A stretch of DNA of 56,895 bases from an uncultured Clostridia bacterium (lineage in GTDB: Bacteria; Bacillota; Clostridia; Christensenellales; Borkfalkiaceae): positions 1-56,895 of the forward strand of contig CANRKX010000003.1 in the NCBI GenBank assembly GCA_947631325.1. The letters run 5' to 3'. Both the position numbers and the translations under genes were made by a program. The notes below the pieces were generated by a model. That model saw only the letters and a program-made list of their open reading frames with translations. It was not told where the DNA came from and searched no databases. How positions within the stretch are numbered: position 1 is the first letter of the stretch; every line of letters begins with the position of its first letter. This document shows, piece by piece, positions 1-56,895 of the stretch.

Positions 1-400
1 TTGCGCCCTGTTCGCGCCAGAATTTTACGGCATATTTATTTGTAAGATTTGCCTGCGTGGAGATATGGACGGCGAGCTTTGGCGCCGATTTTCGCGCCGC
101 ATAAAAGACGCCGCTGTCGGAAATTATCGCCGCGTCCGCCCCCGCCGATTGCAAGAAGCAAAGATAGTCCTCCATTTCGTGAAGGTCGTAATTCTTTGCG
201 AATATGTTGGCGGTGACGTATAACTTTTTGTTGAGCGAATGGGCGTATTTTATTGCGCTTTCAAGCTCGTCGCGGGTGAAGTTATCGGCAAAGGAGCGGA
301 GAGAAAAGTTCTTTCCGCCGACATACGCCGCATCCGCGCCGAAGTAGAGCGCGCATTTTAGTTTTGAAAAGTTGCCCGCAGGCGCAAGCAGTTCGGTCAT
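1..400 (-). CDS. trhP: Peptidase U32 family protein, tRNA hydroxylation protein TrhP-like (partial)
   Basis: This is the N-terminal 133 residues of a U32-family protein; the rest lies outside the window. It begins MTELLAPAGN and continues with a GADAAYVGG element and LRSFADNF, the hallmark start of the YrrN/YrrO (TrhP) group. In Bacillus these proteins, together with prephenate, hydroxylate uridine-34 of several tRNAs (family knowledge). The ATG overlaps the stop of the upstream trmR gene as ATGA, so the two are translationally coupled. The order trmR-trhP matches yrrM-yrrN-yrrO in Bacillus, and TrmR methylates the hydroxyl that TrhP installs. The alternative is a U32 collagenase-like protease, which is less likely in this context. 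Confidence 0.85.
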   Translation of the reverse strand, partial: MTELLAPAGNFSKLKCALYFGADAAYVGGKNFSLRSFADNFTRDELESAIKYAHSLNKKLYVTANIFAKNYDLHEMEDYLCFLQSAGADAAIISDSGVFYAARKSAPKLAVHISTQANLTNKYAVKFWREQGA

Positions 401-1059
401 AATTTTACACTCATTGCAAGTCCGTTGCCGATATTCAAAACGGTGGTCTGAAGTTGGGGCGAAGAGGTCGCCGCGGCGATATATTCCCTTATGTGTCCGA
501 CGAGGGCGCGGCGCTTTTTGGGAACTTCCGTCTCGCCCGCGACATAGCCGAAGAGAAGGACGTCGTCGGCGAGCAGTACTCCCCCCTTATTTAGTAATCT
601 TATGAGGTCGGGAAGATACTTTATATACTGCACCTTTGCGCAGTCCAAAAATATGAAGTCGAAGGGGTCGCATAAGCCCTTTATTACGTCTGCGGCGTCG
701 CCCTCGATCAGGTCGATTTTTGAATATATATTGAGATTTTTGAAGTTTTTGCGGGCTTCGGCGGCAAAGTTTTCATCGCGCTCCACCGTGGTGATTTTTG
801 CCCCTTCGAAAGCCCCTGCCATGACCGCCGCGGACAGCCCGACAGCCGTGCCGAGCTCGAGAATTTTTTTGGGCTTCAACGCCGTGACGATTGTCTTTAA
901 AAAGTTCAGAGTTTCGCCGTCCGACACGGGGATTTCCCGCAAGGCGGCGTCCGCCCTGATTTTATTCAACTCGTCGGAAAGCGCGGGAGAGTTGAACTGT
1001 GCGGTGGGAGAAATGCGCTCTCCCTCCATTGTATTGAAATGGGGATAGCCGAAGTCCAT
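397..1059 (-). CDS. trmR: tRNA 5-hydroxyuridine methyltransferase (YrrM/TrmR-like O-methyltransferase)
   Basis: A class I SAM-dependent O-methyltransferase of 220 residues. The SAM-binding motif is LELGTAVGLS, followed by an acidic VERDE at the end of beta-2 and FIFLDCAK in the catalytic region. I placed the start at the ATG at 1059 (MDFGYPHF) because AAAGGGTG lies 5-6 nt upstream and only 10 bp separate it from the rnj stop; an upstream ATG at 1095 lies inside rnj. The 3' end overlaps trhP by ATGA. The pairing with a U32 gene supports TrmR, which makes 5-methoxyuridine at the wobble position, over a generic catechol or caffeoyl-CoA methyltransferase, which has the same fold. Confidence 0.85.
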   Translation of the reverse strand: MDFGYPHFNTMEGERISPTAQFNSPALSDELNKIRADAALREIPVSDGETLNFLKTIVTALKPKKILELGTAVGLSAAVMAGAFEGAKITTVERDENFAAEARKNFKNLNIYSKIDLIEGDAADVIKGLCDPFDFIFLDCAKVQYIKYLPDLIRLLNKGGVLLADDVLLFGYVAGETEVPKKRRALVGHIREYIAAATSSPQLQTTVLNIGNGLAMSVKL

Positions 1060-1069
1060 TTTACACCCT

Positions 1070-3001
1070 TTAAAGCTCGACGACGACGGGCACAATCATG
1101 GGAGATTGCTTTGTCTTTTTGAAGATATAGTTTTTGAGACTGCGCTTTATCACCCTTTTCAATTCGTCCACCGTGCCGTGAGCGAGGTCATAGCCCGAGA
1201 TGGCGCGCTCGATGACGTCGCGCATTTCCCTGTTGTAGTCGCGGTGGAAGTCGAACACGAAGCCGCGGGAATTTATGGCGGGTTCGCCCACCACTTCCCC
1301 GCCGTACACGGCGACGGAGACGATGAAGAGACCCTCCGCGGAGAGCTGGCGTCTGTCCTCGATGACGGTTGAAGCCTTTTCGTCCTCTATTCCCTCGCCG
1401 TCTATAAGGCGCGCGCCCGAGGGAACGTCCTCAAGCCTTTTCAAGCCCTCGGAAGTGAGGGCGAAGCAGACGCCTATATCGGGAATAAATACCTTATTTT
1501 TGGACATTCCGAGCTCTGTTGCGAGCTGGGCGTGCTTTTTTAAGTGCCTGTATTCGCCGTGGACGGGAATGAAATAGTCGGGCTTTAAGAGGTTGTGCAT
1601 TATTTTATGCTCTTCGCGGCAAGCGTGACCCGAGACGTGGATATTCTGCAAGCTTTCATACACTACGTCCGCGCCCTTCTGATAGAGGTTGTTAATTACC
1701 CTGTATACGAGCTTTTCATTGCCCGGAATGGGCGAGGCGGAGATTATTACCGTGTCGTTTTCGCCTACTGTGACGGCTGGATTTTCGCCGCTTGCCATGC
1801 GGGTGAGGGCGCTCATCGGCTCGCCCTGACTGCCCGTGGAGACGATGATTATCTCGTTGTCGCGCATATTTTTTATGCGGGAGACGTCCACTAAAACGTC
1901 GTCGGGAATGGAGATTTCGCCTATCTTTTCAGCCGCTTCCACTACGTTCAACATACTTCTGCCCGAGAGCGCGACCTTGCGCCTGTGCTTTACGGCGAGG
2001 TCGAAAATCTGTTGAAGTCTGTGGACGTTGGAGGCGAATGTGGCAACGATTATTCGGCGGCGATAGTTTTCGGAAAACAGCCTGTCGAGGGTGGCTCCCA
2101 CTACCGTCTCGCTCATGGTGTAACCGGGGCGTTCTATGTTGGTGCTTTCGCCGAGATAGAGCCTTACGCCCGCCGAGCCGACGTCGGATATGGTCTTTAA
2201 GTCGATAGGTTCGCCCGCGACGGGGGTCAAATCTATCTTAAAATCCCCGCTGTGGAATATGACGCCCTGAGGAGTGCCTATGGCAAAGGCAAGAGAGCCC
2301 GCTATCGAATGGTTTACATTTATGCATCTTACCGAGAAACAGCCGATATTTATGACCTGCCCCGGCACGACCTGCTGCATTTTTACGTCGTTCAGGCGGT
2401 GTTCGCGCAGCTTGTTGTCGACGAGGGCGAGGGTGAGTTTTGTGCCGATGACGGGAACTTTGAGTTCCTTTAAAAGATAGGGCACCCCGCCGATATGGTC
2501 CTCGTGACCGTGCGTTAAAAAGAGCGCCTTGACCTTCTTCGCGTTGTCGAGAAGATAGGTTATGTCGGGCACGACGAGGTCGAACCCGGGGGTCTCCTCG
2601 GTGGGGAAGATTGCGCCCGCGTCGATAATGATTATGTCGTTGCCGCACTCGAGGGCGGTCATATTTTTGCCTATCTCGCCCACGCCGCCCAAAAAGATTA
2701 TTTTGACAGCCTTATCCTTGGATGTGCCACGCTTTTTGCGGGCGGACTTATCAACTTTTTCAACCTTTTCGGGCTTTTGAGCCTTTACCCTTTTTTGGGC
2801 TTTGGGCTTTTCGGGCTTCGCCGAATTGGTTGTGGTATTGTGAGCGGCTGAATTGAGCCTTTTTTTGCCCGTATTTTGGGTTGATTGGGCGGGGGAATAT
2901 ATTTCCGCCCTGTTCTTTGCCTTATCCCCTCCCCTGCGGCGGGGAGGTAATTTCATTTCATCCTGTTGGTTTGACCTTATTTTTTCGCTTTTCTTTTCCA
3001 A
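1070..3001 (-). CDS. rnj: Ribonuclease J
   Basis: A 643-residue metallo-beta-lactamase/beta-CASP ribonuclease of mRNA decay and rRNA maturation. The catalytic HGHEDH motif is at residues 164-169, with HSGDFK and a beta-CASP/KH-like C-terminal part (SGHACREE, VHGEYRH). The core starts at about residue 97, preceded by a Lys/Arg/Pro/Asn-rich low-complexity extension, so the protein is some 90 residues longer than the roughly 555-residue Bacillus RNase J1. The start used here is a TTG preceded by AAGGAACAGGA; an ATG at residue 16 with AGGATGAA upstream is a credible alternative. It is the first gene of the unit rnj-trmR-trhP. Only one RNase J is seen, so J1 and J2 are not distinguished. Confidence 0.93.
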   Translation of the reverse strand: MEKKSEKIRSNQQDEMKLPPRRRGGDKAKNRAEIYSPAQSTQNTGKKRLNSAAHNTTTNSAKPEKPKAQKRVKAQKPEKVEKVDKSARKKRGTSKDKAVKIIFLGGVGEIGKNMTALECGNDIIIIDAGAIFPTEETPGFDLVVPDITYLLDNAKKVKALFLTHGHEDHIGGVPYLLKELKVPVIGTKLTLALVDNKLREHRLNDVKMQQVVPGQVINIGCFSVRCINVNHSIAGSLAFAIGTPQGVIFHSGDFKIDLTPVAGEPIDLKTISDVGSAGVRLYLGESTNIERPGYTMSETVVGATLDRLFSENYRRRIIVATFASNVHRLQQIFDLAVKHRRKVALSGRSMLNVVEAAEKIGEISIPDDVLVDVSRIKNMRDNEIIIVSTGSQGEPMSALTRMASGENPAVTVGENDTVIISASPIPGNEKLVYRVINNLYQKGADVVYESLQNIHVSGHACREEHKIMHNLLKPDYFIPVHGEYRHLKKHAQLATELGMSKNKVFIPDIGVCFALTSEGLKRLEDVPSGARLIDGEGIEDEKASTVIEDRRQLSAEGLFIVSVAVYGGEVVGEPAINSRGFVFDFHRDYNREMRDVIERAISGYDLAHGTVDELKRVIKRSLKNYIFKKTKQSPMIVPVVVEL

Positions 3002-3042
3002 AATTTTCCTGTTCCTTGAATTTTATATATGAGCCTTTCAAC

Positions 3043-3073
3043 AATAAAAGGGGTTGAAAAAATCAACCCCCTT
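3043..3073 (-). terminator. Rho-independent terminator of the 610-residue gene
   Basis: Reading the minus strand, GGGGTTGA pairs with TCAACCCC around a five-T loop and is followed by TTTTATTG. It lies 11 bp after the stop of the gene at 3084 and separates it from rnj. Confidence 0.8.
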
Positions 3074-3083
3074 GTAAGTCTTT

Positions 3084-4916
3084 TTACTTTTTGCTTACGT
3101 CCTTTACAAGTCCGTCCTCTATGAGTTCGTCCATGTCCTCATAAGGGTACATCGCCGCATAGTCGCGGTCGGGGGCGGTGTTTCTCTTGACTCCGCCGCG
3201 TATCTCGAGCATTTCGTCAATCAATCTTATCGCCTTTCTTGCGCCGAGAGGACTCTTTATCTTGACCATCATGGGCGTTCCGTGCATGCTCTTATTGTTG
3301 GAGACGTCGACGTGGTGATAGACGGAGACGGGATACTGTTCGGGGTCGAGGGCGAGATAGAGACAGAGCGTCTTGCCGCGGATTTTGAAGCGGGCAATCG
3401 TCTCCCTGCCCTTGTGGAAGCGTTCTGCCCCCCACGCGACGTTGGAGTTGACTTTTGCATAGGAGAGAAGGGCGTTTTTGACTTCGCCGTAGTACTGCTT
3501 CTGGTCGTCGGTGCTCTGGATTATGCGCGCGATGAAGGAGCGGTTGTACTTCATCATGTGCGCGAAGTCGACGCCGTCCGCGCCGTCGGGCATCATTTCG
3601 CCATAGACGGGCACTTCGTCGATATCGTCCATTACGTCCTCTTCTTCCTCGGCTTGCTCTTCGGGCTCTTCTTCAACTATATCGCTGACGGTGACGAGCT
3701 CGTCGCCCGCCTCCTGCTCCTCGTCGTTTTCCGCCGCCTTTTCCGCAACGTGGACGACCGCGCCGCCCAAGAGCATGAGCTTAATCTCTCTGAGGTCTTT
3801 ATCCACTTCGTCAAATCTCTCGTCGGTGCTCTTCAATACTTCGCCCGAGACAGACTGGGTTATGGTGTTTATGCCGTCCTCGTCGACGACGATGTCATAA
3901 TCCTCCGCGCCCTTGGATTCCATTATCTTATCGGCAACCGTCGTGCTTATGGTCTCGCTATCCACAGTGGGCATTGCGCTGAGAAGCTGGGACGCGACCT
4001 TGTCGGCGATATCGTCGGTATCGATTTCGGGAAGATAATTGGAGAGAGCCGCCGCCGCTTTGTCTGCAATGACGTCCTCGTTTATGCCCGCAACCGTTAT
4101 CTTGTCGCTTATGCGCTGAGCCATTTCCTCATAATCGGTCTCGCTGTTGGAGGCGATATCGAGGGCGCCGCGCAACTTTTCGGCAATAGCCGAACATATG
4201 AATTCATAGTCGAGCTTTTCGGCAATCTCCCTCGAGATGGAAGCGCAGCCGTCGTCGTCCACGAGAATATCGAAATCTTCGGATTTGAGAGAGCCGACTT
4301 TGAGGGCGATTCTGTCCGACAGCTCCTCCTCGTCCAACTGCACGTCGACGGGCACTGCGGAAGGAACGACCTGTTGTATGGGCGCAGACTGCGCGACGCT
4401 TTCGCCGACTACCACGGTGGATTCGGGAATGACAATCTGCTCGGCGACCTTGCAGGCGATATAGTCGGGCGAGATGTACTCCTGTGCGGGCATCAACTCG
4501 ACAATTCGCTTTGCAAGGACGTCATAGTCTATATCTGCGCTGACCTGAGCGGGGATTGCCTGCACGGTCTGCTGCCGGACGGGGCTTTCCTCAATCTTTT
4601 TGGCAAGCTCGTTTATCTTGCCGTTGAGGTCGTCATATATACTCTCGTTCTGAGCCGAGAGGAACTTAATCTCCCTCTTTACGCTCTCGTACTCCTCCTT
4701 GATGGATGCGAATATCTGAACCATCTGGGCAGCCGTGAGGGGAATTGCGGGCGTTGCCGCCGTACCCTTTGCAAGCTTTTCCATTATGGCGTTGAGCTTC
4801 ATATCGGACTGCCGCAGTTGGGAATATACCTGATTTAACTGCGTCGATATCCCCTGATCCATCTGGAGAATCAGGTCGGCTTTCTTGGGAGCGGAGTCCC
4901 CGCGTTTGTCTGCCAT
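3084..4916 (-). CDS. Uncharacterised 610-residue protein with internal amphipathic repeats
   Basis: Not assigned to a family I can name. The N-terminal 130 residues are polar and helical, probably coiled coil. Residues about 130-390 carry degenerate repeats of the type (D/E)-x3-(L/I/M)-(A/S)-x-(K/R)-(I/V), including a duplicated acidic element, EDFDILVDDDG and EDYDIVVDEDG. An acidic Glu-rich linker spans about 400-445. The C-terminal 165 residues form a compact basic domain with YNRSFIARI, AWGAERFHKGRE and LCLYLALDPEQYP. No signal peptide or membrane segment is visible, so it is presumably cytoplasmic. CGAGGTG lies just upstream of the ATG. It is followed by its own terminator and so is probably monocistronic. 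A structural role such as division or envelope scaffolding is only a guess. Confidence 0.85.
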   Translation of the reverse strand: MADKRGDSAPKKADLILQMDQGISTQLNQVYSQLRQSDMKLNAIMEKLAKGTAATPAIPLTAAQMVQIFASIKEEYESVKREIKFLSAQNESIYDDLNGKINELAKKIEESPVRQQTVQAIPAQVSADIDYDVLAKRIVELMPAQEYISPDYIACKVAEQIVIPESTVVVGESVAQSAPIQQVVPSAVPVDVQLDEEELSDRIALKVGSLKSEDFDILVDDDGCASISREIAEKLDYEFICSAIAEKLRGALDIASNSETDYEEMAQRISDKITVAGINEDVIADKAAAALSNYLPEIDTDDIADKVASQLLSAMPTVDSETISTTVADKIMESKGAEDYDIVVDEDGINTITQSVSGEVLKSTDERFDEVDKDLREIKLMLLGGAVVHVAEKAAENDEEQEAGDELVTVSDIVEEEPEEQAEEEEDVMDDIDEVPVYGEMMPDGADGVDFAHMMKYNRSFIARIIQSTDDQKQYYGEVKNALLSYAKVNSNVAWGAERFHKGRETIARFKIRGKTLCLYLALDPEQYPVSVYHHVDVSNNKSMHGTPMMVKIKSPLGARKAIRLIDEMLEIRGGVKRNTAPDRDYAAMYPYEDMDELIEDGLVKDVSKK

Positions 4917-4989
4917 TATACACCTCGTGAACGTTTGTAAATTTTTTTAAACGGCGTAATACGCCCGTACTTTTCAATATACATTTAAT

Positions 4990-5018
4990 AGTTTACACTA
5001 AATCATAAAAAAAGTAAA
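4990..5018 (-). promoter_or_regulatory. Putative sigma-A promoter of the 610-residue gene
   Basis: On the minus strand TTTACT and TAAACT are separated by 17 bp, each matching four of six consensus positions. It lies about 75 bp before the ATG, in the A/T-rich divergent region 4917-5223 that it shares with the serC promoter. Confidence 0.45.
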
Positions 5019-5172
5019 TACAATTATTGAAATTTTTCCGCCGATTTTGAGATTTTTTTTGAAGAACGACAATTTTAAGGGCGAAAGGGCGTTTTGATAT
5101 GGTGTGCGTTTGATACACCGAAATGTAAAATTATACAAATTTGCGTTTTTTTGAGCCGAGTATGTAAAATAG

Positions 5173-5201
5173 TTGTATTTTTTTACATTTTATATTATAA
5201 T
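5173..5201 (+). promoter_or_regulatory. Sigma-A promoter of serC-serA
   Basis: TTGTAT and TATAAT are separated by 17 bp. Transcription would start near 5208, giving a leader of only about 16 nt that consists mostly of the AAAAGGAGAA ribosome binding site. There is no room for a T-box or other leader riboswitch. Confidence 0.7.
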
Positions 5202-5223
5202 TCTCCAAAAGGAGAAAAAGAGT

Positions 5224-6300
5224 ATGCAAAGAGTTTACAATTTTGCTGCGGGTCCCTCCACACTCCCGCTCGAAGTGCTTAAAAAGGCACAGGAAGAATT
5301 TCTCGACTTTGCGGGCACGGGCATGTCCGTCACCGAAATTTCGCACCGCGACAAGAATTACGAGGCTATCGTGCGCGATGCCGAAAACCTTGTACGCGAG
5401 CTTTTGAACGTTCCCGACGACTACTGCGTCATCTTCGTTCAGGGCGGAGCTTCGACGCAGTTCGCCGCAGTTCCTCTAAACCTCATGCACAACGGCGTTG
5501 CCGACTACATAGTGACGGGCAACTTCGCGAAAAAGGCTTATGAAGAGGGCAAGATTTACGGCACGGCGAATAAGATAGGCGACAGCTCGGATAAGGTATA
5601 TACCTATATCCCCGAACTCTCCTCCCTCAAATACACCGAGGGTGCAGACTATCTGCACATAACTTCAAACAATACCATATTCGGAACGAGATATCCCGAG
5701 TTCCCCAAGTGCAAGGCTCCCCTCGTCGCCGATATGTCGTCGGAGATATTCTCACGTGAGATAAACGTTGCGGACTTCGGCGTAATATATGCGGGCGCGC
5801 AGAAAAACCTTGCGCCTGCGGGCGTGACAATCGTCATTGCCAAGAGGTCGCTCATACAGGACCCCTTGAAGATATGCCCCACCATGTTGAAGTGGAGCGT
5901 TCAGGACGCAAACGGGTCGCTGTACAACACACCTCCCGCATTCTCAATCTACATGGCTGACCTCGTCCTTAAAAACCTCAAGGAAAAGGGCGGCGTGAAG
6001 GCGATGAATGAGGCTGACGAATACAAGGCGGGGCTTTTGTACGACTTTATCGACAACTCCAAACTCTTCAAAAACAACGTCGTGAAGAAGTACCGTTCGA
6101 TAATGAACGTGCCTTTCGTGACGGGCAGCGAGGAGCTCGACGCCAAGTTTATCGCCGAGGCGAAGAAGGCGGGGCTTGTATCATTGAAGGGTCACAGGCT
6201 CGTGGGCGGCATGCGCGCTTCGATTTACAACGCGATGCCCGTCGAGGGAGTCAAAGCTTTAATACAATTCATGAAGAAGTTCGAGGTGGAAAATGGCTGA
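5224..6300 (+). CDS. serC: Phosphoserine aminotransferase
   Basis: A 358-residue class V PLP aminotransferase that converts 3-phosphohydroxypyruvate to phosphoserine with glutamate. It has the family start NFAAGPSTLP, the segment FVQGGASTQF, and the PLP lysine in GAQKNLAPAG. The ATG at 5224 is chosen because AAAAGGAG precedes it and the family start motif follows at once; an upstream in-frame ATG would lie inside the promoter. The 3' end overlaps serA by 8 bp (ATGGCTGA), so serC and serA are translated from one short-leader mRNA. No serB (phosphoserine phosphatase) is seen in the window. Confidence 0.97.
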   Translation: MQRVYNFAAGPSTLPLEVLKKAQEEFLDFAGTGMSVTEISHRDKNYEAIVRDAENLVRELLNVPDDYCVIFVQGGASTQFAAVPLNLMHNGVADYIVTGNFAKKAYEEGKIYGTANKIGDSSDKVYTYIPELSSLKYTEGADYLHITSNNTIFGTRYPEFPKCKAPLVADMSSEIFSREINVADFGVIYAGAQKNLAPAGVTIVIAKRSLIQDPLKICPTMLKWSVQDANGSLYNTPPAFSIYMADLVLKNLKEKGGVKAMNEADEYKAGLLYDFIDNSKLFKNNVVKKYRSIMNVPFVTGSEELDAKFIAEAKKAGLVSLKGHRLVGGMRASIYNAMPVEGVKALIQFMKKFEVENG

Positions 6301-7450
6301 AATTTTAAAGCTTAACGCCATAAGCCCCCTTGCGGACGGATATTTCAAGAACTATAAATATTCAGACGACGTGAAAAATCCCCAAGGAATCATGGTGCGC
6401 AGTGCGCAGATGGCTGATTATGCCGTGGGCGAGAATTTGCTTGCGGTTGCAAGGGCGGGCGCGGGAACGAACAATATTCCCGTAGCCGACTATGCGAAGA
6501 AGGGCATCGTCGTCTTTAACACCCCCGGTGCGAACGCCAACGCCGTGAAGGAGCTTGTAATTTGCGAGCTCTTCCTCGGCGGGAGAAAGATAACCGACGC
6601 CATACAGTGGGTAAAATCATTAAAGGGCGAGGGCGAGAACGTTTCAAAACTCGTCGAAAAGGGCAAGAGCAAGTTTGTCGGAAGCGAGATAATGGGCAAG
6701 ACGCTGGGAATTATAGGCTTCGGCGCGATAGGCATACTCGTTGCAAACGCGGCGGCTTCGCTGGGAATGAAGATTGTGGGCGTGGACCCCTTCCTTTCGG
6801 CGCATAACGCCGTCCTCCTCCCCTCTGGCGCAAAGCTTGTGGAGAGCCGCGACGAAGTTTACAAAGAGGCTGACTTTATAACCGTTCACGTTCCCCTCAC
6901 CCCCGAGACGCGCGGAATGTTCGACTCGGAAGCCTTTTCGAAGATGAAGGACGGAGCGGTACTTATAAACAACAGCCGCGGAGAGCTTGCAAAGAGCGAG
7001 GACGTTATTAAAGCGCTTGCGAGCGGCAAGCTTTCAAGATATATTACCGACTTCCCCGACGACAGCTTGATAGGCGTTGAAAACGCCATATGTGTACCCC
7101 ATTTGGGTGCGAGCACGCCCGAAGCCGAGGACAACTGCGCGGTTATGGCGGCGCAACAGCTCACCGACTATCTCGAGAACGGAAATATCAAAAACAGCGT
7201 TAACTATCCCGCAGTTTGCATGGCGCGTTCGGGAAAGGCGAGGATTTGCGTTCACCATAAGAACATAAAGGAAATACTCTCGAAAACGCTTGCGGTGATT
7301 GCGGGACAGGGGCTCAACGTGGAGAATATGCAGGACGCTTCGAAGGGCGAATACGCATACCTCATCTGCGACACGGACGGCGTTCCCACCGAGGAGAACC
7401 TCAAAAAGATTGCGGCAATCGAGGGAGTTATCCGCGTCCGCTGTATTTAA
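6293..7450 (+). CDS. serA: D-3-phosphoglycerate dehydrogenase
   Basis: A 385-residue NAD-dependent 2-hydroxyacid dehydrogenase that performs the first step of serine synthesis. Visible are the dinucleotide motif GIIGFGAIG, the substrate-side Arg in NNSRGEL, and the catalytic His in HLGASTPEAE. A C-terminal ACT domain (from about residue 310) suggests serine feedback control. It lacks the intervening ASB domain of long SerA forms, as many short Firmicute and archaeal enzymes do. GAGGTGG in the end of serC supplies the ribosome binding site. The 8-bp overlap couples it to serC. Confidence 0.96.
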   Translation: MAEILKLNAISPLADGYFKNYKYSDDVKNPQGIMVRSAQMADYAVGENLLAVARAGAGTNNIPVADYAKKGIVVFNTPGANANAVKELVICELFLGGRKITDAIQWVKSLKGEGENVSKLVEKGKSKFVGSEIMGKTLGIIGFGAIGILVANAAASLGMKIVGVDPFLSAHNAVLLPSGAKLVESRDEVYKEADFITVHVPLTPETRGMFDSEAFSKMKDGAVLINNSRGELAKSEDVIKALASGKLSRYITDFPDDSLIGVENAICVPHLGASTPEAEDNCAVMAAQQLTDYLENGNIKNSVNYPAVCMARSGKARICVHHKNIKEILSKTLAVIAGQGLNVENMQDASKGEYAYLICDTDGVPTEENLKKIAAIEGVIRVRCI

Positions 7451-7528
7451 AATATTGCTTTGGCTGCGATTTTAAGAAACGGCGATTGAACGACCGACAA
7501 AGCTATAAATAAAAGTATAAAACGAGAT

Positions 7529-7567
7529 ACCTCCGCGCATAATAAATAAAAACGCGGAGGTGTTTTT
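7529..7567 (+). promoter_or_regulatory. Hairpin covering the ribosome binding site of the 51-residue ORF; possibly the serCA terminator
   Basis: ACCTCCGCG (7529-7537) pairs perfectly with CGCGGAGGT (7553-7561) across a 15-nt A-rich loop and is followed by GTTTTT. The right arm is the Shine-Dalgarno of the ORF starting at 7568. The element may therefore be a Rho-independent terminator for serC-serA, a translational lock on the small ORF, or both. Confidence 0.6.
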
Positions 7568-7723
7568 ATGGGCAAAAAGAAGAAAAAAGTGCCTAAAATA
7601 AACGAGCAGGAATATAACGCGTACATCGCGAGCATAAGCAGCAGTGCGGCGGCTTACGGCACCGACGGCGAGATATTCGTGCCCGACTCCCTGAAAAAGG
7701 AAGAGAAAGAAAAAGATTATTGA
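7568..7723 (+). CDS. Small basic/acidic hypothetical protein, 51 residues
   Basis: The ORF begins ATG 7 nt after GGAGG and ends with TGA at 7723. The product has a basic head (MGKKKKKVPK), a middle with AYIASISSSAAAYGT and GEIFVPDSL, and a charged KKEEKEKDY tail. There is no membrane segment or signal peptide. It is not recognised. In favour of reality are the strong ribosome binding site, the immediate downstream perfect hairpin, and codon use like its neighbours. It follows serA by 117 bp and may be expressed by read-through or from an unseen promoter. The ribosome binding site is buried in the hairpin at 7529-7561. Confidence 0.6.
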   Translation: MGKKKKKVPKINEQEYNAYIASISSSAAAYGTDGEIFVPDSLKKEEKEKDY

Positions 7724-7767
7724 GAGAAGTGAAAGCGAAACGGAACGAAAGCGAAAACGGAACGGAA

Positions 7768-7808
7768 GCGGCGGCGGCGCCTTTGGAAGGCGCCGCCGCC
7801 GCGGATTT
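7768..7808 (+). terminator. Strong intrinsic hairpin after the 51-residue ORF
   Basis: A perfect 16-bp stem (7768-7783 with 7787-7802) closes a 3-nt loop and is followed by GGATTTTG. It is preceded by a purine-rich stretch of repeated CGAAA/CGGAACG words (about 7733-7767). The T tract is poor, but the stem is very stable. Confidence 0.65.
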
Positions 7809-7899
7809 TGTACTATAGTAGCATAAATTCCATACTATTGTATATAAAATCTGCTTAAAACCGAGTTTCTTTCCGTAAAATCAATATTTTAATAAGGCG

Positions 7900-7967
7900 G
7901 AATACATTTTATCGCCCAATACAAATCAAAGCAGAATACATATCACAATAGGATACATATCACTCCG
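7900..7967. repeat. Four tandem 17-bp units overlapping the spoIVA 3' end
   Basis: Units start at 7900, 7917, 7934 and 7951, exactly 17 bp apart, each with the core AATACA-x-AT or GATACATAT. The last unit and part of the third encode the end of spoIVA; the others are non-coding. The unit length is not a multiple of three. Confidence 0.6.
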
Positions 7968-9421
7968 CCCTTGCCCTCGTTGACGATGCGGGTCATGGCG
8001 CGGCGCATTTTGGACTTGGCGTCCTCGGGCATGCCGCACACCTTGCCCGTCAAGCCCTCCTTTACCATTCCGCGCAGAGATTTGCCGAAGACGTTGGTAT
8101 CCCACATGTCGTCGGGGTGGGTCTCGAAGCCGTCCATCATGCCGCGGACTATGCTCTCGCTCTGGGCGGCGGCGCCCATTATGGGGCTGACTTCGCCCGT
8201 CACGTCCACCTTTACTATATGATAGCTGGGCGCGCTGGCTTTGAGCTTTATGCCCACACTGCCGCCCTGCCTTACAACGGCGGGGTTTTCAAGACTCATG
8301 TCGTCGTCGCAGGGCTGGACTATGCCATAGCCGTTGACTTTGGCGCACTCGAAGGCGTCCTTTATCTTATCATAGCTCCTCTTCGCCTCGGACGCGCCGC
8401 GGACATAGCGCATTAAGGAGTATTCGTCCGCCACCTCTTCGCCCGCTATCTCGGTCAACATATCGAAGAAAACGCCCTCTTTTACGTCGGCTTTTATCTT
8501 CGCCTTGCCATCCGCGAGATTTAGGGAGATTGAGGGGGTATCGTTCCAGAATTTACAGCCCGACAACATGCCGTCGAGAGCGGCGCAATCCTTCATTTTG
8601 GATATATCTTTTGAAGTCGTGCGCACCCTGTCGAGAATTTCGGCAATCGACGAACAGTCGGCGGGCAAAAACCTCATCCATTGGGGGATATCCACGTCTA
8701 TACCCGTCACGGGGAACTCGAAGAGCACCCTCTTCAAGATATCTGAAAGCCCTGCGGAGTCGAGCTTTTCACAGTTGACGGCGACGGTGGAGACGCCGTA
8801 TTTTTGTTCGAGTTCGGCGCACAGTTTTTTGGACTCGGCGCTGTCGGGCTTGACGCAGTTCAATACTATTATAAAGGGCTTGCCGCACTCTTTAAGCTTA
8901 TTGACCGTGCGCTCCTCCGCCGCGATATAGCCCGAGCGGGGGATATCGGCAATGGTGCCGTCGCAAGTGACTAAAATACCTATAGTAGAATGTTCGGAAA
9001 TGACCTTTTCGGTGCCCAATTCCGCCGCCTTTTCGAAGGGCAAAGGCTGACTGCTCCACGGCGTGTTGACGAGGCGGGGCGAGCCGTCCTCCTCTTCAAA
9101 TCCCGTTGCTCCCTCGGTCATATACCCCACGCAATCGCAAAAACGCACACGCGCAGAGGCGTTGTCTATGGCGACCGTCGCCGCCTTTGCGGGCACAAAC
9201 TTGGGCTCGGTGGTCATCACGCTCTTGCCCGAACCCGACTGCGGCAGTTCGTCAACCATTATACTCTTCGCGTTGCCGTCCGCGACGTTGGGAATGACGA
9301 GCTCGGTCATAAATTTTTTTATCAGCGTGGATTTGCCCGTTCTGACGGGACCCACGACCCCAAGGTAAATATCGCCGCCGCTCCGCTTGGCGACGTCCTC
9401 ATAAACATTGAAATCAACCAT
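7943..9421 (-). CDS. spoIVA: Stage IV sporulation protein A, spore-coat morphogenetic ATPase
   Basis: A 492-residue protein, the same length as Bacillus SpoIVA. It polymerises on the outer forespore membrane and forms the coat basement layer. It starts MVDFNVYEDVAKRSGGDIYLG, with a Walker A at residues 24-31 (GPVRTGKS) and a TRAFAC-type GTPase-like fold that hydrolyses ATP (family knowledge). I chose the ATG at 9421 over the in-frame ATG at 9469 because of the family N-terminus and the GGAGGCG 5 nt upstream. It shows that the organism is, or recently was, an endospore former. Its ribosome binding site lies in a long hairpin (see 9425-9466). Confidence 0.96.
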   Translation of the reverse strand: MVDFNVYEDVAKRSGGDIYLGVVGPVRTGKSTLIKKFMTELVIPNVADGNAKSIMVDELPQSGSGKSVMTTEPKFVPAKAATVAIDNASARVRFCDCVGYMTEGATGFEEEDGSPRLVNTPWSSQPLPFEKAAELGTEKVISEHSTIGILVTCDGTIADIPRSGYIAAEERTVNKLKECGKPFIIVLNCVKPDSAESKKLCAELEQKYGVSTVAVNCEKLDSAGLSDILKRVLFEFPVTGIDVDIPQWMRFLPADCSSIAEILDRVRTTSKDISKMKDCAALDGMLSGCKFWNDTPSISLNLADGKAKIKADVKEGVFFDMLTEIAGEEVADEYSLMRYVRGASEAKRSYDKIKDAFECAKVNGYGIVQPCDDDMSLENPAVVRQGGSVGIKLKASAPSYHIVKVDVTGEVSPIMGAAAQSESIVRGMMDGFETHPDDMWDTNVFGKSLRGMVKEGLTGKVCGMPEDAKSKMRRAMTRIVNEGKGGVICILL

Positions 9422-9424
9422 AAA

Positions 9425-9466
9425 CGCCTCCGCAAAATGTATGTATAATAACATACGGCGGAGGCG
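9425..9466 (-). promoter_or_regulatory. spoIVA leader: hairpin hiding the Shine-Dalgarno, with a sigma-E-like -10 inside
   Basis: Reading the minus strand, CGCCTCCGC (9466-9458) pairs with GCGGAGGCG (9433-9425), which contains the ribosome binding site. An inner stem GTATGT/ACATAC sits at 9456-9451 and 9444-9439. The inner right arm also forms CATACATT, a full match to the sigma-E -10 consensus, although no clear sigma-E -35 is seen at the right distance. Confidence 0.55.
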
Positions 9467-9489
9467 CAAAATTTAGAACGAAAGACAGT

Positions 9490-10689
9490 TTATTTTTTTT
9501 CGGGCGATTTGACTTGGAGGACTTCGGAATAGAACTCGTCCATCTCCTCAACAGTCTTGAAGGTTGCAAGGAACATGGTGTTGCCCATTGCCGCAGAGAG
9601 GGCGTCGGGCACCCTGCCGATATTCTTTAAATTGGACTTGAACTTATCCACTATGTCCTGTTCGGAGAAGAGGAAATCCTTGCCGTCGCGTCTGCCCGCA
9701 AAGGCGCAGAAATACCTTTCGCCCGGCTTTACTTGCGTGCAGTCGAAGGCAATCATATCAGCCCAAATTTTATAGACGTCGGTGGAGTTGGCGTAATTCA
9801 TCATATCGGGGGATATGCCGCCGCAGGGACGCATGTTGACTTCGAGAGCGACAACCTCTCCCTTCTTTCCTATATGTTGGTCGGAAAGCAATCTGAAAAA
9901 CTCGAAATGGACGAAACGGCTCTTGACGCCGAAAGCCTTTACGGTCTTTCTGCCGAGGGCGCGGACGTCGGGGAAGGGCTTATTGACCATATAATATAAG
10001 CTGTTGTCGTTGTTGTTGACTATGTCCATTATGGACATGGGGGTGACGTTGCCCGTCTCGAAAATGGGCTTTCCTTTGCTGTCGATTATCGCGTCGTATG
10101 AGTTGACTTCGGCGTCGATAAACTCCTCCATGATATAGCCTTGAGGGTCGGAAGCCATAAATTTTGAGAGCTGTTCGTCGTTTTCGAGCTTGTAGGTGTC
10201 GTTTGCGCCCACGCCGTTGTCGGGCTTGACAATCACGGGATAGCCGACTTCGGAAATGAAGGCGCGGCAGCTTTCGATATCCTTGACAAGACAATATCTC
10301 GCAGTCTTGACGCCCGCCTTTTTGTAGTACTTTTTCATCTCCGACTTGTACTTTATCTTTTTGATATCGCCCTCGTTAAAGCCCGAGGTTATGTTGAACG
10401 CCGTGCGGAGGCGCGCGTCGCGTTCAAGCCAATACTCGTTGTTGCTCTCGATAAAATCTATCTTGCCGTACTTGAAGATGAAGAAGGCGACGGCGCGATA
10501 TACTTGGTCGTAATTTTCGAGGGAGTCAACCTTGTAGTACTCGGTGAGCGAGCTTTTGAGCTCCTGAATGAGGTTGTCATAGGGGCAGTCGCCAATGCCC
10601 AAGACGTTGAAGCCGTTGTTTTTAAGGTGACGGCAGAACTTCCAATAGTTTGCGGGGAAGTTGGGCGAAATGAAGATAAAGTTTTTCAT
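9490..10689 (-). CDS. ATP-grasp domain ligase of unknown substrate
   Basis: A 399-residue ATP-grasp enzyme resembling carbamoyl-phosphate-synthase-like or carboxylate-amine ligases. It has an N-terminal preATP-grasp fold (FIFISPNFPANYW), then the ATP-grasp core from about residue 110 with GYPVIVKPDNGVGANDTY (glycine-rich ATP loop), YIMEEFIDAEVNSYDA, and a metal-binding VALEVNMRPCGG. GAGGT lies 10 nt before the ATG. Upstream on the same strand are two esterases and a lysophospholipase-like hydrolase, separated by 232 bp that hold a dispersed repeat. Ligases of this type join a carboxylate to an amine, thiol or hydroxyl through an acyl phosphate; no substrate can be named from the sequence. Confidence 0.85.
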   Translation of the reverse strand: MKNFIFISPNFPANYWKFCRHLKNNGFNVLGIGDCPYDNLIQELKSSLTEYYKVDSLENYDQVYRAVAFFIFKYGKIDFIESNNEYWLERDARLRTAFNITSGFNEGDIKKIKYKSEMKKYYKKAGVKTARYCLVKDIESCRAFISEVGYPVIVKPDNGVGANDTYKLENDEQLSKFMASDPQGYIMEEFIDAEVNSYDAIIDSKGKPIFETGNVTPMSIMDIVNNNDNSLYYMVNKPFPDVRALGRKTVKAFGVKSRFVHFEFFRLLSDQHIGKKGEVVALEVNMRPCGGISPDMMNYANSTDVYKIWADMIAFDCTQVKPGERYFCAFAGRRDGKDFLFSEQDIVDKFKSNLKNIGRVPDALSAAMGNTMFLATFKTVEEMDEFYSEVLQVKSPEKK

Positions 10690-10736
10690 ATGTAATGTAC
10701 CTCAATAGAGTTGTAATGCGGTGGGAAAATTATAAT

Positions 10737-10860
10737 AAGGTGGGATTATTAGAAGTAGCAACCGAGACCACGGGGGGATTCTTCCACTCAATCGAACCTG
10801 CTTCGCGAGATTCTCATTCGGTCAGAATGACAACATGGGACGGGCGCGGGTATTATTGCC
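10737..10860 (-). repeat. Dispersed modular repeat, copy R1 (unit A)
   Basis: It shares with 32744-32867 the whole run from AAGGT...ATTAGAA through AACCGAGACCAC, CCACTCAATCGAACCTGCTTCGC, TCGGTC and ATGACA, to GCGCGG-TATTATTGC. In reverse orientation its core also occurs in the R3 and R4 clusters. It fills most of the 10690-10921 gap between the ATP-grasp gene and the esterase. No coding capacity is visible. Confidence 0.85.
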
Positions 10861-10921
10861 AATAGGAAGCCGCGGGGCAGTTATGCGACGCATATATGCA
10901 CCGCGTTCGGTAGGAAAGAGA

Positions 10922-11671
10922 TTAGTCAATCAAATACGGTAAAAAATACGCCGCCTGCACAAACCACCACTCCCAATCATGCCTTACGTCCGCGCCCCAA
11001 TAGTCAAAACGGGCGCCGACGTTCTTTTCACTCAATACACCGTCGAAATAGCGGGTGCTTTCCAGAGTTTCAATCTCCCACGCGCCCTGACCGACGCAGA
11101 AAATCATTCTGCCCGAACGATACTTATCGAGATAGGGGTGATCGTTCGGCATATTCTTTATGAACTGCTGAGGGGAGTTTATGTACGTCAATTCGTCGTG
11201 ATAATCGCCGAAAAAATATTCGTTTGTATAAGCCCCGCTCAGACACATGACGGCGTCGAATATATCGGGAAAGCGGAAATAGAGAGTTGCGGCGTGGAGT
11301 GCGCCGAGGCTCAATCCCGTTACGGCAAAGCGAATCTCCCAGCCGTTCGCGAGGGTGTTTATCTCGGAAAAGCGGGGAATCGCCTCCTCCACTATATATT
11401 TAATCCAGCTCTCGTGGCGGCATATGCGCCAGCGGGGGTCGCCCGTTCCTGCGAGCGTTTCGCCGTCTAACGAGTCGATTGTAAACACCTGTATGCGCCC
11501 GTCCTCGATGTACGGCGCGTATACGTCAATCATGTGCATATCCTCAAACTCGTAAAATCTGCCGCCCTGACAGGGTATGCACAGCACGGGCTTGCCCGCG
11601 TGACCGTACACCTTGAATTCCATATCCCTGCCGAGGTTGTGGCTGTATTCCTTGTGGTATTCTATATTCAT
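10922..11671 (-). CDS. Putative esterase (alpha/beta hydrolase), 249 residues
   Basis: An alpha/beta hydrolase of the putative-esterase/Esterase D-like group. The nucleophile is the Ser in GLSLG, inside AVTGLSLGALHAA, and a C-terminal HDWEWW provides the likely catalytic His. The N-terminal strand region reads KVYGHAGKPVLCIPCQGGRFYEF. No signal peptide is present, so it is cytoplasmic. It is 12 bp downstream of a second, diverged esterase, and the pair looks like an ancient duplication kept in one operon. The substrate is unknown; related proteins cleave acyl esters and enterobactin-type lactones. Confidence 0.82.
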   Translation of the reverse strand: MNIEYHKEYSHNLGRDMEFKVYGHAGKPVLCIPCQGGRFYEFEDMHMIDVYAPYIEDGRIQVFTIDSLDGETLAGTGDPRWRICRHESWIKYIVEEAIPRFSEINTLANGWEIRFAVTGLSLGALHAATLYFRFPDIFDAVMCLSGAYTNEYFFGDYHDELTYINSPQQFIKNMPNDHPYLDKYRSGRMIFCVGQGAWEIETLESTRYFDGVLSEKNVGARFDYWGADVRHDWEWWFVQAAYFLPYLID

Positions 11672-11683
11672 GGTAAAGCCCCA

Positions 11684-12442
11684 TTACAGCTCGGGAAAGA
11701 GCGTGTTCATGAAAAAGGGTATCTGCTCCTGCCAGGACTGTTCGCAATGGGTGCCGCCCGGCACTATGCGGGCGGTGAGGTTGACGCCCTTTTGTATGAA
11801 CGCCGCGCACGCCTCCGAAAACGCCTGCCTCTGGTTGGAGTGATTTTTGAATTCCCTGCTGCCGTAATCCATATACAGAATGGTATCGCGGCGGGCAGAG
11901 CCCTTTTGAATTACTTCGGGCGTGTTGTCGCCGTATACCCAAAGGCTGGGCGAAAGAGCCGCGCCCTTGGAGAAATATTTATTGTAGTTTAAAATGGCAT
12001 AGACGGTCATCAATCCGCCCATGGAACTGCCGCCGATCGCCGTATTCAACCTGTCGGGGAGGGTGGGATATTTGCAGTCTATGTAGGGCTTGAACTCGCG
12101 GACGAGCCAATCCATATACTTTTTCCCCCTGCCCTTAATCTTGGTGCCGTCGTGCATGGTGAAGTTGACGGGGGAATATTCGGACAGCCTGCCGTTGCCC
12201 TGCGTGTTGCACTCCACCGCCGCGACGATTATCTGCGCGCCCGTGTAGTCGAGATAGTCCCCAAGCCCCCAACATTTGCCGTAAGTCGCCTCCTCGTCGG
12301 TGAAGAGGTTATGCCCGTCGAACATGTAGAGGACGGGATAGCGTTCGTAGCTGTCCTCATAGCCGACGGGAAGATATACATAAGCCTTCCTCGTTCTGTC
12401 GCCCGTTAATTCGGGTATAGTCACGTCCCATCTGTCAATCAT
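11684..12442 (-). CDS. Putative esterase (alpha/beta hydrolase-fold, IroE/Fes-like), 252 residues
   Basis: A member of the putative-esterase family. It begins with the typical KAYVYLPVGYEDS and YPVLYMFDGHNLF segment, has the nucleophile Ser in GGSSMGG, an SLWVYG segment, and a likely catalytic His in GGTHCEQSW near the C-terminus. There is no signal peptide. It lies 12 bp from each neighbour, so it is clearly part of one operon. Possible roles include release of an ester-linked product made by the ATP-grasp ligase downstream, or deacylation of sugars given the GH3 gene upstream; neither is shown. Confidence 0.85.
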   Translation of the reverse strand: MIDRWDVTIPELTGDRTRKAYVYLPVGYEDSYERYPVLYMFDGHNLFTDEEATYGKCWGLGDYLDYTGAQIIVAAVECNTQGNGRLSEYSPVNFTMHDGTKIKGRGKKYMDWLVREFKPYIDCKYPTLPDRLNTAIGGSSMGGLMTVYAILNYNKYFSKGAALSPSLWVYGDNTPEVIQKGSARRDTILYMDYGSREFKNHSNQRQAFSEACAAFIQKGVNLTARIVPGGTHCEQSWQEQIPFFMNTLFPEL

Positions 12443-12454
12443 ATAAGCCTGCCG

Positions 12455-13375
12455 TCAGATTTCGGAATTTATAAATTCAAGCAAGTCGGCGCGCACTTCT
12501 TCCGCGCAAAAGTCGTTCAAAATCTCGTGCCGAGCGCCCTTGTAGAGCTTGATTTCAACCCTGTTTACGCCGTATTTTTTAAACTTTTTATATGCCTTTT
12601 CGACGCCCTTGCCATAGTCGCCCACGGGGTCGTCGCTGCCCGCGACAAAGAACACGGGAAGGCGTTTATCGACAGATTTTATTATCTTGGACGAACATGC
12701 GCCCTTGATTGCCGAGAACAGCACATAGTAGCCGTTGTCGGTAAAGTCGAAGCCGCAGAGGGGGTCCTCTCTGTATCTTTCGCGGTTCTGTCTGTCGACC
12801 GAAAGCCACGAGTTGGGGTCGTTTTCGGAGGCGAATTTTTTGCCGTACGAGCCGAAAGCGAGATTTTTGATGAATTTGCTTTTATTGTGCCAGCCGCAGA
12901 AGAGGGCGTTGAAGCGCGTCATAAATTTCGCCGTGCTCATGAGCAGTTTGCCCTTGAAGCCCGTGCCCATTATTATCGCGCCCGACAGACCCTTGCCATA
13001 GAGGGCGATATAGTTGCGGCAGAAAAAGGAGCCCATGCTGTGGCCCATGACGAAATAGGGAAGCCCCTCCGCTTCACTTTCAACCCTTGTCCTCAGAGCG
13101 TGGATATCCGAAAGCACAGTCTTATAATTATGGTCGTCGCCGAAATAGCCCAGCTCGCTTTCATCCTTTGCGGAAAGCCCGTGACCCAAATGGTCCTCGC
13201 CGCAGACGATAAAGCCGTTCTTCGTCAAATACTCGGCAAAGGGCGCGTATCTTGCGGCGTACTCGCACATGCCGTGAATTATCTGCACTACGCCGCGGGG
13301 CTCGCCTTCGGGACGCCATATACACGCATGAATTGTGTGCTTGCCGTCGGCGGAAGGGTAATATATGTCCTCCAT
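12455..13375 (-). CDS. Alpha/beta hydrolase, lysophospholipase/monoacylglycerol lipase-like
   Basis: A 306-residue serine hydrolase of the PldB/Hydrolase_4 group. Visible are VQIIHGMCEYAARYAPFAEYL (oxyanion region), GEDHLGHGLS, the nucleophile elbow GHSMGS, an acid in AGSDDPVGDY, and a catalytic His in GARHEIL. A strong GGAGGATAAA precedes the ATG. There is no signal peptide. It follows the ketopantoate-reductase-like gene by 63 bp and precedes the esterase pair by 12 bp. The precise substrate cannot be read from sequence. Confidence 0.88.
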   Translation of the reverse strand: MEDIYYPSADGKHTIHACIWRPEGEPRGVVQIIHGMCEYAARYAPFAEYLTKNGFIVCGEDHLGHGLSAKDESELGYFGDDHNYKTVLSDIHALRTRVESEAEGLPYFVMGHSMGSFFCRNYIALYGKGLSGAIIMGTGFKGKLLMSTAKFMTRFNALFCGWHNKSKFIKNLAFGSYGKKFASENDPNSWLSVDRQNRERYREDPLCGFDFTDNGYYVLFSAIKGACSSKIIKSVDKRLPVFFVAGSDDPVGDYGKGVEKAYKKFKKYGVNRVEIKLYKGARHEILNDFCAEEVRADLLEFINSEI

Positions 13376-13438
13376 TTTATCCTCCGATAAATATCAATGA
13401 TTATCTAAGATTGTGAAAATTTTTGACTGCGGCTAAGG

Positions 13439-14440
13439 TCAGTCGAGCAGGGCTATATTGTCCTTTGACGGGGTGAGTTCGCTGCGCTCTATGGAGTGCG
13501 CAAGCTCGATAACCTTATGATTTACGGGCACGGGCACGCCGAAATTTTTTGCCGCATGCACTATGACGCCGTTTATAAAATCAATATCGCACCGCTTGCC
13601 CGAGACGAGGTCGAAATACATTCCCGACACAATATTTTTATGACCTTTCATGGCGCGGGGGAGAAGAGATAACGCTATCTTTTTCTTTAAAGCTCCGCGA
13701 TAGCCGAAAATTTTAACTATGTCGTGACCCTGAATTTTTTCTATCTTCACTCCGCAGGCGTCGGCGACGGCGAACGATTCGTTCAGGAGGGCGAGCGCAT
13801 AGACGCGCGCCGCCTTATCCTTTGCCACCTCGCCGAAAGTCAGCCCCGTGATGGCGGACAGCGACGAAAACGCCGAATTCACCGAGAGCTTTGCCCAGCG
13901 CGCGCCGATGAAGTTGGAGACTGTCTCCACCTCTCCCATTGCCGATAAAATTTCCCTGACGCGACCGATATAGGCGTTGTCGCCCGACAGCGAGCCGAGG
14001 GAAAAAGTGAGCTTGTCGCTCTCAGAAGTGAGCTCAGCCTCGCCAAAGCCCTTGAACTTTGCGCCCCAAGATACGGCGCAGCCCAACGTTCTTTCGGAGC
14101 CGATTACGCCAGCGACGGCGGGCTCGGGCAGACCGTTTTGCATCGTGCAGACGGTGCCGTTATCTTCAAGATAGTCGCTAATGAATTCGCAGACTTTGAC
14201 GTTGCCGCTCTGCTTGGTCATGAGAAAAATTACGTCGTACTTGCCCGTCATTTCATCGGGCGTAAAGGCGCGGACGGGGGTTGTAAAATCGACCGTGCCC
14301 GTTATGTGCGCACCCTTTTTATTGAGGGCTGCGACGTGCTCTTTGTTGCGGGTGATGAGGTCACATTCTTTCCCCGCCCTGTTGAGGAAGGCGCCGAGAA
14401 CCGTGCCCATTGCGCCCGCTCCGTAAATTGCTACTCTCAA
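13439..14440 (-). CDS. 2-dehydropantoate 2-reductase family protein
   Basis: A 333-residue NADPH-dependent ketopantoate-reductase-type enzyme. The N-terminal dinucleotide motif is GAGAMGTVLGA, followed by LMTKQSGN and TMQNGLPEP, and the C-terminal helical domain has SKLSVNS-like AKLSVNSAFS. I prefer the TTG at 14440, with GAGGAG 8 nt upstream, so that the protein starts directly at the Rossmann beta-strand; a longer frame to 14539 would overlap the end of the GH3 gene. PanE proper makes pantoate for CoA, but many paralogues reduce other 2-oxoacids. With no panB or panC nearby I leave the symbol empty. Confidence 0.85.
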   Translation of the reverse strand: MRVAIYGAGAMGTVLGAFLNRAGKECDLITRNKEHVAALNKKGAHITGTVDFTTPVRAFTPDEMTGKYDVIFLMTKQSGNVKVCEFISDYLEDNGTVCTMQNGLPEPAVAGVIGSERTLGCAVSWGAKFKGFGEAELTSESDKLTFSLGSLSGDNAYIGRVREILSAMGEVETVSNFIGARWAKLSVNSAFSSLSAITGLTFGEVAKDKAARVYALALLNESFAVADACGVKIEKIQGHDIVKIFGYRGALKKKIALSLLPRAMKGHKNIVSGMYFDLVSGKRCDIDFINGVIVHAAKNFGVPVPVNHKVIELAHSIERSELTPSKDNIALLD

Positions 14441-14466
14441 CTCTTTATCTCCTCGTATGCCGTGTG

Positions 14467-16764
14467 TTATTTTCGGGAGGGCGGATTTTCGCCCCTTTTT
14501 TTGTCCTTGGGAATTCTGTTTTTGGTCATAAATTTCCACGCCGCTTTAAAATACTTGCCGTTGAAGAAATCAACTATTCCCTCGGCTTGGCGTGGGGTGA
14601 ATTTTGCAAACTGCGCGCCCATGCGCACCTGCGCGTATTTGAGGGAGCCGTGAACCATGTCGTTATTTCTGAATATTCTGAACGTCGTCCGCACGACCAA
14701 TCTCACGAGAATGGCGCGCGAATTTATGAGTTCGCCGAAAGGGGTAGTCATGTCGGCAATCACCCTGCCCCGCTTGTTTTTCGTAAGGGCGTACGGCGCG
14801 GGACTGAGCAACGACGTGTTGCAGGGGGCGACAAAATCGCAATCCCCCTTTAAATTTATCTCGCTTGAAAAGGAAAGATTATCCGAACTTTCGCCCAAAA
14901 ATATCCTATACGTTCCGCCCACCGTGACCCAGCGGTTTTGCTCGGCGGAAAAACTGCAAAAATCGCGTTCGTTAAGGCATATCTCCGCCTCTTTTTGCTC
15001 GCCCGCACCTAAAAAGACGCGCGTAAAGCCAGCAAGTCTGAGCCCTGCTGACGAAGCAGCGGAGGGCAACTCGATATATGCCTGAGCGACGCACACCCCC
15101 TCCCTTTCGCCGATATTTTTTACCGTGAAGGTCACTTTTTTTTCGTCAATACTGACGTTTGAAAAGGCGAATTTCGTATAGCCCAATCCGAAGCCGAAGG
15201 CGTATTTGGGGCGGATGGAGTTTGCCGTGTAGTGGCGATAGCCCACCGCCATGCCCTCGGTGTAGACGGCGGCGTAAGGCGTCTTTGAGAAGTCATTAAA
15301 AGAAGGGAGTTCCTCGGGAGAGTTGAAGAAAGTTTCGGCGAGTCTGCCGCACGGAGCGGCTTCGCCCGTGAGAAGTTTTGCTATCGCCTGCGGTGCGCCC
15401 TGCCCCGAGAGACCGACATATAAAAGGGCTTCGACGCCGCTATCCCAAGAAGTATCCACCGCGCCGCCGCAGGAGAGGACGCAGACCACCTTTACGCCCG
15501 CGGCGCAAAGGCTTTGAACGAGGTCAATCTGGCTTTGGGGAAGGCGCAAATCCAACCTGTCCTTGCCCTCGCTGTCGCCCGTGTACAGGGCGAGACAGCA
15601 CACCGCAACGTCCGCAGACTTCGCGAGGCGCACCGCCCTTTTTATAAGTTTTTTACTCGTCTTTTTGCCCCGTCTGTAACCTGCGCAATAGCCGATAACT
15701 TCGCGCATGCTTTTAAGGCGGGCAAGAAGGTTATCGGCGCAGTTGGGATTGACGTGCGAGGAGCCGCCGCCCTGTATGGGGGCGTTTTCCGCCGCTTCGC
15801 CGACGACGGCAATCTTTAACCCCTTATTTAAGGGGAGAATATCGTTGTTGTTCTTTAAGAGTACGGCGCAACTTTCGGCTGCCTTTTCCGCAAAGGCGGC
15901 GTGTTCCGCCATATCGCAATTGTCAATTTTGGGGTGGGGACGGGAACAGAGTTTTTTCACCCTGTCGGCGCAGGCAAAGAGCTTTTCATCTTCCAGCTCT
16001 CCCCTTTCAATCGCCGAAGTTATCTCGCCCGCCGATAGGGTGCAGGCGGGCATTTCGAGGTCGCAACCCGCGGCAATCGCCTTATGCCGCATAAAGGTGC
16101 CGCCCCAATCGGTCACGACGGTTCCTTCAAATCCCCATTCGCCGCGAAGGACGTCGGACAAAAGCCACTCGTTTTCGCTGCAATATACGCCGTTGACGCG
16201 GTTATATGCCGTCATCACGCACTCGGGCGAGGAGTTTTTGACGGCGATTTCGAAAGGGCGAAGATATATTTCGCGAAGGGTGCGGATATCTACAACGCTG
16301 TCCGACACAGAACGACCCAACTCCTTGTTGTTGGCGGCGAAGTGCTTTACACACGCGCCCACGCCCGTGGACCGGACGCCCCTTACGTACGCCGCGCCCA
16401 ACTCGCCGCAAATGAGCGGCTCTTCCGAAAAATACTCGAAATTTCTGCCGTTTAGGGGATTGCGCTTGACGTTCAACGCGGGGGCGAGCAAGACATCGAC
16501 GCCCGAAGCCGCCGCCTCCTCGCCTATGCGCCTGCCGACTTCTTCCGCAAGCCCCCTATCCCAGCTGTTGGCGAGGGCTGAATGGGCGGGAAAACAGGTC
16601 GCCGCGGCAGAGCCGTGCAGACCGAAGGCGTCCGACTTTTCCGTCTCCTGCATGCGGAGACCCGCAGGGCCGTCTGAAAACCTGACGCCGTGCGCCGTCC
16701 AGAAATCTTCGCCGACGACGTATTCCGCCGCATGGCTTATTGTCCAATTTTCCCTTTTATTCAT
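14467..16764 (-). CDS. Glycoside hydrolase family 3 (beta-glucosidase-like)
   Basis: A 765-residue GH3 enzyme. The (alpha/beta)8 domain has GVRFSDGPAGLR, GRNFEYFSEEP, KHFAANNKE and the nucleophile Asp219 in VVTDWGG. The alpha/beta sandwich follows (IAVVGEAAE, GGGSSHVNP), then a fibronectin-III-like domain (VTFTVKNIGEREG). An extra 60-80 residues at the C-terminus, after CNTSLLSPAPYALT, are helical and not typical of the family. There is no signal peptide, so it acts on imported oligosaccharides. The mRNA leader is about 15 nt and has no Shine-Dalgarno. Specificity (glucosidase, xylosidase, glucosaminidase) cannot be fixed. Confidence 0.92.
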   Translation of the reverse strand: MNKRENWTISHAAEYVVGEDFWTAHGVRFSDGPAGLRMQETEKSDAFGLHGSAAATCFPAHSALANSWDRGLAEEVGRRIGEEAAASGVDVLLAPALNVKRNPLNGRNFEYFSEEPLICGELGAAYVRGVRSTGVGACVKHFAANNKELGRSVSDSVVDIRTLREIYLRPFEIAVKNSSPECVMTAYNRVNGVYCSENEWLLSDVLRGEWGFEGTVVTDWGGTFMRHKAIAAGCDLEMPACTLSAGEITSAIERGELEDEKLFACADRVKKLCSRPHPKIDNCDMAEHAAFAEKAAESCAVLLKNNNDILPLNKGLKIAVVGEAAENAPIQGGGSSHVNPNCADNLLARLKSMREVIGYCAGYRRGKKTSKKLIKRAVRLAKSADVAVCCLALYTGDSEGKDRLDLRLPQSQIDLVQSLCAAGVKVVCVLSCGGAVDTSWDSGVEALLYVGLSGQGAPQAIAKLLTGEAAPCGRLAETFFNSPEELPSFNDFSKTPYAAVYTEGMAVGYRHYTANSIRPKYAFGFGLGYTKFAFSNVSIDEKKVTFTVKNIGEREGVCVAQAYIELPSAASSAGLRLAGFTRVFLGAGEQKEAEICLNERDFCSFSAEQNRWVTVGGTYRIFLGESSDNLSFSSEINLKGDCDFVAPCNTSLLSPAPYALTKNKRGRVIADMTTPFGELINSRAILVRLVVRTTFRIFRNNDMVHGSLKYAQVRMGAQFAKFTPRQAEGIVDFFNGKYFKAAWKFMTKNRIPKDKKRGENPPSRK

Positions 16765-16785
16765 AAAATTTATATTTACTTATTC

Positions 16786-16814
16786 ATTTTAGCACATATA
16801 TTTACATTTTGCAA
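16786..16814 (-). promoter_or_regulatory. Sigma-A promoter of the GH3 operon
   Basis: TTGCAA and TAAAAT on the minus strand have a 17-bp spacer. The start point would be near 16779, so the leader is about 15 nt, A/T-rich and without a recognisable Shine-Dalgarno. Confidence 0.7.
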
Positions 16815-16889
16815 TAAATGTTTGAATATTTTTTGCATAGAGAAGTCATTTTTATCTGCATTTTTTATAGATATATTCCAAAAGCAGAA

Positions 16890-16909
16890 GCGGCGACACA
16901 AGTCGCCGC
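16890..16909 (-). terminator. Terminator-like hairpin after the DUF378 gene
   Basis: GCGGCGAC and GTCGCCGC form an 8-bp stem with a 4-nt loop, followed on the minus strand by TTCTGCTTTTGG. It lies 19 bp after the stop of the gene at 16929. Confidence 0.6.
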
Positions 16910-16928
16910 CGTCCGCTCTGTTTTTTAT

Positions 16929-17183
16929 TCAGGCGTTCTCGCGTTTAGCTTCACGCTCTTCGTCGCTGCGCCCCGAAAGCTTCAGCCCCTCCCCCGTGAT
17001 TATGGGAGAGATGATGAGCCAGATTGCCGCGAGAGTTATCAACGAGTAGATGATAATCGACCCGATAGTTCTCGGACCCTGAAATATCCAGCTGACGAGG
17101 TTGAAGTTGAAGATGCCGTACAGCCCCCAATTGAGCGCGCCGACGATGACGAGAATGTAAGAAATAAAATTAGCAATTACCAT
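16929..17183 (-). CDS. DUF378 family small membrane protein (YuzA-like)
   Basis: An 84-residue protein with two hydrophobic segments (about 5-25 and 40-62) and the family signature GALNWGLYGIFNFNLV at the first helix, ending in a charged, Arg/Glu-rich tail. AAGGAG lies 8 nt before the ATG. DUF378 proteins are widespread integral membrane proteins of unknown function. It stands alone between the GH3 promoter and a divergently transcribed membrane protein. Confidence 0.9.
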   Translation of the reverse strand: MVIANFISYILVIVGALNWGLYGIFNFNLVSWIFQGPRTIGSIIIYSLITLAAIWLIISPIITGEGLKLSGRSDEEREAKRENA

Positions 17184-17283
17184 TTTCGATCTCCTTACAA
17201 TAGAGTATCGCCCTTTTCGGGGCTATTATGCGCCCCCGCTCAACAAAAGGTTGAGACGGCTTTTTCCCAAGACCTAACGGCGC

Positions 17284-17312
17284 TTGACAAACGGAAAGCT
17301 ATAAACTATAAT
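17284..17312 (+). promoter_or_regulatory. Consensus sigma-A promoter of a leaderless gene
   Basis: A perfect TTGACA and a perfect TATAAT are separated by 17 bp. The -10 ends 8 nt before the ATG at 17321, so the start point falls at or within two bases of the initiation codon. Confidence 0.85.
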
Positions 17313-17320
17313 ATAGAACT

Positions 17321-18778
17321 ATGAAAGTCAAGCTGACGGACAGGCTGTTGAGGGCGCTGACGGGCATTTTGCTTGCGGTGGCGCTTTTGCAAACTTTCAC
17401 GGTCTCCGACTACTACATATTCAACAGGTTCGACCAATTCAACCCCGCGTTTATCATAAGTCAATGGATGAAAAAAGCGGGGCTTCTGACCCTGCCGCTC
17501 GCCGTGTATTTCAACAGAAAGAGCTGTTCGGATATTTCCAAATATATACTTCCGCCTTTCGTCGTCATATCGCTATTTACCTTCGGCGGGTTCTTCGACA
17601 TAACGGCGATAACCGAGAGTTCTTCGGCGGCGGATATAGTGTATGCGCACATAAACGAGTTTATTCCTAAGGCGGGGGTTCAACTTTTATTCTTCCTCTC
17701 CTCGGAGTTGTACCTTGCGATATGCGCTTTGCTGTTCGTTAGGGACGGGATAAAGATAAACATAAAGAGTTTGAGGTGGCTGCCTGCGGCGGTGGCGAGC
17801 GTGACGCCGCTCAATATATTTGAGAACTTTTTCGACATTGCCGACTTCCCCCAAGACAGCCCGCTGCGCTTCGGCAACTACACCGTCTGGCACGGGATTG
17901 CCGTCGTCGTCTTATTCGGGCTTGCCGCCTGCACCTACCTGTTTTTGAAGAACAAGAGCGAGGGCGACAAGGACAAATATCTCGCCGCGGCGGTCATAAT
18001 ATTGCTTATACAATATCACAGCAAGGATTCGGTGATTATGGGCGACGGATACAACGTCTACCATACCGTGTTTGCCTGTGTTCCCCTGTTCATCTGCAAT
18101 ATCGGCATGTACGTCGTCGCGCTTACCATATTTTTGAAGAAAAAGACGCTGTACGCGATATCTTACTTCATTCATTCGGCGGGGGCGATCTCCGTCTATT
18201 TCTACTTCGGGCGACCCGACATTTCGGACTACGGAATTTTTTGCAGTTACTCCATTTTGTACTTCTGCTTTACGCACAGCCTTTTATTCACGCTGTCGCT
18301 CATGCCCGCCGCGCTCGGGAGATACAAGTTCAGACATCGCGACGCCGTCGTACCCCTCATATACTACTGCATAGTGCTCTTATTGGCGGCGGTGGTAAGC
18401 GCGATCGTCACCTCGGCTTCATACGACTTTTCATACGGCGGATACACGCTGTCGGAGAGCGAGATTTTAATACCCAACTACTCGTTCACGCAGATAAATC
18501 CCCTGCCCTTCTACGTGCCCGAATGGGTGATGCTGACCGTTTGGCGATACAGGATAAACGTGCTGTATTTATTGGGGCTGTACGCCTTTTACGTCGCCAT
18601 ATTCTATGCGTTCAACTACATTTTGGTCAACTGCTTTATGCTTTTGAGAAGGGCTTTAAAAAGGCTTAAAACGCGAGGGCAAGAGGTTGAAAACGGCGAC
18701 GCGGGCGCACCCGCCGACGATTACAAAGAGGGCGCGGAGAGCGAGGCGGCAATGACCGATATTTCAAAGGAAAAATGA
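17321..18778 (+). CDS. Polytopic membrane protein of unknown function, 485 residues
   Basis: Roughly ten to twelve hydrophobic segments spread over residues 8-440, many rich in Phe and Tyr, followed by a charged cytoplasmic tail (about 445-485) rich in Glu, Asp and Lys. I recognise no transporter or enzyme motif. The ATG lies 8 nt after a perfect -10 box and nothing resembling a ribosome binding site precedes it, so the mRNA is probably leaderless. It is monocistronic, ending at a bidirectional terminator that it shares with the convergent Na/Pi transporter gene. Confidence 0.88.
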   Translation: MKVKLTDRLLRALTGILLAVALLQTFTVSDYYIFNRFDQFNPAFIISQWMKKAGLLTLPLAVYFNRKSCSDISKYILPPFVVISLFTFGGFFDITAITESSSAADIVYAHINEFIPKAGVQLLFFLSSELYLAICALLFVRDGIKINIKSLRWLPAAVASVTPLNIFENFFDIADFPQDSPLRFGNYTVWHGIAVVVLFGLAACTYLFLKNKSEGDKDKYLAAAVIILLIQYHSKDSVIMGDGYNVYHTVFACVPLFICNIGMYVVALTIFLKKKTLYAISYFIHSAGAISVYFYFGRPDISDYGIFCSYSILYFCFTHSLLFTLSLMPAALGRYKFRHRDAVVPLIYYCIVLLLAAVVSAIVTSASYDFSYGGYTLSESEILIPNYSFTQINPLPFYVPEWVMLTVWRYRINVLYLLGLYAFYVAIFYAFNYILVNCFMLLRRALKRLKTRGQEVENGDAGAPADDYKEGAESEAAMTDISKEK

Positions 18779-18829
18779 AATTGGACGGCACATATGCCTT
18801 AAATAACGGGGTGTATGGGGTGTATGGAA

Positions 18830-18868
18830 AAGGCGCGGCGCGGGTTTTTTAAACCCGCGCCGCGCCTT
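18830..18868. terminator. Bidirectional terminator between convergent genes
   Basis: An 18-bp perfect stem (18830-18847 with 18851-18868) with a TTT loop. T-rich sequence follows it on both strands (ATAAAATTT on plus, TTTTCC on minus). It serves the membrane protein gene on the plus strand and the Na/Pi gene on the minus strand. Confidence 0.85.
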
Positions 18869-18881
18869 ATAAAATTTAAAT

Positions 18882-20636
18882 TTACCTCACCTTGGGGGCA
18901 TAGTCCTTGACGGAGTTGGAAATGTTCTTCATGTGGTCGCCGATGCGCTCCATGGTGATGGCGAGCTGCAGGAAGATTGCGCCCGCTTCGGGCGTGCACC
19001 TGTTCTCGTTGAGACGGCGAAGGTGGGACTGCTGCATCTGCTCGTTGAGCCTGTCGGTGGCGTGTTCCTCTTCGGTTATCTTGTCGAGATAGCTCAAATT
19101 TATCTTCTCGAAGGTCATCTCGACGTACTTATAGAGTTCTGTCAGATGAAGGTCCATTTCGCGGATTTCTTCGAGGGCGTGGTCGGAAAAAGTTATCTTA
19201 TCTTTAACGGCAACCTGCGCGTACTCAACCATATTTTCGGCATAGTCGCCTATCCTTTCTATGTCGCTGGTGACGTGATAGAAGCTCGAAAGTTTTTTCT
19301 CGTCGGTGCCCGAAAGGGGTTCGAGCGAGAGCTTGACGAGGAAGGAATTTATATAGTGATTGGTCTCGTTTATGGTCTTTTCGCGGGCGGCGAATTCCTC
19401 AATGTGGGTGAGGTCGCCCGAGAGCAACATTTCAAGAGATAATTTGTAGTTGGCAAAGGCGTCCTTGCCCATCTTTATTATCTGCTTGCGCGCCTGACCT
19501 ATGGCGATTGCGGGAGTCTTTAAAAGACGATAGTCGAGCGTTTCGCCGTCCTCCACCCCTTCGGCGTGCTTTTTGTCGTGGACGACGAGTTCGGCGAGTT
19601 TGACGAGGACGTTCTCAAAGGGCAACAAAATGGCAGTGGTCAATATGTTGAATACCATATGGAATATGGCTATCTGCCAAGAAATATCGAGAGGGCTTAA
19701 AACGTTGACGATTGCGCCGCTTACCGCGGGGATTGAAAGGGGAATAATGAAGATTATGCCGCCTATCAGGTTGAATGAGAAGTGGACGAACGCCGTGCGG
19801 CGGGCGTTGACGCTTGTGCCGAGAGAGGACAAAAGGGCGGTGACGCAGGTGCCGACGTTGGTGCCGAGGATTATGAACATTGCCATCTGCAAGGTTATGA
19901 GCCCCGAGCTTGCAAGAGATATTGCAATAGCCGTTATCGCCGCGGAGGACTGCACGAGCCCCGTCAAAAGCGCGCCGAGCACAAAGAGGACGGGGATTTC
20001 CCACGATAACGTGGATTTGCCGAGACCTATCGCCGTAAACATATCCTTGACTGCCCCAGCAATGGGGTTATCGACGGCGACTCCGTCCTTTATTATCTTT
20101 TCCGCCATAAGCCCGCCCATTGAGGTGGACATGGTGTTCATTCCTATAAATATGAGTCCGAGACCCGCCAAAATCATGCCGACTTGCTTTACGATATCGC
20201 GCTTGCCGAGCATATTCATGAGGACGCCGACAAAGGCGAGACAGGCGAAGATAGAAGTAATTTCAAGCTCTCCCCCCGTCGTGGAGATGGCGGTGATGAA
20301 GGCGGTTATCGTGGTGCCGATATTTGCGCCCATGATGACGGGCACAGCCTGCGTCAAGGTCATTAGTCCGACGTTGACGAAGCCGACAATCATGACAGTC
20401 GTCGCCGACGAACTCGTGACAATCGCCGTGACCGCCGCGCCCGTGCCGACGCCGCGGAATCTGTTCTTCGTCGCCTTAGCCATAAGCCTGCGCATATGTC
20501 TGCCCGCGGCTTTTTCGAGGTTGTTGCCCATCATATTCATGCCCACGATAAAGGCGGCGATGCCGCCCAATAAGAGCAGGAAGTTGTTTGCGATGGTCAG
20601 ACCGTCGGCAATTGTCAGTGCAAGAAGTTCCGACAT
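18882..20636 (-). CDS. Na/Pi cotransporter family protein with PhoU-like C-terminus
   Basis: A 584-residue protein with two inverted Na/Pi-cotransporter repeats carrying TSSSATT and QSSAAIT signatures, GANIGTT and GTNVGTC, and about eight membrane helices up to residue 370. A cytoplasmic PhoU-like helical domain follows (about 395-584) with ERIGDYAENM and ERIGDHMKN. It imports or exports phosphate coupled to sodium; the PhoU part suggests regulation. The ATG at 20636 fits the family start and has GGAG 11 nt upstream; a longer frame to 20753 would run through the promoter. The leader can fold in two exclusive ways around the ribosome binding site (20648-20676). Confidence 0.93.
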   Translation of the reverse strand: MSELLALTIADGLTIANNFLLLLGGIAAFIVGMNMMGNNLEKAAGRHMRRLMAKATKNRFRGVGTGAAVTAIVTSSSATTVMIVGFVNVGLMTLTQAVPVIMGANIGTTITAFITAISTTGGELEITSIFACLAFVGVLMNMLGKRDIVKQVGMILAGLGLIFIGMNTMSTSMGGLMAEKIIKDGVAVDNPIAGAVKDMFTAIGLGKSTLSWEIPVLFVLGALLTGLVQSSAAITAIAISLASSGLITLQMAMFIILGTNVGTCVTALLSSLGTSVNARRTAFVHFSFNLIGGIIFIIPLSIPAVSGAIVNVLSPLDISWQIAIFHMVFNILTTAILLPFENVLVKLAELVVHDKKHAEGVEDGETLDYRLLKTPAIAIGQARKQIIKMGKDAFANYKLSLEMLLSGDLTHIEEFAAREKTINETNHYINSFLVKLSLEPLSGTDEKKLSSFYHVTSDIERIGDYAENMVEYAQVAVKDKITFSDHALEEIREMDLHLTELYKYVEMTFEKINLSYLDKITEEEHATDRLNEQMQQSHLRRLNENRCTPEAGAIFLQLAITMERIGDHMKNISNSVKDYAPKVR

Positions 20637-20647
20637 AAATTTTTTCA

Positions 20648-20676
20648 CTCCGTAACGGCGGAGAACAAAACTCCGC
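20648..20676 (-). promoter_or_regulatory. Switch-like leader of the Na/Pi gene
   Basis: On the minus strand GCGGAG (20676-20671) can pair with CTCCGC (20663-20658). Alternatively CTCCG (20663-20659) can pair with CGGAG (20652-20648), which is the Shine-Dalgarno. The two stems share the CTCCG arm and are mutually exclusive. The leader begins at about 20677, so the first hairpin is the 5' end of the mRNA. Confidence 0.5.
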
Positions 20677-20683
20677 TTATTCA

Positions 20684-20713
20684 ATTGTAACAGCAAACGG
20701 CATATAATGTCAA
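20684..20713 (-). promoter_or_regulatory. Sigma-A promoter of the Na/Pi transporter gene
   Basis: TTGACA (perfect) and TACAAT are separated by 18 bp on the minus strand, with a predicted start near 20677. Confidence 0.75.
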
Positions 20714-20757
20714 ATGAAATTTTCAGAAATTTCCACCCTGCTCCCCCTCGCATTTAA

Positions 20758-20786
20758 TTGATTTTTGAAGAAAGTTAAACTACAAT
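20758..20786 (+). promoter_or_regulatory. Sigma-A promoter of leaderless trmL
   Basis: TTGATT and TACAAT with a 17-bp spacer. The -10 box ends 6 nt before the trmL ATG and no Shine-Dalgarno is present. Confidence 0.75.
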
Positions 20787-20792
20787 AAAAAT

Positions 20793-21287
20793 ATGTTTAA
20801 TATTGTGTTGGTAGAGCCTGAAATTCCGCAGAACACGGGAAATATCGTGAGGACGTGCGCGGCGACGGGCGCAATTTTGCACCTTGTGAGACCTTTGGGG
20901 TTCGAGGTGACGGATAAATACCTGAAGCGCGCGGGGCTCGATTATTGGAAGGACGCGAAGATTTGCTTTTACGACTGCTTTGACGAAGTGAGGGAAAAAT
21001 TCCCCTCCTCCCCCTTCTACTTCTTCACGACGAAGGCGCAGAAAAATTATACCGAAGCCGAATTTTGCGACGGAGACTTTCTCGTATTCGGCAAGGAGAC
21101 AAAGGGGCTCCCCGAGGAGTTACTCGTAAAAAATAAGTCAACATGTTTAAGAATTCCGATGATTGGAGAGACGAGAAGTCTCAACCTTTCAAATTCGGTT
21201 GCAATCGCCCTGTATGAGGGGCTGAGGCAGACGGGATTTGAGGGATTTAAGACGGCGGGAAATCTGCATAGGTTAAATTGGGATTAA
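20793..21287 (+). CDS. trmL: tRNA (cytidine/uridine-34 2'-O)-methyltransferase
   Basis: A 164-residue SPOUT (SpoU) methyltransferase that methylates the ribose of wobble position 34 in tRNA-Leu. It has the classical start MFNIVLVEPEIPQNTGNI, the motif LVFGKETKGLP and the knot-forming IPM...RSLNLSNSVAIALYEGLRQ. The start is unambiguous because the family start sits directly at the ATG. Its promoter's -10 box ends 6 nt upstream and no ribosome binding site exists, so it is predicted to be translated from a leaderless mRNA. It lies 39 bp ahead of rdgB, which has a promoter of its own. Confidence 0.95.
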   Translation: MFNIVLVEPEIPQNTGNIVRTCAATGAILHLVRPLGFEVTDKYLKRAGLDYWKDAKICFYDCFDEVREKFPSSPFYFFTTKAQKNYTEAEFCDGDFLVFGKETKGLPEELLVKNKSTCLRIPMIGETRSLNLSNSVAIALYEGLRQTGFEGFKTAGNLHRLNWD

Positions 21288-21291
21288 GCCC

Positions 21292-21320
21292 TTTACATTT
21301 TCAATAATTTATATTATAAT
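21292..21320 (+). promoter_or_regulatory. Sigma-A promoter of the rdgB operon (leaderless)
   Basis: TTTACA and a perfect TATAAT with a 17-bp spacer, starting 5 bp after the trmL stop. The -10 box ends exactly 6 nt before the rdgB ATG. Confidence 0.8.
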
Positions 21321-21326
21321 AGGTTT

Positions 21327-21896
21327 ATGGAACTTACCGAAATTGCTATTGCAAGCGCAAACAAGCACAAGATACGCGAGATAAGCGAAATCTTCACGGG
21401 CGTGACCCTGCTTTCCATGCACGATTTGGGCTTTGACGGCGAGATTGAGGAGACGGGCAAGAACTTCCGCGCAAACGCCATGATAAAGGCTAAAGCCATT
21501 GCCGAGAAATACAACATGCCCGCCCTTGCGGACGACTCGGGGCTGTGCGTGGACGGATTGAACGGCGCGCCCGGCATATACTCGGCGAGGTTTTCGGGCG
21601 AGGGGGAAGCCGCGAACAGAAAGCTTTTGTTAAAGCGGCTTGAAAACGTACCCGACAGGCATGCGCACTTCGAGTGTGCCGTCTGCCTGTATATGCCCGA
21701 CGGACATACGTATTTCGGCGAGGGCAAAACCTTCGGGCGAATACTTTACGAGGAGATAGGGACGAACGGATTCGGATACGACCCCCTCTTCTACTCGGAC
21801 GATCTTAAAAAGTCGTTCGGGCTGGCGACCGAGGAGGAGAAAAATTCCGTCTCCCACCGCTTCCGCGCCTTGCAGGATTTGAAAGGCAAGATATGA
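21327..21896 (+). CDS. rdgB: XTP/dITP diphosphatase (non-canonical purine NTP pyrophosphatase)
   Basis: A 189-residue Ham1/RdgB enzyme that removes ITP, dITP and XTP from the nucleotide pool. It has the SANKHKIREI substrate loop near the N-terminus, ADDSGLCVDGLNGAPGIYSARFSG, GFGYDPLF and SHRFRAL. The ATG follows the -10 box by 6 nt with no Shine-Dalgarno, predicting leaderless translation. Its stop overlaps the next start (ATGA), so at least rdgB, the phosphodiesterase and the membrane protein form one operon. Confidence 0.95.
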   Translation: MELTEIAIASANKHKIREISEIFTGVTLLSMHDLGFDGEIEETGKNFRANAMIKAKAIAEKYNMPALADDSGLCVDGLNGAPGIYSARFSGEGEAANRKLLLKRLENVPDRHAHFECAVCLYMPDGHTYFGEGKTFGRILYEEIGTNGFGYDPLFYSDDLKKSFGLATEEEKNSVSHRFRALQDLKGKI

Positions 21897-22375
21897 TAAA
21901 AGCCGTAATAGTTTCCGACTCGCACGGAAATTTAGCCGCGCTCGACGCGCTGGACGGCATATTTTCGGAGTGCGACCTGATATTTCACCTCGGCGATACC
22001 TCGCGCGACGGCGCGTATATAAGGGGCAAATACCCCGATAAGACCTATGTTATAAACGGCAACTGCGACTTTGCCGCCCTCGGCGAAAACGAAGTTACAG
22101 TTGAGGTTGAGAAGGTCAGAATATTCGCCTGTCACGGGCATATGTATTCGGTTAAACATACCCTTTCAAAACTTTCGGACAGGGCGAAAGAGTTGGGGTG
22201 CAATATAGCGCTGTACGGGCACACCCACCGCGCCGAAGAGAGAGAAGTCGGCGGAGTTTTGACGATTAACCCCGGCAATATGTCGCGATATTCGCAAAAC
22301 AGCTATTGTTATCTGGTCATAAACGGCGATAGGGCAACCTCAAAAATTGTCTATCCCGATAAGAGGAACTTATGA
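21893..22375 (+). CDS. YfcE/MJ0936 family metallophosphodiesterase
   Basis: A 160-residue calcineurin-like phosphoesterase. The metal ligands appear as SDSHGN near residue 10, FHLGDTSRDG, VINGNCD, ACHGHMY and YGHTHRAEER. The family hydrolyses phosphodiesters in vitro with poorly known in vivo substrates. In many Firmicutes such a gene directly follows the rdgB homologue, as here, where the two overlap by 4 bp. The 3' end overlaps the membrane protein gene by 4 bp. Confidence 0.92.
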   Translation: MIKAVIVSDSHGNLAALDALDGIFSECDLIFHLGDTSRDGAYIRGKYPDKTYVINGNCDFAALGENEVTVEVEKVRIFACHGHMYSVKHTLSKLSDRAKELGCNIALYGHTHRAEEREVGGVLTINPGNMSRYSQNSYCYLVINGDRATSKIVYPDKRNL

Positions 22376-23346
22376 AATTCAAACACACCTTCCACGTATT
22401 CGTGGACAACTTTTCGGTAATCTACAAACAGCTTTTATACCGCCTTGTCGTGCTGACGGTCATGACCGTAATCGGCAGTGTGTGCGTATATCAGTTCATC
22501 GGCGAACTCATAAACTCGGCGGAGCTCAATTCGCTTATCGGGGGAGTGAGGGATTTCGTCTCCAACTTTTTAAACGGAAACGTCTCGGTGCTGTCGGACA
22601 TATCCGAAAACGTAAAGAAGGCGTTCGAGCTGGTGATTGAGATGTTGCGCACGAAGATGGTGAGAATTGTGCTCGGCGCGCTGTTTGCCGTGATATTCAT
22701 AATAATCGGCAAGTGGTTCACGGGGCTCGGAAACTACTCCACCGCCATTTTGATAAACGACAAGATGGCTCTCCGCGCAAAGTCGCCCTTTTTGGGCTCG
22801 CTCATAAGCAATTTAAAGAGCGCGGCTCTGTATAACCTCATATACGCGCCTCTATGCGTTCTCTACGATCTCCTTGTGGCGGCGGCTCTCGCGATACTTT
22901 TATACTTCCTTATAGTGAGCAACGTTATACCCATAATAATTGGCATATTTATATTCGTGCTCGTGTTCGTCATTGCGGTGGCGTTCAAGATGACCTTCAC
23001 CTGCGACTGGCTGCCCTCGCTTATCCGCGGCAAGCTATCGCAAAAGGACGCAATAGTCTACACCTTCTCGAGGAAGAATAAACAGACCTTAAACGTATTT
23101 TCAAACTTCATAGTTTTAATCATCATAATTATGTCGGTAAACGTGACGGCAGTTCTGACCACCTTCGGCGTGGGGCTGCTTTTGACCATTCCCGCGAGCT
23201 TCGTCATTTTGGAATGTTATGAAATGGTCAACTACTTCGACAGGGAAGAATTGAAGTATTTCATCGACAAGACGACTATCGTCAAACCCGGCAAGGAAGC
23301 CGTCGTTACCCGCGAACAGTTCTTCCGCGGCGAGGATAATCAGTGA
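22372..23346 (+). CDS. Uncharacterised integral membrane protein, 324 residues
   Basis: About six hydrophobic segments (roughly residues 25-45, 100-122, 150-200 in two pieces, and 245-285), with a soluble N-terminal head and a charged C-terminal tail. No motif is recognised. It is the last gene of the rdgB operon, coupled to the phosphodiesterase by a 4-bp overlap (ATGA), and a terminator follows after about 40 bp. The function is unknown; co-transcription with nucleotide housekeeping genes gives no specific clue. Confidence 0.85.
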   Translation: MKFKHTFHVFVDNFSVIYKQLLYRLVVLTVMTVIGSVCVYQFIGELINSAELNSLIGGVRDFVSNFLNGNVSVLSDISENVKKAFELVIEMLRTKMVRIVLGALFAVIFIIIGKWFTGLGNYSTAILINDKMALRAKSPFLGSLISNLKSAALYNLIYAPLCVLYDLLVAAALAILLYFLIVSNVIPIIIGIFIFVLVFVIAVAFKMTFTCDWLPSLIRGKLSQKDAIVYTFSRKNKQTLNVFSNFIVLIIIIMSVNVTAVLTTFGVGLLLTIPASFVILECYEMVNYFDREELKYFIDKTTIVKPGKEAVVTREQFFRGEDNQ

Positions 23347-23386
23347 TAAATACTAAAAAAATAAGAAAAAATTAAACTTTTTTCGG

Positions 23387-23416
23387 CTTTCCCCTTTACA
23401 AGGGAAAGTTTTTTTT
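23387..23416 (+). terminator. Rho-independent terminator of the rdgB operon
   Basis: CTTTCCC and GGGAAAG form a 7-bp stem with an 8-nt loop, followed by eight T residues. The loop contains the -35 box of the next promoter. Confidence 0.85.
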
Positions 23417-23423
23417 ATATAAT
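23395..23423 (+). promoter_or_regulatory. Sigma-A promoter of the phosphosugar mutase gene
   Basis: TTTACA and a perfect TATAAT with a 17-bp spacer. The -35 lies in the terminator loop and the spacer contains its T tract, so terminator and promoter are interleaved. The leader is about 46 nt with AAAAGGAGG before the ATG. Confidence 0.75.
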
Positions 23424-23475
23424 TAATTGAGGTATAACGGAATAAAAATCCGATATATTATAAAAGGAGGATATA

Positions 23476-25197
23476 ATGAGTTACTTGGAAATCTACAACG
23501 CATGGCTTGCCGACGCGCGTTTGAACGGCGAGGCGAAGGCAGAGCTTAACGCAATCAAGGACAATAAAGAGGACATTGAATACCGCTTCGGCGCCGAGCT
23601 GGAATTCGGCACGGCGGGCATGCGCGGAATTATCGGATACGGCACGAACATGATGAACGTGTACACCGTAAAGCGCGCGACGCAGGGTCTCTCTCAATTT
23701 ATAATTTCAAAGGGTCAGGAGGTCATGGAGCGCGGCGTTGCCATATCATACGACACTCGCTTAAAAAGCGACGAGTTTGCGATGGCGGCAGCCGAAGTTT
23801 TGGCGGCGAACAACATTACCGCCCACCTCTACCCCATGGAGCACCCCGTTCCCATGCTGTCGTTCGCGGTGCGCGAACTCAACGCGTTTGCGGGAATTAT
23901 GGTCACGGCTTCGCACAATCCCAAGCAATACAACGGCTATAAGGTGTACGGCGAGGACGGAGCGCAGATGAGCCCCGAGGACACGGCGGTCGTCGTCGGA
24001 TTCATAAAGAAGATAGACGACTATTTGGGCGCACCCGTACCCACCCCCGAGCAGAAGGCTAAATACATAAAGACCATTTCGGGCAAGGTGGACAAGAAGT
24101 ACTACAAAGAGTTGCAAAAGCTCACTATATCCAAGAAGGCGATAAAGAAGTACGGCAAGGGATTGAAGCTTGTCTACACCCCCGTGCATGGGTCGGGATA
24201 CGTGCCCGTCACGACCATTTTGAAGAAGATAGGAATCAACGCGACGGTCGTTGAGGAACAGACCAAGAGGGACACCGACTTTTCGACGGTGGAAGTGCCC
24301 AACCCCGAGTTTAAGGAGACGCTTTCGATGGGCATTGCCCTTGCGCAGAAGATAGGCGCGACGGTAGTATTCGGCACCGACCCCGACAGCGACCGCTTGG
24401 GCGTTGCCGTAAAGAACAAGGAGGGCGAGTTTGAAGCCCTTTCGGGAAATCAGGTGGGCATACTCCTCCTCGACTACATCCTGACAAGGCTCAAAGAACA
24501 GGGCGATTTGCCCGAGAACGCGGCGGTCGTAAAATCCTTCGTAACGACGGGTATGGCAAAGGCTATCTGCCAGAAGTTCGGCGTTGCGCTCTTCGAGGTG
24601 CCGGTAGGCTTCAAGTTCATCGGCGAAAAGATAAAGCTTTGGGAGCGCGACCACTCGCATACATACGTATTCGGCTTCGAGGAGAGCTGCGGCTATCTTC
24701 GCGGAACGCACGCAAGGGATAAGGACGCCGTTGTCGCTTCCATGCTGTGCGCCGAGATGGTGTGCTACTACACTTCAATAGGCAAGACCGTATATCAGAG
24801 ATTGCAGGAGATTTATGCAGAATACGGATATGTTCTCGACTGCAACATTTCGGTGCCCTTCAAGGGGCTCAACGCCATGAAGGAGATGAACGCCGTCGTT
24901 GACGGGCTCAAGGTAAAGCCCGCGACTAAGTTTGATATATACAAGGTCACGACGGTGCGCGACTACTCCAAGAACGTCAAGATTGACGTTGCCACGGGCG
25001 AGACTTCGGAGATTGGCTCCCCCCTCACCAACTGCGTATATTACGAGTTGGAGAACGGAAGCTTTATCTGCGTAAGACCTTCGGGCACGGAGCCCAAGCT
25101 CAAGATATACTTCTCCGTCCGCGCGAACAACAAGGCGGACGCCGAGGACGCGCTTGCCAAGATGCAGGCGGCGGCAAAGAAGTTTATCGGGGTTTAA
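23476..25197 (+). CDS. pgcA: Phospho-sugar mutase (phosphoglucomutase/phosphomannomutase)
   Basis: A 573-residue alpha-D-phosphohexomutase of the PgcA type, interconverting glucose-1- and glucose-6-phosphate for glycolipid and polysaccharide precursors. The phosphoserine is Ser146 in TASHNPKQYNGYK, the metal loop is GTDPDSDRLGV (Asp302, 304, 306), the sugar loop is FGFEESCGY, and the phosphate loop is RPSGTEPKLKIY. The length matches Bacillus PgcA (about 580). It is monocistronic between its own promoter and a perfect palindromic terminator shared with ligA. Confidence 0.94.
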   Translation: MSYLEIYNAWLADARLNGEAKAELNAIKDNKEDIEYRFGAELEFGTAGMRGIIGYGTNMMNVYTVKRATQGLSQFIISKGQEVMERGVAISYDTRLKSDEFAMAAAEVLAANNITAHLYPMEHPVPMLSFAVRELNAFAGIMVTASHNPKQYNGYKVYGEDGAQMSPEDTAVVVGFIKKIDDYLGAPVPTPEQKAKYIKTISGKVDKKYYKELQKLTISKKAIKKYGKGLKLVYTPVHGSGYVPVTTILKKIGINATVVEEQTKRDTDFSTVEVPNPEFKETLSMGIALAQKIGATVVFGTDPDSDRLGVAVKNKEGEFEALSGNQVGILLLDYILTRLKEQGDLPENAAVVKSFVTTGMAKAICQKFGVALFEVPVGFKFIGEKIKLWERDHSHTYVFGFEESCGYLRGTHARDKDAVVASMLCAEMVCYYTSIGKTVYQRLQEIYAEYGYVLDCNISVPFKGLNAMKEMNAVVDGLKVKPATKFDIYKVTTVRDYSKNVKIDVATGETSEIGSPLTNCVYYELENGSFICVRPSGTEPKLKIYFSVRANNKADAEDALAKMQAAAKKFIGV

Positions 25198-25227
25198 AAG
25201 TAAATTTGATTGCTTAATTTTAGGCAA

Positions 25228-25261
25228 AAGCGGCGGACGCAAAATTTTGCGTCCGCCGCTT
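25228..25261. terminator. Perfect 34-bp palindrome terminating pgcA and ligA
   Basis: The two 17-nt arms (25228-25244 and 25245-25261) are exact reverse complements, with the central AAAATTTT forming the loop. GAATTTTTG follows on the plus strand and GCCTAAAATT on the minus strand. It separates convergent pgcA and ligA. Confidence 0.85.
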
Positions 25262-25295
25262 GAATTTTTGAAGTTTTTCGCTCTTTTGAAATTTT

Positions 25296-27251
<1,956 letters not shown>

Positions 27252-27255
27252 TCAC

Positions 27256-29598
27256 CTACTGCTTGATTATTTCAAGCGGCGCAAGCGAGGCGGACAGTTC
27301 CTTTATACCCTGACCGTCAAACGCCACGTCGACAGTGTTGCCGTTGTTTTTGAGGGAGACGACCATTCCCAAGCCGAATTTGGGGTGTTTGACCCTCATT
27401 CCGACCGAATATTTGGCAGCCGTCTTGCCGCCGTCAGGCGTACTTTTCGCCCCTAACGAGCCGCCCCAGAACGCCTTGAAAGAGCTCTTTGCCGTGGGGA
27501 AGTCGTCGCCCTCGGAGTAGAGAGCGCGCTTTTCGCCGACGGAAGAGTTATCTTCACTTTGAATACTCCGTCCATAGCCGCGACCGCCATACGAACCGCC
27601 GCCATACGACCCGCCATAGCCGCCGTATGAACTATAACCGCGACCCGAGCGGTCGGAATAGTCGCCATTTGAATGAGACGTATATGCCGATTTGGGCAGT
27701 CCGAGGGCGGGCGCGAGTTCGGAGATGAAGCGGGAAGGACCCGAGACGCTTCGGTGACCGTATAGATAGCGCGACTTGGAACGGGTGAGATAGAGCCGCT
27801 CCTCGGCACGAGTGATGGCGACGTACATGAGCCGTCTCTCCTCCTCTATGTCCCTGCCGTCGGCTTCGGCGCGGGAAGAGGGCATTATTCCGTCCTCGAG
27901 TCCGCATATGAACACGACGGGAAATTCCAGACCCTTGACGGCGTGGATTGTGGCGATTGTAACATAGTTGCCGTCGTCCATTTCGTCGAGGTCGGAAGAG
28001 AGGGTGACCTGATTCAAATATTCGTCGAGAGTGGCGTTGGGATTTAAGCGGTTGAAGTCGTCCACCGACGCTATAAATTCGTCGAGGTTGGCGAGTTTGC
28101 CGTCGCCCTCGTCGGTACCGTCGTCATAGGCGGAACGAAGATCGGCAAGGTTGATGACGTCGCGGACAATCTGCGCAACGGGCATATCGAGAGCCGAAAG
28201 GGTCAATCCCTTTATAAGATTTGCAAAATCGCGGAGTTTTTCCTTTGCGCTCTTCGGAAGGTCGAGAAGGTCGCAGTCGATTGCGGCGTCATATAAAGAT
28301 AAGCCGTTCTCGCCCGCATAGATATACATAGTTTCAATGGTTTTTGCGCCTATACCCCGCCGAGGGACGTTGATTATTCTCTCCGCCGCCTCGCTGTCAA
28401 AGGGGTTGGAAATCAGGCGGAGATATGCCAATACGTCCTTTATCTCCTTTCTCTCGAAGAAGCGGAAGCCGCCGAAAACCTTGTAGGGTATGCCGTACTT
28501 CGTGAACTCCTGCTCGTACGAGCGGGTCAAGGCGTTGATGCGCATTAAGATTGCATAGTCCGAATATCTGCGCCCCGCGCGCACCCCGTCGGAGATTATC
28601 CTTGCGGCAAAGAGGGCTTCGCCCGTCTCCTCTTCAGCCTGATAGTATTCGGGGGCGGCGCCCTCGTCGGCGCGCGTCCATAATTCCTTGCCCTTCCTCT
28701 CCGAATTGTTGGCGATAATGCAGTTGGCGAGCTTTAAAATTGACTTTGTGGAGCGGTAGTTCCGCTCGAGCTTATATACCTTAGCTGCGGGATATTCGCG
28801 GTCGAATTTCAAAATATTGTCGATTTCCGCGCCCCTCCAACCATAGATAGACTGGTCGTCGTCGCCGACCACGAAGATGTTGCCGTGCTTTGCCGCAAGC
28901 AGCTTGATTATGTTGAATTGGACGGCGTTTGTGTCCTGAAATTCATCGACGAGAATGTACTTGAACTTGTCCGAAAGATAGTCGGCAACCTCTCTATCAA
29001 ACCTTAAAAGTTGCAGAGTCTTTAAGAGAAGATCGTCGAAGTCGAGGGCGTTGTTCTCGCTCAAATGCTTTTCATATCTTTCGTATATGAGCACAACGTC
29101 GTCCATGCCGCGCTCGAGGTGGAATTTTCTGCCGTATTGGTCGGGAGCAAGCCCCAACATCTTGGCGTTGGCTATATGATATTTTGCCGATTTAAGCAAT
29201 TTTTCGTCGTCGAAGTCGAGTTCCTGAAAGGACTTTTTGATGACGTTGCCGCGCTCGGTGTCGCTGTATATGGAAAAATTGGGCTTTATGCCTATCTTGT
29301 CGCCGAACTCGCGCAAAATCTTCACGCACATCGAGTGAATGGTGCAAATCCAGCGGCTGTCCCTTCCGCCGAGGACGCCCTCGAGCCGCGTCTTCATTTC
29401 GTTCGCCGCCTTGTTGGTGAAGGTGATGGCGAGAATTTCGCCGATATCCGCCTTGCCCTCGCGGAGTATGTAGGCAATGCGGCTGGTGAGAACGCGCGTC
29501 TTGCCGCTGCCCGCCCCCGCAAGGACGAGGACTGCGCCCTCGGTATCGGTCACGGGCTTTATCTGCTCTTCATTGAGTTCGGAAAGTATTTCGTCCAT
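27256..29598 (-). CDS. pcrA: ATP-dependent DNA helicase PcrA/UvrD
   Basis: A 780-residue superfamily 1 helicase. Walker A is GAGSGKT (28-34), Walker B DEFQDTN (218-224), and QSIYGWRGA and VAITRAEE are clear. Between the helicase core and the C-terminal Tudor-like domain (GMRVKHPKFGLGMVVS) is a low-complexity Gly/Tyr/Ser linker of about 40 residues, unusual for PcrA. The ATG follows a -10 box by 6 nt with no Shine-Dalgarno, so translation from a leaderless mRNA is predicted. It is followed at 7 bp by ligA. Confidence 0.96.
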   Translation of the reverse strand: MDEILSELNEEQIKPVTDTEGAVLVLAGAGSGKTRVLTSRIAYILREGKADIGEILAITFTNKAANEMKTRLEGVLGGRDSRWICTIHSMCVKILREFGDKIGIKPNFSIYSDTERGNVIKKSFQELDFDDEKLLKSAKYHIANAKMLGLAPDQYGRKFHLERGMDDVVLIYERYEKHLSENNALDFDDLLLKTLQLLRFDREVADYLSDKFKYILVDEFQDTNAVQFNIIKLLAAKHGNIFVVGDDDQSIYGWRGAEIDNILKFDREYPAAKVYKLERNYRSTKSILKLANCIIANNSERKGKELWTRADEGAAPEYYQAEEETGEALFAARIISDGVRAGRRYSDYAILMRINALTRSYEQEFTKYGIPYKVFGGFRFFERKEIKDVLAYLRLISNPFDSEAAERIINVPRRGIGAKTIETMYIYAGENGLSLYDAAIDCDLLDLPKSAKEKLRDFANLIKGLTLSALDMPVAQIVRDVINLADLRSAYDDGTDEGDGKLANLDEFIASVDDFNRLNPNATLDEYLNQVTLSSDLDEMDDGNYVTIATIHAVKGLEFPVVFICGLEDGIMPSSRAEADGRDIEEERRLMYVAITRAEERLYLTRSKSRYLYGHRSVSGPSRFISELAPALGLPKSAYTSHSNGDYSDRSGRGYSSYGGYGGSYGGGSYGGRGYGRSIQSEDNSSVGEKRALYSEGDDFPTAKSSFKAFWGGSLGAKSTPDGGKTAAKYSVGMRVKHPKFGLGMVVSLKNNGNTVDVAFDGQGIKELSASLAPLEIIKQ

Positions 29599-29604
29599 GG
29601 TTTT

Positions 29605-29633
29605 ATTATACCATAATGCGGCGCAAAACTCAA
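29605..29633 (-). promoter_or_regulatory. Sigma-A promoter of the pcrA-ligA operon (leaderless)
   Basis: TTGAGT and a perfect TATAAT, 17-bp spacer, on the minus strand. The -10 ends 6 nt before the pcrA ATG, the same geometry as at trmL and rdgB. Confidence 0.8.
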
Positions 29634-29671
29634 ATAAATAGCCTTATATGCCGACATAAAGTTTAATTTGC

Positions 29672-30058
29672 TCAATCCTTTTTGCCGAACAGCTCCCTTT
29701 CCCTGCGATATTTTTTGAGCGCGGCGAGATACTTATTGGACAGCTCGAGGGTGTACCTCTGCTTTTCCTCATAGGAGAGCGTGTCGAAGTACTCTTTGTC
29801 GGTGAGTCTGCCGATAGCGTCGGAGACTTCGCCCTCGCTGTCGAGCATTTTTTTGACTTTTAGGTAAAATTCGTCCTCTTTTTCGCCCAAAATTTCGCTT
29901 TTGACCTTGCCTTTTAAAGAGGATTTGACCTGTATTTCGCTAACTCCCCTCTTCTTCGCCTCCGTCGTATCCCTATCGAAATTTCTTTTGCAGTCCGCCC
30001 AGAAGTTGGTCTTTAATCTCTTCTTTGCGGCGCGCGCCATTGACTTGATATCTTCCAT
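29672..30058 (-). CDS. Uncharacterised basic helical protein, 128 residues
   Basis: Highly charged, Lys/Arg/Glu-rich and predicted helical throughout, with no membrane segment or signal peptide. It begins MEDIKSMARAAKKRLKTNFW and ends in RRERELFGKKD. CGGGAG lies 5 nt before the ATG. It sits between rpsU and pcrA on the same strand and follows the rpsU terminator by about 45 bp. Charge and context would suit an RNA- or ribosome-associated protein, but this is only a guess. Confidence 0.75.
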   Translation of the reverse strand: MEDIKSMARAAKKRLKTNFWADCKRNFDRDTTEAKKRGVSEIQVKSSLKGKVKSEILGEKEDEFYLKVKKMLDSEGEVSDAIGRLTDKEYFDTLSYEEKQRYTLELSNKYLAALKKYRRERELFGKKD

Positions 30059-30101
30059 ACAAACTCCCGAAAATTCGACAGCAGTCGACTTTTTTTTACA
30101 T

Positions 30102-30138
30102 GAAAAAAGTCCGTCGCAACCTAACTTGCAACGAACTT
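30102..30138 (-). terminator. Rho-independent terminator of rpsU
   Basis: On the minus strand AAGTTCGTTGC pairs with GCGACGGACTT (two G-U pairs) around a 10-nt loop and is followed by TTTTTTC. It begins 6 bp after the rpsU stop. Confidence 0.85.
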
Positions 30139-30143
30139 TAAAC

Positions 30144-30320
30144 TTAATTTTTGTTTCTCTTTCTTGCCGCTTCAGCCTTTTTGCGCCTCTTCACCGAAGG
30201 GGATTCGTAAAATTCCTTCTTGCGAAGGTCGCCTATTATGCCGTCGCGCGAGCACTTGCGCTTAAAACGCCTCAATGCGCTTTCAACCGACTCATTCTCG
30301 CCCACTTTAATAGTTGACAT
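30144..30320 (-). CDS. rpsU: 30S ribosomal protein S21
   Basis: A 58-residue S21: [10 protein letters not shown], then [17 protein letters not shown] and the basic tail [15 protein letters not shown]21 binds near the 3' end of 16S rRNA and helps pair the Shine-Dalgarno sequence in initiation. AAAGGAGGG lies 11 nt upstream of the ATG. It has its own consensus promoter and terminator and is therefore monocistronic. It is of interest in a genome with several apparently Shine-Dalgarno-less genes. Confidence 0.97.
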
Positions 30321-30374
30321 TGCTTCTCAACCCTCCTTTGTCCAAGACGCTTATTCGCTATCAAAAGCTTAATT

Positions 30375-30416
30375 ATTTTAACAGATAGCCGCGCCGTTGT
30401 CAACACATTTTGACAA
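30375..30416 (-). promoter_or_regulatory. rpsU promoter with an overlapping dyad
   Basis: A perfect TTGACA (30403-30398) and TAAAAT (30380-30375) are separated by 17 bp. The -35 lies in an inverted repeat, TTGTCAA-N6-TTGACAA (30397-30416), that could be a repressor operator. Start point near 30368. Confidence 0.75.
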
Positions 30417-30464
30417 TACATTGGGCGAATTCAATAATTTTTTTAGGCGAGGGAAATTCGCGGG

Positions 30465-31499
30465 TCAGGCGAGGGGAATGTGAGCCGTCGCGTTGAGGCT
30501 GAGGGGCGAAAATTTGCCGTCAAGATACTGCGTGAGCCCCTCGGCGGCAATCATTGCGGCGTTGTCGGTGCAGTATTTCTTTTCGGGCAGGACGAGCTTT
30601 AAGCCCGCCGCGTCGCATGCCCTTTTCAGACTTTCGCGAAGATAGCCGTTGGCGACGACTCCGCCGCCCGCAGTGACGGTCTTCACACCCTTTTCGAGGG
30701 CGCACTCCACCGTGCGCTTCACGAGGGGGTCTATCGCCGAATGTTGGAAGGAACAGGCGACGTCGCCCTTGTCGATAGTTTCGCCGCGCTGGGCGGCGTT
30801 ATGCATGGCGTTGATGACCGCCGTCTTTAATCCGCTGTATGAAAATTTGGTCTTTGAAGCGCGCACGAGGGCGGACGGGAGCTTTATAGAGGGCTTCCCC
30901 TCGAGGGCGAGCCTTTCAACGTTGACGCCGCCGGGATAGGGAAGCCCCAAAACGCGCGCAACCTTGTCGAAGGCTTCGCCCGCGGCGTCGTCGCATGTGG
31001 CGGCGAGGACCTTGAATTGGGTAAAGGTCTTGGTATGAAGTATTGCGGTGTGACCGCCGCTTGCAAGCAGGGTAATAAAAGGCGGCTTTAAGTTTTCGTC
31101 CGAAAGATATGCCGCCGCGAGGTGACCCCTTATGTGGTTTACGGCGATAAGGGGGATATTGAGAGAATAGGCGAACGCCTTGGCAAAGGAGAGCCCGACG
31201 AGAAGGGCGCCCAATAGCCCCGCGCCGTAAGTTACGGCGACGGCGTCGAGCTCATTGGGCTGAACGCCCGCGCTCTTTAAGGCGGCGGACACTACTTCGT
31301 CAACGGCTTCGGTGTGCGCGCGCGAAGCTATCTCGGGCACTACGCCGCCGTACTTCGCCTGCTCGGTCGCAGATGAAATTATTTCGGAAGAGAGCAATTT
31401 TCTGCCGAAAATTACGGCGGCGGCAGTCTCGTCGCAGCTCGATTCAATGCCCAAAATCAAAGGCTCTTTTTTGATTTTAAATGATTTTATATCGTACAT
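30465..31499 (-). CDS. tsaD: tRNA N6-adenosine threonylcarbamoyltransferase
   Basis: A 344-residue Kae1/Qri7/TsaD ASKHA-fold enzyme transferring threonylcarbamoyl to A37 of ANN-decoding tRNAs. It starts LGIESSCDETAAAVI and has the metal-binding His122/His126 in NHIRGHLAAAY, SGGHTAIL, and the C-terminal TDNAAMIA. The usual GPGL loop reads GAGL here (residue 93 Ala instead of Pro). No Shine-Dalgarno precedes the ATG; instead a strong hairpin lies about 10 nt upstream. It follows prfB on the same strand. tsaB, tsaE and tsaC are not in the window. Confidence 0.95.
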   Translation of the reverse strand: MYDIKSFKIKKEPLILGIESSCDETAAAVIFGRKLLSSEIISSATEQAKYGGVVPEIASRAHTEAVDEVVSAALKSAGVQPNELDAVAVTYGAGLLGALLVGLSFAKAFAYSLNIPLIAVNHIRGHLAAAYLSDENLKPPFITLLASGGHTAILHTKTFTQFKVLAATCDDAAGEAFDKVARVLGLPYPGGVNVERLALEGKPSIKLPSALVRASKTKFSYSGLKTAVINAMHNAAQRGETIDKGDVACSFQHSAIDPLVKRTVECALEKGVKTVTAGGGVVANGYLRESLKRACDAAGLKLVLPEKKYCTDNAAMIAAEGLTQYLDGKFSPLSLNATAHIPLA

Positions 31500-31509
31500 A
31501 AATTTTAAC

Positions 31510-31531
31510 GCGCCGCAACAGCCTGCGGCGC
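31510..31531 (-). other. Hairpin between prfB and tsaD
   Basis: GCGCCGCA and TGCGGCGC form a perfect 8-bp stem with a 6-nt loop, followed on the minus strand by GTTAAAATTT and the tsaD ATG. It may be a weak terminator or attenuator of prfB, or an element setting tsaD initiation, which lacks a ribosome binding site. Confidence 0.5.
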
Positions 31532-31557
31532 AAAAATATCAATATATATGCAAATTT

Positions 31558-32658
31558 TCAGACTGTTTTTTTCAAATAGTCTATGATAAATCCCTGTAAA
31601 TCGCCGTCCATTACGGCTTGGATATTGGTGTTTTCATATCCCGTTCTGTGGTCTTTGACGAGGGTGTACGGGCAGAATACATAGGAGCGAATCTGACTGC
31701 CCCACTCAATCTTCTTTATCTCGCCCTTAATCTCTGCGTCGGCGGCTTCCCTCTCGGCTATCTGCCTTTCGACGAGCTTTGCGCGCAGATATTCGAACGC
31801 CATAGCCTTATTCTGAAGCTGGCTGCGCTCGTTCTGACAGGTGACGACAATACCCGTCGGGAAGTGGGTGATGCGAATTGCGGTCTCCGTTTTATTGACC
31901 TTCTGCCCGCCCGCGCCCGAGGAGCGATAGACGTCAATCCTTATATCCTCGTCGCGAATTTCCACTTCGTTTTCGTCGTCGATTTCGGGCATAACTTCGA
32001 GCGAGGCAAAGGACGTGTGGCGGCGTTTGTTGGCGTCGAAAGGCGAGATGCGGACGAGCCTGTGGACGCCCTTTTCCGCCTTTAAAAATCCGTATGCGTT
32101 TTCCCCGTCAACCTTGAAGCTGACGCTCTTCAAACCCGCTTCGTCGCCATCCTCGAAGTCGAGCTCGGTGACCTTGAAACCCTGCTGTTCGCAGTAGCGG
32201 CAATACATACGATAGAGCATCTGCGTCCAATCGCAGGCTTCGGTGCCGCCAGCGCCGGCATGTAGGTTCAAAATGGCGTTATTTGCGTCATACTTGCCCT
32301 TCAACAGGGCGCGGATACGCATTTCCTCAATGTCGTTTTCGGCGGCGGAAATCATCTGCTCGAGCTCGGGGATAAGGCTTTCGTCGTCGGCTTCCTCGAT
32401 GAGATCGACAAAGGCGTCGGCGTCGGCAAGGGCTGATTCGCCCTTCTTGTAGCCCGCGATTTTATTTTCGACGGAGGCTATCTCGCGACCGATTTTTGCC
32501 GATTTTTCGAGGTCCTGCCAGACTTCGGGCTTCTCCTGCTCGCTCTTGAGTTCTGAAAGACGGGCGCCGAGATTGTCGATGTCGAGGGCGTACTTTGCCT
32601 CGGCAAGCGAGTCCGAAAGGGCTTTGAGTTTTAATCTGTAATCATCTGCTTTAAACAT
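31558..32658 (-). CDS. prfB: Peptide chain release factor 2
   Basis: A 366-residue class I release factor. SPF at 205-207 is the RF2 tripeptide reading UGA/UAA, GAGGQ with GGQ at 250-252 is the catalytic loop, and HAGAGGTEACDW is the family signature. The whole protein is read in one frame: at Leu25-Asp26, where many bacteria have CTTTGAC and a programmed +1 shift, this gene has CTC GAC. Autoregulation by frameshifting is therefore absent. CGGAG lies 4 nt before the ATG. It precedes tsaD. Confidence 0.96.
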   Translation of the reverse strand: MFKADDYRLKLKALSDSLAEAKYALDIDNLGARLSELKSEQEKPEVWQDLEKSAKIGREIASVENKIAGYKKGESALADADAFVDLIEEADDESLIPELEQMISAAENDIEEMRIRALLKGKYDANNAILNLHAGAGGTEACDWTQMLYRMYCRYCEQQGFKVTELDFEDGDEAGLKSVSFKVDGENAYGFLKAEKGVHRLVRISPFDANKRRHTSFASLEVMPEIDDENEVEIRDEDIRIDVYRSSGAGGQKVNKTETAIRITHFPTGIVVTCQNERSQLQNKAMAFEYLRAKLVERQIAEREAADAEIKGEIKKIEWGSQIRSYVFCPYTLVKDHRTGYENTNIQAVMDGDLQGFIIDYLKKTV

Positions 32659-32743
32659 AATACTCCGAAAAGCAAAAAGTAAATTTGGGGGGATAGAAAA
32701 AACCTTCTCTCCTCCTTTCCGTTGGAAGGGGGAAAGTCATATT

Positions 32744-32867
32744 AAGGTATAATAATTAGAAATGCCAACCGAGACCACGAGGGGGTCCCTCCACTCAATC
32801 GAACCTGCTTCGCAGGCTTCTCAATCGGTCGGGATGACAGCATGGGACAAGCGCGGTTATTATTGCT
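32744..32867 (-). repeat. Dispersed modular repeat, copy R2 (unit A)
   Basis: Homologous over its full length to 10737-10860 and in the same orientation. It lies in the 32659-33024 non-coding region between secA and prfB. The remainder of that gap (32870-33024) holds several GAGCG/GCGAAGCG words and a short hairpin next to the secA stop, but no gene that I can support. Confidence 0.85.
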
Positions 32868-33024
32868 CATCACGTGCCGCGGTTCGGAGAAACGAGCGAG
32901 ACAAGAAAAGCGAGCATTGACAAGGGGAGTTTACTATGACGTAAATGACCCGAAGGCAAGCGGAGCTTGACACAGTATCGCGACGTTTATACGAAGCGCG
33001 AAGCGTTAGCGCAAGGAACGGGCG

Positions 33025-36000
33025 TTATACTATCTTCCCGTGGCATTTTTTGTATTTCAATCCCGACCCGCAAGGACAGGGATCGTTGGGGCCCACCTTC
33101 TTGGCTTTGTCGTTCACCTTGGGAAGTTGCTTGCCGCCTATGTTGGGAACGAGGTTCTGGGCGGGTGCGGGCGAGGGTTTATTGAGGGGCGCATATACGC
33201 CGAAGCCCTCGGGTGCGCCCTTTGCCCTCTCGCCGACGGGTGCGTTTGCGGGGCTTTCGGAATTTGCGGGTTGTTCGGGTGCGGCGGGCGGAGTCTGTCC
33301 GTTTTCGCCCTCTTGGGCTTCACGGGCTGCCTGCGCTTCGCGCATGCGCTGTGCCATAACCTGCCTTGCATGCTCGGCGACGCCCGCGTTCATGGGGGAA
33401 ATCCCCCTCCTCTGCGCGGGTTGGGCGGGCTGTGCGGGGCGGGCGGGCGCGGCAAGGCGAACCTTCAATAAGTTCATGATAGTCGTGGTCTGCACCCTGT
33501 CTATCATCTCCTCGAACATTTCATACCCCTCCTGCTTGTAGGCTATTACGGGGTCCTGCTGGGCATAGCCGCGAAGTCCTATACCCTTGCGAAGCTGATC
33601 CATCGCGTCGATATGGTCCACCCAATATCTGTCGACGGTGCGGAGGAGCAAATCGCGCTCGAGCTGCGAGAAGTCGCTCTTGCTGCCGTACGCCTGCAAG
33701 AGTTCGTTGATATGCTCGATTTTGAGCTCGTAAGCCTTGGTGACTTCCTTGCTTATCTTGGAAATCGCGCGCTCATAATCCCACTTTTCGAGCATATCGC
33801 GGGTTATTTCAAACTCGCACTCGTCGGGATAGACCTTCTTTCTGAGCGCGTCGTTGAGGGCGTTTTCATCCCACTTTTCGGGCATGGCTTCGGTATTCAC
33901 CGTCTCGCCGACTACCTTTGCGACGTAATCGGGGATATACTTCAACATTTGCTCGTGGATGTTTTCGCCGCGCAAAACCTTCATTCTTTCGCCGTATATG
34001 GTCTTGCGCTGTTCGTTCATTACCTCGTCATATTGGAGAGTGTGCTTGCGGATGCCGAAGTTCCTGCCCTCTATCGTCTTTTGAGCGTTCTCGATACTGC
34101 GCGTCAAGAGTTTGGATTGAAGGCATTGGTCCTCGTCGATTTTGAATATTGAATAGAGTTTTTTCATGCTCTCGCCGCCGAACCTCTTGGCGAGGTCGTC
34201 TTCAAGCGAGATGAAGAATATGGAGTCGCCGGGGTCGCCCTGACGTCCGCTGCGTCCGCGGAGCTGGTTGTCTATACGGCGGGATTCGTGGCGTTCGGTG
34301 CCGAGTATGCACAGTCCGCCCGTCTCGATGACCTGTTTCTTTTCCTCGTCGGTCTCCTTTTTATAATTTTCGTATAATTCGGCATAGCGGGCGCGCGCTT
34401 TCTGTTCCTCGGGGGTAAACTCCCTGTCGGCGTACGATATGGCGACTTCGATCATGTCGTGGTCGTACCCCTCCTCGCGCATGCGCTTTTTGGCGAGATA
34501 CTCGGGGTTGCCGCCCAACAGAATATCGGTGCCGCGCCCCGCCATATTGGTGGCGATGGTGACCGCCCCGAATCTGCCCGCCTGAGCGACTATCTCGGCT
34601 TCGCGTTCGTGGTTTTTGGCGTTCAATATGTTGTGTTTTATGCCGTTCCGCCTAAGCAAACGGGAAATCTCTTCAGATTTATCGACGGTTACAGTACCTA
34701 TAAGAATGGGCTGACCCTTGGCGTGGCGTTCGACCACTTCGTTGACGATCGCCCTCTTCTTGCCCTCGACGGTGGAATAAATCATATCGGCATAATCCAC
34801 CCTCTTAACCGGTCTGTTGGTGGGAATGGGAACGACGTCGAGCGAGTAGATGGTTCTGAACTCGTCCTCCTCGGTCATTGCCGTACCCGTCATGCCCGAC
34901 AGCTTGTTGTATAATCTGAAATAGTTCTGGAATGTGACGGTCGCGTGCGTCTTGTTCTCTTCCTTTACCTTAACGTGTTCCTTCGCCTCGATTGCCTGAT
35001 GAAGCCCGTCCGAATACCTTCTGCCGTTCAAAACACGCCCCGTAAACTCGTCGACTATGAGTATTTCGCCCTCGTCCGAGACGATATATTCCTCGCCGTT
35101 GTGGAAGAGTTCGTGCGCCTTCAACGCCTGCTGAATGTGGTGGTTGAGGTCGGCGTTTTCAAGGTCGGCGAGGTTCTGTATGCCGAAAAATCTCTCGGCT
35201 TTTTCCGCGCCCTTTTCGGTTATGGTGACCGATTTGTCCTTTCTATCAATTATATAGTCCCAATTCTCCATTTCGGCGAGAATTTGGCTGAGTCTCTCTT
35301 CCGCGGCGCGCTCTTCGTCGGAGAGTTCTTTATTCTTCTTCCTCGTCGGTGCCTTCTTCTCGGCGTCCTTTTTGTCGTCGTCGAAGCCGCCGTTCAACGT
35401 CCGCACAAATCTATCGACCTTTACATAGAGCTCCGAACTCTCCTCGCCCTTGCCCGAAATGATGAGCGGCGTCCTCGCCTCGTCGATGAGTATCGAGTCC
35501 ACCTCGTCGATTATGCAATAATTGAGTTCGCGCTGAACCATTGCGGGAATGGAAGTTTTGAGGTTGTCGCGAAGATAGTCAAACCCCAGCTCGTTATTGG
35601 TGGCATAGATTATGTCGGATGCATAGCTCTTGCGCTTGTCCTCGTCGTCCATGCCGGGCACGACGACGCCCACCGTGAGCCCCATGAATTTATGCACCTT
35701 GCCCATCCACTCGGCGTCGCGCTTGGCAAGATAGTCGTTGACGGTGACGATATGCACCCCCTTGCCCGTCAATGCGTTGAGATATGCGGGCAGCGTGGAG
35801 ACGAGCGTCTTTCCTTCGCCCGTCTTCATCTCGGCGATTCGCCCTTGGTGCAGACAAATGCCGCCCATTATCTGAACGTGGAAGTGCTTCATCTTGAGCA
35901 CGCGCCAGCTCGCCTCGCGCAAGGCGGCAAAGGCGTCAAACATAATGTCGTCAAGCGTCTCGCCCGCAGCCAGCCTGTCCTTTAAAATTTTCGTCTGCCC

Positions 36001-36126
36001 TTTGAGTTGTTCGTCGCTCATTGCGGCGTATTTGGGCTCAAGCTCCTCGACCTTGCAGGCAAGCTTGTCAAGTTTTTTAAGCGCGCCGCGGCTGTCCGAG
36101 CCGAGAATAAATTTAATTAAACCCAT
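33025..36126 (-). CDS. secA: Preprotein translocase ATPase SecA
   Basis: A 1033-residue SecA that drives proteins through SecYEG. Walker A is MKTGEGKT (100-107), IIDEVDSIL is Walker B, and TNMAGRGTDI and RGRSGRQGDPG belong to motor domain 2. A Lys/Glu-rich insertion lies at about 250-285. The C-terminus has a long Ala/Pro/Gln/Glu linker and then a SEC-C zinc finger (PCPCGSGLKYKKCHG), so the protein is longer than Bacillus SecA (841). AAGGAG precedes the ATG. It has its own promoter; prfB follows after a repeat-containing gap. Confidence 0.97.
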   Translation of the reverse strand: MGLIKFILGSDSRGALKKLDKLACKVEELEPKYAAMSDEQLKGQTKILKDRLAAGETLDDIMFDAFAALREASWRVLKMKHFHVQIMGGICLHQGRIAEMKTGEGKTLVSTLPAYLNALTGKGVHIVTVNDYLAKRDAEWMGKVHKFMGLTVGVVVPGMDDEDKRKSYASDIIYATNNELGFDYLRDNLKTSIPAMVQRELNYCIIDEVDSILIDEARTPLIISGKGEESSELYVKVDRFVRTLNGGFDDDKKDAEKKAPTRKKNKELSDEERAAEERLSQILAEMENWDYIIDRKDKSVTITEKGAEKAERFFGIQNLADLENADLNHHIQQALKAHELFHNGEEYIVSDEGEILIVDEFTGRVLNGRRYSDGLHQAIEAKEHVKVKEENKTHATVTFQNYFRLYNKLSGMTGTAMTEEDEFRTIYSLDVVPIPTNRPVKRVDYADMIYSTVEGKKRAIVNEVVERHAKGQPILIGTVTVDKSEEISRLLRRNGIKHNILNAKNHEREAEIVAQAGRFGAVTIATNMAGRGTDILLGGNPEYLAKKRMREEGYDHDMIEVAISYADREFTPEEQKARARYAELYENYKKETDEEKKQVIETGGLCILGTERHESRRIDNQLRGRSGRQGDPGDSIFFISLEDDLAKRFGGESMKKLYSIFKIDEDQCLQSKLLTRSIENAQKTIEGRNFGIRKHTLQYDEVMNEQRKTIYGERMKVLRGENIHEQMLKYIPDYVAKVVGETVNTEAMPEKWDENALNDALRKKVYPDECEFEITRDMLEKWDYERAISKISKEVTKAYELKIEHINELLQAYGSKSDFSQLERDLLLRTVDRYWVDHIDAMDQLRKGIGLRGYAQQDPVIAYKQEGYEMFEEMIDRVQTTTIMNLLKVRLAAPARPAQPAQPAQRRGISPMNAGVAEHARQVMAQRMREAQAAREAQEGENGQTPPAAPEQPANSESPANAPVGERAKGAPEGFGVYAPLNKPSPAPAQNLVPNIGGKQLPKVNDKAKKVGPNDPCPCGSGLKYKKCHGKIV

Positions 36127-36202
36127 AGTTTCTCCTTAAAAATCGTGGCGAAAAAGCGTCTATATGCTTATATTTAAACTTTTGCACAATATTTCAATCT
36201 TA

Positions 36203-36231
36203 ATTGTACTATATTCGCGGCGACTTGTAAA
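36203..36231 (-). promoter_or_regulatory. Sigma-A promoter of secA
   Basis: TTTACA and TACAAT with a 17-bp spacer on the minus strand. The predicted leader is about 70 nt with AAGGAG before the ATG. I see no SecM/VemP-type upstream ORF. Confidence 0.75.
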
Positions 36232-36287
36232 ATTCTTTTTTTAAAATTTTTAGAAATTTTTGTATTTTTTTGTTATTGGTGTCGTCG

Positions 36288-36541
36288 GGGTGTAATGTTG
36301 AAACGCCTGCCGCATACCCCGTGGGATCCTTCGACTTCGCTTCGCTCCGCTCAGGATGACAGCAGGGAACGGGCGCGGTAGATTTTGTCATCTTGACCGA
36401 ATGAGAACTCTGCGAAGCAGATTCGATTGAGTGGAAAGATCCCACCGTGGTCTCGGGGTGTAATTCTGAAACGCCAACCGCATACCCCGTGGGATCCTTC
36501 GTCGTACCGCTGCGACAGCAGACAAGCTCAGGATGACAGGT
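36288..36541 (+). repeat. Composite dispersed repeat R3 (units B-A-B)
   Basis: Unit B (36292-36378 and 36456-36540) runs from TAAT-TGAAACGCC, CCGCATACCCCGTGGGATCCTTCG and a variable GC-rich hairpin to GCTCAGGATGACAG. Unit A (36384-36455) is the reverse orientation of R1 and R2. The two B copies differ only in the hairpin insert. With the secA promoter and the promoter at 36611 this accounts for the 36127-36714 gap. It lies just upstream of the giant lipoprotein gene. Confidence 0.88.
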
Positions 36542-36610
36542 CGGAGGGAACATAAACAAAAATTAACAGGGGGATAAATTAAAAAAATACCTATCTCGCA
36601 CTCATATCGT

Positions 36611-36639
36611 TTGCATATTTATAAATTATGTGATATAAT
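36611..36639 (+). promoter_or_regulatory. Sigma-A promoter of the giant lipoprotein gene
   Basis: TTGCAT and a perfect TATAAT with a 17-bp spacer. The leader is about 70 nt, A/T-rich, and ends in AGGAGG. Confidence 0.75.
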
Positions 36640-36714
36640 ACCCTCAACTTACTAACCTCGAAATGTGTTTATTTTTTTAATAAATTTGCATTTATACAAA
36701 ATAGGAGGTAAATT

Positions 36715-39700
36715 ATGCAAAACACATTCAAAAGACTCGCGCTTTTGGTCATTGCCTTGCTCTCTTGCTTGTGTGTGACGCTCGGATTATCCGCCTGCGG
36801 CGATAAAGAGCCCGAAACGGCTACCTATTCCGTCACCGTCACCACAACCGCAACCGACTTGACTTTGACAACCATAAAAGCGCAATGGCTCAATGCAGAC
36901 GATTCCGCCGCAAGCGACGAAATCGCCTTGAATTCCGATGGCAAGGCAAGCGTTGAGCTGAACAAGGGCGACTACACCGTCACCTTAAAGGGCGTCCCCG
37001 CGGGCTACACTTTCGAGAAAAAGTCGGTCTCCGCAGATAACCCCGACGCGACGATTGCTATCGCCAAATCTCAAGACGATTCCACTACCACCACCTTCTC
37101 GATAAAAGTTACCATGCCCGCGGGCGAAAGTCTGCCCGCAGACGCAAAGGTTCAGCTTTTCAAGGGTGAAACGCCCGTCGGCACCGCCGCGGCTCTCAAT
37201 GCCAACGGTCAGGCTACTTTGACTGCCGACAACGGCGAGTATTCGGTTATTTTAACGGGTCTGCCTGCATATCTCACCTACCCCGCCACCACCGTCAAGA
37301 CCGACGACAAGGAATCGGCGGAGATTGTTGTTGATTATGCCACCCTCACCTATACGATAAACGTCGACGAAGGCAACTACACGGGCGCGCTCACGGGCGT
37401 TAAGGTTCAGTTGTGGTCGACGGCGGCAACCCCCGAAAAGATTGCAGAGGGCGAGATTGTAGACGGCGTTGCTACCATTCAAGCTAAGGCGGCGGATTAC
37501 ACCGTCAAGCTCGACGGGCTTGCAACCGATTACGGTTTCACCGCGGTAACCCTTTCAAAGACGGTGACCGAGGCGGATATAGACGTAACGGGCCATCAGA
37601 TTGCGGTGACCGTTGTCAAGAATGAAAACGCTTCCTCCGTTAACTTTGCAGATTTGACCGCGACCATAAAGAGCGGCTCAACCGTGATTGACACAGTTAC
37701 CCCCAACGCAAACGGCGTTGCGACATTTGCCGTTCCCGACGCGGCTTACACGGTGGAACTCACCTTCCCCGCAACCGTTACGGGCTTTAAGGCTAACCCT
37801 GTAAGCATTGCGCAGGGTGCGACGACCGCAAGTATAGAAATTGTTGCCACACCCGAAAAAGGAAGCGACTATGGCGAACCGTTCTACGAGCTTATGGGCG
37901 TCGGCAAATATGAAGATTTGTCTGTTGAATATGAAGACTATGGCTATATGCAGTTCTATGAAGTTGTTGCATTCAATTTCACGGCGTTAACGGACGGAAA
38001 ATTCACATTCACCTGGGATTCGGATAAAATCTCATATACCGAATCATGCGACCAAACCGAAATCCCCTCTGCGCAGACAGCCACGAGCCGCGAATATCCC
38101 TTGAAGGCGGGCAGAACGCTCACGTTTAAACTATCGGCTGAGGATTCAATCCATCAATCGGCTGACGACGATACGCTTGCTTTCAATCTCGAAGTTACAA
38201 AGGCTCCCCTCGGCGATCCCGGCACGATTTACAATCCTTATGAGTTCGATTACACTTATGAACCTTTAAGCGGCGGTCTCATTGCTTCATTTGATTACAA
38301 GGTGTACGACGAAATACCTGCCGAAATGACCGAAGTTTACTTTGAAATACTTACTTTAAGTGATGGCATTCAACTTTCGGAGAATCAAGTTATCGAAATA
38401 GTTCCCGCAGCAGGCGTTTCGATTTATCTGTACGGTAACAATCCTCTTTGGGACGGTAAATCGACATCAGCACAGCTCACGCAAGACGTTTATAAAAATA
38501 TTTGTCTCGGTGACGACGAATATATTTATCTCAAATGTCTTGTATTCAGATCAAATAGCGGCAACATCTCTTTTGAAATAAAGAAATATGTGAATATGGA
38601 AGAGGGCGGCGACGGCAATCCTCTCACTCTCACCGCAGGTGAAGTTACAACCGCGCAATTTGACGGCAAGGACAGAAAATTATGGGCAAATATGTGGTAT
38701 ACATTCGAGCCCGCGGCAACTCAGGAATACATACTTGAGTTTACCCAAAGCAATACCGATATCTATGTGCACGACGGTGCGATAGAAGGCCCCGTTATCC
38801 ATACCTTCACTTATGAAACGTCTACTCAGATAGTCACACTCGAACAGAGCAAGACTTATTATCTGCAAGTCTACAACGGCGGATACGGTAACGTCGCATT
38901 CAAGCTGACCGCCTTTGACAGAGACAGTCAGCCCGAGGGTTCAATCTATAAGCCTGCAACGGCTGCTGCGGGCTCAAATACAGTAGGCACAATCAACAGC
39001 AGTACCGAAAATATCACTAAATATTATACATTTACTGCAGATAACGACGGCTTACTTATTATAACTCTCGGCACTTTCAGTCAAATGGATGTTTCCGTCA
39101 CTCTTTCCATATACAGCAGTGATAGCTATGCCGATGAAGCAAAGATTGGCTACTCGGTTTCCGACCCCGGTGCGAACTGGATGGTTGACGGCGCTCCCTA
39201 TATGATTAAGTCGGGCGATATTTTATATATCAAAGCTGAAGCAAGCCGCTTTAATCCTTCCGCAAATGTGGACATTTCTTTCACGATAAGCAACAAGGAT
39301 TTGAGCAGTGACTTCACGACCATCAGTGGCGCAACCGAAGTAACGGGTGTTACGCAAAATATTGCAAATGCCTTCTATACAATCACGGCAGATAAAGCGG
39401 GCACAATGTATGTTACTTTCGGCGGATTCACATATAGCTATGGCGCGCTGAAATTGGATATGTATGCCTTTGAGGAAGATGACGGCGAAATTTTCCCTCT
39501 TAACGTACTTAATATGGGCAGCACAGGCGTAGACCCCACAAGCAAAGATAACGGCACTTTGTCCTTTACCGTAACCGAAGGACAGAAAGTTTACTTCATG
39601 TTGACTTATTCGGGCAGTGTAAGCTCATTCAAATTTGCTGCTGAGGTGTTGACTGCAAGCGACCTTGAAAAAGAAGCAACCGCGGGCAACAACACTCTTG

Positions 39701-41103
39701 CAAATGTTGAAACGTGGCATCACGTAACCTACACTTATAATAACACCGAACGCGGCACATTGAAGATAACCACAACCTCTGCTCAAGATATCGCAATCAA
39801 AATAGGTTATTGGACAACACCTCCATATGGGAATCCCGTGTTTAACTCGTATATCGATGTTGAGCAGCAGATTTCTTCGAATCAGTCTTTTGAGGTATAT
39901 TGGATAGGCAGCGACGTTTCGTTCGACGTATCTTTTGTAGCTTACAAGACGGCGACTGTCGGAGACAATACGCTTGACACTGCGGAAGAAGCTAAGACGG
40001 CGGTATTCACATTTAAGCCCACGGCAACCGGTTATTACACGTTCACCCTTTCGGACGCGACCGCAACCGTATTGACACAGATTGACGGCACTCCTCTGCC
40101 CAAGATTTTCACCGCTAACACGGAAGTGCTTGTAAAAGTCACCTACACCTCTACGGGTGCAAGCCCCAAGCTTGTAATAGCAAAGCTTGAGCCTATCAAC
40201 GCAACGAATGCGGCAGAAGGAATTGACCTACAATCGCAAGTTACTCTGTTCAAGTTCAAGGCAGAAACGGAAGGCATTTACACCGCAACGGTTGACGGCG
40301 CGGCAACTGTCAAGTTCTATGACGTGACAAGTTATGAAGAGGTCACCCTCTTCCACCTTGCCGCACAGGGCGAGATACTTGTCGCTGTTGAGCTTGACGG
40401 CGCACCTTCAAGCCAGAAACTCACCATTGCAAAAGTAGATACGCCCACCGATATTCAAGCGGAAGACGGAACGGATATTTCCGACGTGACCACCTATAAC
40501 AAGGTCGGCGTCTACAAGTTCACCGCAACCGAAGCTAACAAGTACGAGTTTAGCGTCACGGGCGAAAATGTTGAAGCGACGATTGCTTTGTTTGACGATG
40601 AATACAACGCATTAAACGGCAACAAGGCTTCGCTTGAAATTAACGGCTATGTGTATGTGCTTGTAACCTATAAGCAGAGCGGCGAGACGGCTTCAAACGT
40701 CAAGATTGTTGCGGCTGTATCGCAGGCGATTCAAGCTAAAATCGGTGAACATGAATCTTATGGGTACTGCGATCCAATCTGGACAGAAATTACCGCAGCC
40801 ACAACGACAGATAATACAATCACCATTGAAGCAAGTTATGATAGCGGAAGTACGATTGAATATTTAGTAATTGATTTCAGTACCAATAACTCTGAACCCG
40901 ATTATTTCGGAGGAAATCTTGAATATTCAGTAACCATTACAGGCAACAACGGTGAAGAGTATGAATATGACGGCACGTGGCAATATTATGCTTGCCAAGA
41001 CTCTACTTCCACCTCTGTAACAATTGAATTGACATATAGATTGTCTGAAGAAATGCAGTGCGACCAACTTTACATCGGATTATCCAAAGGACTAATGTGG
41101 TAA
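36715..41103 (+). CDS. Giant beta-rich surface lipoprotein, 1462 residues
   Basis: The N-terminus has basic residues, a hydrophobic core and a lipobox LSAC with Cys28, so it is an exported lipoprotein anchored in the membrane. Residues about 38-375 hold four similar 80-85-residue beta-sandwich units (Y-T/S-V-T strands, repeated D-Y-T-V-x-L-x-G-L/V-P endings), like CnaB/carboxypeptidase-regulatory folds. From about 385 to 1330 there are several beta domains with alternating YYTFTA or YKFTA strands and VTYT endings, resembling pre-peptidase C-terminal (PPC) domains. No LPXTG, catalytic motif or transmembrane tail is visible. The middle is richer in A/T third positions than the neighbours. AGGAGG precedes the ATG. 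An adhesive or glycan-binding role is inference. Confidence 0.9.
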   Translation: MQNTFKRLALLVIALLSCLCVTLGLSACGDKEPETATYSVTVTTTATDLTLTTIKAQWLNADDSAASDEIALNSDGKASVELNKGDYTVTLKGVPAGYTFEKKSVSADNPDATIAIAKSQDDSTTTTFSIKVTMPAGESLPADAKVQLFKGETPVGTAAALNANGQATLTADNGEYSVILTGLPAYLTYPATTVKTDDKESAEIVVDYATLTYTINVDEGNYTGALTGVKVQLWSTAATPEKIAEGEIVDGVATIQAKAADYTVKLDGLATDYGFTAVTLSKTVTEADIDVTGHQIAVTVVKNENASSVNFADLTATIKSGSTVIDTVTPNANGVATFAVPDAAYTVELTFPATVTGFKANPVSIAQGATTASIEIVATPEKGSDYGEPFYELMGVGKYEDLSVEYEDYGYMQFYEVVAFNFTALTDGKFTFTWDSDKISYTESCDQTEIPSAQTATSREYPLKAGRTLTFKLSAEDSIHQSADDDTLAFNLEVTKAPLGDPGTIYNPYEFDYTYEPLSGGLIASFDYKVYDEIPAEMTEVYFEILTLSDGIQLSENQVIEIVPAAGVSIYLYGNNPLWDGKSTSAQLTQDVYKNICLGDDEYIYLKCLVFRSNSGNISFEIKKYVNMEEGGDGNPLTLTAGEVTTAQFDGKDRKLWANMWYTFEPAATQEYILEFTQSNTDIYVHDGAIEGPVIHTFTYETSTQIVTLEQSKTYYLQVYNGGYGNVAFKLTAFDRDSQPEGSIYKPATAAAGSNTVGTINSSTENITKYYTFTADNDGLLIITLGTFSQMDVSVTLSIYSSDSYADEAKIGYSVSDPGANWMVDGAPYMIKSGDILYIKAEASRFNPSANVDISFTISNKDLSSDFTTISGATEVTGVTQNIANAFYTITADKAGTMYVTFGGFTYSYGALKLDMYAFEEDDGEIFPLNVLNMGSTGVDPTSKDNGTLSFTVTEGQKVYFMLTYSGSVSSFKFAAEVLTASDLEKEATAGNNTLANVETWHHVTYTYNNTERGTLKITTTSAQDIAIKIGYWTTPPYGNPVFNSYIDVEQQISSNQSFEVYWIGSDVSFDVSFVAYKTATVGDNTLDTAEEAKTAVFTFKPTATGYYTFTLSDATATVLTQIDGTPLPKIFTANTEVLVKVTYTSTGASPKLVIAKLEPINATNAAEGIDLQSQVTLFKFKAETEGIYTATVDGAATVKFYDVTSYEEVTLFHLAAQGEILVAVELDGAPSSQKLTIAKVDTPTDIQAEDGTDISDVTTYNKVGVYKFTATEANKYEFSVTGENVEATIALFDDEYNALNGNKASLEINGYVYVLVTYKQSGETASNVKIVAAVSQAIQAKIGEHESYGYCDPIWTEITAATTTDNTITIEASYDSGSTIEYLVIDFSTNNSEPDYFGGNLEYSVTITGNNGEEYEYDGTWQYYACQDSTSTSVTIELTYRLSEEMQCDQLYIGLSKGLMW

Positions 41104-41175
41104 TAAGCTGCACACGAATATCAATAACGTTCTGATATGCAGAAAAAAGCAGACAACATAATACTGTAATGCAAA

Positions 41176-41211
41176 GGGCGGGGGACGATTTTCGTCCCCC
41201 GCCCCCTTTTT
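41176..41211 (+). terminator. Terminator of the giant lipoprotein gene
   Basis: A perfect 13-bp G-rich stem (41176-41188 with 41192-41204) with a TTT loop, followed by CCTTTTT, 70 bp after the stop codon. A pyrimidine-rich tract (CCCTCTCGCCCTCTCTC) follows to about 41250. Confidence 0.85.
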
Positions 41212-41249
41212 GCCCCCTCTCGCCCTCTCTCTTCCCCTCTCTTTTTTGT

Positions 41250-41560
41250 CCACCGCATACCCGATGGGAACCTTCGACGTACCGCTGCGACAGCAGACAA
41301 GCTCAGGATGACAGGAAAAGATGTGCTCCGCTTGTTAAAGATTGTCATCCCGAGCGATTAAGAACCTCGCGAAGCGAGTTCGATTGAGTCGAGGGACCCC
41401 ACCGTGGTCTCGGGGAGTAATTCTGAAACGCAATCCTCATATCCGATGGGATATTTCGACTGCGCACGGCGCAAACGCCGTGCGCCGCTCAATATGACAG
41501 GTTGGGACGGGGGATATTTCGTCGTACCGCTGCGACAGCAGACAAGCTCAGGATGACAAG
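41250..41560 (+). repeat. Composite dispersed repeat R4 (units B-A-B-B')
   Basis: Unit B copies lie at 41251-41314, 41415-41500 and, truncated at the 5' side, 41511-41560. Unit A lies at 41342-41414, in the same orientation as in R3. The middle B copy carries a different hairpin insert (around 41463-41486, with a GCGCACGGCG/CGCCGTGCGC palindrome). Together with R3 it brackets the giant lipoprotein gene in direct orientation. Confidence 0.88.
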
Positions 41561-41589
41561 CCTTAACGAGCGTGTTAATATCTAAACGC

Positions 41590-41626
41590 AATGACCGCGG
41601 CAGGCAAAAAGCCTGCCGCGGTCATT
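41590..41626 (-). terminator. Perfect hairpin downstream of tRNA-Pro
   Basis: AATGACCGCGGCAGGC (41590-41605) pairs perfectly with 41611-41626 around a 5-nt loop, 22 bp past the CCA end of the tRNA. No T tract follows on the minus strand (GCGTTTAG), so termination may be inefficient or the hairpin may act as a processing signal. Confidence 0.6.
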
Positions 41627-41647
41627 GGTCTGGCATACGCCAGCCGT

Positions 41648-41723
41648 TGGTCGAGGCGACGGGATTCGAACCCACGACCTTATGGTCCCGAACCATACGC
41701 GCTACCAACTGCGCTACGCCTCG
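41648..41723 (-). tRNA. tRNA-Pro (anticodon CGG)
   Basis: 76 nt including an encoded CCA. The acceptor stem is CGAGGCG/CGCCTCG, the D stem GCGC/GCGC, the anticodon stem TATGG/CCATA with loop TTCGGGA (anticodon CGG, codon CCG), and the T arm GTGGG-TTCGAAT-CCCGT; the discriminator is A. It has its own promoter on the minus strand. Confidence 0.95.
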
Positions 41724-41773
41724 ATTTGAAGTTGTGCGTGGAAAGGGTGAAAACTACCCTGCGCTTGTTACTC

Positions 41774-41802
41774 ATTATATAATTATTTTAATTTTCCGTC
41801 AA
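41774..41802 (-). promoter_or_regulatory. Sigma-A promoter of tRNA-Pro
   Basis: TTGACG and a perfect TATAAT, 17-bp spacer, on the minus strand. The start point near 41767 is about 44 nt before the mature tRNA 5' end. Confidence 0.8.
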
Positions 41803-41833
41803 ACGATTTGGGGGGTGCGGTTGCCAAAATTTC

Positions 41834-41873
41834 AGCCGCCGCGGGCTGTGCACGCGGCGGCTTACTTTTTTTT
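41834..41873. terminator. Terminator after the collagen-like protein gene
   Basis: AGCCGCCGCG (41834-41843) pairs with CGCGGCGGCT (41853-41862). Eight T residues follow on the plus strand and TGAAATTTT on the minus strand. On the minus strand it would end the glycosyltransferase/collagen transcript and insulate the tRNA promoter. No plus-strand gene that would need it is seen. Confidence 0.65.
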
Positions 41874-41938
41874 AAATTATTATGCCGACAAAATTAAAAT
41901 ACAAATAAAAATCAAATTTCAGTTAACAAATACTTAAC

Positions 41939-41986
41939 TTTACTTAATAAAACTTAATTAAATTTTAAATTTACTTAATAAAACTT
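41939..41986. repeat. Two direct copies of a 17-bp A/T-rich word
   Basis: TTTACTTAATAAAACTT occurs at 41939-41955 and 41970-41986, a 31-bp period or three helical turns, just downstream of the collagen-like gene. Related ACTTAA and GTTAAG words surround it (41930-42012). Confidence 0.7.
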
Positions 41987-42005
41987 GATTTTTGTTGATT
42001 GGAAG

Positions 42006-42914
42006 TTAAGTTACGTCGAATTTTTTGATTGTGAGGGTGAGGTTGCCGTCGGTGAGCGCGGTGACGCCCGTGACCTGAACCTGAACAGTGTCGCCCGCGG
42101 CGGCGTTGTAGAGATAGGTTGCGCCGACCGCCGACTGACCCTCGAGCGAGCGGACGGTTGAGGGAACTTCTGCGCCCTGAATATAGAGCGCGGCTTCAGA
42201 ACCGCCGACGTTGCCGCCGCTGAAGCTTAAATTGTAAGTTATTTCGTACAGACCGCCTTCGGTGAGCGTTGCTTCGGTGCCCGCAACCGTTATTGCCGTG
42301 GCGTCGGCGGGGTAGCTTGCCGAGGAGTCGAGGGGAACGGCGCCGCCCGCGGCGGGAACTGTGCCGCTCGCTATCAGAGCCTGCGTCAACTGCACGGGCG
42401 AGCTGGCGCCTGTCGCGCCTTGCTCACCCTGTGGTCCTTGGGGTCCTACGGGACCCTCGGGTCCTTGCTCGCCTTGGGGTCCCGTTGCGCCTGTGGCACC
42501 TACTGCGCCCGTCGCTCCCGTTGCTCCCGTTGCTCCCGTTGCGCCCGTTGCGCCCGTCGCACCTGTTGCACCCCTCGGAATGGAGAAGTTGAATATCGCA
42601 TTCTGTTCGGTGCCGACGTTGGCGACTACTGCGGGGGCGTCGGGTTCGACAGTATCTACCGTTCCGATAACTATCGTCGCCGCCGCACCCGTCGCGCCTG
42701 TTGCACCCGTGGCACCCGTGGCTCCTACTGCGCCCGTCACACCTGTTGCACCCGTTGCGCCTGTGGGACCCGTGATGCCCGTATACGAAGTGATATAAAT
42801 CTTCTGAGCGGACGAACAGCCGCAACCGCTGCCGCTATATCCGCCAAAGCCGCCGTATCCGCCATAACCGCCGCATCCGCAGCAGGAAAAGAAAATCAAG
42901 TTGAATTTATTCAT
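42006..42914 (-). CDS. Collagen-like, Cys/Gly/Tyr-rich protein (BclA-type, probable spore surface)
   Basis: A 302-residue protein. Residues 10-35 are [21 protein letters not shown]-like, rich in Cys, Gly and Tyr. Two blocks of Gly-X-Thr collagen triplets follow (about 48-80 and 116-170, mostly GAT, later [10 protein letters not shown]). They flank a short domain ending [11 protein letters not shown] that often interrupts such repeats. The C-terminal 120 residues form a beta-rich TNF/C1q-like trimer domain ([35 protein letters not shown]). No Sec signal is convincing. The ATG overlaps the end of the glycosyltransferase gene by 8 bp. An exosporium filament role is inferred from BclA; glycosylation of the triplet Thr residues would fit. 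Confidence 0.9.
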
Positions 42915-43983
42915 TTTTTACCTCTTTGGAGAGTTTTTTTTGAAAATACTGCCTGTTGTGGAGATAGGACGCATCGTTTGGCTTTTGCCTGCCCGCCGCC
43001 TCGTTGAAGGCGCGCGCGTTTGCATAGTCGCCCCGCCTATCGTACAGCACGCAGAGCTGCATGTTGGGGATATATGAAAAATAATCGGCGCAGACGAATG
43101 AGCCGCGCTCGAGCTCGCCGCCGCAGGCGAGGGCGCGTTTGTACCAATAGATTGCCGCGTCGTCGCGACCATTTTCCATATGATATCCTGCGAGACGACA
43201 GCAGGCTTCGGCGCGAGGGCTATCCAACATAAAACTGCGCAGAACGCAGGATATTGCCCGCTCTTTTTGCCCGAGCATTTCATAGACGGCGCACAAATTC
43301 ATACAGGCTTCTATCTTGTTTTCGACCCAGCCGTCGCCCGAGAGAAATTCTTCGAGGACGGCGGCGCTTTCGATATACAGACGGTTATACATGAGTTCGC
43401 GACCGTAATAAAAGAGCGAGCGAGCGTCGAGCTTGACGCCGCGCGAAATGGCGCGTCTGTATATATTGAGGTTGCGCGCGGGGTCGGGCGATTTTACCTT
43501 TTTATGCTCTATGCAGGCGTCGGACACCACCGTCTTGCCGCGGGGCGCGACGGCTTCGTGCACGAACCCCGAAAAGCGGAAGTTCATCGAACGCCTGAAT
43601 ATCCTTTCGCGAAGATAGGAAAAGGCGGGCGCGCCCTTCACTCCGCCCCAGATATACCTTAAATAGGCGAGGTCGAAGTCGCCGCCGTCAACAAGGCTGC
43701 GTATCTTTTTTGCGCTGTCGCTATCCACAACGTCGTCGGCGTCCATCCACATGAGAAAGTCGCCAAAAGCCCTTTCGAAGGCATAGTTGCGAGCCGCCGA
43801 AAAGTCGTCAATCCAATCAAAATGATAAATTTTATCGGTGAATTCTGAGGCGATTGAGAGAGTTTTGTCCGAAGAGCCCGTATCCACCACCACTATTTCG
43901 TCGGCAAACGACGCGGCGCAGGCGAGGGCGCGGGCGATTGTCTCCTCCTCGTCCTTTACGATAAAACAAACGCTTAAAGTCAA
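42907..43983 (-). CDS. Family 2 glycosyltransferase with TPR-like C-terminus
   Basis: A 358-residue GT-A enzyme. The nucleotide-sugar domain (1-160) has [22 protein letters not shown], the [13 protein letters not shown] loop and the metal-binding DADD at 81-84. Residues about 180-335 are TPR-like helical pairs ([42 protein letters not shown]). Enzymes of this architecture, including SunS-like ones, often glycosylate peptides. It starts at TTG (43983) with AAGGGG 5 nt upstream, and its last 8 bp contain the start of the collagen-like gene. Modification of that protein's Thr-rich repeats is the simplest reading (inference). Confidence 0.9.
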
Positions 43984-44058
43984 TTTATCCCCTTGCAGTA
44001 ATACATAATATGCAAAGTTGCGCCGATGAGGTGTGAGCGGACGGAGCGGAGAAAAAAT

Positions 44059-44090
44059 AAAGCGGCGACCCCGTGGAAGAGCCGCCGCAA
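44059..44090 (-). terminator. Terminator of the cdaA-lysC operon
   Basis: On the minus strand GCGGCG pairs with CGCCGC around a 15-nt loop that can pair further, followed by TTTATTTTTTC. It lies 20 bp after the aspartate kinase stop. Confidence 0.7.
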
Positions 44091-44109
44091 AATACTCATA
44101 AAATAAAAT

Positions 44110-45441
44110 TCAATTTTGATTTTTACCGAAGAACTCGGCATAGATTGCCTTGATACACCTTTCATAGTCCTCATTCTTGACGCCGACGACAATGTTGAGC
44201 TCGCTTGAGCCCTGATCTATCATCTTTATGTTGATATTCGCCGCGGCGATGGCGTTGAAAAGCCTTGCCGACGTGCCGACCGACGACGACATTCCGTGAC
44301 CGACGGTGGCGACGAGCGCGATATTTTCGATGACCCTGATTATGTCGGGCTCGACGGCGTTGCGTATGCCCTCGAGTATGCGCGAAAGCTTCTGATCGCC
44401 CAAATTTTCGCTCGCGATGACGAGAGACATCGTGTCAATTCCCGAAGGGATATGCTCGATTGAAACGCCCTCGCGCGCGACTTCTTCGAGCACTTTGGCG
44501 ATAAAGCCGACCTCTGAGTTCATGAGCGATTTTTCAATGAAGATTACGGTGAAATTCTTCTTGCCCGCAATGCCCGTGACGATGTTGCCGCTCGGGGTAT
44601 AGCGCGAGCTCGGCAAAATTTCGGTGCCCTCGTCCTCGGGGCGGAAGGTGTTCTTTATAACTATGGGAATATTCGCCTTTCTGACGGGGAAGATGCTCTC
44701 GCTGTGCAGGACGTTTGCGCCCATATAGCTCAACTCGCGCAGTTCCTTATAGGATATGCGCTTTATTCTCTTGGGACTGTCTACTATTCGGGGGTCGCAG
44801 GCTAAAAAGCCCGAGACGTCCGTCCAATTTTCATAGAGCGAGGCGTTTACGGCGCGGGCGACGATTGCGCCCGAGATATCCGAGCCGCCGCGGGAGAAGG
44901 TCTTGACCCTTCCGTCAACACCCCTTCCGTAAAAGCCCGGGAATACCGCAAGGTCGCAGTCCTTTACCGCCTCCACTATCGCCTTATAGGACTTTTCGCC
45001 GTCGAGCGCGCCGCTTTCGCCGAAGAATATTACGTTCTCGGCATCGATAAACTTTGCGCCCAACACGCGGGCGACGACCTGCGCAGAGAGATATTCGCCG
45101 CGGGAAGCCGTGAAATCGCGGCTCTTTTCGCTCTCTATTCGCCTTTCGGTTTCAATAAGTATACTTTCGATATCGAAATCGAGATTGAGCTCTTTTACTA
45201 TCGAGATAAACCTTGCCCTGACAGCCGCAAACGACTTTTTGCACGTGCCGAAAGCTTCGAGCTCGTCTTGGCAGGCGTACAGAAGGTCGGTGACCTTTGT
45301 GTCGCCCGAATAGCGTTTGCCGGGGGCGGAGACGACGACGTACTTCCTCTCCCTGTCGCCCTCGATTATCTTTTTGACGCCGTTTATTACGTTGCCGTCC
45401 GCCATGGACGTGCCGCCGAATTTACAAACTTTAACTGCCAT
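44110..45441 (-). CDS. lysC: Aspartate kinase
   Basis: A 443-residue monofunctional aspartokinase performing the first step to lysine, threonine and methionine. The kinase domain starts KFGGTSMADG and has FSRGGSDISGAI and WTDVSGFL. Two C-terminal ACT domains follow (from about 300; LMNSEVGFIAKVLEEVARE and HGMSSSVGTSARLFNAI), which bind an amino-acid inhibitor. Length and layout match the class of Bacillus YclM. Its ATG overlaps the DUF1015 stop as TAATG. It is the last gene of the operon cdaA - micro-ORF - DUF1015 - lysC, before a terminator. Confidence 0.95.
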   Translation of the reverse strand: MAVKVCKFGGTSMADGNVINGVKKIIEGDRERKYVVVSAPGKRYSGDTKVTDLLYACQDELEAFGTCKKSFAAVRARFISIVKELNLDFDIESILIETERRIESEKSRDFTASRGEYLSAQVVARVLGAKFIDAENVIFFGESGALDGEKSYKAIVEAVKDCDLAVFPGFYGRGVDGRVKTFSRGGSDISGAIVARAVNASLYENWTDVSGFLACDPRIVDSPKRIKRISYKELRELSYMGANVLHSESIFPVRKANIPIVIKNTFRPEDEGTEILPSSRYTPSGNIVTGIAGKKNFTVIFIEKSLMNSEVGFIAKVLEEVAREGVSIEHIPSGIDTMSLVIASENLGDQKLSRILEGIRNAVEPDIIRVIENIALVATVGHGMSSSVGTSARLFNAIAAANINIKMIDQGSSELNIVVGVKNEDYERCIKAIYAEFFGKNQN

Positions 45442-46616
45442 TATTTTATAGCCTTTGCCTCAATATAGTAACGTTTTTCATTGCCTTCGCCCATCGAAAA
45501 GGTCTTTCTGGGGAGATTTCCGCCCTTTGAGATGAGTTCGAAGAAGTCCTCTTTTTGTATGGGCGGCAATAATATACCCACGCCGCCGCCCATTGTAAGG
45601 GCGCAAATTTCGTCGTCGCCGTGGATATAATCGACTTCGCCGCCGTTATTATCAATATATTCGGATATATATCCGTCGAGTTTTCTTATTCCCTCGGGGA
45701 TATTATCCGAGAAAGGGATATCTTCAAGCTTGCCGCCAACGCTCACCCGCGCTAAATTGCCCTTGCCGAGCGACAGGCGGGACAGGAATTTTTTGCTATC
45801 CGAAATTTTGACAAGCCTGTGAATGGGTTCGAATGTCAGAGCGCCGTCGAAGATATTTACGGCTTCTACGAGGGCAAACCTTGCGGGGTGACTCTCTTTC
45901 TCCTCTTCGGACAGGGTGGGTTTAAGATTTTCCCAACAGGTCTTTGCGGTGGCGAGAGAGTGATTGCCGTCGCCCACGGCGAAAAGAAATTTATCCTGCC
46001 TGTCCTCGACGAGCGAATAAAAGGCTTCTATCACCTCTTGCGCGTTCTCGATAAAGCTGCCGCTTATGTGACCGCCGCCCATGTTGAGCTCGAAGTCGTA
46101 AAGAGTCCTGCCCGTGCGCACGCAGTTCAAGACGGCGTTTTGGGGGTCGTTATACAACAGCATGACGTGCGGGAGTTCGATGGGCGCGTTCTTGCGGATT
46201 TCGACGCGCGGAGGAATTCTCTCCAAAATGGTCGCTTCGGTGGAGCGGACGGGCGTCTTTGCGCCAATCTCGAAACTATAATCTTCGAGGTCTATAGAAA
46301 GCACTATCCCCGTGCGCGTGCCCGACTGAGTCGTCCTTTTAACGAGGATAAATCCGCCGTCCACCTCATAGAAAATGCCGTCGTCGAGATATTTGCGCAT
46401 ATGCGAATTTATTCTATCTATGCGCTCTTTGGGGCTGTCCTTTAAATATATTTCGGGGAAGATAAGGTTATAAGACGTGGGCTTTTGAGCCGTTATCCTC
46501 TCCACTTCGCGCCAATACTCATAATCGGACGTGAACTGGTCGCAGGCGTTGACAGCCCAACAGGACATGTCGCAGTCCTTGGGAAGGAGTATGCGCGGAA
46601 TTTTTATGGTATTCAT
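45441..46616 (-). CDS. DUF1015 family protein
   Basis: A 391-residue protein of the DUF1015 (COG4198) family. Visible family segments are RILLPKDCDMSCWAVNACDQFTSD, YWREVERI, LLYNDPQNAVL, FAVGDGNHSLATAKTCWENLK and HPARFALVEAVNIFD. I start it at ATG 46616, with GAGGG 5 nt upstream, and not at 46643. The biochemical function is unknown; in many Firmicutes and Bacteroidetes it lies beside serC/serA. Here it is instead coupled to aspartate kinase (TAATG overlap) and follows the CdaR-like micro-ORF by 7 bp. Confidence 0.93.
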   Translation of the reverse strand: MNTIKIPRILLPKDCDMSCWAVNACDQFTSDYEYWREVERITAQKPTSYNLIFPEIYLKDSPKERIDRINSHMRKYLDDGIFYEVDGGFILVKRTTQSGTRTGIVLSIDLEDYSFEIGAKTPVRSTEATILERIPPRVEIRKNAPIELPHVMLLYNDPQNAVLNCVRTGRTLYDFELNMGGGHISGSFIENAQEVIEAFYSLVEDRQDKFLFAVGDGNHSLATAKTCWENLKPTLSEEEKESHPARFALVEAVNIFDGALTFEPIHRLVKISDSKKFLSRLSLGKGNLARVSVGGKLEDIPFSDNIPEGIRKLDGYISEYIDNNGGEVDYIHGDDEICALTMGGGVGILLPPIQKEDFFELISKGGNLPRKTFSMGEGNEKRYYIEAKAIK

Positions 46617-46623
46617 TGCGCCC

Positions 46624-46731
46624 TCACAGGTTGATGAGAACAACTGTTATTGCCGCAAGCACCATGGCAAGGAGCTTAATGGGGACGTTTTTCGTGAATG
46701 CGTTCTTTAAAAATTCGGTAAACTTTTTCAT
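46624..46731 (-). CDS. 35-residue membrane micro-protein resembling the CdaR (YbbR) N-terminal anchor
   Basis: The frame begins at an ATG overlapping the cdaA stop (TAATG), with GGAGGG 10 nt upstream, and ends with TGA at 46624. The product, MKKFTEFLKNAFTKNVPIKL followed by LAMVLAAITVVLINL, is one basic head and one transmembrane helix. It matches the pattern of the CdaR N-terminus (basic head, N-x3-K-x2-A-x8-V-x-N), and cdaR normally follows cdaA. Here the stop comes exactly after the helix and no YbbR domain follows: the next gene, DUF1015, begins 7 bp later. Either this is a reduced CdaR or an independent small partner of CdaA. Confidence 0.72.
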   Translation of the reverse strand: MKKFTEFLKNAFTKNVPIKLLAMVLAAITVVLINL

Positions 46732-47549
46732 TATCTTTTACCCTCCGCGGTAAGGTCTGACCAATAGTAATCGCTCAGCGCGTTTTTGAGATCGGCGGCG
46801 TCGGCATAGCGTTTTTTGACGACGCCGTTTTTGACTATCGAGATTATGCCCGTCTCCTCGGAGACGACAATCGCCGTGACGCTTGCAACGGTGGTTATGC
46901 CTATTGCGGCGCGGTGGCGGCTGCCCAAATCCTTGGGAAGATTTTCGTTCTGGGCGAGAGGCAAGAAGCACCCCGCGGCATATATCTTGTTGCCCTCTAT
47001 AATCATTGCGCCGTCATGGAGGGGAGCTTTGGGGTAGAACACCGCCTCAATCATCTGCGAGGATATTGTTGCGTTGACTATCGTGCCGCTCTGCACAATG
47101 CCCTCGGGCAAGTTTTCGTTGGAGAGCACGATGAGCGCGCCGATATCCTTTTTGGACATATTCTGTACGGCGCGGATGGTCTCGTCGATAATTAATTCCA
47201 CGCCCGAGACTGTAAGACCGCCCTTGGTCTTTTTGCTGTTGGAATTCAAGAGCGAACGCTTTATCTCGCTATGGAACATAGTGAAGATGAGAAGGGCTAT
47301 CATAACTATAATCAAAAGAAGAATATAGGTATCGAAGCCGGAGAAGGCGAAGGTTATGCCGCAGAAGATGACGAAGATGCTCACGACGGCGATAAACTTT
47401 GTGCCCTTGTTGTCCTTTAAAATTTTGAACATGAAATAGAACAAAATCGAGAGCAGAATAAACTGCATAATGAGCCCGATATATTCGTTCACGATTTTTG
47501 AAGTGAAAAACAACTTGATGTTTTCCCAGATGTTGATACAGCTGTCCAT
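46731..47549 (-). CDS. cdaA: Diadenylate cyclase CdaA
   Basis: A 272-residue c-di-AMP synthase (Bacillus CdaA is 273). Three membrane helices lie at about 24-44, 50-70 and 73-93. The DisA_N domain follows, with LHDGA (Asp179-Gly180-Ala181) and GSRHRAA (Arg211-His212-Arg213) as the nucleotide-binding and catalytic motifs. c-di-AMP controls potassium, osmolyte and cell-wall homeostasis. CGGAG lies 6 nt before the ATG. It heads an operon with a CdaR-like micro-ORF where cdaR is expected; glmM, the usual third gene, is absent. Confidence 0.96.
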   Translation of the reverse strand: MDSCINIWENIKLFFTSKIVNEYIGLIMQFILLSILFYFMFKILKDNKGTKFIAVVSIFVIFCGITFAFSGFDTYILLLIIVMIALLIFTMFHSEIKRSLLNSNSKKTKGGLTVSGVELIIDETIRAVQNMSKKDIGALIVLSNENLPEGIVQSGTIVNATISSQMIEAVFYPKAPLHDGAMIIEGNKIYAAGCFLPLAQNENLPKDLGSRHRAAIGITTVASVTAIVVSEETGIISIVKNGVVKKRYADAADLKNALSDYYWSDLTAEGKR

Positions 47550-47575
47550 ATTACGCTCCGTATAATTACACTACC

Positions 47576-47604
47576 ATTATATAATTTACATTGTGAAAAA
47601 TAAA
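47576..47604 (-). promoter_or_regulatory. Putative promoter of the cdaA operon
   Basis: A perfect TATAAT (47581-47576) with a weak TTTATT 17 bp upstream on the minus strand, about 27 bp before the cdaA ATG. The -35 matches only three of six positions. Confidence 0.5.
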
Positions 47605-47623
47605 GCGATTTAAAAGTATAATT

Positions 47624-48604
47624 TTATTTACCGTCGAAAAATATGGTATTTTCGCATATCATGAGGGCTGACGCGGGGGTTATGAGCCCGCCCTTGAAGT
47701 CGGAAATTTTGCCATACAGAAGATTTGACCACTTTATGAGGTTGCCCTCGCCGATGGCACGCGCCCTCTCCCTGTTCATTTTGACGGCGTATTCTTTTGC
47801 GCCCGTCTCCTCGGCGTATCTCGCGTCCGAAAGGGGTGATAAAAGGGAGGAAAGCAGAGTTTTGAAGTAGTTGAAAAGCCCGTTTAAGACGGCGAGTTCG
47901 TCCGAACCCTTGGATAAAAAATCTTCCTTTATGGTGCAATACGTCGTGAAATCGCGCCGAGCGACAGCGTTGGTCATTTCATACAGGCGATAGTCGGCGT
48001 CCTTATACACGAGGTCGTCCACCTCTTCGTCGGATAGGGCGCCCTCGCCCTTATATGCTATGAGTTTTTGCACCTCGACGGACACACGCGCCATGTCGCA
48101 AAGGCAGTAGTCGGCAATGTTGCCCGAAGCCCGCGCCGAACAGGGAACGCCCGCCCTCTTCAAGGTGATATACGCCCACTTTGCGACCGACTCCCTATCC
48201 GCCTTGCCGCAATCGACATAGGTCACCCCCTTCTTCCTCTTCAAATCGCACCCCTTTTTGGACTGCGAGTTGACGATTAAAAGGATTGCGCTGTCGGGGA
48301 AGTCGGATATAAGCGGCTTTAAATACCTTTCAAACTCCTGCTCGTTGGGATAAAATTCCGACGCCTTAACGACGCGCTTTAAGGACATAAAGGGATAGTT
48401 TTTGACTGCGACGACCAAATCGCCGATTGCCGCGCCCTTTAAATTTTCACCGTCGAAGGACGCGAAATCGAGTTCGGGAGAGGTGAGATATTTATCCTTT
48501 ATTGCCGCCTCGCCCTTGTCGCGGAAGTAGCCGTCCGCGCCCTCGAGGAGATATACGAAAGAGGTTCCCTCTTCCAAATCCTGCTTCAATTGGGTGAATT
48601 TCAT
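47624..48604 (-). CDS. holA: DNA polymerase III subunit delta
   Basis: A 326-residue clamp-loader delta subunit that opens the beta sliding clamp. It begins MKFTQLKQDLEEGTSFVYLLEG and has the AAA+-like N-terminal part without a functional Walker A (DGYFRDKGEAAI), SFDGENLKG, AILLIVNSQSKKGCDLK and a C-terminal helical collar domain (LNGLFNYFKTLLS). The start overlaps the acyltransferase stop by 4 bp. In many Firmicutes holA precedes rpsT; here rpsT does not follow, and the next gene is cdaA. Confidence 0.9.
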   Translation of the reverse strand: MKFTQLKQDLEEGTSFVYLLEGADGYFRDKGEAAIKDKYLTSPELDFASFDGENLKGAAIGDLVVAVKNYPFMSLKRVVKASEFYPNEQEFERYLKPLISDFPDSAILLIVNSQSKKGCDLKRKKGVTYVDCGKADRESVAKWAYITLKRAGVPCSARASGNIADYCLCDMARVSVEVQKLIAYKGEGALSDEEVDDLVYKDADYRLYEMTNAVARRDFTTYCTIKEDFLSKGSDELAVLNGLFNYFKTLLSSLLSPLSDARYAEETGAKEYAVKMNRERARAIGEGNLIKWSNLLYGKISDFKGGLITPASALMICENTIFFDGK

Positions 48605-49407
48605 TGCTCCGCCTCAATCTTTTCGCCCTCTTCCTTGGGGCGATAGACGTATTTTATATATTCGCAATCGCTCTCTTTTGCGCGGCTGCACATTGCGGCG
48701 TACACCTCGTCCCTCAACTTCTTCTCCGCCTCCTTATTGGAAAGAGAGCTGTCGGGCATAAAGGGTCCGTCGATATAGACCATGCGCTTGGGAAATTTGG
48801 AGTGTTTGCGCCTTTTATACACCATAGTATAGGCAAACGACGGCGCGCCGAGCTTGACGGGATAGGTGAACGAGACGGTGGGGAAAGGTCTTATCTTTGT
48901 ATAATAGGGCCAGACATGCGCCTCGGGATATATCGCAATCCAATGCCTTTTTTCATATGCTTCCTTTACGGCGGCGTTGAAGCGGGACAGGGCGTGGAAG
49001 CCCTCGGGAATGGGGAAGCCGCCTATCGCCTTTAAAAGCCACGCGATGCCCGTAATTGAGGTTGCGTCGGCGTTTATAATGACGTCTGCGGGGCGGGGAA
49101 AGGCGAGATAGCTGGGGTTGAAGGCGTCCACCATCATGGCGGTGTGGTTGCCGTATATGAAGGCTCCTCTCCTTTTATACCCCTTGAACTTCTTCTTGCC
49201 GACATATTTTATGCGCTTGACGAGTTTGTTGTATATGAAAGTGAAGGGGCGGATAAGGCAATGATAGAATATCGCCCGCAAAAATCTGCGCCAAAGTCCC
49301 TTATTCAGATATTCGTAATCGGGCGGCAGGGGCTTGCGGACAATGTCGGTGCCCGCAAAGTCGTCGTTGAGCTCGTCCGAATAATAGTATATCTTCTGCT
49401 CCTTCAT
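48601..49407 (-). CDS. PlsC-like 1-acylglycerol-phosphate acyltransferase family protein
   Basis: A 268-residue member of the lysophospholipid acyltransferase superfamily. The acceptor motif reads GNHTAMMVDAF, that is His-X5-Asp and not the canonical His-X4-Asp. The second block is EGFHALSRFNAA and the third, IAIYPEAHVWPYYTKIRPF, replaces the usual FPEGTRS. These differences suggest a divergent subgroup whose acyl acceptor may not be lysophosphatidate. No clear membrane helix is present apart from a hydrophobic patch near residue 45. It lies 3 bp after the LysR regulator and overlaps holA by 4 bp. Confidence 0.82.
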   Translation of the reverse strand: MKEQKIYYYSDELNDDFAGTDIVRKPLPPDYEYLNKGLWRRFLRAIFYHCLIRPFTFIYNKLVKRIKYVGKKKFKGYKRRGAFIYGNHTAMMVDAFNPSYLAFPRPADVIINADATSITGIAWLLKAIGGFPIPEGFHALSRFNAAVKEAYEKRHWIAIYPEAHVWPYYTKIRPFPTVSFTYPVKLGAPSFAYTMVYKRRKHSKFPKRMVYIDGPFMPDSSLSNKEAEKKLRDEVYAAMCSRAKESDCEYIKYVYRPKEEGEKIEAEQ

Positions 49408-49410
49408 CTC

Positions 49411-50298
49411 TTATTCCTCTTTGAACATTGCTATGAATTCCTTCATGGCAAATGAGAGTTGCGCGTTTTTGGCAAGCGCAATACCCACGCCGCGCACGGG
49501 CAGCGAGGGAGTTACCTGAAGTTCGAAGAGCGAACCCTCTTCAAGCTCCTTTTCGCAGTACTCGCGGGGGATACAGCCTATGCCCATTCCCTTTTGGACG
49601 AGCTTTATCATGAAATCCCAATTCGCCACCTCGATATCGGGTTCGAGACGGACGCCGAGAGTCTGCATAAACGCAGACAGCGAGCGGCGGGCGACGGTGT
49701 CGGCTTCAATCATGAGAAGGGGGAATTCCTGAATCTTGCGGAGATTTACCTTGCTGTCCTTCAAAAAATCATATCTGTTGCCCGCGACAAAGACGTCGTT
49801 TAAGTGGGTGACTGTGCCGCAAAATCTCACCTCGTCGTCCTGCATGGGCAGGTTGATAAAGGCGATGTCGCACTTGCCCTCTTTAAGTTGATTTAACGTA
49901 TATGGCGAAGTCGAGGAGATGAGTTCGAGACGGACGCCCGAGTACTTCTGGCTGTACTGCGCGATTTTGTCGGCGAGAAGGTGGGCGAATATGGAGTCCG
50001 TTGCCCCTATCCTTATTGTGCCGCGCGGGGTGGTGTTGAGTTCGAGGAGCTTGCTCTCCGCCCCGTCGAGGAGGGCGAGCGCTTCCTCTACCTGTTTATA
50101 GATTTGCTTGCCGCCCGATGAGGTCAATTCCATGCCCCTGTGCGTCCTTATGAACAGCGCGACGCCCAACTGACCTTCAAGCTGTTTTATCGCCTGAGAT
50201 ACGGCGGGCTGTGAAATATACAGCTCCTGTGCAGCCTTTGTGAGCGAGCCGCACTTTGCAACAGTATAAAATACCCTGTATAATTCGAGATTTACCAT
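49411..50298 (-). CDS. LysR family transcriptional regulator
   Basis: A 295-residue LysR regulator. The winged helix-turn-helix occupies residues 1-60 (ELYRVFYTVAKCGSLTKAAQELYISQPAVSQAIKQLE). The periplasmic-binding-like effector domain follows (IRIGATDSIFAHLLADKIAQY, IAFINLP, GMGIGCIPREY). GAGGAAAG precedes the ATG. The CysL/CbbR-like layout does not reveal an effector. It is the first gene of the unit LysR - acyltransferase - holA, which is unusual because LysR genes are usually divergent from their targets. Confidence 0.93.
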   Translation of the reverse strand: MVNLELYRVFYTVAKCGSLTKAAQELYISQPAVSQAIKQLEGQLGVALFIRTHRGMELTSSGGKQIYKQVEEALALLDGAESKLLELNTTPRGTIRIGATDSIFAHLLADKIAQYSQKYSGVRLELISSTSPYTLNQLKEGKCDIAFINLPMQDDEVRFCGTVTHLNDVFVAGNRYDFLKDSKVNLRKIQEFPLLMIEADTVARRSLSAFMQTLGVRLEPDIEVANWDFMIKLVQKGMGIGCIPREYCEKELEEGSLFELQVTPSLPVRGVGIALAKNAQLSFAMKEFIAMFKEE

Positions 50299-50365
50299 AA
50301 CTTTCCTCTATATGTATATATTTTTGCGTTCGGCGACCTATCTTTATGACAATCTTCAAGCCCAA

Positions 50366-51670
50366 TCATTTGCCGACGCAGAATTTTTCAAATACGGTGT
50401 CTATAATCTCCTCGCTTGCGGTCTCGCCCGTTATCTCGCCGAGGCAGTCCCACGCCTCTTTCAAATCGACGGAAATAAGGTCGCAAGTGGCGATATCGAA
50501 GTCGGAAAGGCTGTCTTTCAAGGCTTCCGCCGCGCGGGAGAGAGCCGAAAAGTGCCTTTCTTCGATTAGATACTGCCCGTCCGCCGAAGCCCCCGCCGTC
50601 GCCGCGGCATAGAGCATTTGGCGGAGCTTTTCAAGTCCCTCGCCCGTCTTGGCGGAGATGGCTATGTCATATTCGCCCTCGGGCTTCAATTTATCGCACT
50701 TGTTGAATACCCTTATTATCTTGCCCGTGACGTCTTGGGGAAAGGCGCTTTCGGCGCAGTCCGAGACGAAGAGGGCGATATCAGAAGTTAAAGCCGCGCG
50801 TTTTGCGCGCTCTATGCCCGCCGCCTCGACGCTGCCCGCGCGCTCGCGCAAGCCCGCCGTGTCTATGAGGTCGAAAAGTATGCCGCCTATCTCAATCCTG
50901 CCCTCCACGGCGTCGCGGGTGGTGCCCGCTATCGGTGAGACGATGGCTTTTTCATAGCCCAAAAGGGCGTTTAAAAGCGAGCTTTTGCCGACGTTGGGGC
51001 TGCCGCATATGGCGACGGACACGCCGTTTTTTATCTTCTCCCCCACCGTCCAGCCGCGCAAAATTTGGTTGATTTCGGAAAGTACTTTCTCTATATCCTT
51101 GCCCGTCTTTTTCAAGTCGAGCCCGTCCTCGTCCTCTTCGGGATAATCTATCTCGACGGCAATTGCCGCGAGGATATCCTTTAACGAACGCTGAATTTTT
51201 GTGATTTTTTCGGTGAGCTTTTCCCTGTACAACAGCCCGCCCGCGCGGAGGAGAGCAGAGCTTTCGGCGTTTATCATATCCGCCATTCCCTCGGCTGAGG
51301 AGAGCGAAAGTTTGCCGTTTAAAAACGCCCTGCGGGTGAACTCGCCCCTGTCCGCCGCGCGCGCGCCGAGCGAGAGAGTGCGCTTCAATACTCCCTCCGC
51401 TATCAATGGACCGCCGTGGCAGTGAAATTCCACGACGTCCTCGCCCGTGAACGAGCGGGGAGCGGCAAAATATACCAAAAATCCGAAGTCCTCGAAGCCG
51501 TCGCACGAGATTGCGCCCGAATACATTCTGTAAGGCTCGAACGCGCAGCTTGCCGACGTCGGCTTAAACATTTTTTGTGCGAGCGAAAGGCAGCCCTCGC
51601 CGCTCAACCTTATGATTGCCACGCCGCCCCGTCCGCGCGGGGTGGCTATGGCTGAAATTATCTCACGCAT
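50366..51670 (-). CDS. mnmE: tRNA uridine-5-carboxymethylaminomethyl modification GTPase MnmE
   Basis: A 434-residue GTPase acting with MnmG on wobble uridine-34. The N-terminal tetrahydrofolate-binding domain has MREIISAIATPRGRGGVAIIR, the helical domain follows, and the G domain has GSPNVGKS (223-230), DTAGLR and NKCD. The C-terminus is FCVGK with the conserved Cys. The family is usually about 455 residues, so this one is slightly short. The only AAGGAG lies 27 nt before the ATG, at the predicted 5' end; a second promoter candidate (TATATT, 7 nt before the ATG) would give a leaderless mRNA. mnmG is not in the window. Confidence 0.96.
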   Translation of the reverse strand: MREIISAIATPRGRGGVAIIRLSGEGCLSLAQKMFKPTSASCAFEPYRMYSGAISCDGFEDFGFLVYFAAPRSFTGEDVVEFHCHGGPLIAEGVLKRTLSLGARAADRGEFTRRAFLNGKLSLSSAEGMADMINAESSALLRAGGLLYREKLTEKITKIQRSLKDILAAIAVEIDYPEEDEDGLDLKKTGKDIEKVLSEINQILRGWTVGEKIKNGVSVAICGSPNVGKSSLLNALLGYEKAIVSPIAGTTRDAVEGRIEIGGILFDLIDTAGLRERAGSVEAAGIERAKRAALTSDIALFVSDCAESAFPQDVTGKIIRVFNKCDKLKPEGEYDIAISAKTGEGLEKLRQMLYAAATAGASADGQYLIEERHFSALSRAAEALKDSLSDFDIATCDLISVDLKEAWDCLGEITGETASEEIIDTVFEKFCVGK

Positions 51671-51709
51671 AGTCCAAAATATAAACCGAGCTTATACTCC
51701 TTTGTAAAA

Positions 51710-51738
51710 ATTATAGCACCGAATTGCGCAAATAGCAA
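51710..51738 (-). promoter_or_regulatory. Sigma-A promoter of mnmE
   Basis: TTGCTA and a perfect TATAAT with a 17-bp spacer on the minus strand. The -35 abuts the T tract of the preceding terminator. A possible second promoter (TTTACA at 51708-51703, 19 bp, TATATT at 51683-51678) would start at or near the ATG. Confidence 0.65.
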
Positions 51739-51768
51739 CAAAAAACGCGCCGATTGCGGGCGCGTTTT
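51739..51768 (-). terminator. Terminator of the Pro-tailed membrane protein gene
   Basis: AAAACGCGCC and GGCGCGTTTT form a perfect 10-bp stem with a 7-nt loop, followed on the minus strand by further T residues (TTG). It lies 5 bp after the stop. Confidence 0.88.
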
Positions 51769-51772
51769 GAAG

Positions 51773-52621
51773 TCAGTTTTTAAATTCGTCGAAGGGGTCG
51801 GAATTATCCTTATCCTCGCCCAATCCCTCGAAGGGGTCGGACGCGCCCTGATTATTGTCCTGCGGGGGTTGCTGGGGCTGAGGGGGATTGTTGTAAGGGG
51901 GATTGTTGTAGTCGTCGCGCGGGGGCTCGTAATTCTGGCGATATTGGCTGTATATTCTGTACTGAATTTCCTGCTGTCTCCTTATATATTCGCCGTAATT
52001 CATCCCCCTGTTATTGCGGACGACGAAGAATAATATGCCCTGTATGGGGAAGAGAACGCTGGTTATGGTAAACAGGAAGTATCTTCTTGCGGCGTACGTC
52101 TGGAAGAAACAGCTCAATACCATTACCTTTATGAAGAGGAAAATGAGGTTTACGGGGGTGACGATATAGGAAAGATACTGATAGCACCACCCCGCCCAGC
52201 CGAGGCGGATAGGAAGGTTTGTTATGAGCTCGGGGCGGCTGACTTCTATGCCGTACAACACCTCCGTCGAGTAGGTAAAGCAATTGTTGGCAAGCAGGAG
52301 TTCGACCGAGACGTAACTTATGATATTTAAAATCACAAGCACGAATTCAAGCGACGCGAGAACTATTGAGACCATCTCGGTATTTAGCCTGAAACACCTG
52401 TTTTTCTTGGCGCAGACGCCGATATAATAGGTGTTGAAGAAGGGCACGAACGCCATCCAACGGTTGGGGTAGCCCTCCCTGCCCGCTATCGTGTACAGCG
52501 CGACCGCCTGAAAGATGAACACGACGGCAAAGCACAGACCGCCGACAAGATAGGCTATCCACACGTTGTCGCCATAGTCAAGAAACATTTGCGCCAGATT
52601 TGCATATTCGAAAAAATCCAT
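51773..52621 (-). CDS. Uncharacterised membrane protein with Pro/Gln/Asn-rich tail, 282 residues
   Basis: Residues 1-215 hold about five hydrophobic segments, with a conserved-looking loop AGREGYPNRWMAFVPFFNTYYIG after the first. From about 216 a cytoplasmic tail is rich in Gln, Tyr, Asn and Pro and ends in two DPFEGLG/DPFDEFKN acidic motifs. I chose the ATG at 52621 (GGAG 6 nt upstream) over 52642. A short hairpin (52635-52649, ACGGGC/GCCCGT) lies just upstream. It follows truA by 43 bp. The function is unknown; the tail would suit a protein-interaction scaffold (inference). Confidence 0.82.
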   Translation of the reverse strand: MDFFEYANLAQMFLDYGDNVWIAYLVGGLCFAVVFIFQAVALYTIAGREGYPNRWMAFVPFFNTYYIGVCAKKNRCFRLNTEMVSIVLASLEFVLVILNIISYVSVELLLANNCFTYSTEVLYGIEVSRPELITNLPIRLGWAGWCYQYLSYIVTPVNLIFLFIKVMVLSCFFQTYAARRYFLFTITSVLFPIQGILFFVVRNNRGMNYGEYIRRQQEIQYRIYSQYRQNYEPPRDDYNNPPYNNPPQPQQPPQDNNQGASDPFEGLGEDKDNSDPFDEFKN

Positions 52622-52664
52622 ACATTTCTCCGTAACGGGCACAGCCCGTCATTATTTATTTTAA

Positions 52665-53459
52665 TTACTTGTTTGTGCTATCGGAAAACGATTTGTGAAA
52701 ATCAGGTAAAATGTCGCCGTAATCGACGCTTTCGAGGGTGAGTCCTTGGGGCGGCATCGTCTTGCCGACGGCTTCCCTGTCCCCCTCTTCAAGCGAGCGG
52801 ACGACCTCTTCTTGCGTTATACTGCCCTGCGCGAAGGCTATCGCCGTGCCGACGATCGTGCGAACCATATTATACAAAAAGCCGTTGCCCGTGACGCTTA
52901 TCTTTATATCTTCGGAAAATTCATTAATATCCTTTGAAATGGTCACCGAGTAGATTGAGCGAATAGTCGTCTTTGCAGAGGAACCGCTTTTGGAATAGGC
53001 TTTGAAGTCGTGCTCGCCCTCGAAAAATTTACATATATATGCAAGTTTTTCATAGTTTAAGCCGCCCTTTATGCGGACGGAATATCTGTCCTTTAAGGGA
53101 ATTCTTTTGGGGGCGAGATAGAGATTATAGCAATAGGTCTTTCTCTTCGCGCTCCTCGTCGCGTCGAAATTTTCTGGGGCGGCGAAGGAAGCAAGGACGG
53201 AGATATCATCGGGAAGTCGGACGTTTAAGGCGTCGGCAATCTTTTCGGCGGGGATATCCGTCTCGGCGTCCATATGGCAGACCTGCGCCGCCGCGTGTAC
53301 GCCCGCATCCGTTCTTCCGCTCGCCATGATGTGCACCCTTCTTCCGAAGAGATCCGAAGCCGCGAGTTCGAGCTTGCCCTGCACGGTTATGCTGTTTTTC
53401 TGTATCTGCCAGCCGCCGTAATTTGTGCCGTCATAGCAGACAATCAACACATATCTCAT
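52665..53459 (-). CDS. truA: tRNA pseudouridine(38-40) synthase
   Basis: A 264-residue TruA that isomerises uridines 38-40 in the anticodon arm. Family motifs are YDGTNYGGWQIQ, the catalytic Asp in SGRTDAGVHA, TRSAKRKTYCY, FEGEHDFKAYSK and the C-terminal GNGFLYNMVRTIVGT. The ATG overlaps the ecfT stop by 4 bp (ATGA). The order ecfA - ecfT - truA is the standard Firmicute arrangement, in which ribosomal protein genes often precede or follow; rplM and rpsI are not present here. Confidence 0.96.
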   Translation of the reverse strand: MRYVLIVCYDGTNYGGWQIQKNSITVQGKLELAASDLFGRRVHIMASGRTDAGVHAAAQVCHMDAETDIPAEKIADALNVRLPDDISVLASFAAPENFDATRSAKRKTYCYNLYLAPKRIPLKDRYSVRIKGGLNYEKLAYICKFFEGEHDFKAYSKSGSSAKTTIRSIYSVTISKDINEFSEDIKISVTGNGFLYNMVRTIVGTAIAFAQGSITQEEVVRSLEEGDREAVGKTMPPQGLTLESVDYGDILPDFHKSFSDSTNK

Positions 53460-54304
53460 CGGCTCAACCTTATAATCTCATATATCTGCGGAAAAATCTG
53501 CGAGGCATAGATATTTAAAAGTATTACGCCTGCGATGAGCGCGCCGTATAAAAACGCCGCGGCGAGGTCGCGCAAGCCGAAATGCAGTTTTTTGAACTTT
53601 GTGCGGTTTTTGGAACCGGCGTAACAGCGGGCGTCCATGGCGTCGCCGAGCTCCTCCGCCCTTCTGAACGCGCTTATCAAAAGGGGGATGAGAATGGGAA
53701 CTATCGCCTTTATGCGCTTGAATATATTGCCGCTTTCGAAGTCTGCGCCGCGCGCCTTCTGCGCCGCGATTATCCTGTTGGTCTCGTCGATAAGGGTGGG
53801 AATAAAGCGCAACGCTATCGACATGATAAGGGCAAGTTCGTGGACGGGAAATCTGATAAATTTCAAGGGTTTTAAAAGGCTCTCTATGCCGTCGGTCAGG
53901 GCGACGGGGGTTGTGGTGAGCGTCAGGACGGAGGACGCCATGACGAGGAAGAACAGCCTTAAAACGAGGAATATAGCGAAGATTATTCCCTCGCGATAGA
54001 TTTTTATAATTCCCCACTGCCATAAAAGGTGGTCGCCGCTGTGGAAAAAGAGCTGTAAGACAGAAGTCAGAATCAATATAAATATAATTCCCTTGACCGA
54101 GCGAAGCACCCTGCCCACGGGCACGCGCGAAAAGGCTATCGCAATTATGAGGACGAGGGCGCAAGCCGCGAGCGAATAGAAGTTATCCGCCACGAAAATC
54201 ATCACTATATACGTGATGAGGAGAAGCAGTTTGCAGCGCGGGTCGAGCTTGTGCACGAAGGAGTCAACGGGGTAAAATTGACCGAAAGTTACGTCGTTAA
54301 GCAT
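53456..54304 (-). CDS. ecfT: Energy-coupling factor transporter transmembrane protein EcfT
   Basis: A 282-residue integral membrane scaffold that links the ATPases to vitamin-binding S components. It begins LNDVTFGQFYPVDSFVHKLDPRCKLL, has about five to six helices, and carries the coupling-helix motifs with Ala-Arg-Gly in AAQKARGADFE and AMDARCYAG. I chose the ATG at 54304, which overlaps the ATPase stop by 8 bp, over an in-frame ATG at 54331. No S component is encoded nearby, so this is a shared group II ECF module. Confidence 0.95.
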   Translation of the reverse strand: MLNDVTFGQFYPVDSFVHKLDPRCKLLLLITYIVMIFVADNFYSLAACALVLIIAIAFSRVPVGRVLRSVKGIIFILILTSVLQLFFHSGDHLLWQWGIIKIYREGIIFAIFLVLRLFFLVMASSVLTLTTTPVALTDGIESLLKPLKFIRFPVHELALIMSIALRFIPTLIDETNRIIAAQKARGADFESGNIFKRIKAIVPILIPLLISAFRRAEELGDAMDARCYAGSKNRTKFKKLHFGLRDLAAAFLYGALIAGVILLNIYASQIFPQIYEIIRLSR

Positions 54305-56120
54305 TGCCGACCCCCGTATATATGCCCGCAACCTTATCCGAAAAGTCGGAGACGGTGCAGTCGCTGTTCACGATAAATCCCCCCTTTTTAAGGCAGGAGG
54401 AGATTTTTTCGGTCAACGGCACGTCCAGACCGAGTGCGAGAAGCTCGGACTCCCGCGAAAAGAGTTTTGCGGGGATATCGCAGGCGAATACCTTGCCCTC
54501 CGAAATGACGGCAGCCATCGTGCAGTTGTCGGCTATCTCGTCCATGTCGTGGGAGACGATTATGACGGTCTTGCACCACTCGCGGTGGAGTTTGTGCAAT
54601 AGCTCCATTATCTCCCTCTTGCCCTTGGGGTCGAGACCCGCCGCGGGCTCGTCGAGAATGAGAATATCGGGGCGGGTGACGATGACTCCCGCAATTGCCA
54701 CCCTCCTCTTCTGCCCGCCCGACAGGTCGAAGGGGGACTTGTCCTTTAACTCGGCATAGTCCAACCCGACCACTTCAAGGCTGTCCTTTACAGCCCTTTC
54801 AATCTCCTCTGGCGGAAGTTTTTTGTTGAAATTTTTAAGCCCGAACGCCACGTCGTCGAAAACCGTTTCGGCGAACAGCTGATATTCGGGATATTGAAAG
54901 ACCATGCCGACGTCGGCGCGAAGTGACTTGAAGTCGCACTTTTTATCGGCGAGGTCGTATTTGCCTATCTTAATTGACGGATATATGGGCGCGGGTCTGC
55001 CCTTTTTCGCCTTCTTTTTATGGAAATGTTTTTGTGCCTGCGGCAGTTTTATAAGGGCGTTGAGGTGCTGGACGAGGGTGGATTTGCCGCTGCCCGTGTG
55101 ACCTATTATTCCGAAAAATTCGCCCTCGGATATATGCAAAGTCACGCCGTCGAGAGCCTTTGTAGCGAAGGGGGATTTTTTTGAATAGACAAAGGACAAG
55201 TCCTTTATATCTATATCCCATTCGCCGCCCGCAAGCCCCTCTTTCGCCGCAAAAGAGGGCGATTGCCCCGCATATATGCCGCGGTTATTCATATTTTTTA
55301 TTATTTCTTCGGCGAGCTCTTCGGGGCGCAGGACGTCCTTTATGTCCATGCCCGCCGCGCGGAGATTGCGGCAGATGACGCTTATCCTCGGCAGACTCAA
55401 ATTGAAGGTTTCGAGGGCATCGCCGCTTTCAAATATCTCCTCGGGTGCACCCGACAACGCTATCTCGCCGCGATTCATCACAATGGTTCTGTCGGCTAAC
55501 AGCGCCTCTTCCATGAAGTGGGTGATGAGAATTATTGTCATGCCCTCTTCTCTGTTGAGACGGCGAACGACGTCTATGACTTCGCGCCTGCCCTTGGGGT
55601 CGAGCATAGCGGTCGATTCGTCGAGAATGAGGATATCGGGCTTTATCGCAAGGACGCCCGCGACGGCTATCCTCTGCTTCTGTCCGCCCGAAAGACGGGT
55701 GGGCGTCGAAAGGCGATATTTTTCCATACCGACTGCGTTGAGAGCCCAATCGATACGCCTTCCTATCTCCTCCCTCTCCACTCCGAGGTTTTCGGGACCG
55801 AAAGCCACGTCGTCCTCGACGATTGAGGCGACCATCTGATTGTCGGGATTCTGAAAGACCATGCCGACGTGACGGCGCACTTCGACGGCGTTCTTGTCGT
55901 CGGAGACGTCCAGCCCCATCACGTTGACGGTGCCGCTATCCGCCACGAGCAAGCCGTTTATAAGCCTTGCAAGGGTGGATTTGCCGCTGCCGTTGTGACC
56001 GATTATTGAGACGAACTCGCCGCGGCGTACGCAAAAATCGACGCCGTTCAACGCCGCCTCCTGCCGCCCGGGATATGAAAATTTTACGCCTGTACATTCG
56101 ACAATCGGCTTATCTTCCAT
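54297..56120 (-). CDS. Fused ECF transporter ATPase (EcfA1-EcfA2 in one chain)
   Basis: A 607-residue protein with two complete ABC ATPase domains. Domain 1 has Walker A GHNGSGKS (41-48), Q-loop FQNPDNQ, signature LSGGQKQR (143-150), Walker B ILILDEST and the H-loop THFMEEA. Domain 2 has GHTGSGKS (340-347), FQYPEYQ, LSGGQKRR (467-474), ILILDEPAAGLD and VSHDMDE. A linker of about 60 residues (240-300) joins them, and domain 2 carries a Lys-rich insert (364-376). Both sites look competent. In most Firmicutes ecfA1 and ecfA2 are two adjacent genes; here they are one frame. It is followed by ecfT and truA. Confidence 0.95.
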   Translation of the reverse strand: MEDKPIVECTGVKFSYPGRQEAALNGVDFCVRRGEFVSIIGHNGSGKSTLARLINGLLVADSGTVNVMGLDVSDDKNAVEVRRHVGMVFQNPDNQMVASIVEDDVAFGPENLGVEREEIGRRIDWALNAVGMEKYRLSTPTRLSGGQKQRIAVAGVLAIKPDILILDESTAMLDPKGRREVIDVVRRLNREEGMTIILITHFMEEALLADRTIVMNRGEIALSGAPEEIFESGDALETFNLSLPRISVICRNLRAAGMDIKDVLRPEELAEEIIKNMNNRGIYAGQSPSFAAKEGLAGGEWDIDIKDLSFVYSKKSPFATKALDGVTLHISEGEFFGIIGHTGSGKSTLVQHLNALIKLPQAQKHFHKKKAKKGRPAPIYPSIKIGKYDLADKKCDFKSLRADVGMVFQYPEYQLFAETVFDDVAFGLKNFNKKLPPEEIERAVKDSLEVVGLDYAELKDKSPFDLSGGQKRRVAIAGVIVTRPDILILDEPAAGLDPKGKREIMELLHKLHREWCKTVIIVSHDMDEIADNCTMAAVISEGKVFACDIPAKLFSRESELLALGLDVPLTEKISSCLKKGGFIVNSDCTVSDFSDKVAGIYTGVGNA

Positions 56121-56152
56121 AATTTACCGCAATCTACCGAAAAATCGTATCA

Positions 56153-56181
56153 ATTATACCAAATGATAAAAATTAATTCAA
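56153..56181 (-). promoter_or_regulatory. Sigma-A promoter of the ecf-truA operon
   Basis: TTGAAT and a perfect TATAAT (with TGG before it, an extended -10) spaced 17 bp on the minus strand. The leader is about 26 nt with only a weak GCGGT before the ATG. Confidence 0.75.
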
Positions 56182-56280
56182 CAATTTAAACCGCAAATTT
56201 TGAAAAGGCGGAAAAATTTTGCAATCGCCCGACAGCCTGATAGCAAGTTACTTTTTTTGTGACAAAATTTTAGCTGCTTA

Positions 56281-56309
56281 TTGACTTTTTATAAACTTTA
56301 AAGTATAAT
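56281..56309 (+). promoter_or_regulatory. Sigma-A promoter of nifJ
   Basis: TTGACT and a perfect TATAAT with a 17-bp spacer. A TTGTGACAAAATTTT word about 25 bp upstream could be a Rex- or Crp-type half-site, but this is weak. A short GCGCG hairpin lies in the leader (about 56316-56332). Confidence 0.75.
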
Positions 56310-56344
56310 AGAGTAGCGCGTGGGCAAGCGCGCCAATCAAATAA

Positions 56345-56895
<551 letters not shown>

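Follow-up and report, generated by a model that had tools for sequence, protein, structure and literature searches.

We refer to the whole stretch of DNA analysed here, 56,895 nucleotides in length, as the window. On its reverse strand, the gene of a membrane-bound diadenylate cyclase, cdaA, is directly followed by a small ORF of 35 codons (Table 1). This ORF runs from an ATG to a TGA and its start shares one base with the cdaA stop (TAATG), while the best ATG of the DUF1015 gene, at 46616, lies 7 bases past the stop of the small ORF; the DUF1015 stop and the aspartate kinase gene again overlap by one base. The original prediction had described such an order, with a 35-codon ORF overlapping the cdaA stop behind a GGAGGG motif and with DUF1015 and then aspartate kinase as the next genes, and both the sequence and the domain matches confirmed it. 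The glmM gene is not adjacent to cdaA; the best match in the genome is found on another contig, at 403.3 bits, below the cut-off of 447.55.

Table 1. Genes and sites at the cdaA locus of the window.
Feature	Position	Strand	Evidence
35-codon ORF, putative anchor-only CdaR: basic N-terminal stretch and one membrane helix ending at the C-terminus	46624..46731	-	conservation, dN/dS, anchor profile
cdaA, membrane-bound diadenylate cyclase, 272 aa, stop TAA	46731..47549	-	PF02457 over cut-off; TIGR00159 under cut-off
GGAGGG, ribosome-binding-like site for the small ORF, within the cdaA 3' end	46741..46746	-	sequence; similar sites 5' of most genus ORFs
DUF1015 gene, 391 aa from its ATG	45441..46616	-	PF06245, E 4.5e-53
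aspartate kinase gene	44110..45441	-	NCBIfam PRK09034, 516.9 bits, over cut-off
holA (DNA polymerase III delta), upstream of cdaA	47624..48604	-	TIGR01128 over cut-off

The CdaA of the window scored 135.3 bits against the DAC domain PF02457 (cut-off 27). Against TIGR00159 it gave an E-value of 1.1e-47 and 162.5 bits, below the cut-off of 188.8; of the 138 genomes of the order with a match, 72 likewise stay below it. Its N-terminal part, ahead of the DAC domain, is hydrophobic, as judged by eye and from the alignment with other CdaA proteins. The place directly downstream of cdaA, which the small ORF occupies, is that of the CdaR (YbbR) family. Searched alone, the 35-aa protein had no NCBIfam match and a single sub-cut-off match in Pfam (E 0.22). 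A full cdaR elsewhere in the genome, whose search had been proposed with the original prediction, was not found by the YbbR profile PF07949 (0 matches at E<=10 in the window's genome).

We compared the small protein with CdaR by means of a profile built from 14 short proteins of families other than that of the window (the family-free profile) and run on the 10,167 six-frame ORFs of the loci and the window. This profile recovered the window protein at E 9.7e-8, two N-termini fused to CdaA (L164 at 7.6e-12 and L163 at 8.9e-8) and the first helix of full CdaR proteins encoded beside cdaA in other families, the best three at 2.3e-9, 1.3e-7 and 5.2e-7. Eleven of the 19 full CdaR proteins matched at E<0.01, the remaining eight lying above 0.01 or giving no match; the similarity is weak because a 35-residue helix is so short. 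Every match under 0.01 was located beside or in cdaA. A profile of the genus, run on whole genomes, reached the starts of full-CdaR frames adjoining cdaA (G148, 1.0e-6; G069, 3.4e-5; G088, 1.5e-4). Among the ORFs that we count as anchor-only, three match weakly or owe their assignment solely to position and hydrophobicity (L090, 9.8; L156, 0.044; L117, 0.0046). These weak cases, like the eight full CdaR proteins above, are points against the reading preferred below. Judged by these sequence comparisons, the product of the small ORF is homologous to the N-terminal membrane anchor of CdaR. With CdaR (YbbR), the partner of CdaA/DacA, it shares the position directly after cdaA and a homologous cytoplasmic N-terminal stretch and membrane helix; it differs in carrying no extracytoplasmic YbbR domain and in ending about 3 residues past the helix. 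The claim that the product matches the CdaR anchor helix and stops just after it was thus borne out by the family-free profile and by the alignment described below. Among PDB sequences, the anchor searches gave one match at E 1.5 and otherwise none at E<=10, with no CdaR anchor found; the full CdaR profile A3 matched four YbbR-domain chains, 0 of which aligned to the anchor, and a 292-aa CdaA chain is present (9g69).

The alignment holds 111 rows (107 distinct strings), made up of 57 ORFs of the genus set, 33 ORFs of the order, 19 full CdaR and 2 fusions. The homology of the anchor to CdaR N-termini, which the original prediction had proposed to examine in this way, is reflected in positions 22 and 26 (window numbering), where small residues occur in 111/111 rows. 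Small residues four apart have the spacing of packed membrane helices, and these two are probably conserved packing residues. Lys19 occurs in 57/57 rows of the genus set, 21/33 of the order and 19/19 of full CdaR, and Asn15 in 31/57, 20/33 and 18/19, respectively. Position 30 is Trp in 19/19 full CdaR versus Val in 57/57 proteins of the genus set; this Val30 and Asn34, both invariant in the genus, differ from the residues of full CdaR and count against the reading that we prefer below. The short proteins stop about 3 residues past the helix (median), at a point where full CdaR continues. The orientation of membrane proteins follows the positive-inside rule, and the basic start and bare end of the short protein would fit an N-in, C-out insertion.

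A CdaA match was present in 57 of the 61 genomes searched of the window's genus (loci L001-L030 and L215-L241), and the short ORF, detected with the profile free of this family's sequences, was found at 56 of these 57 cdaA loci; the exception is L230, whose contig breaks off where cdaA ends. Its presence is therefore more than chance. The first 85 loci collected, in which some genomes occur twice, contain 57 distinct DNA sequences; all of L001-L082 have the ORF, and this form is missing in the three most distant (L083-L085). Among these three, the distant clostridial record L083 carries an anchor-like ORF of 53 aa that lies 42 bases past cdaA; it was included as a row of A2. The proteins of the genus set are 32-39 residues long, and the similar named records are from uncultured Clostridia or Clostridiales, four of them under the title Candidatus Coproplasma. 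The commonest start lies 4 bases before the cdaA end (-4 overlap, 40/54 distinct ORFs, a count made without L018, L051, L069 and L073, all of which have the ORF, L051 being the same DNA as L018), and the small ORF of L007 has a GTG start. The ORF is also retained at 159 and 262 bases from cdaA (L229 and L232) and at loci where aspartate kinase follows instead of DUF1015 (L012, L023, L024 and L025).

The 57 distinct ORFs were compared in 28 disjoint pairs, chosen by fewest differences and leaving the 57th sequence unpaired, and gave a pooled pS of 0.60 and pN of 0.13. With the 12 pairs of pS >= 0.7 excluded from the ratio, dN/dS was 0.19 over the 16 unsaturated pairs (pS < 0.7), two of which are weak (L024/L078, with 5.5 synonymous and 12.5 non-synonymous changes, and L007/L009, with a dN/dS of about 0.5). 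Between L010 and L015, where saturation precludes the ratio, 20 changes are synonymous and 2 non-synonymous. The small ORF is under purifying selection on its amino acids, beyond the maintenance of an open frame. Present at 56 of the 57 genus loci and with a dN/dS of 0.19, it is not a product of recent decay. The survey of relatives suggested with the original prediction therefore agrees with its view that the ORF is not a random remnant. The results that could have overturned that view were looked for and none was seen: the ORF is not missing from relatives, its frame is unbroken, and no full CdaR follows cdaA in the sister genomes read.

At the level of the order, a CdaA match was found in 138 of 151 sampled genomes and YbbR (PF07949) in 56 of 151, the latter being missing from all 11 sampled genomes of the window's family. 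We read the DNA after cdaA in 100 loci of the order, from 81 other CdaA genomes lacking a YbbR match and from 19 of the 56 with YbbR, family f23 lying outside this set. A full CdaR of 322-481 aa follows cdaA in 19 loci from 12 families. In 33 loci from seven families (f1, f8, f17, f18, f19, f26, f29) we found a short ORF of 32-75 aa (30/33 of 32-51 aa) with one hydrophobic stretch near its end. No such ORF was seen after cdaA in 46 of the 100 loci, from eight families (f3, f6, f7, f9, f13, f15, f22, f27), where the next gene, if readable, is usually DUF1015 or aspartate kinase. The helix is thus gone from nearly half of the loci read, so many relatives live without it, which again counts against our preferred reading. 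In the last two loci, L163 and L164 (G169 and G181, one genus of f29), the anchor stretch is fused to the CdaA N-terminus and there is no separate short ORF; DUF1015 comes directly next, overlapping the cdaA stop. CdaA-type DacA is described as having three helices and a cytoplasmic C-terminal domain (PMC6368335), so the CdaA N-terminus should be outside, and the anchor-then-CdaA order of the two fusions would be what this topology allows. In another f29 locus, L161 (G144), the short ORF begins 54 bases after cdaA and encodes a 75-aa form that extends 24 residues past the helix and exceeds its relatives; it may be an intermediate, or may have been re-extended.

Mapped on a tree of 101 CdaA rows, the four states (full, anchor-only, fused, absent) need 3 changes, the minimum. 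Full CdaR occupies one side of a branch with support 100/100. The same holds for the absent state, with support 92/64 and in 94% of bootstrap trees, and for the fusion, which has support 100/100 and is nested in f29 in the drawn tree. When 12 CdaA from other orders were added, all the reduced rows remained together on a single side of a branch, with support 100, and the full-CdaR rows grouped with the outsiders. These numbers describe the history of CdaA, not of the species, and several rows are long. Since YbbR was found in 184 of 216 genomes of the class sample, the full form of CdaR is the older one. Read plainly, the tree would then imply one ancient loss of the ectodomain, with the helix kept in seven families, one later loss of the whole protein and one fusion to the CdaA N-terminus. 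As far as CdaA phylogeny and gene order tell, the reduction is common to seven families of the order and much older than the original prediction could see.

CdaA itself differs between these states. A Tyr at position 38 (Tyr38), in its first helix, occurs in 19/19 rows with full CdaR, 30/35 with an anchor-only or fused form and 0/34 of the absent state, 12 of the 46 absent rows being gapped at this position, and Phe92 follows the same pattern (19/19, 30/35 and 0/46); the partial L134 was excluded from the column counts and retained in the tree. The Tyr38 pattern may hint at a kept helix contact, and as a hint only, since both patterns follow one clade and count as one event. The distance ratio of the CdaA membrane part to the DAC domain is 1.27 in full, 1.77 in anchor-only and 1.82 in absent rows, that is, the membrane part evolves faster after ectodomain loss. 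This may reflect re-tuning or a relaxed contact, and would speak against our preferred reading in the latter case.

Outside the order, we found no anchor-only ORF among 21 genomes of the class with CdaA and no YbbR match, 19 of which could be judged: by eye, six have an in-line CdaA-CdaR fusion and four a CdaR-like ORF of 246-318 aa, nine have another gene next, and two could not be judged. The six fusions (L200-L205, class families f50 and f65) are CdaA frames of ~500 aa composed of DAC domain, linker, anchor helix and a YbbR-like stretch, the ectodomain being assigned by eye. No CdaR follows cdaA in L186, L190, L191, L192 and L197 of family f79, where the next gene presumably resembles the tRNA pseudouridine synthase gene truA; we read this as another CdaR loss in the class. 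A wider profile applied to 398 genomes of the phylum gave 72 places at E<=0.01, of which 62 lie in unbroken frames of 218-496 aa, which we take as probable CdaR from their size and helix pattern, one is the window and nine are short or interrupted. Six of these nine lie just after cdaA (L248, L251-L255): the CdaR-like frames are short in L252 and L248 and full in L253-L255. In L251 (G649), an anchor-like frame is placed in a gap of 249 bases between cdaA and a glmM-like start, which leaves no room for an ectodomain; it has no ATG start, and a GTG at +68 would give 35 aa. L251 may represent a second, independent anchor-only reduction outside the order. L247, L249 and L250 were rejected as anchor-only CdaR, having no cdaA nearby and looking like chance matches.

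Prior studies describe CdaR and CdaA as meeting through their membrane parts (PMC10243994, PMC8573169, PMC6368335), and AlphaFold models of streptococcal CdaA-CdaR fusions are reported to point to the first CdaA helix (PMC10243994). CdaR is reported to co-purify with DacA in Streptococcus mutans (PMC13289029). Its influence varies among species: full c-di-AMP is reported to need both proteins in Chlamydia (PMC12422730), and c-di-AMP to be raised by co-expression of the B. subtilis pair (as told in PMC8316131). In S. aureus, disruption of YbbR/CdaR is said to have raised c-di-AMP (PMC11520302); another S. aureus study, which examined DacA in E. coli, is reported to have seen no clear influence of YbbR on it, which is unfavourable to our preferred reading (PMC6368335). 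The control of CdaA by CdaR is itself called unclear or unknown in two of these sources (PMC8573169, PMC10243994). In-line CdaA-CdaR fusions are on record for some streptococci (PMC10243994), and with the six found here they share with L163/L164 the joining of anchor helix and CdaA in one chain; in the in-line fusions, however, the anchor comes after the DAC domain and the ectodomain is present, whereas in L163/L164 the anchor alone precedes CdaA. The open-access literature, covered mostly at title and abstract level and with the central Listeria work outside that scope, yielded no description of an anchor-only CdaR. CdaA-CdaR fusions were thus already known, while the anchor-only form of CdaR, the age of this form and the fusion of the anchor to the CdaA N-terminus are apparently new.

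Considering all the above results, the small ORF probably encodes an anchor-only CdaR that packs against the membrane domain of CdaA as a small subunit of the cyclase. An ancestor of a large clade of the order would have lost the extracytoplasmic YbbR part, with the membrane helix and the cytoplasmic N-terminal stretch retained. What remained would be translated beside CdaA, in most cases with its start codon overlapping the cdaA stop, and its conserved small-x3-small face would pack against the membrane domain of CdaA, perhaps against the first helix. Acting as a small subunit, the short protein would set the assembly, stability or activity of the cyclase, either activating or restraining it, and so might influence c-di-AMP; it would keep the helix contact, having lost the outside input. 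The contact with CdaA is predicted because of the published CdaA-CdaR contacts, the natural anchor-CdaA fusion and the conserved packing residues. The original prediction had suggested a microprotein regulator of CdaA deprived of its external sensing domains; of this, the anchor homology, the end after the helix, the conservation, the purifying selection and the lack of a full CdaR in the genome stood, and regulation of CdaA is its conditional part.

In a narrower form of this reading, the helix would be an aid to the insertion or stability of CdaA and would not tune the cyclase. We regard this form as possible though rather doubtful: the protein retains no sensing part, the fusion in L163/L164 acts like an extra CdaA helix, the sequence data fit a helper and a regulator alike, and nothing found here speaks against it. 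Far less credit is due to a decaying cdaR remnant on its way to being lost. The frame is short and the sister clade has lost the helix fully (46 rows), but the low dN/dS, the occurrence at nearly all genus loci and the retention across seven families since one old event make such a fate very improbable.

The spacing of the genes invites another reading, in which the ORF only passes ribosomes from cdaA to DUF1015 and its amino acids are irrelevant. The overlap with cdaA and the 7-base gap to DUF1015 in the window, as well as the prevalence of the -4 overlap, would suit such a relay. We nevertheless give it hardly any weight, since it is the amino acids that are conserved and not the frame alone, the ORF persists without DUF1015 and 159-262 bases from cdaA, and the anchor is found fused to CdaA. 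Finally, the size, basic start and hydrophobic end resemble those of signal peptides, as if an unrelated small membrane protein or exported peptide stood after cdaA by chance. Such a coincidence appears highly unlikely, because the family-free profile links the window protein to the CdaR anchor and is specific to cdaA neighbourhoods, and because the anchor-CdaA fusion exists.

If the small ORF does encode a subunit of CdaA, the conserved core of CdaR may well be, as we are inclined to think, the helix contact with CdaA, and the YbbR ectodomain a removable input module: a free 35-residue helix would have served as a subunit through at least seven families, would once have been fused into the cyclase and once dropped. 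A stepwise series of CdaR reduction would then be preserved in living relatives, and the path would be a repeated one if L251 is an independent reduction. Nature would have performed a deletion experiment, in which the ectodomain was lost once and the helix stayed, and this suggests that the enzyme depends on the helix that was kept rather than on the outer part that was lost. The reading predicts that anchor-only CdaR suffices to bind CdaA and gives part of the CdaR effect, and it offers a set of minimal helices, the natural fusion and, as candidate contact positions, residues 22 and 26 of the anchor and Tyr38 of CdaA. Small one-helix subunits and regulators of membrane enzymes form a general class, which the window protein resembles in that a helix of a few dozen residues accompanies a larger membrane protein; unlike them, it can be traced to the loss of an ectodomain from a known larger partner. 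The origin of a microprotein through loss from a larger gene could be followed here.

Three minor observations concern other parts of the material. On the forward strand of the window, positions 36715-41103 hold an ORF of 1462 aa that had no Pfam match at E<=0.001. In family f25 of the order sample, whose genomes measure 0.8-1.2 Mb, none of the nine genomes gave a CdaA match, and these small genomes may do without this cyclase altogether. In the genus, the GGAGG of the small ORF sits in the codons of the common ..TAEGK C-terminus of CdaA, and this end of CdaA may perhaps be kept partly for the ribosome-binding-like site.
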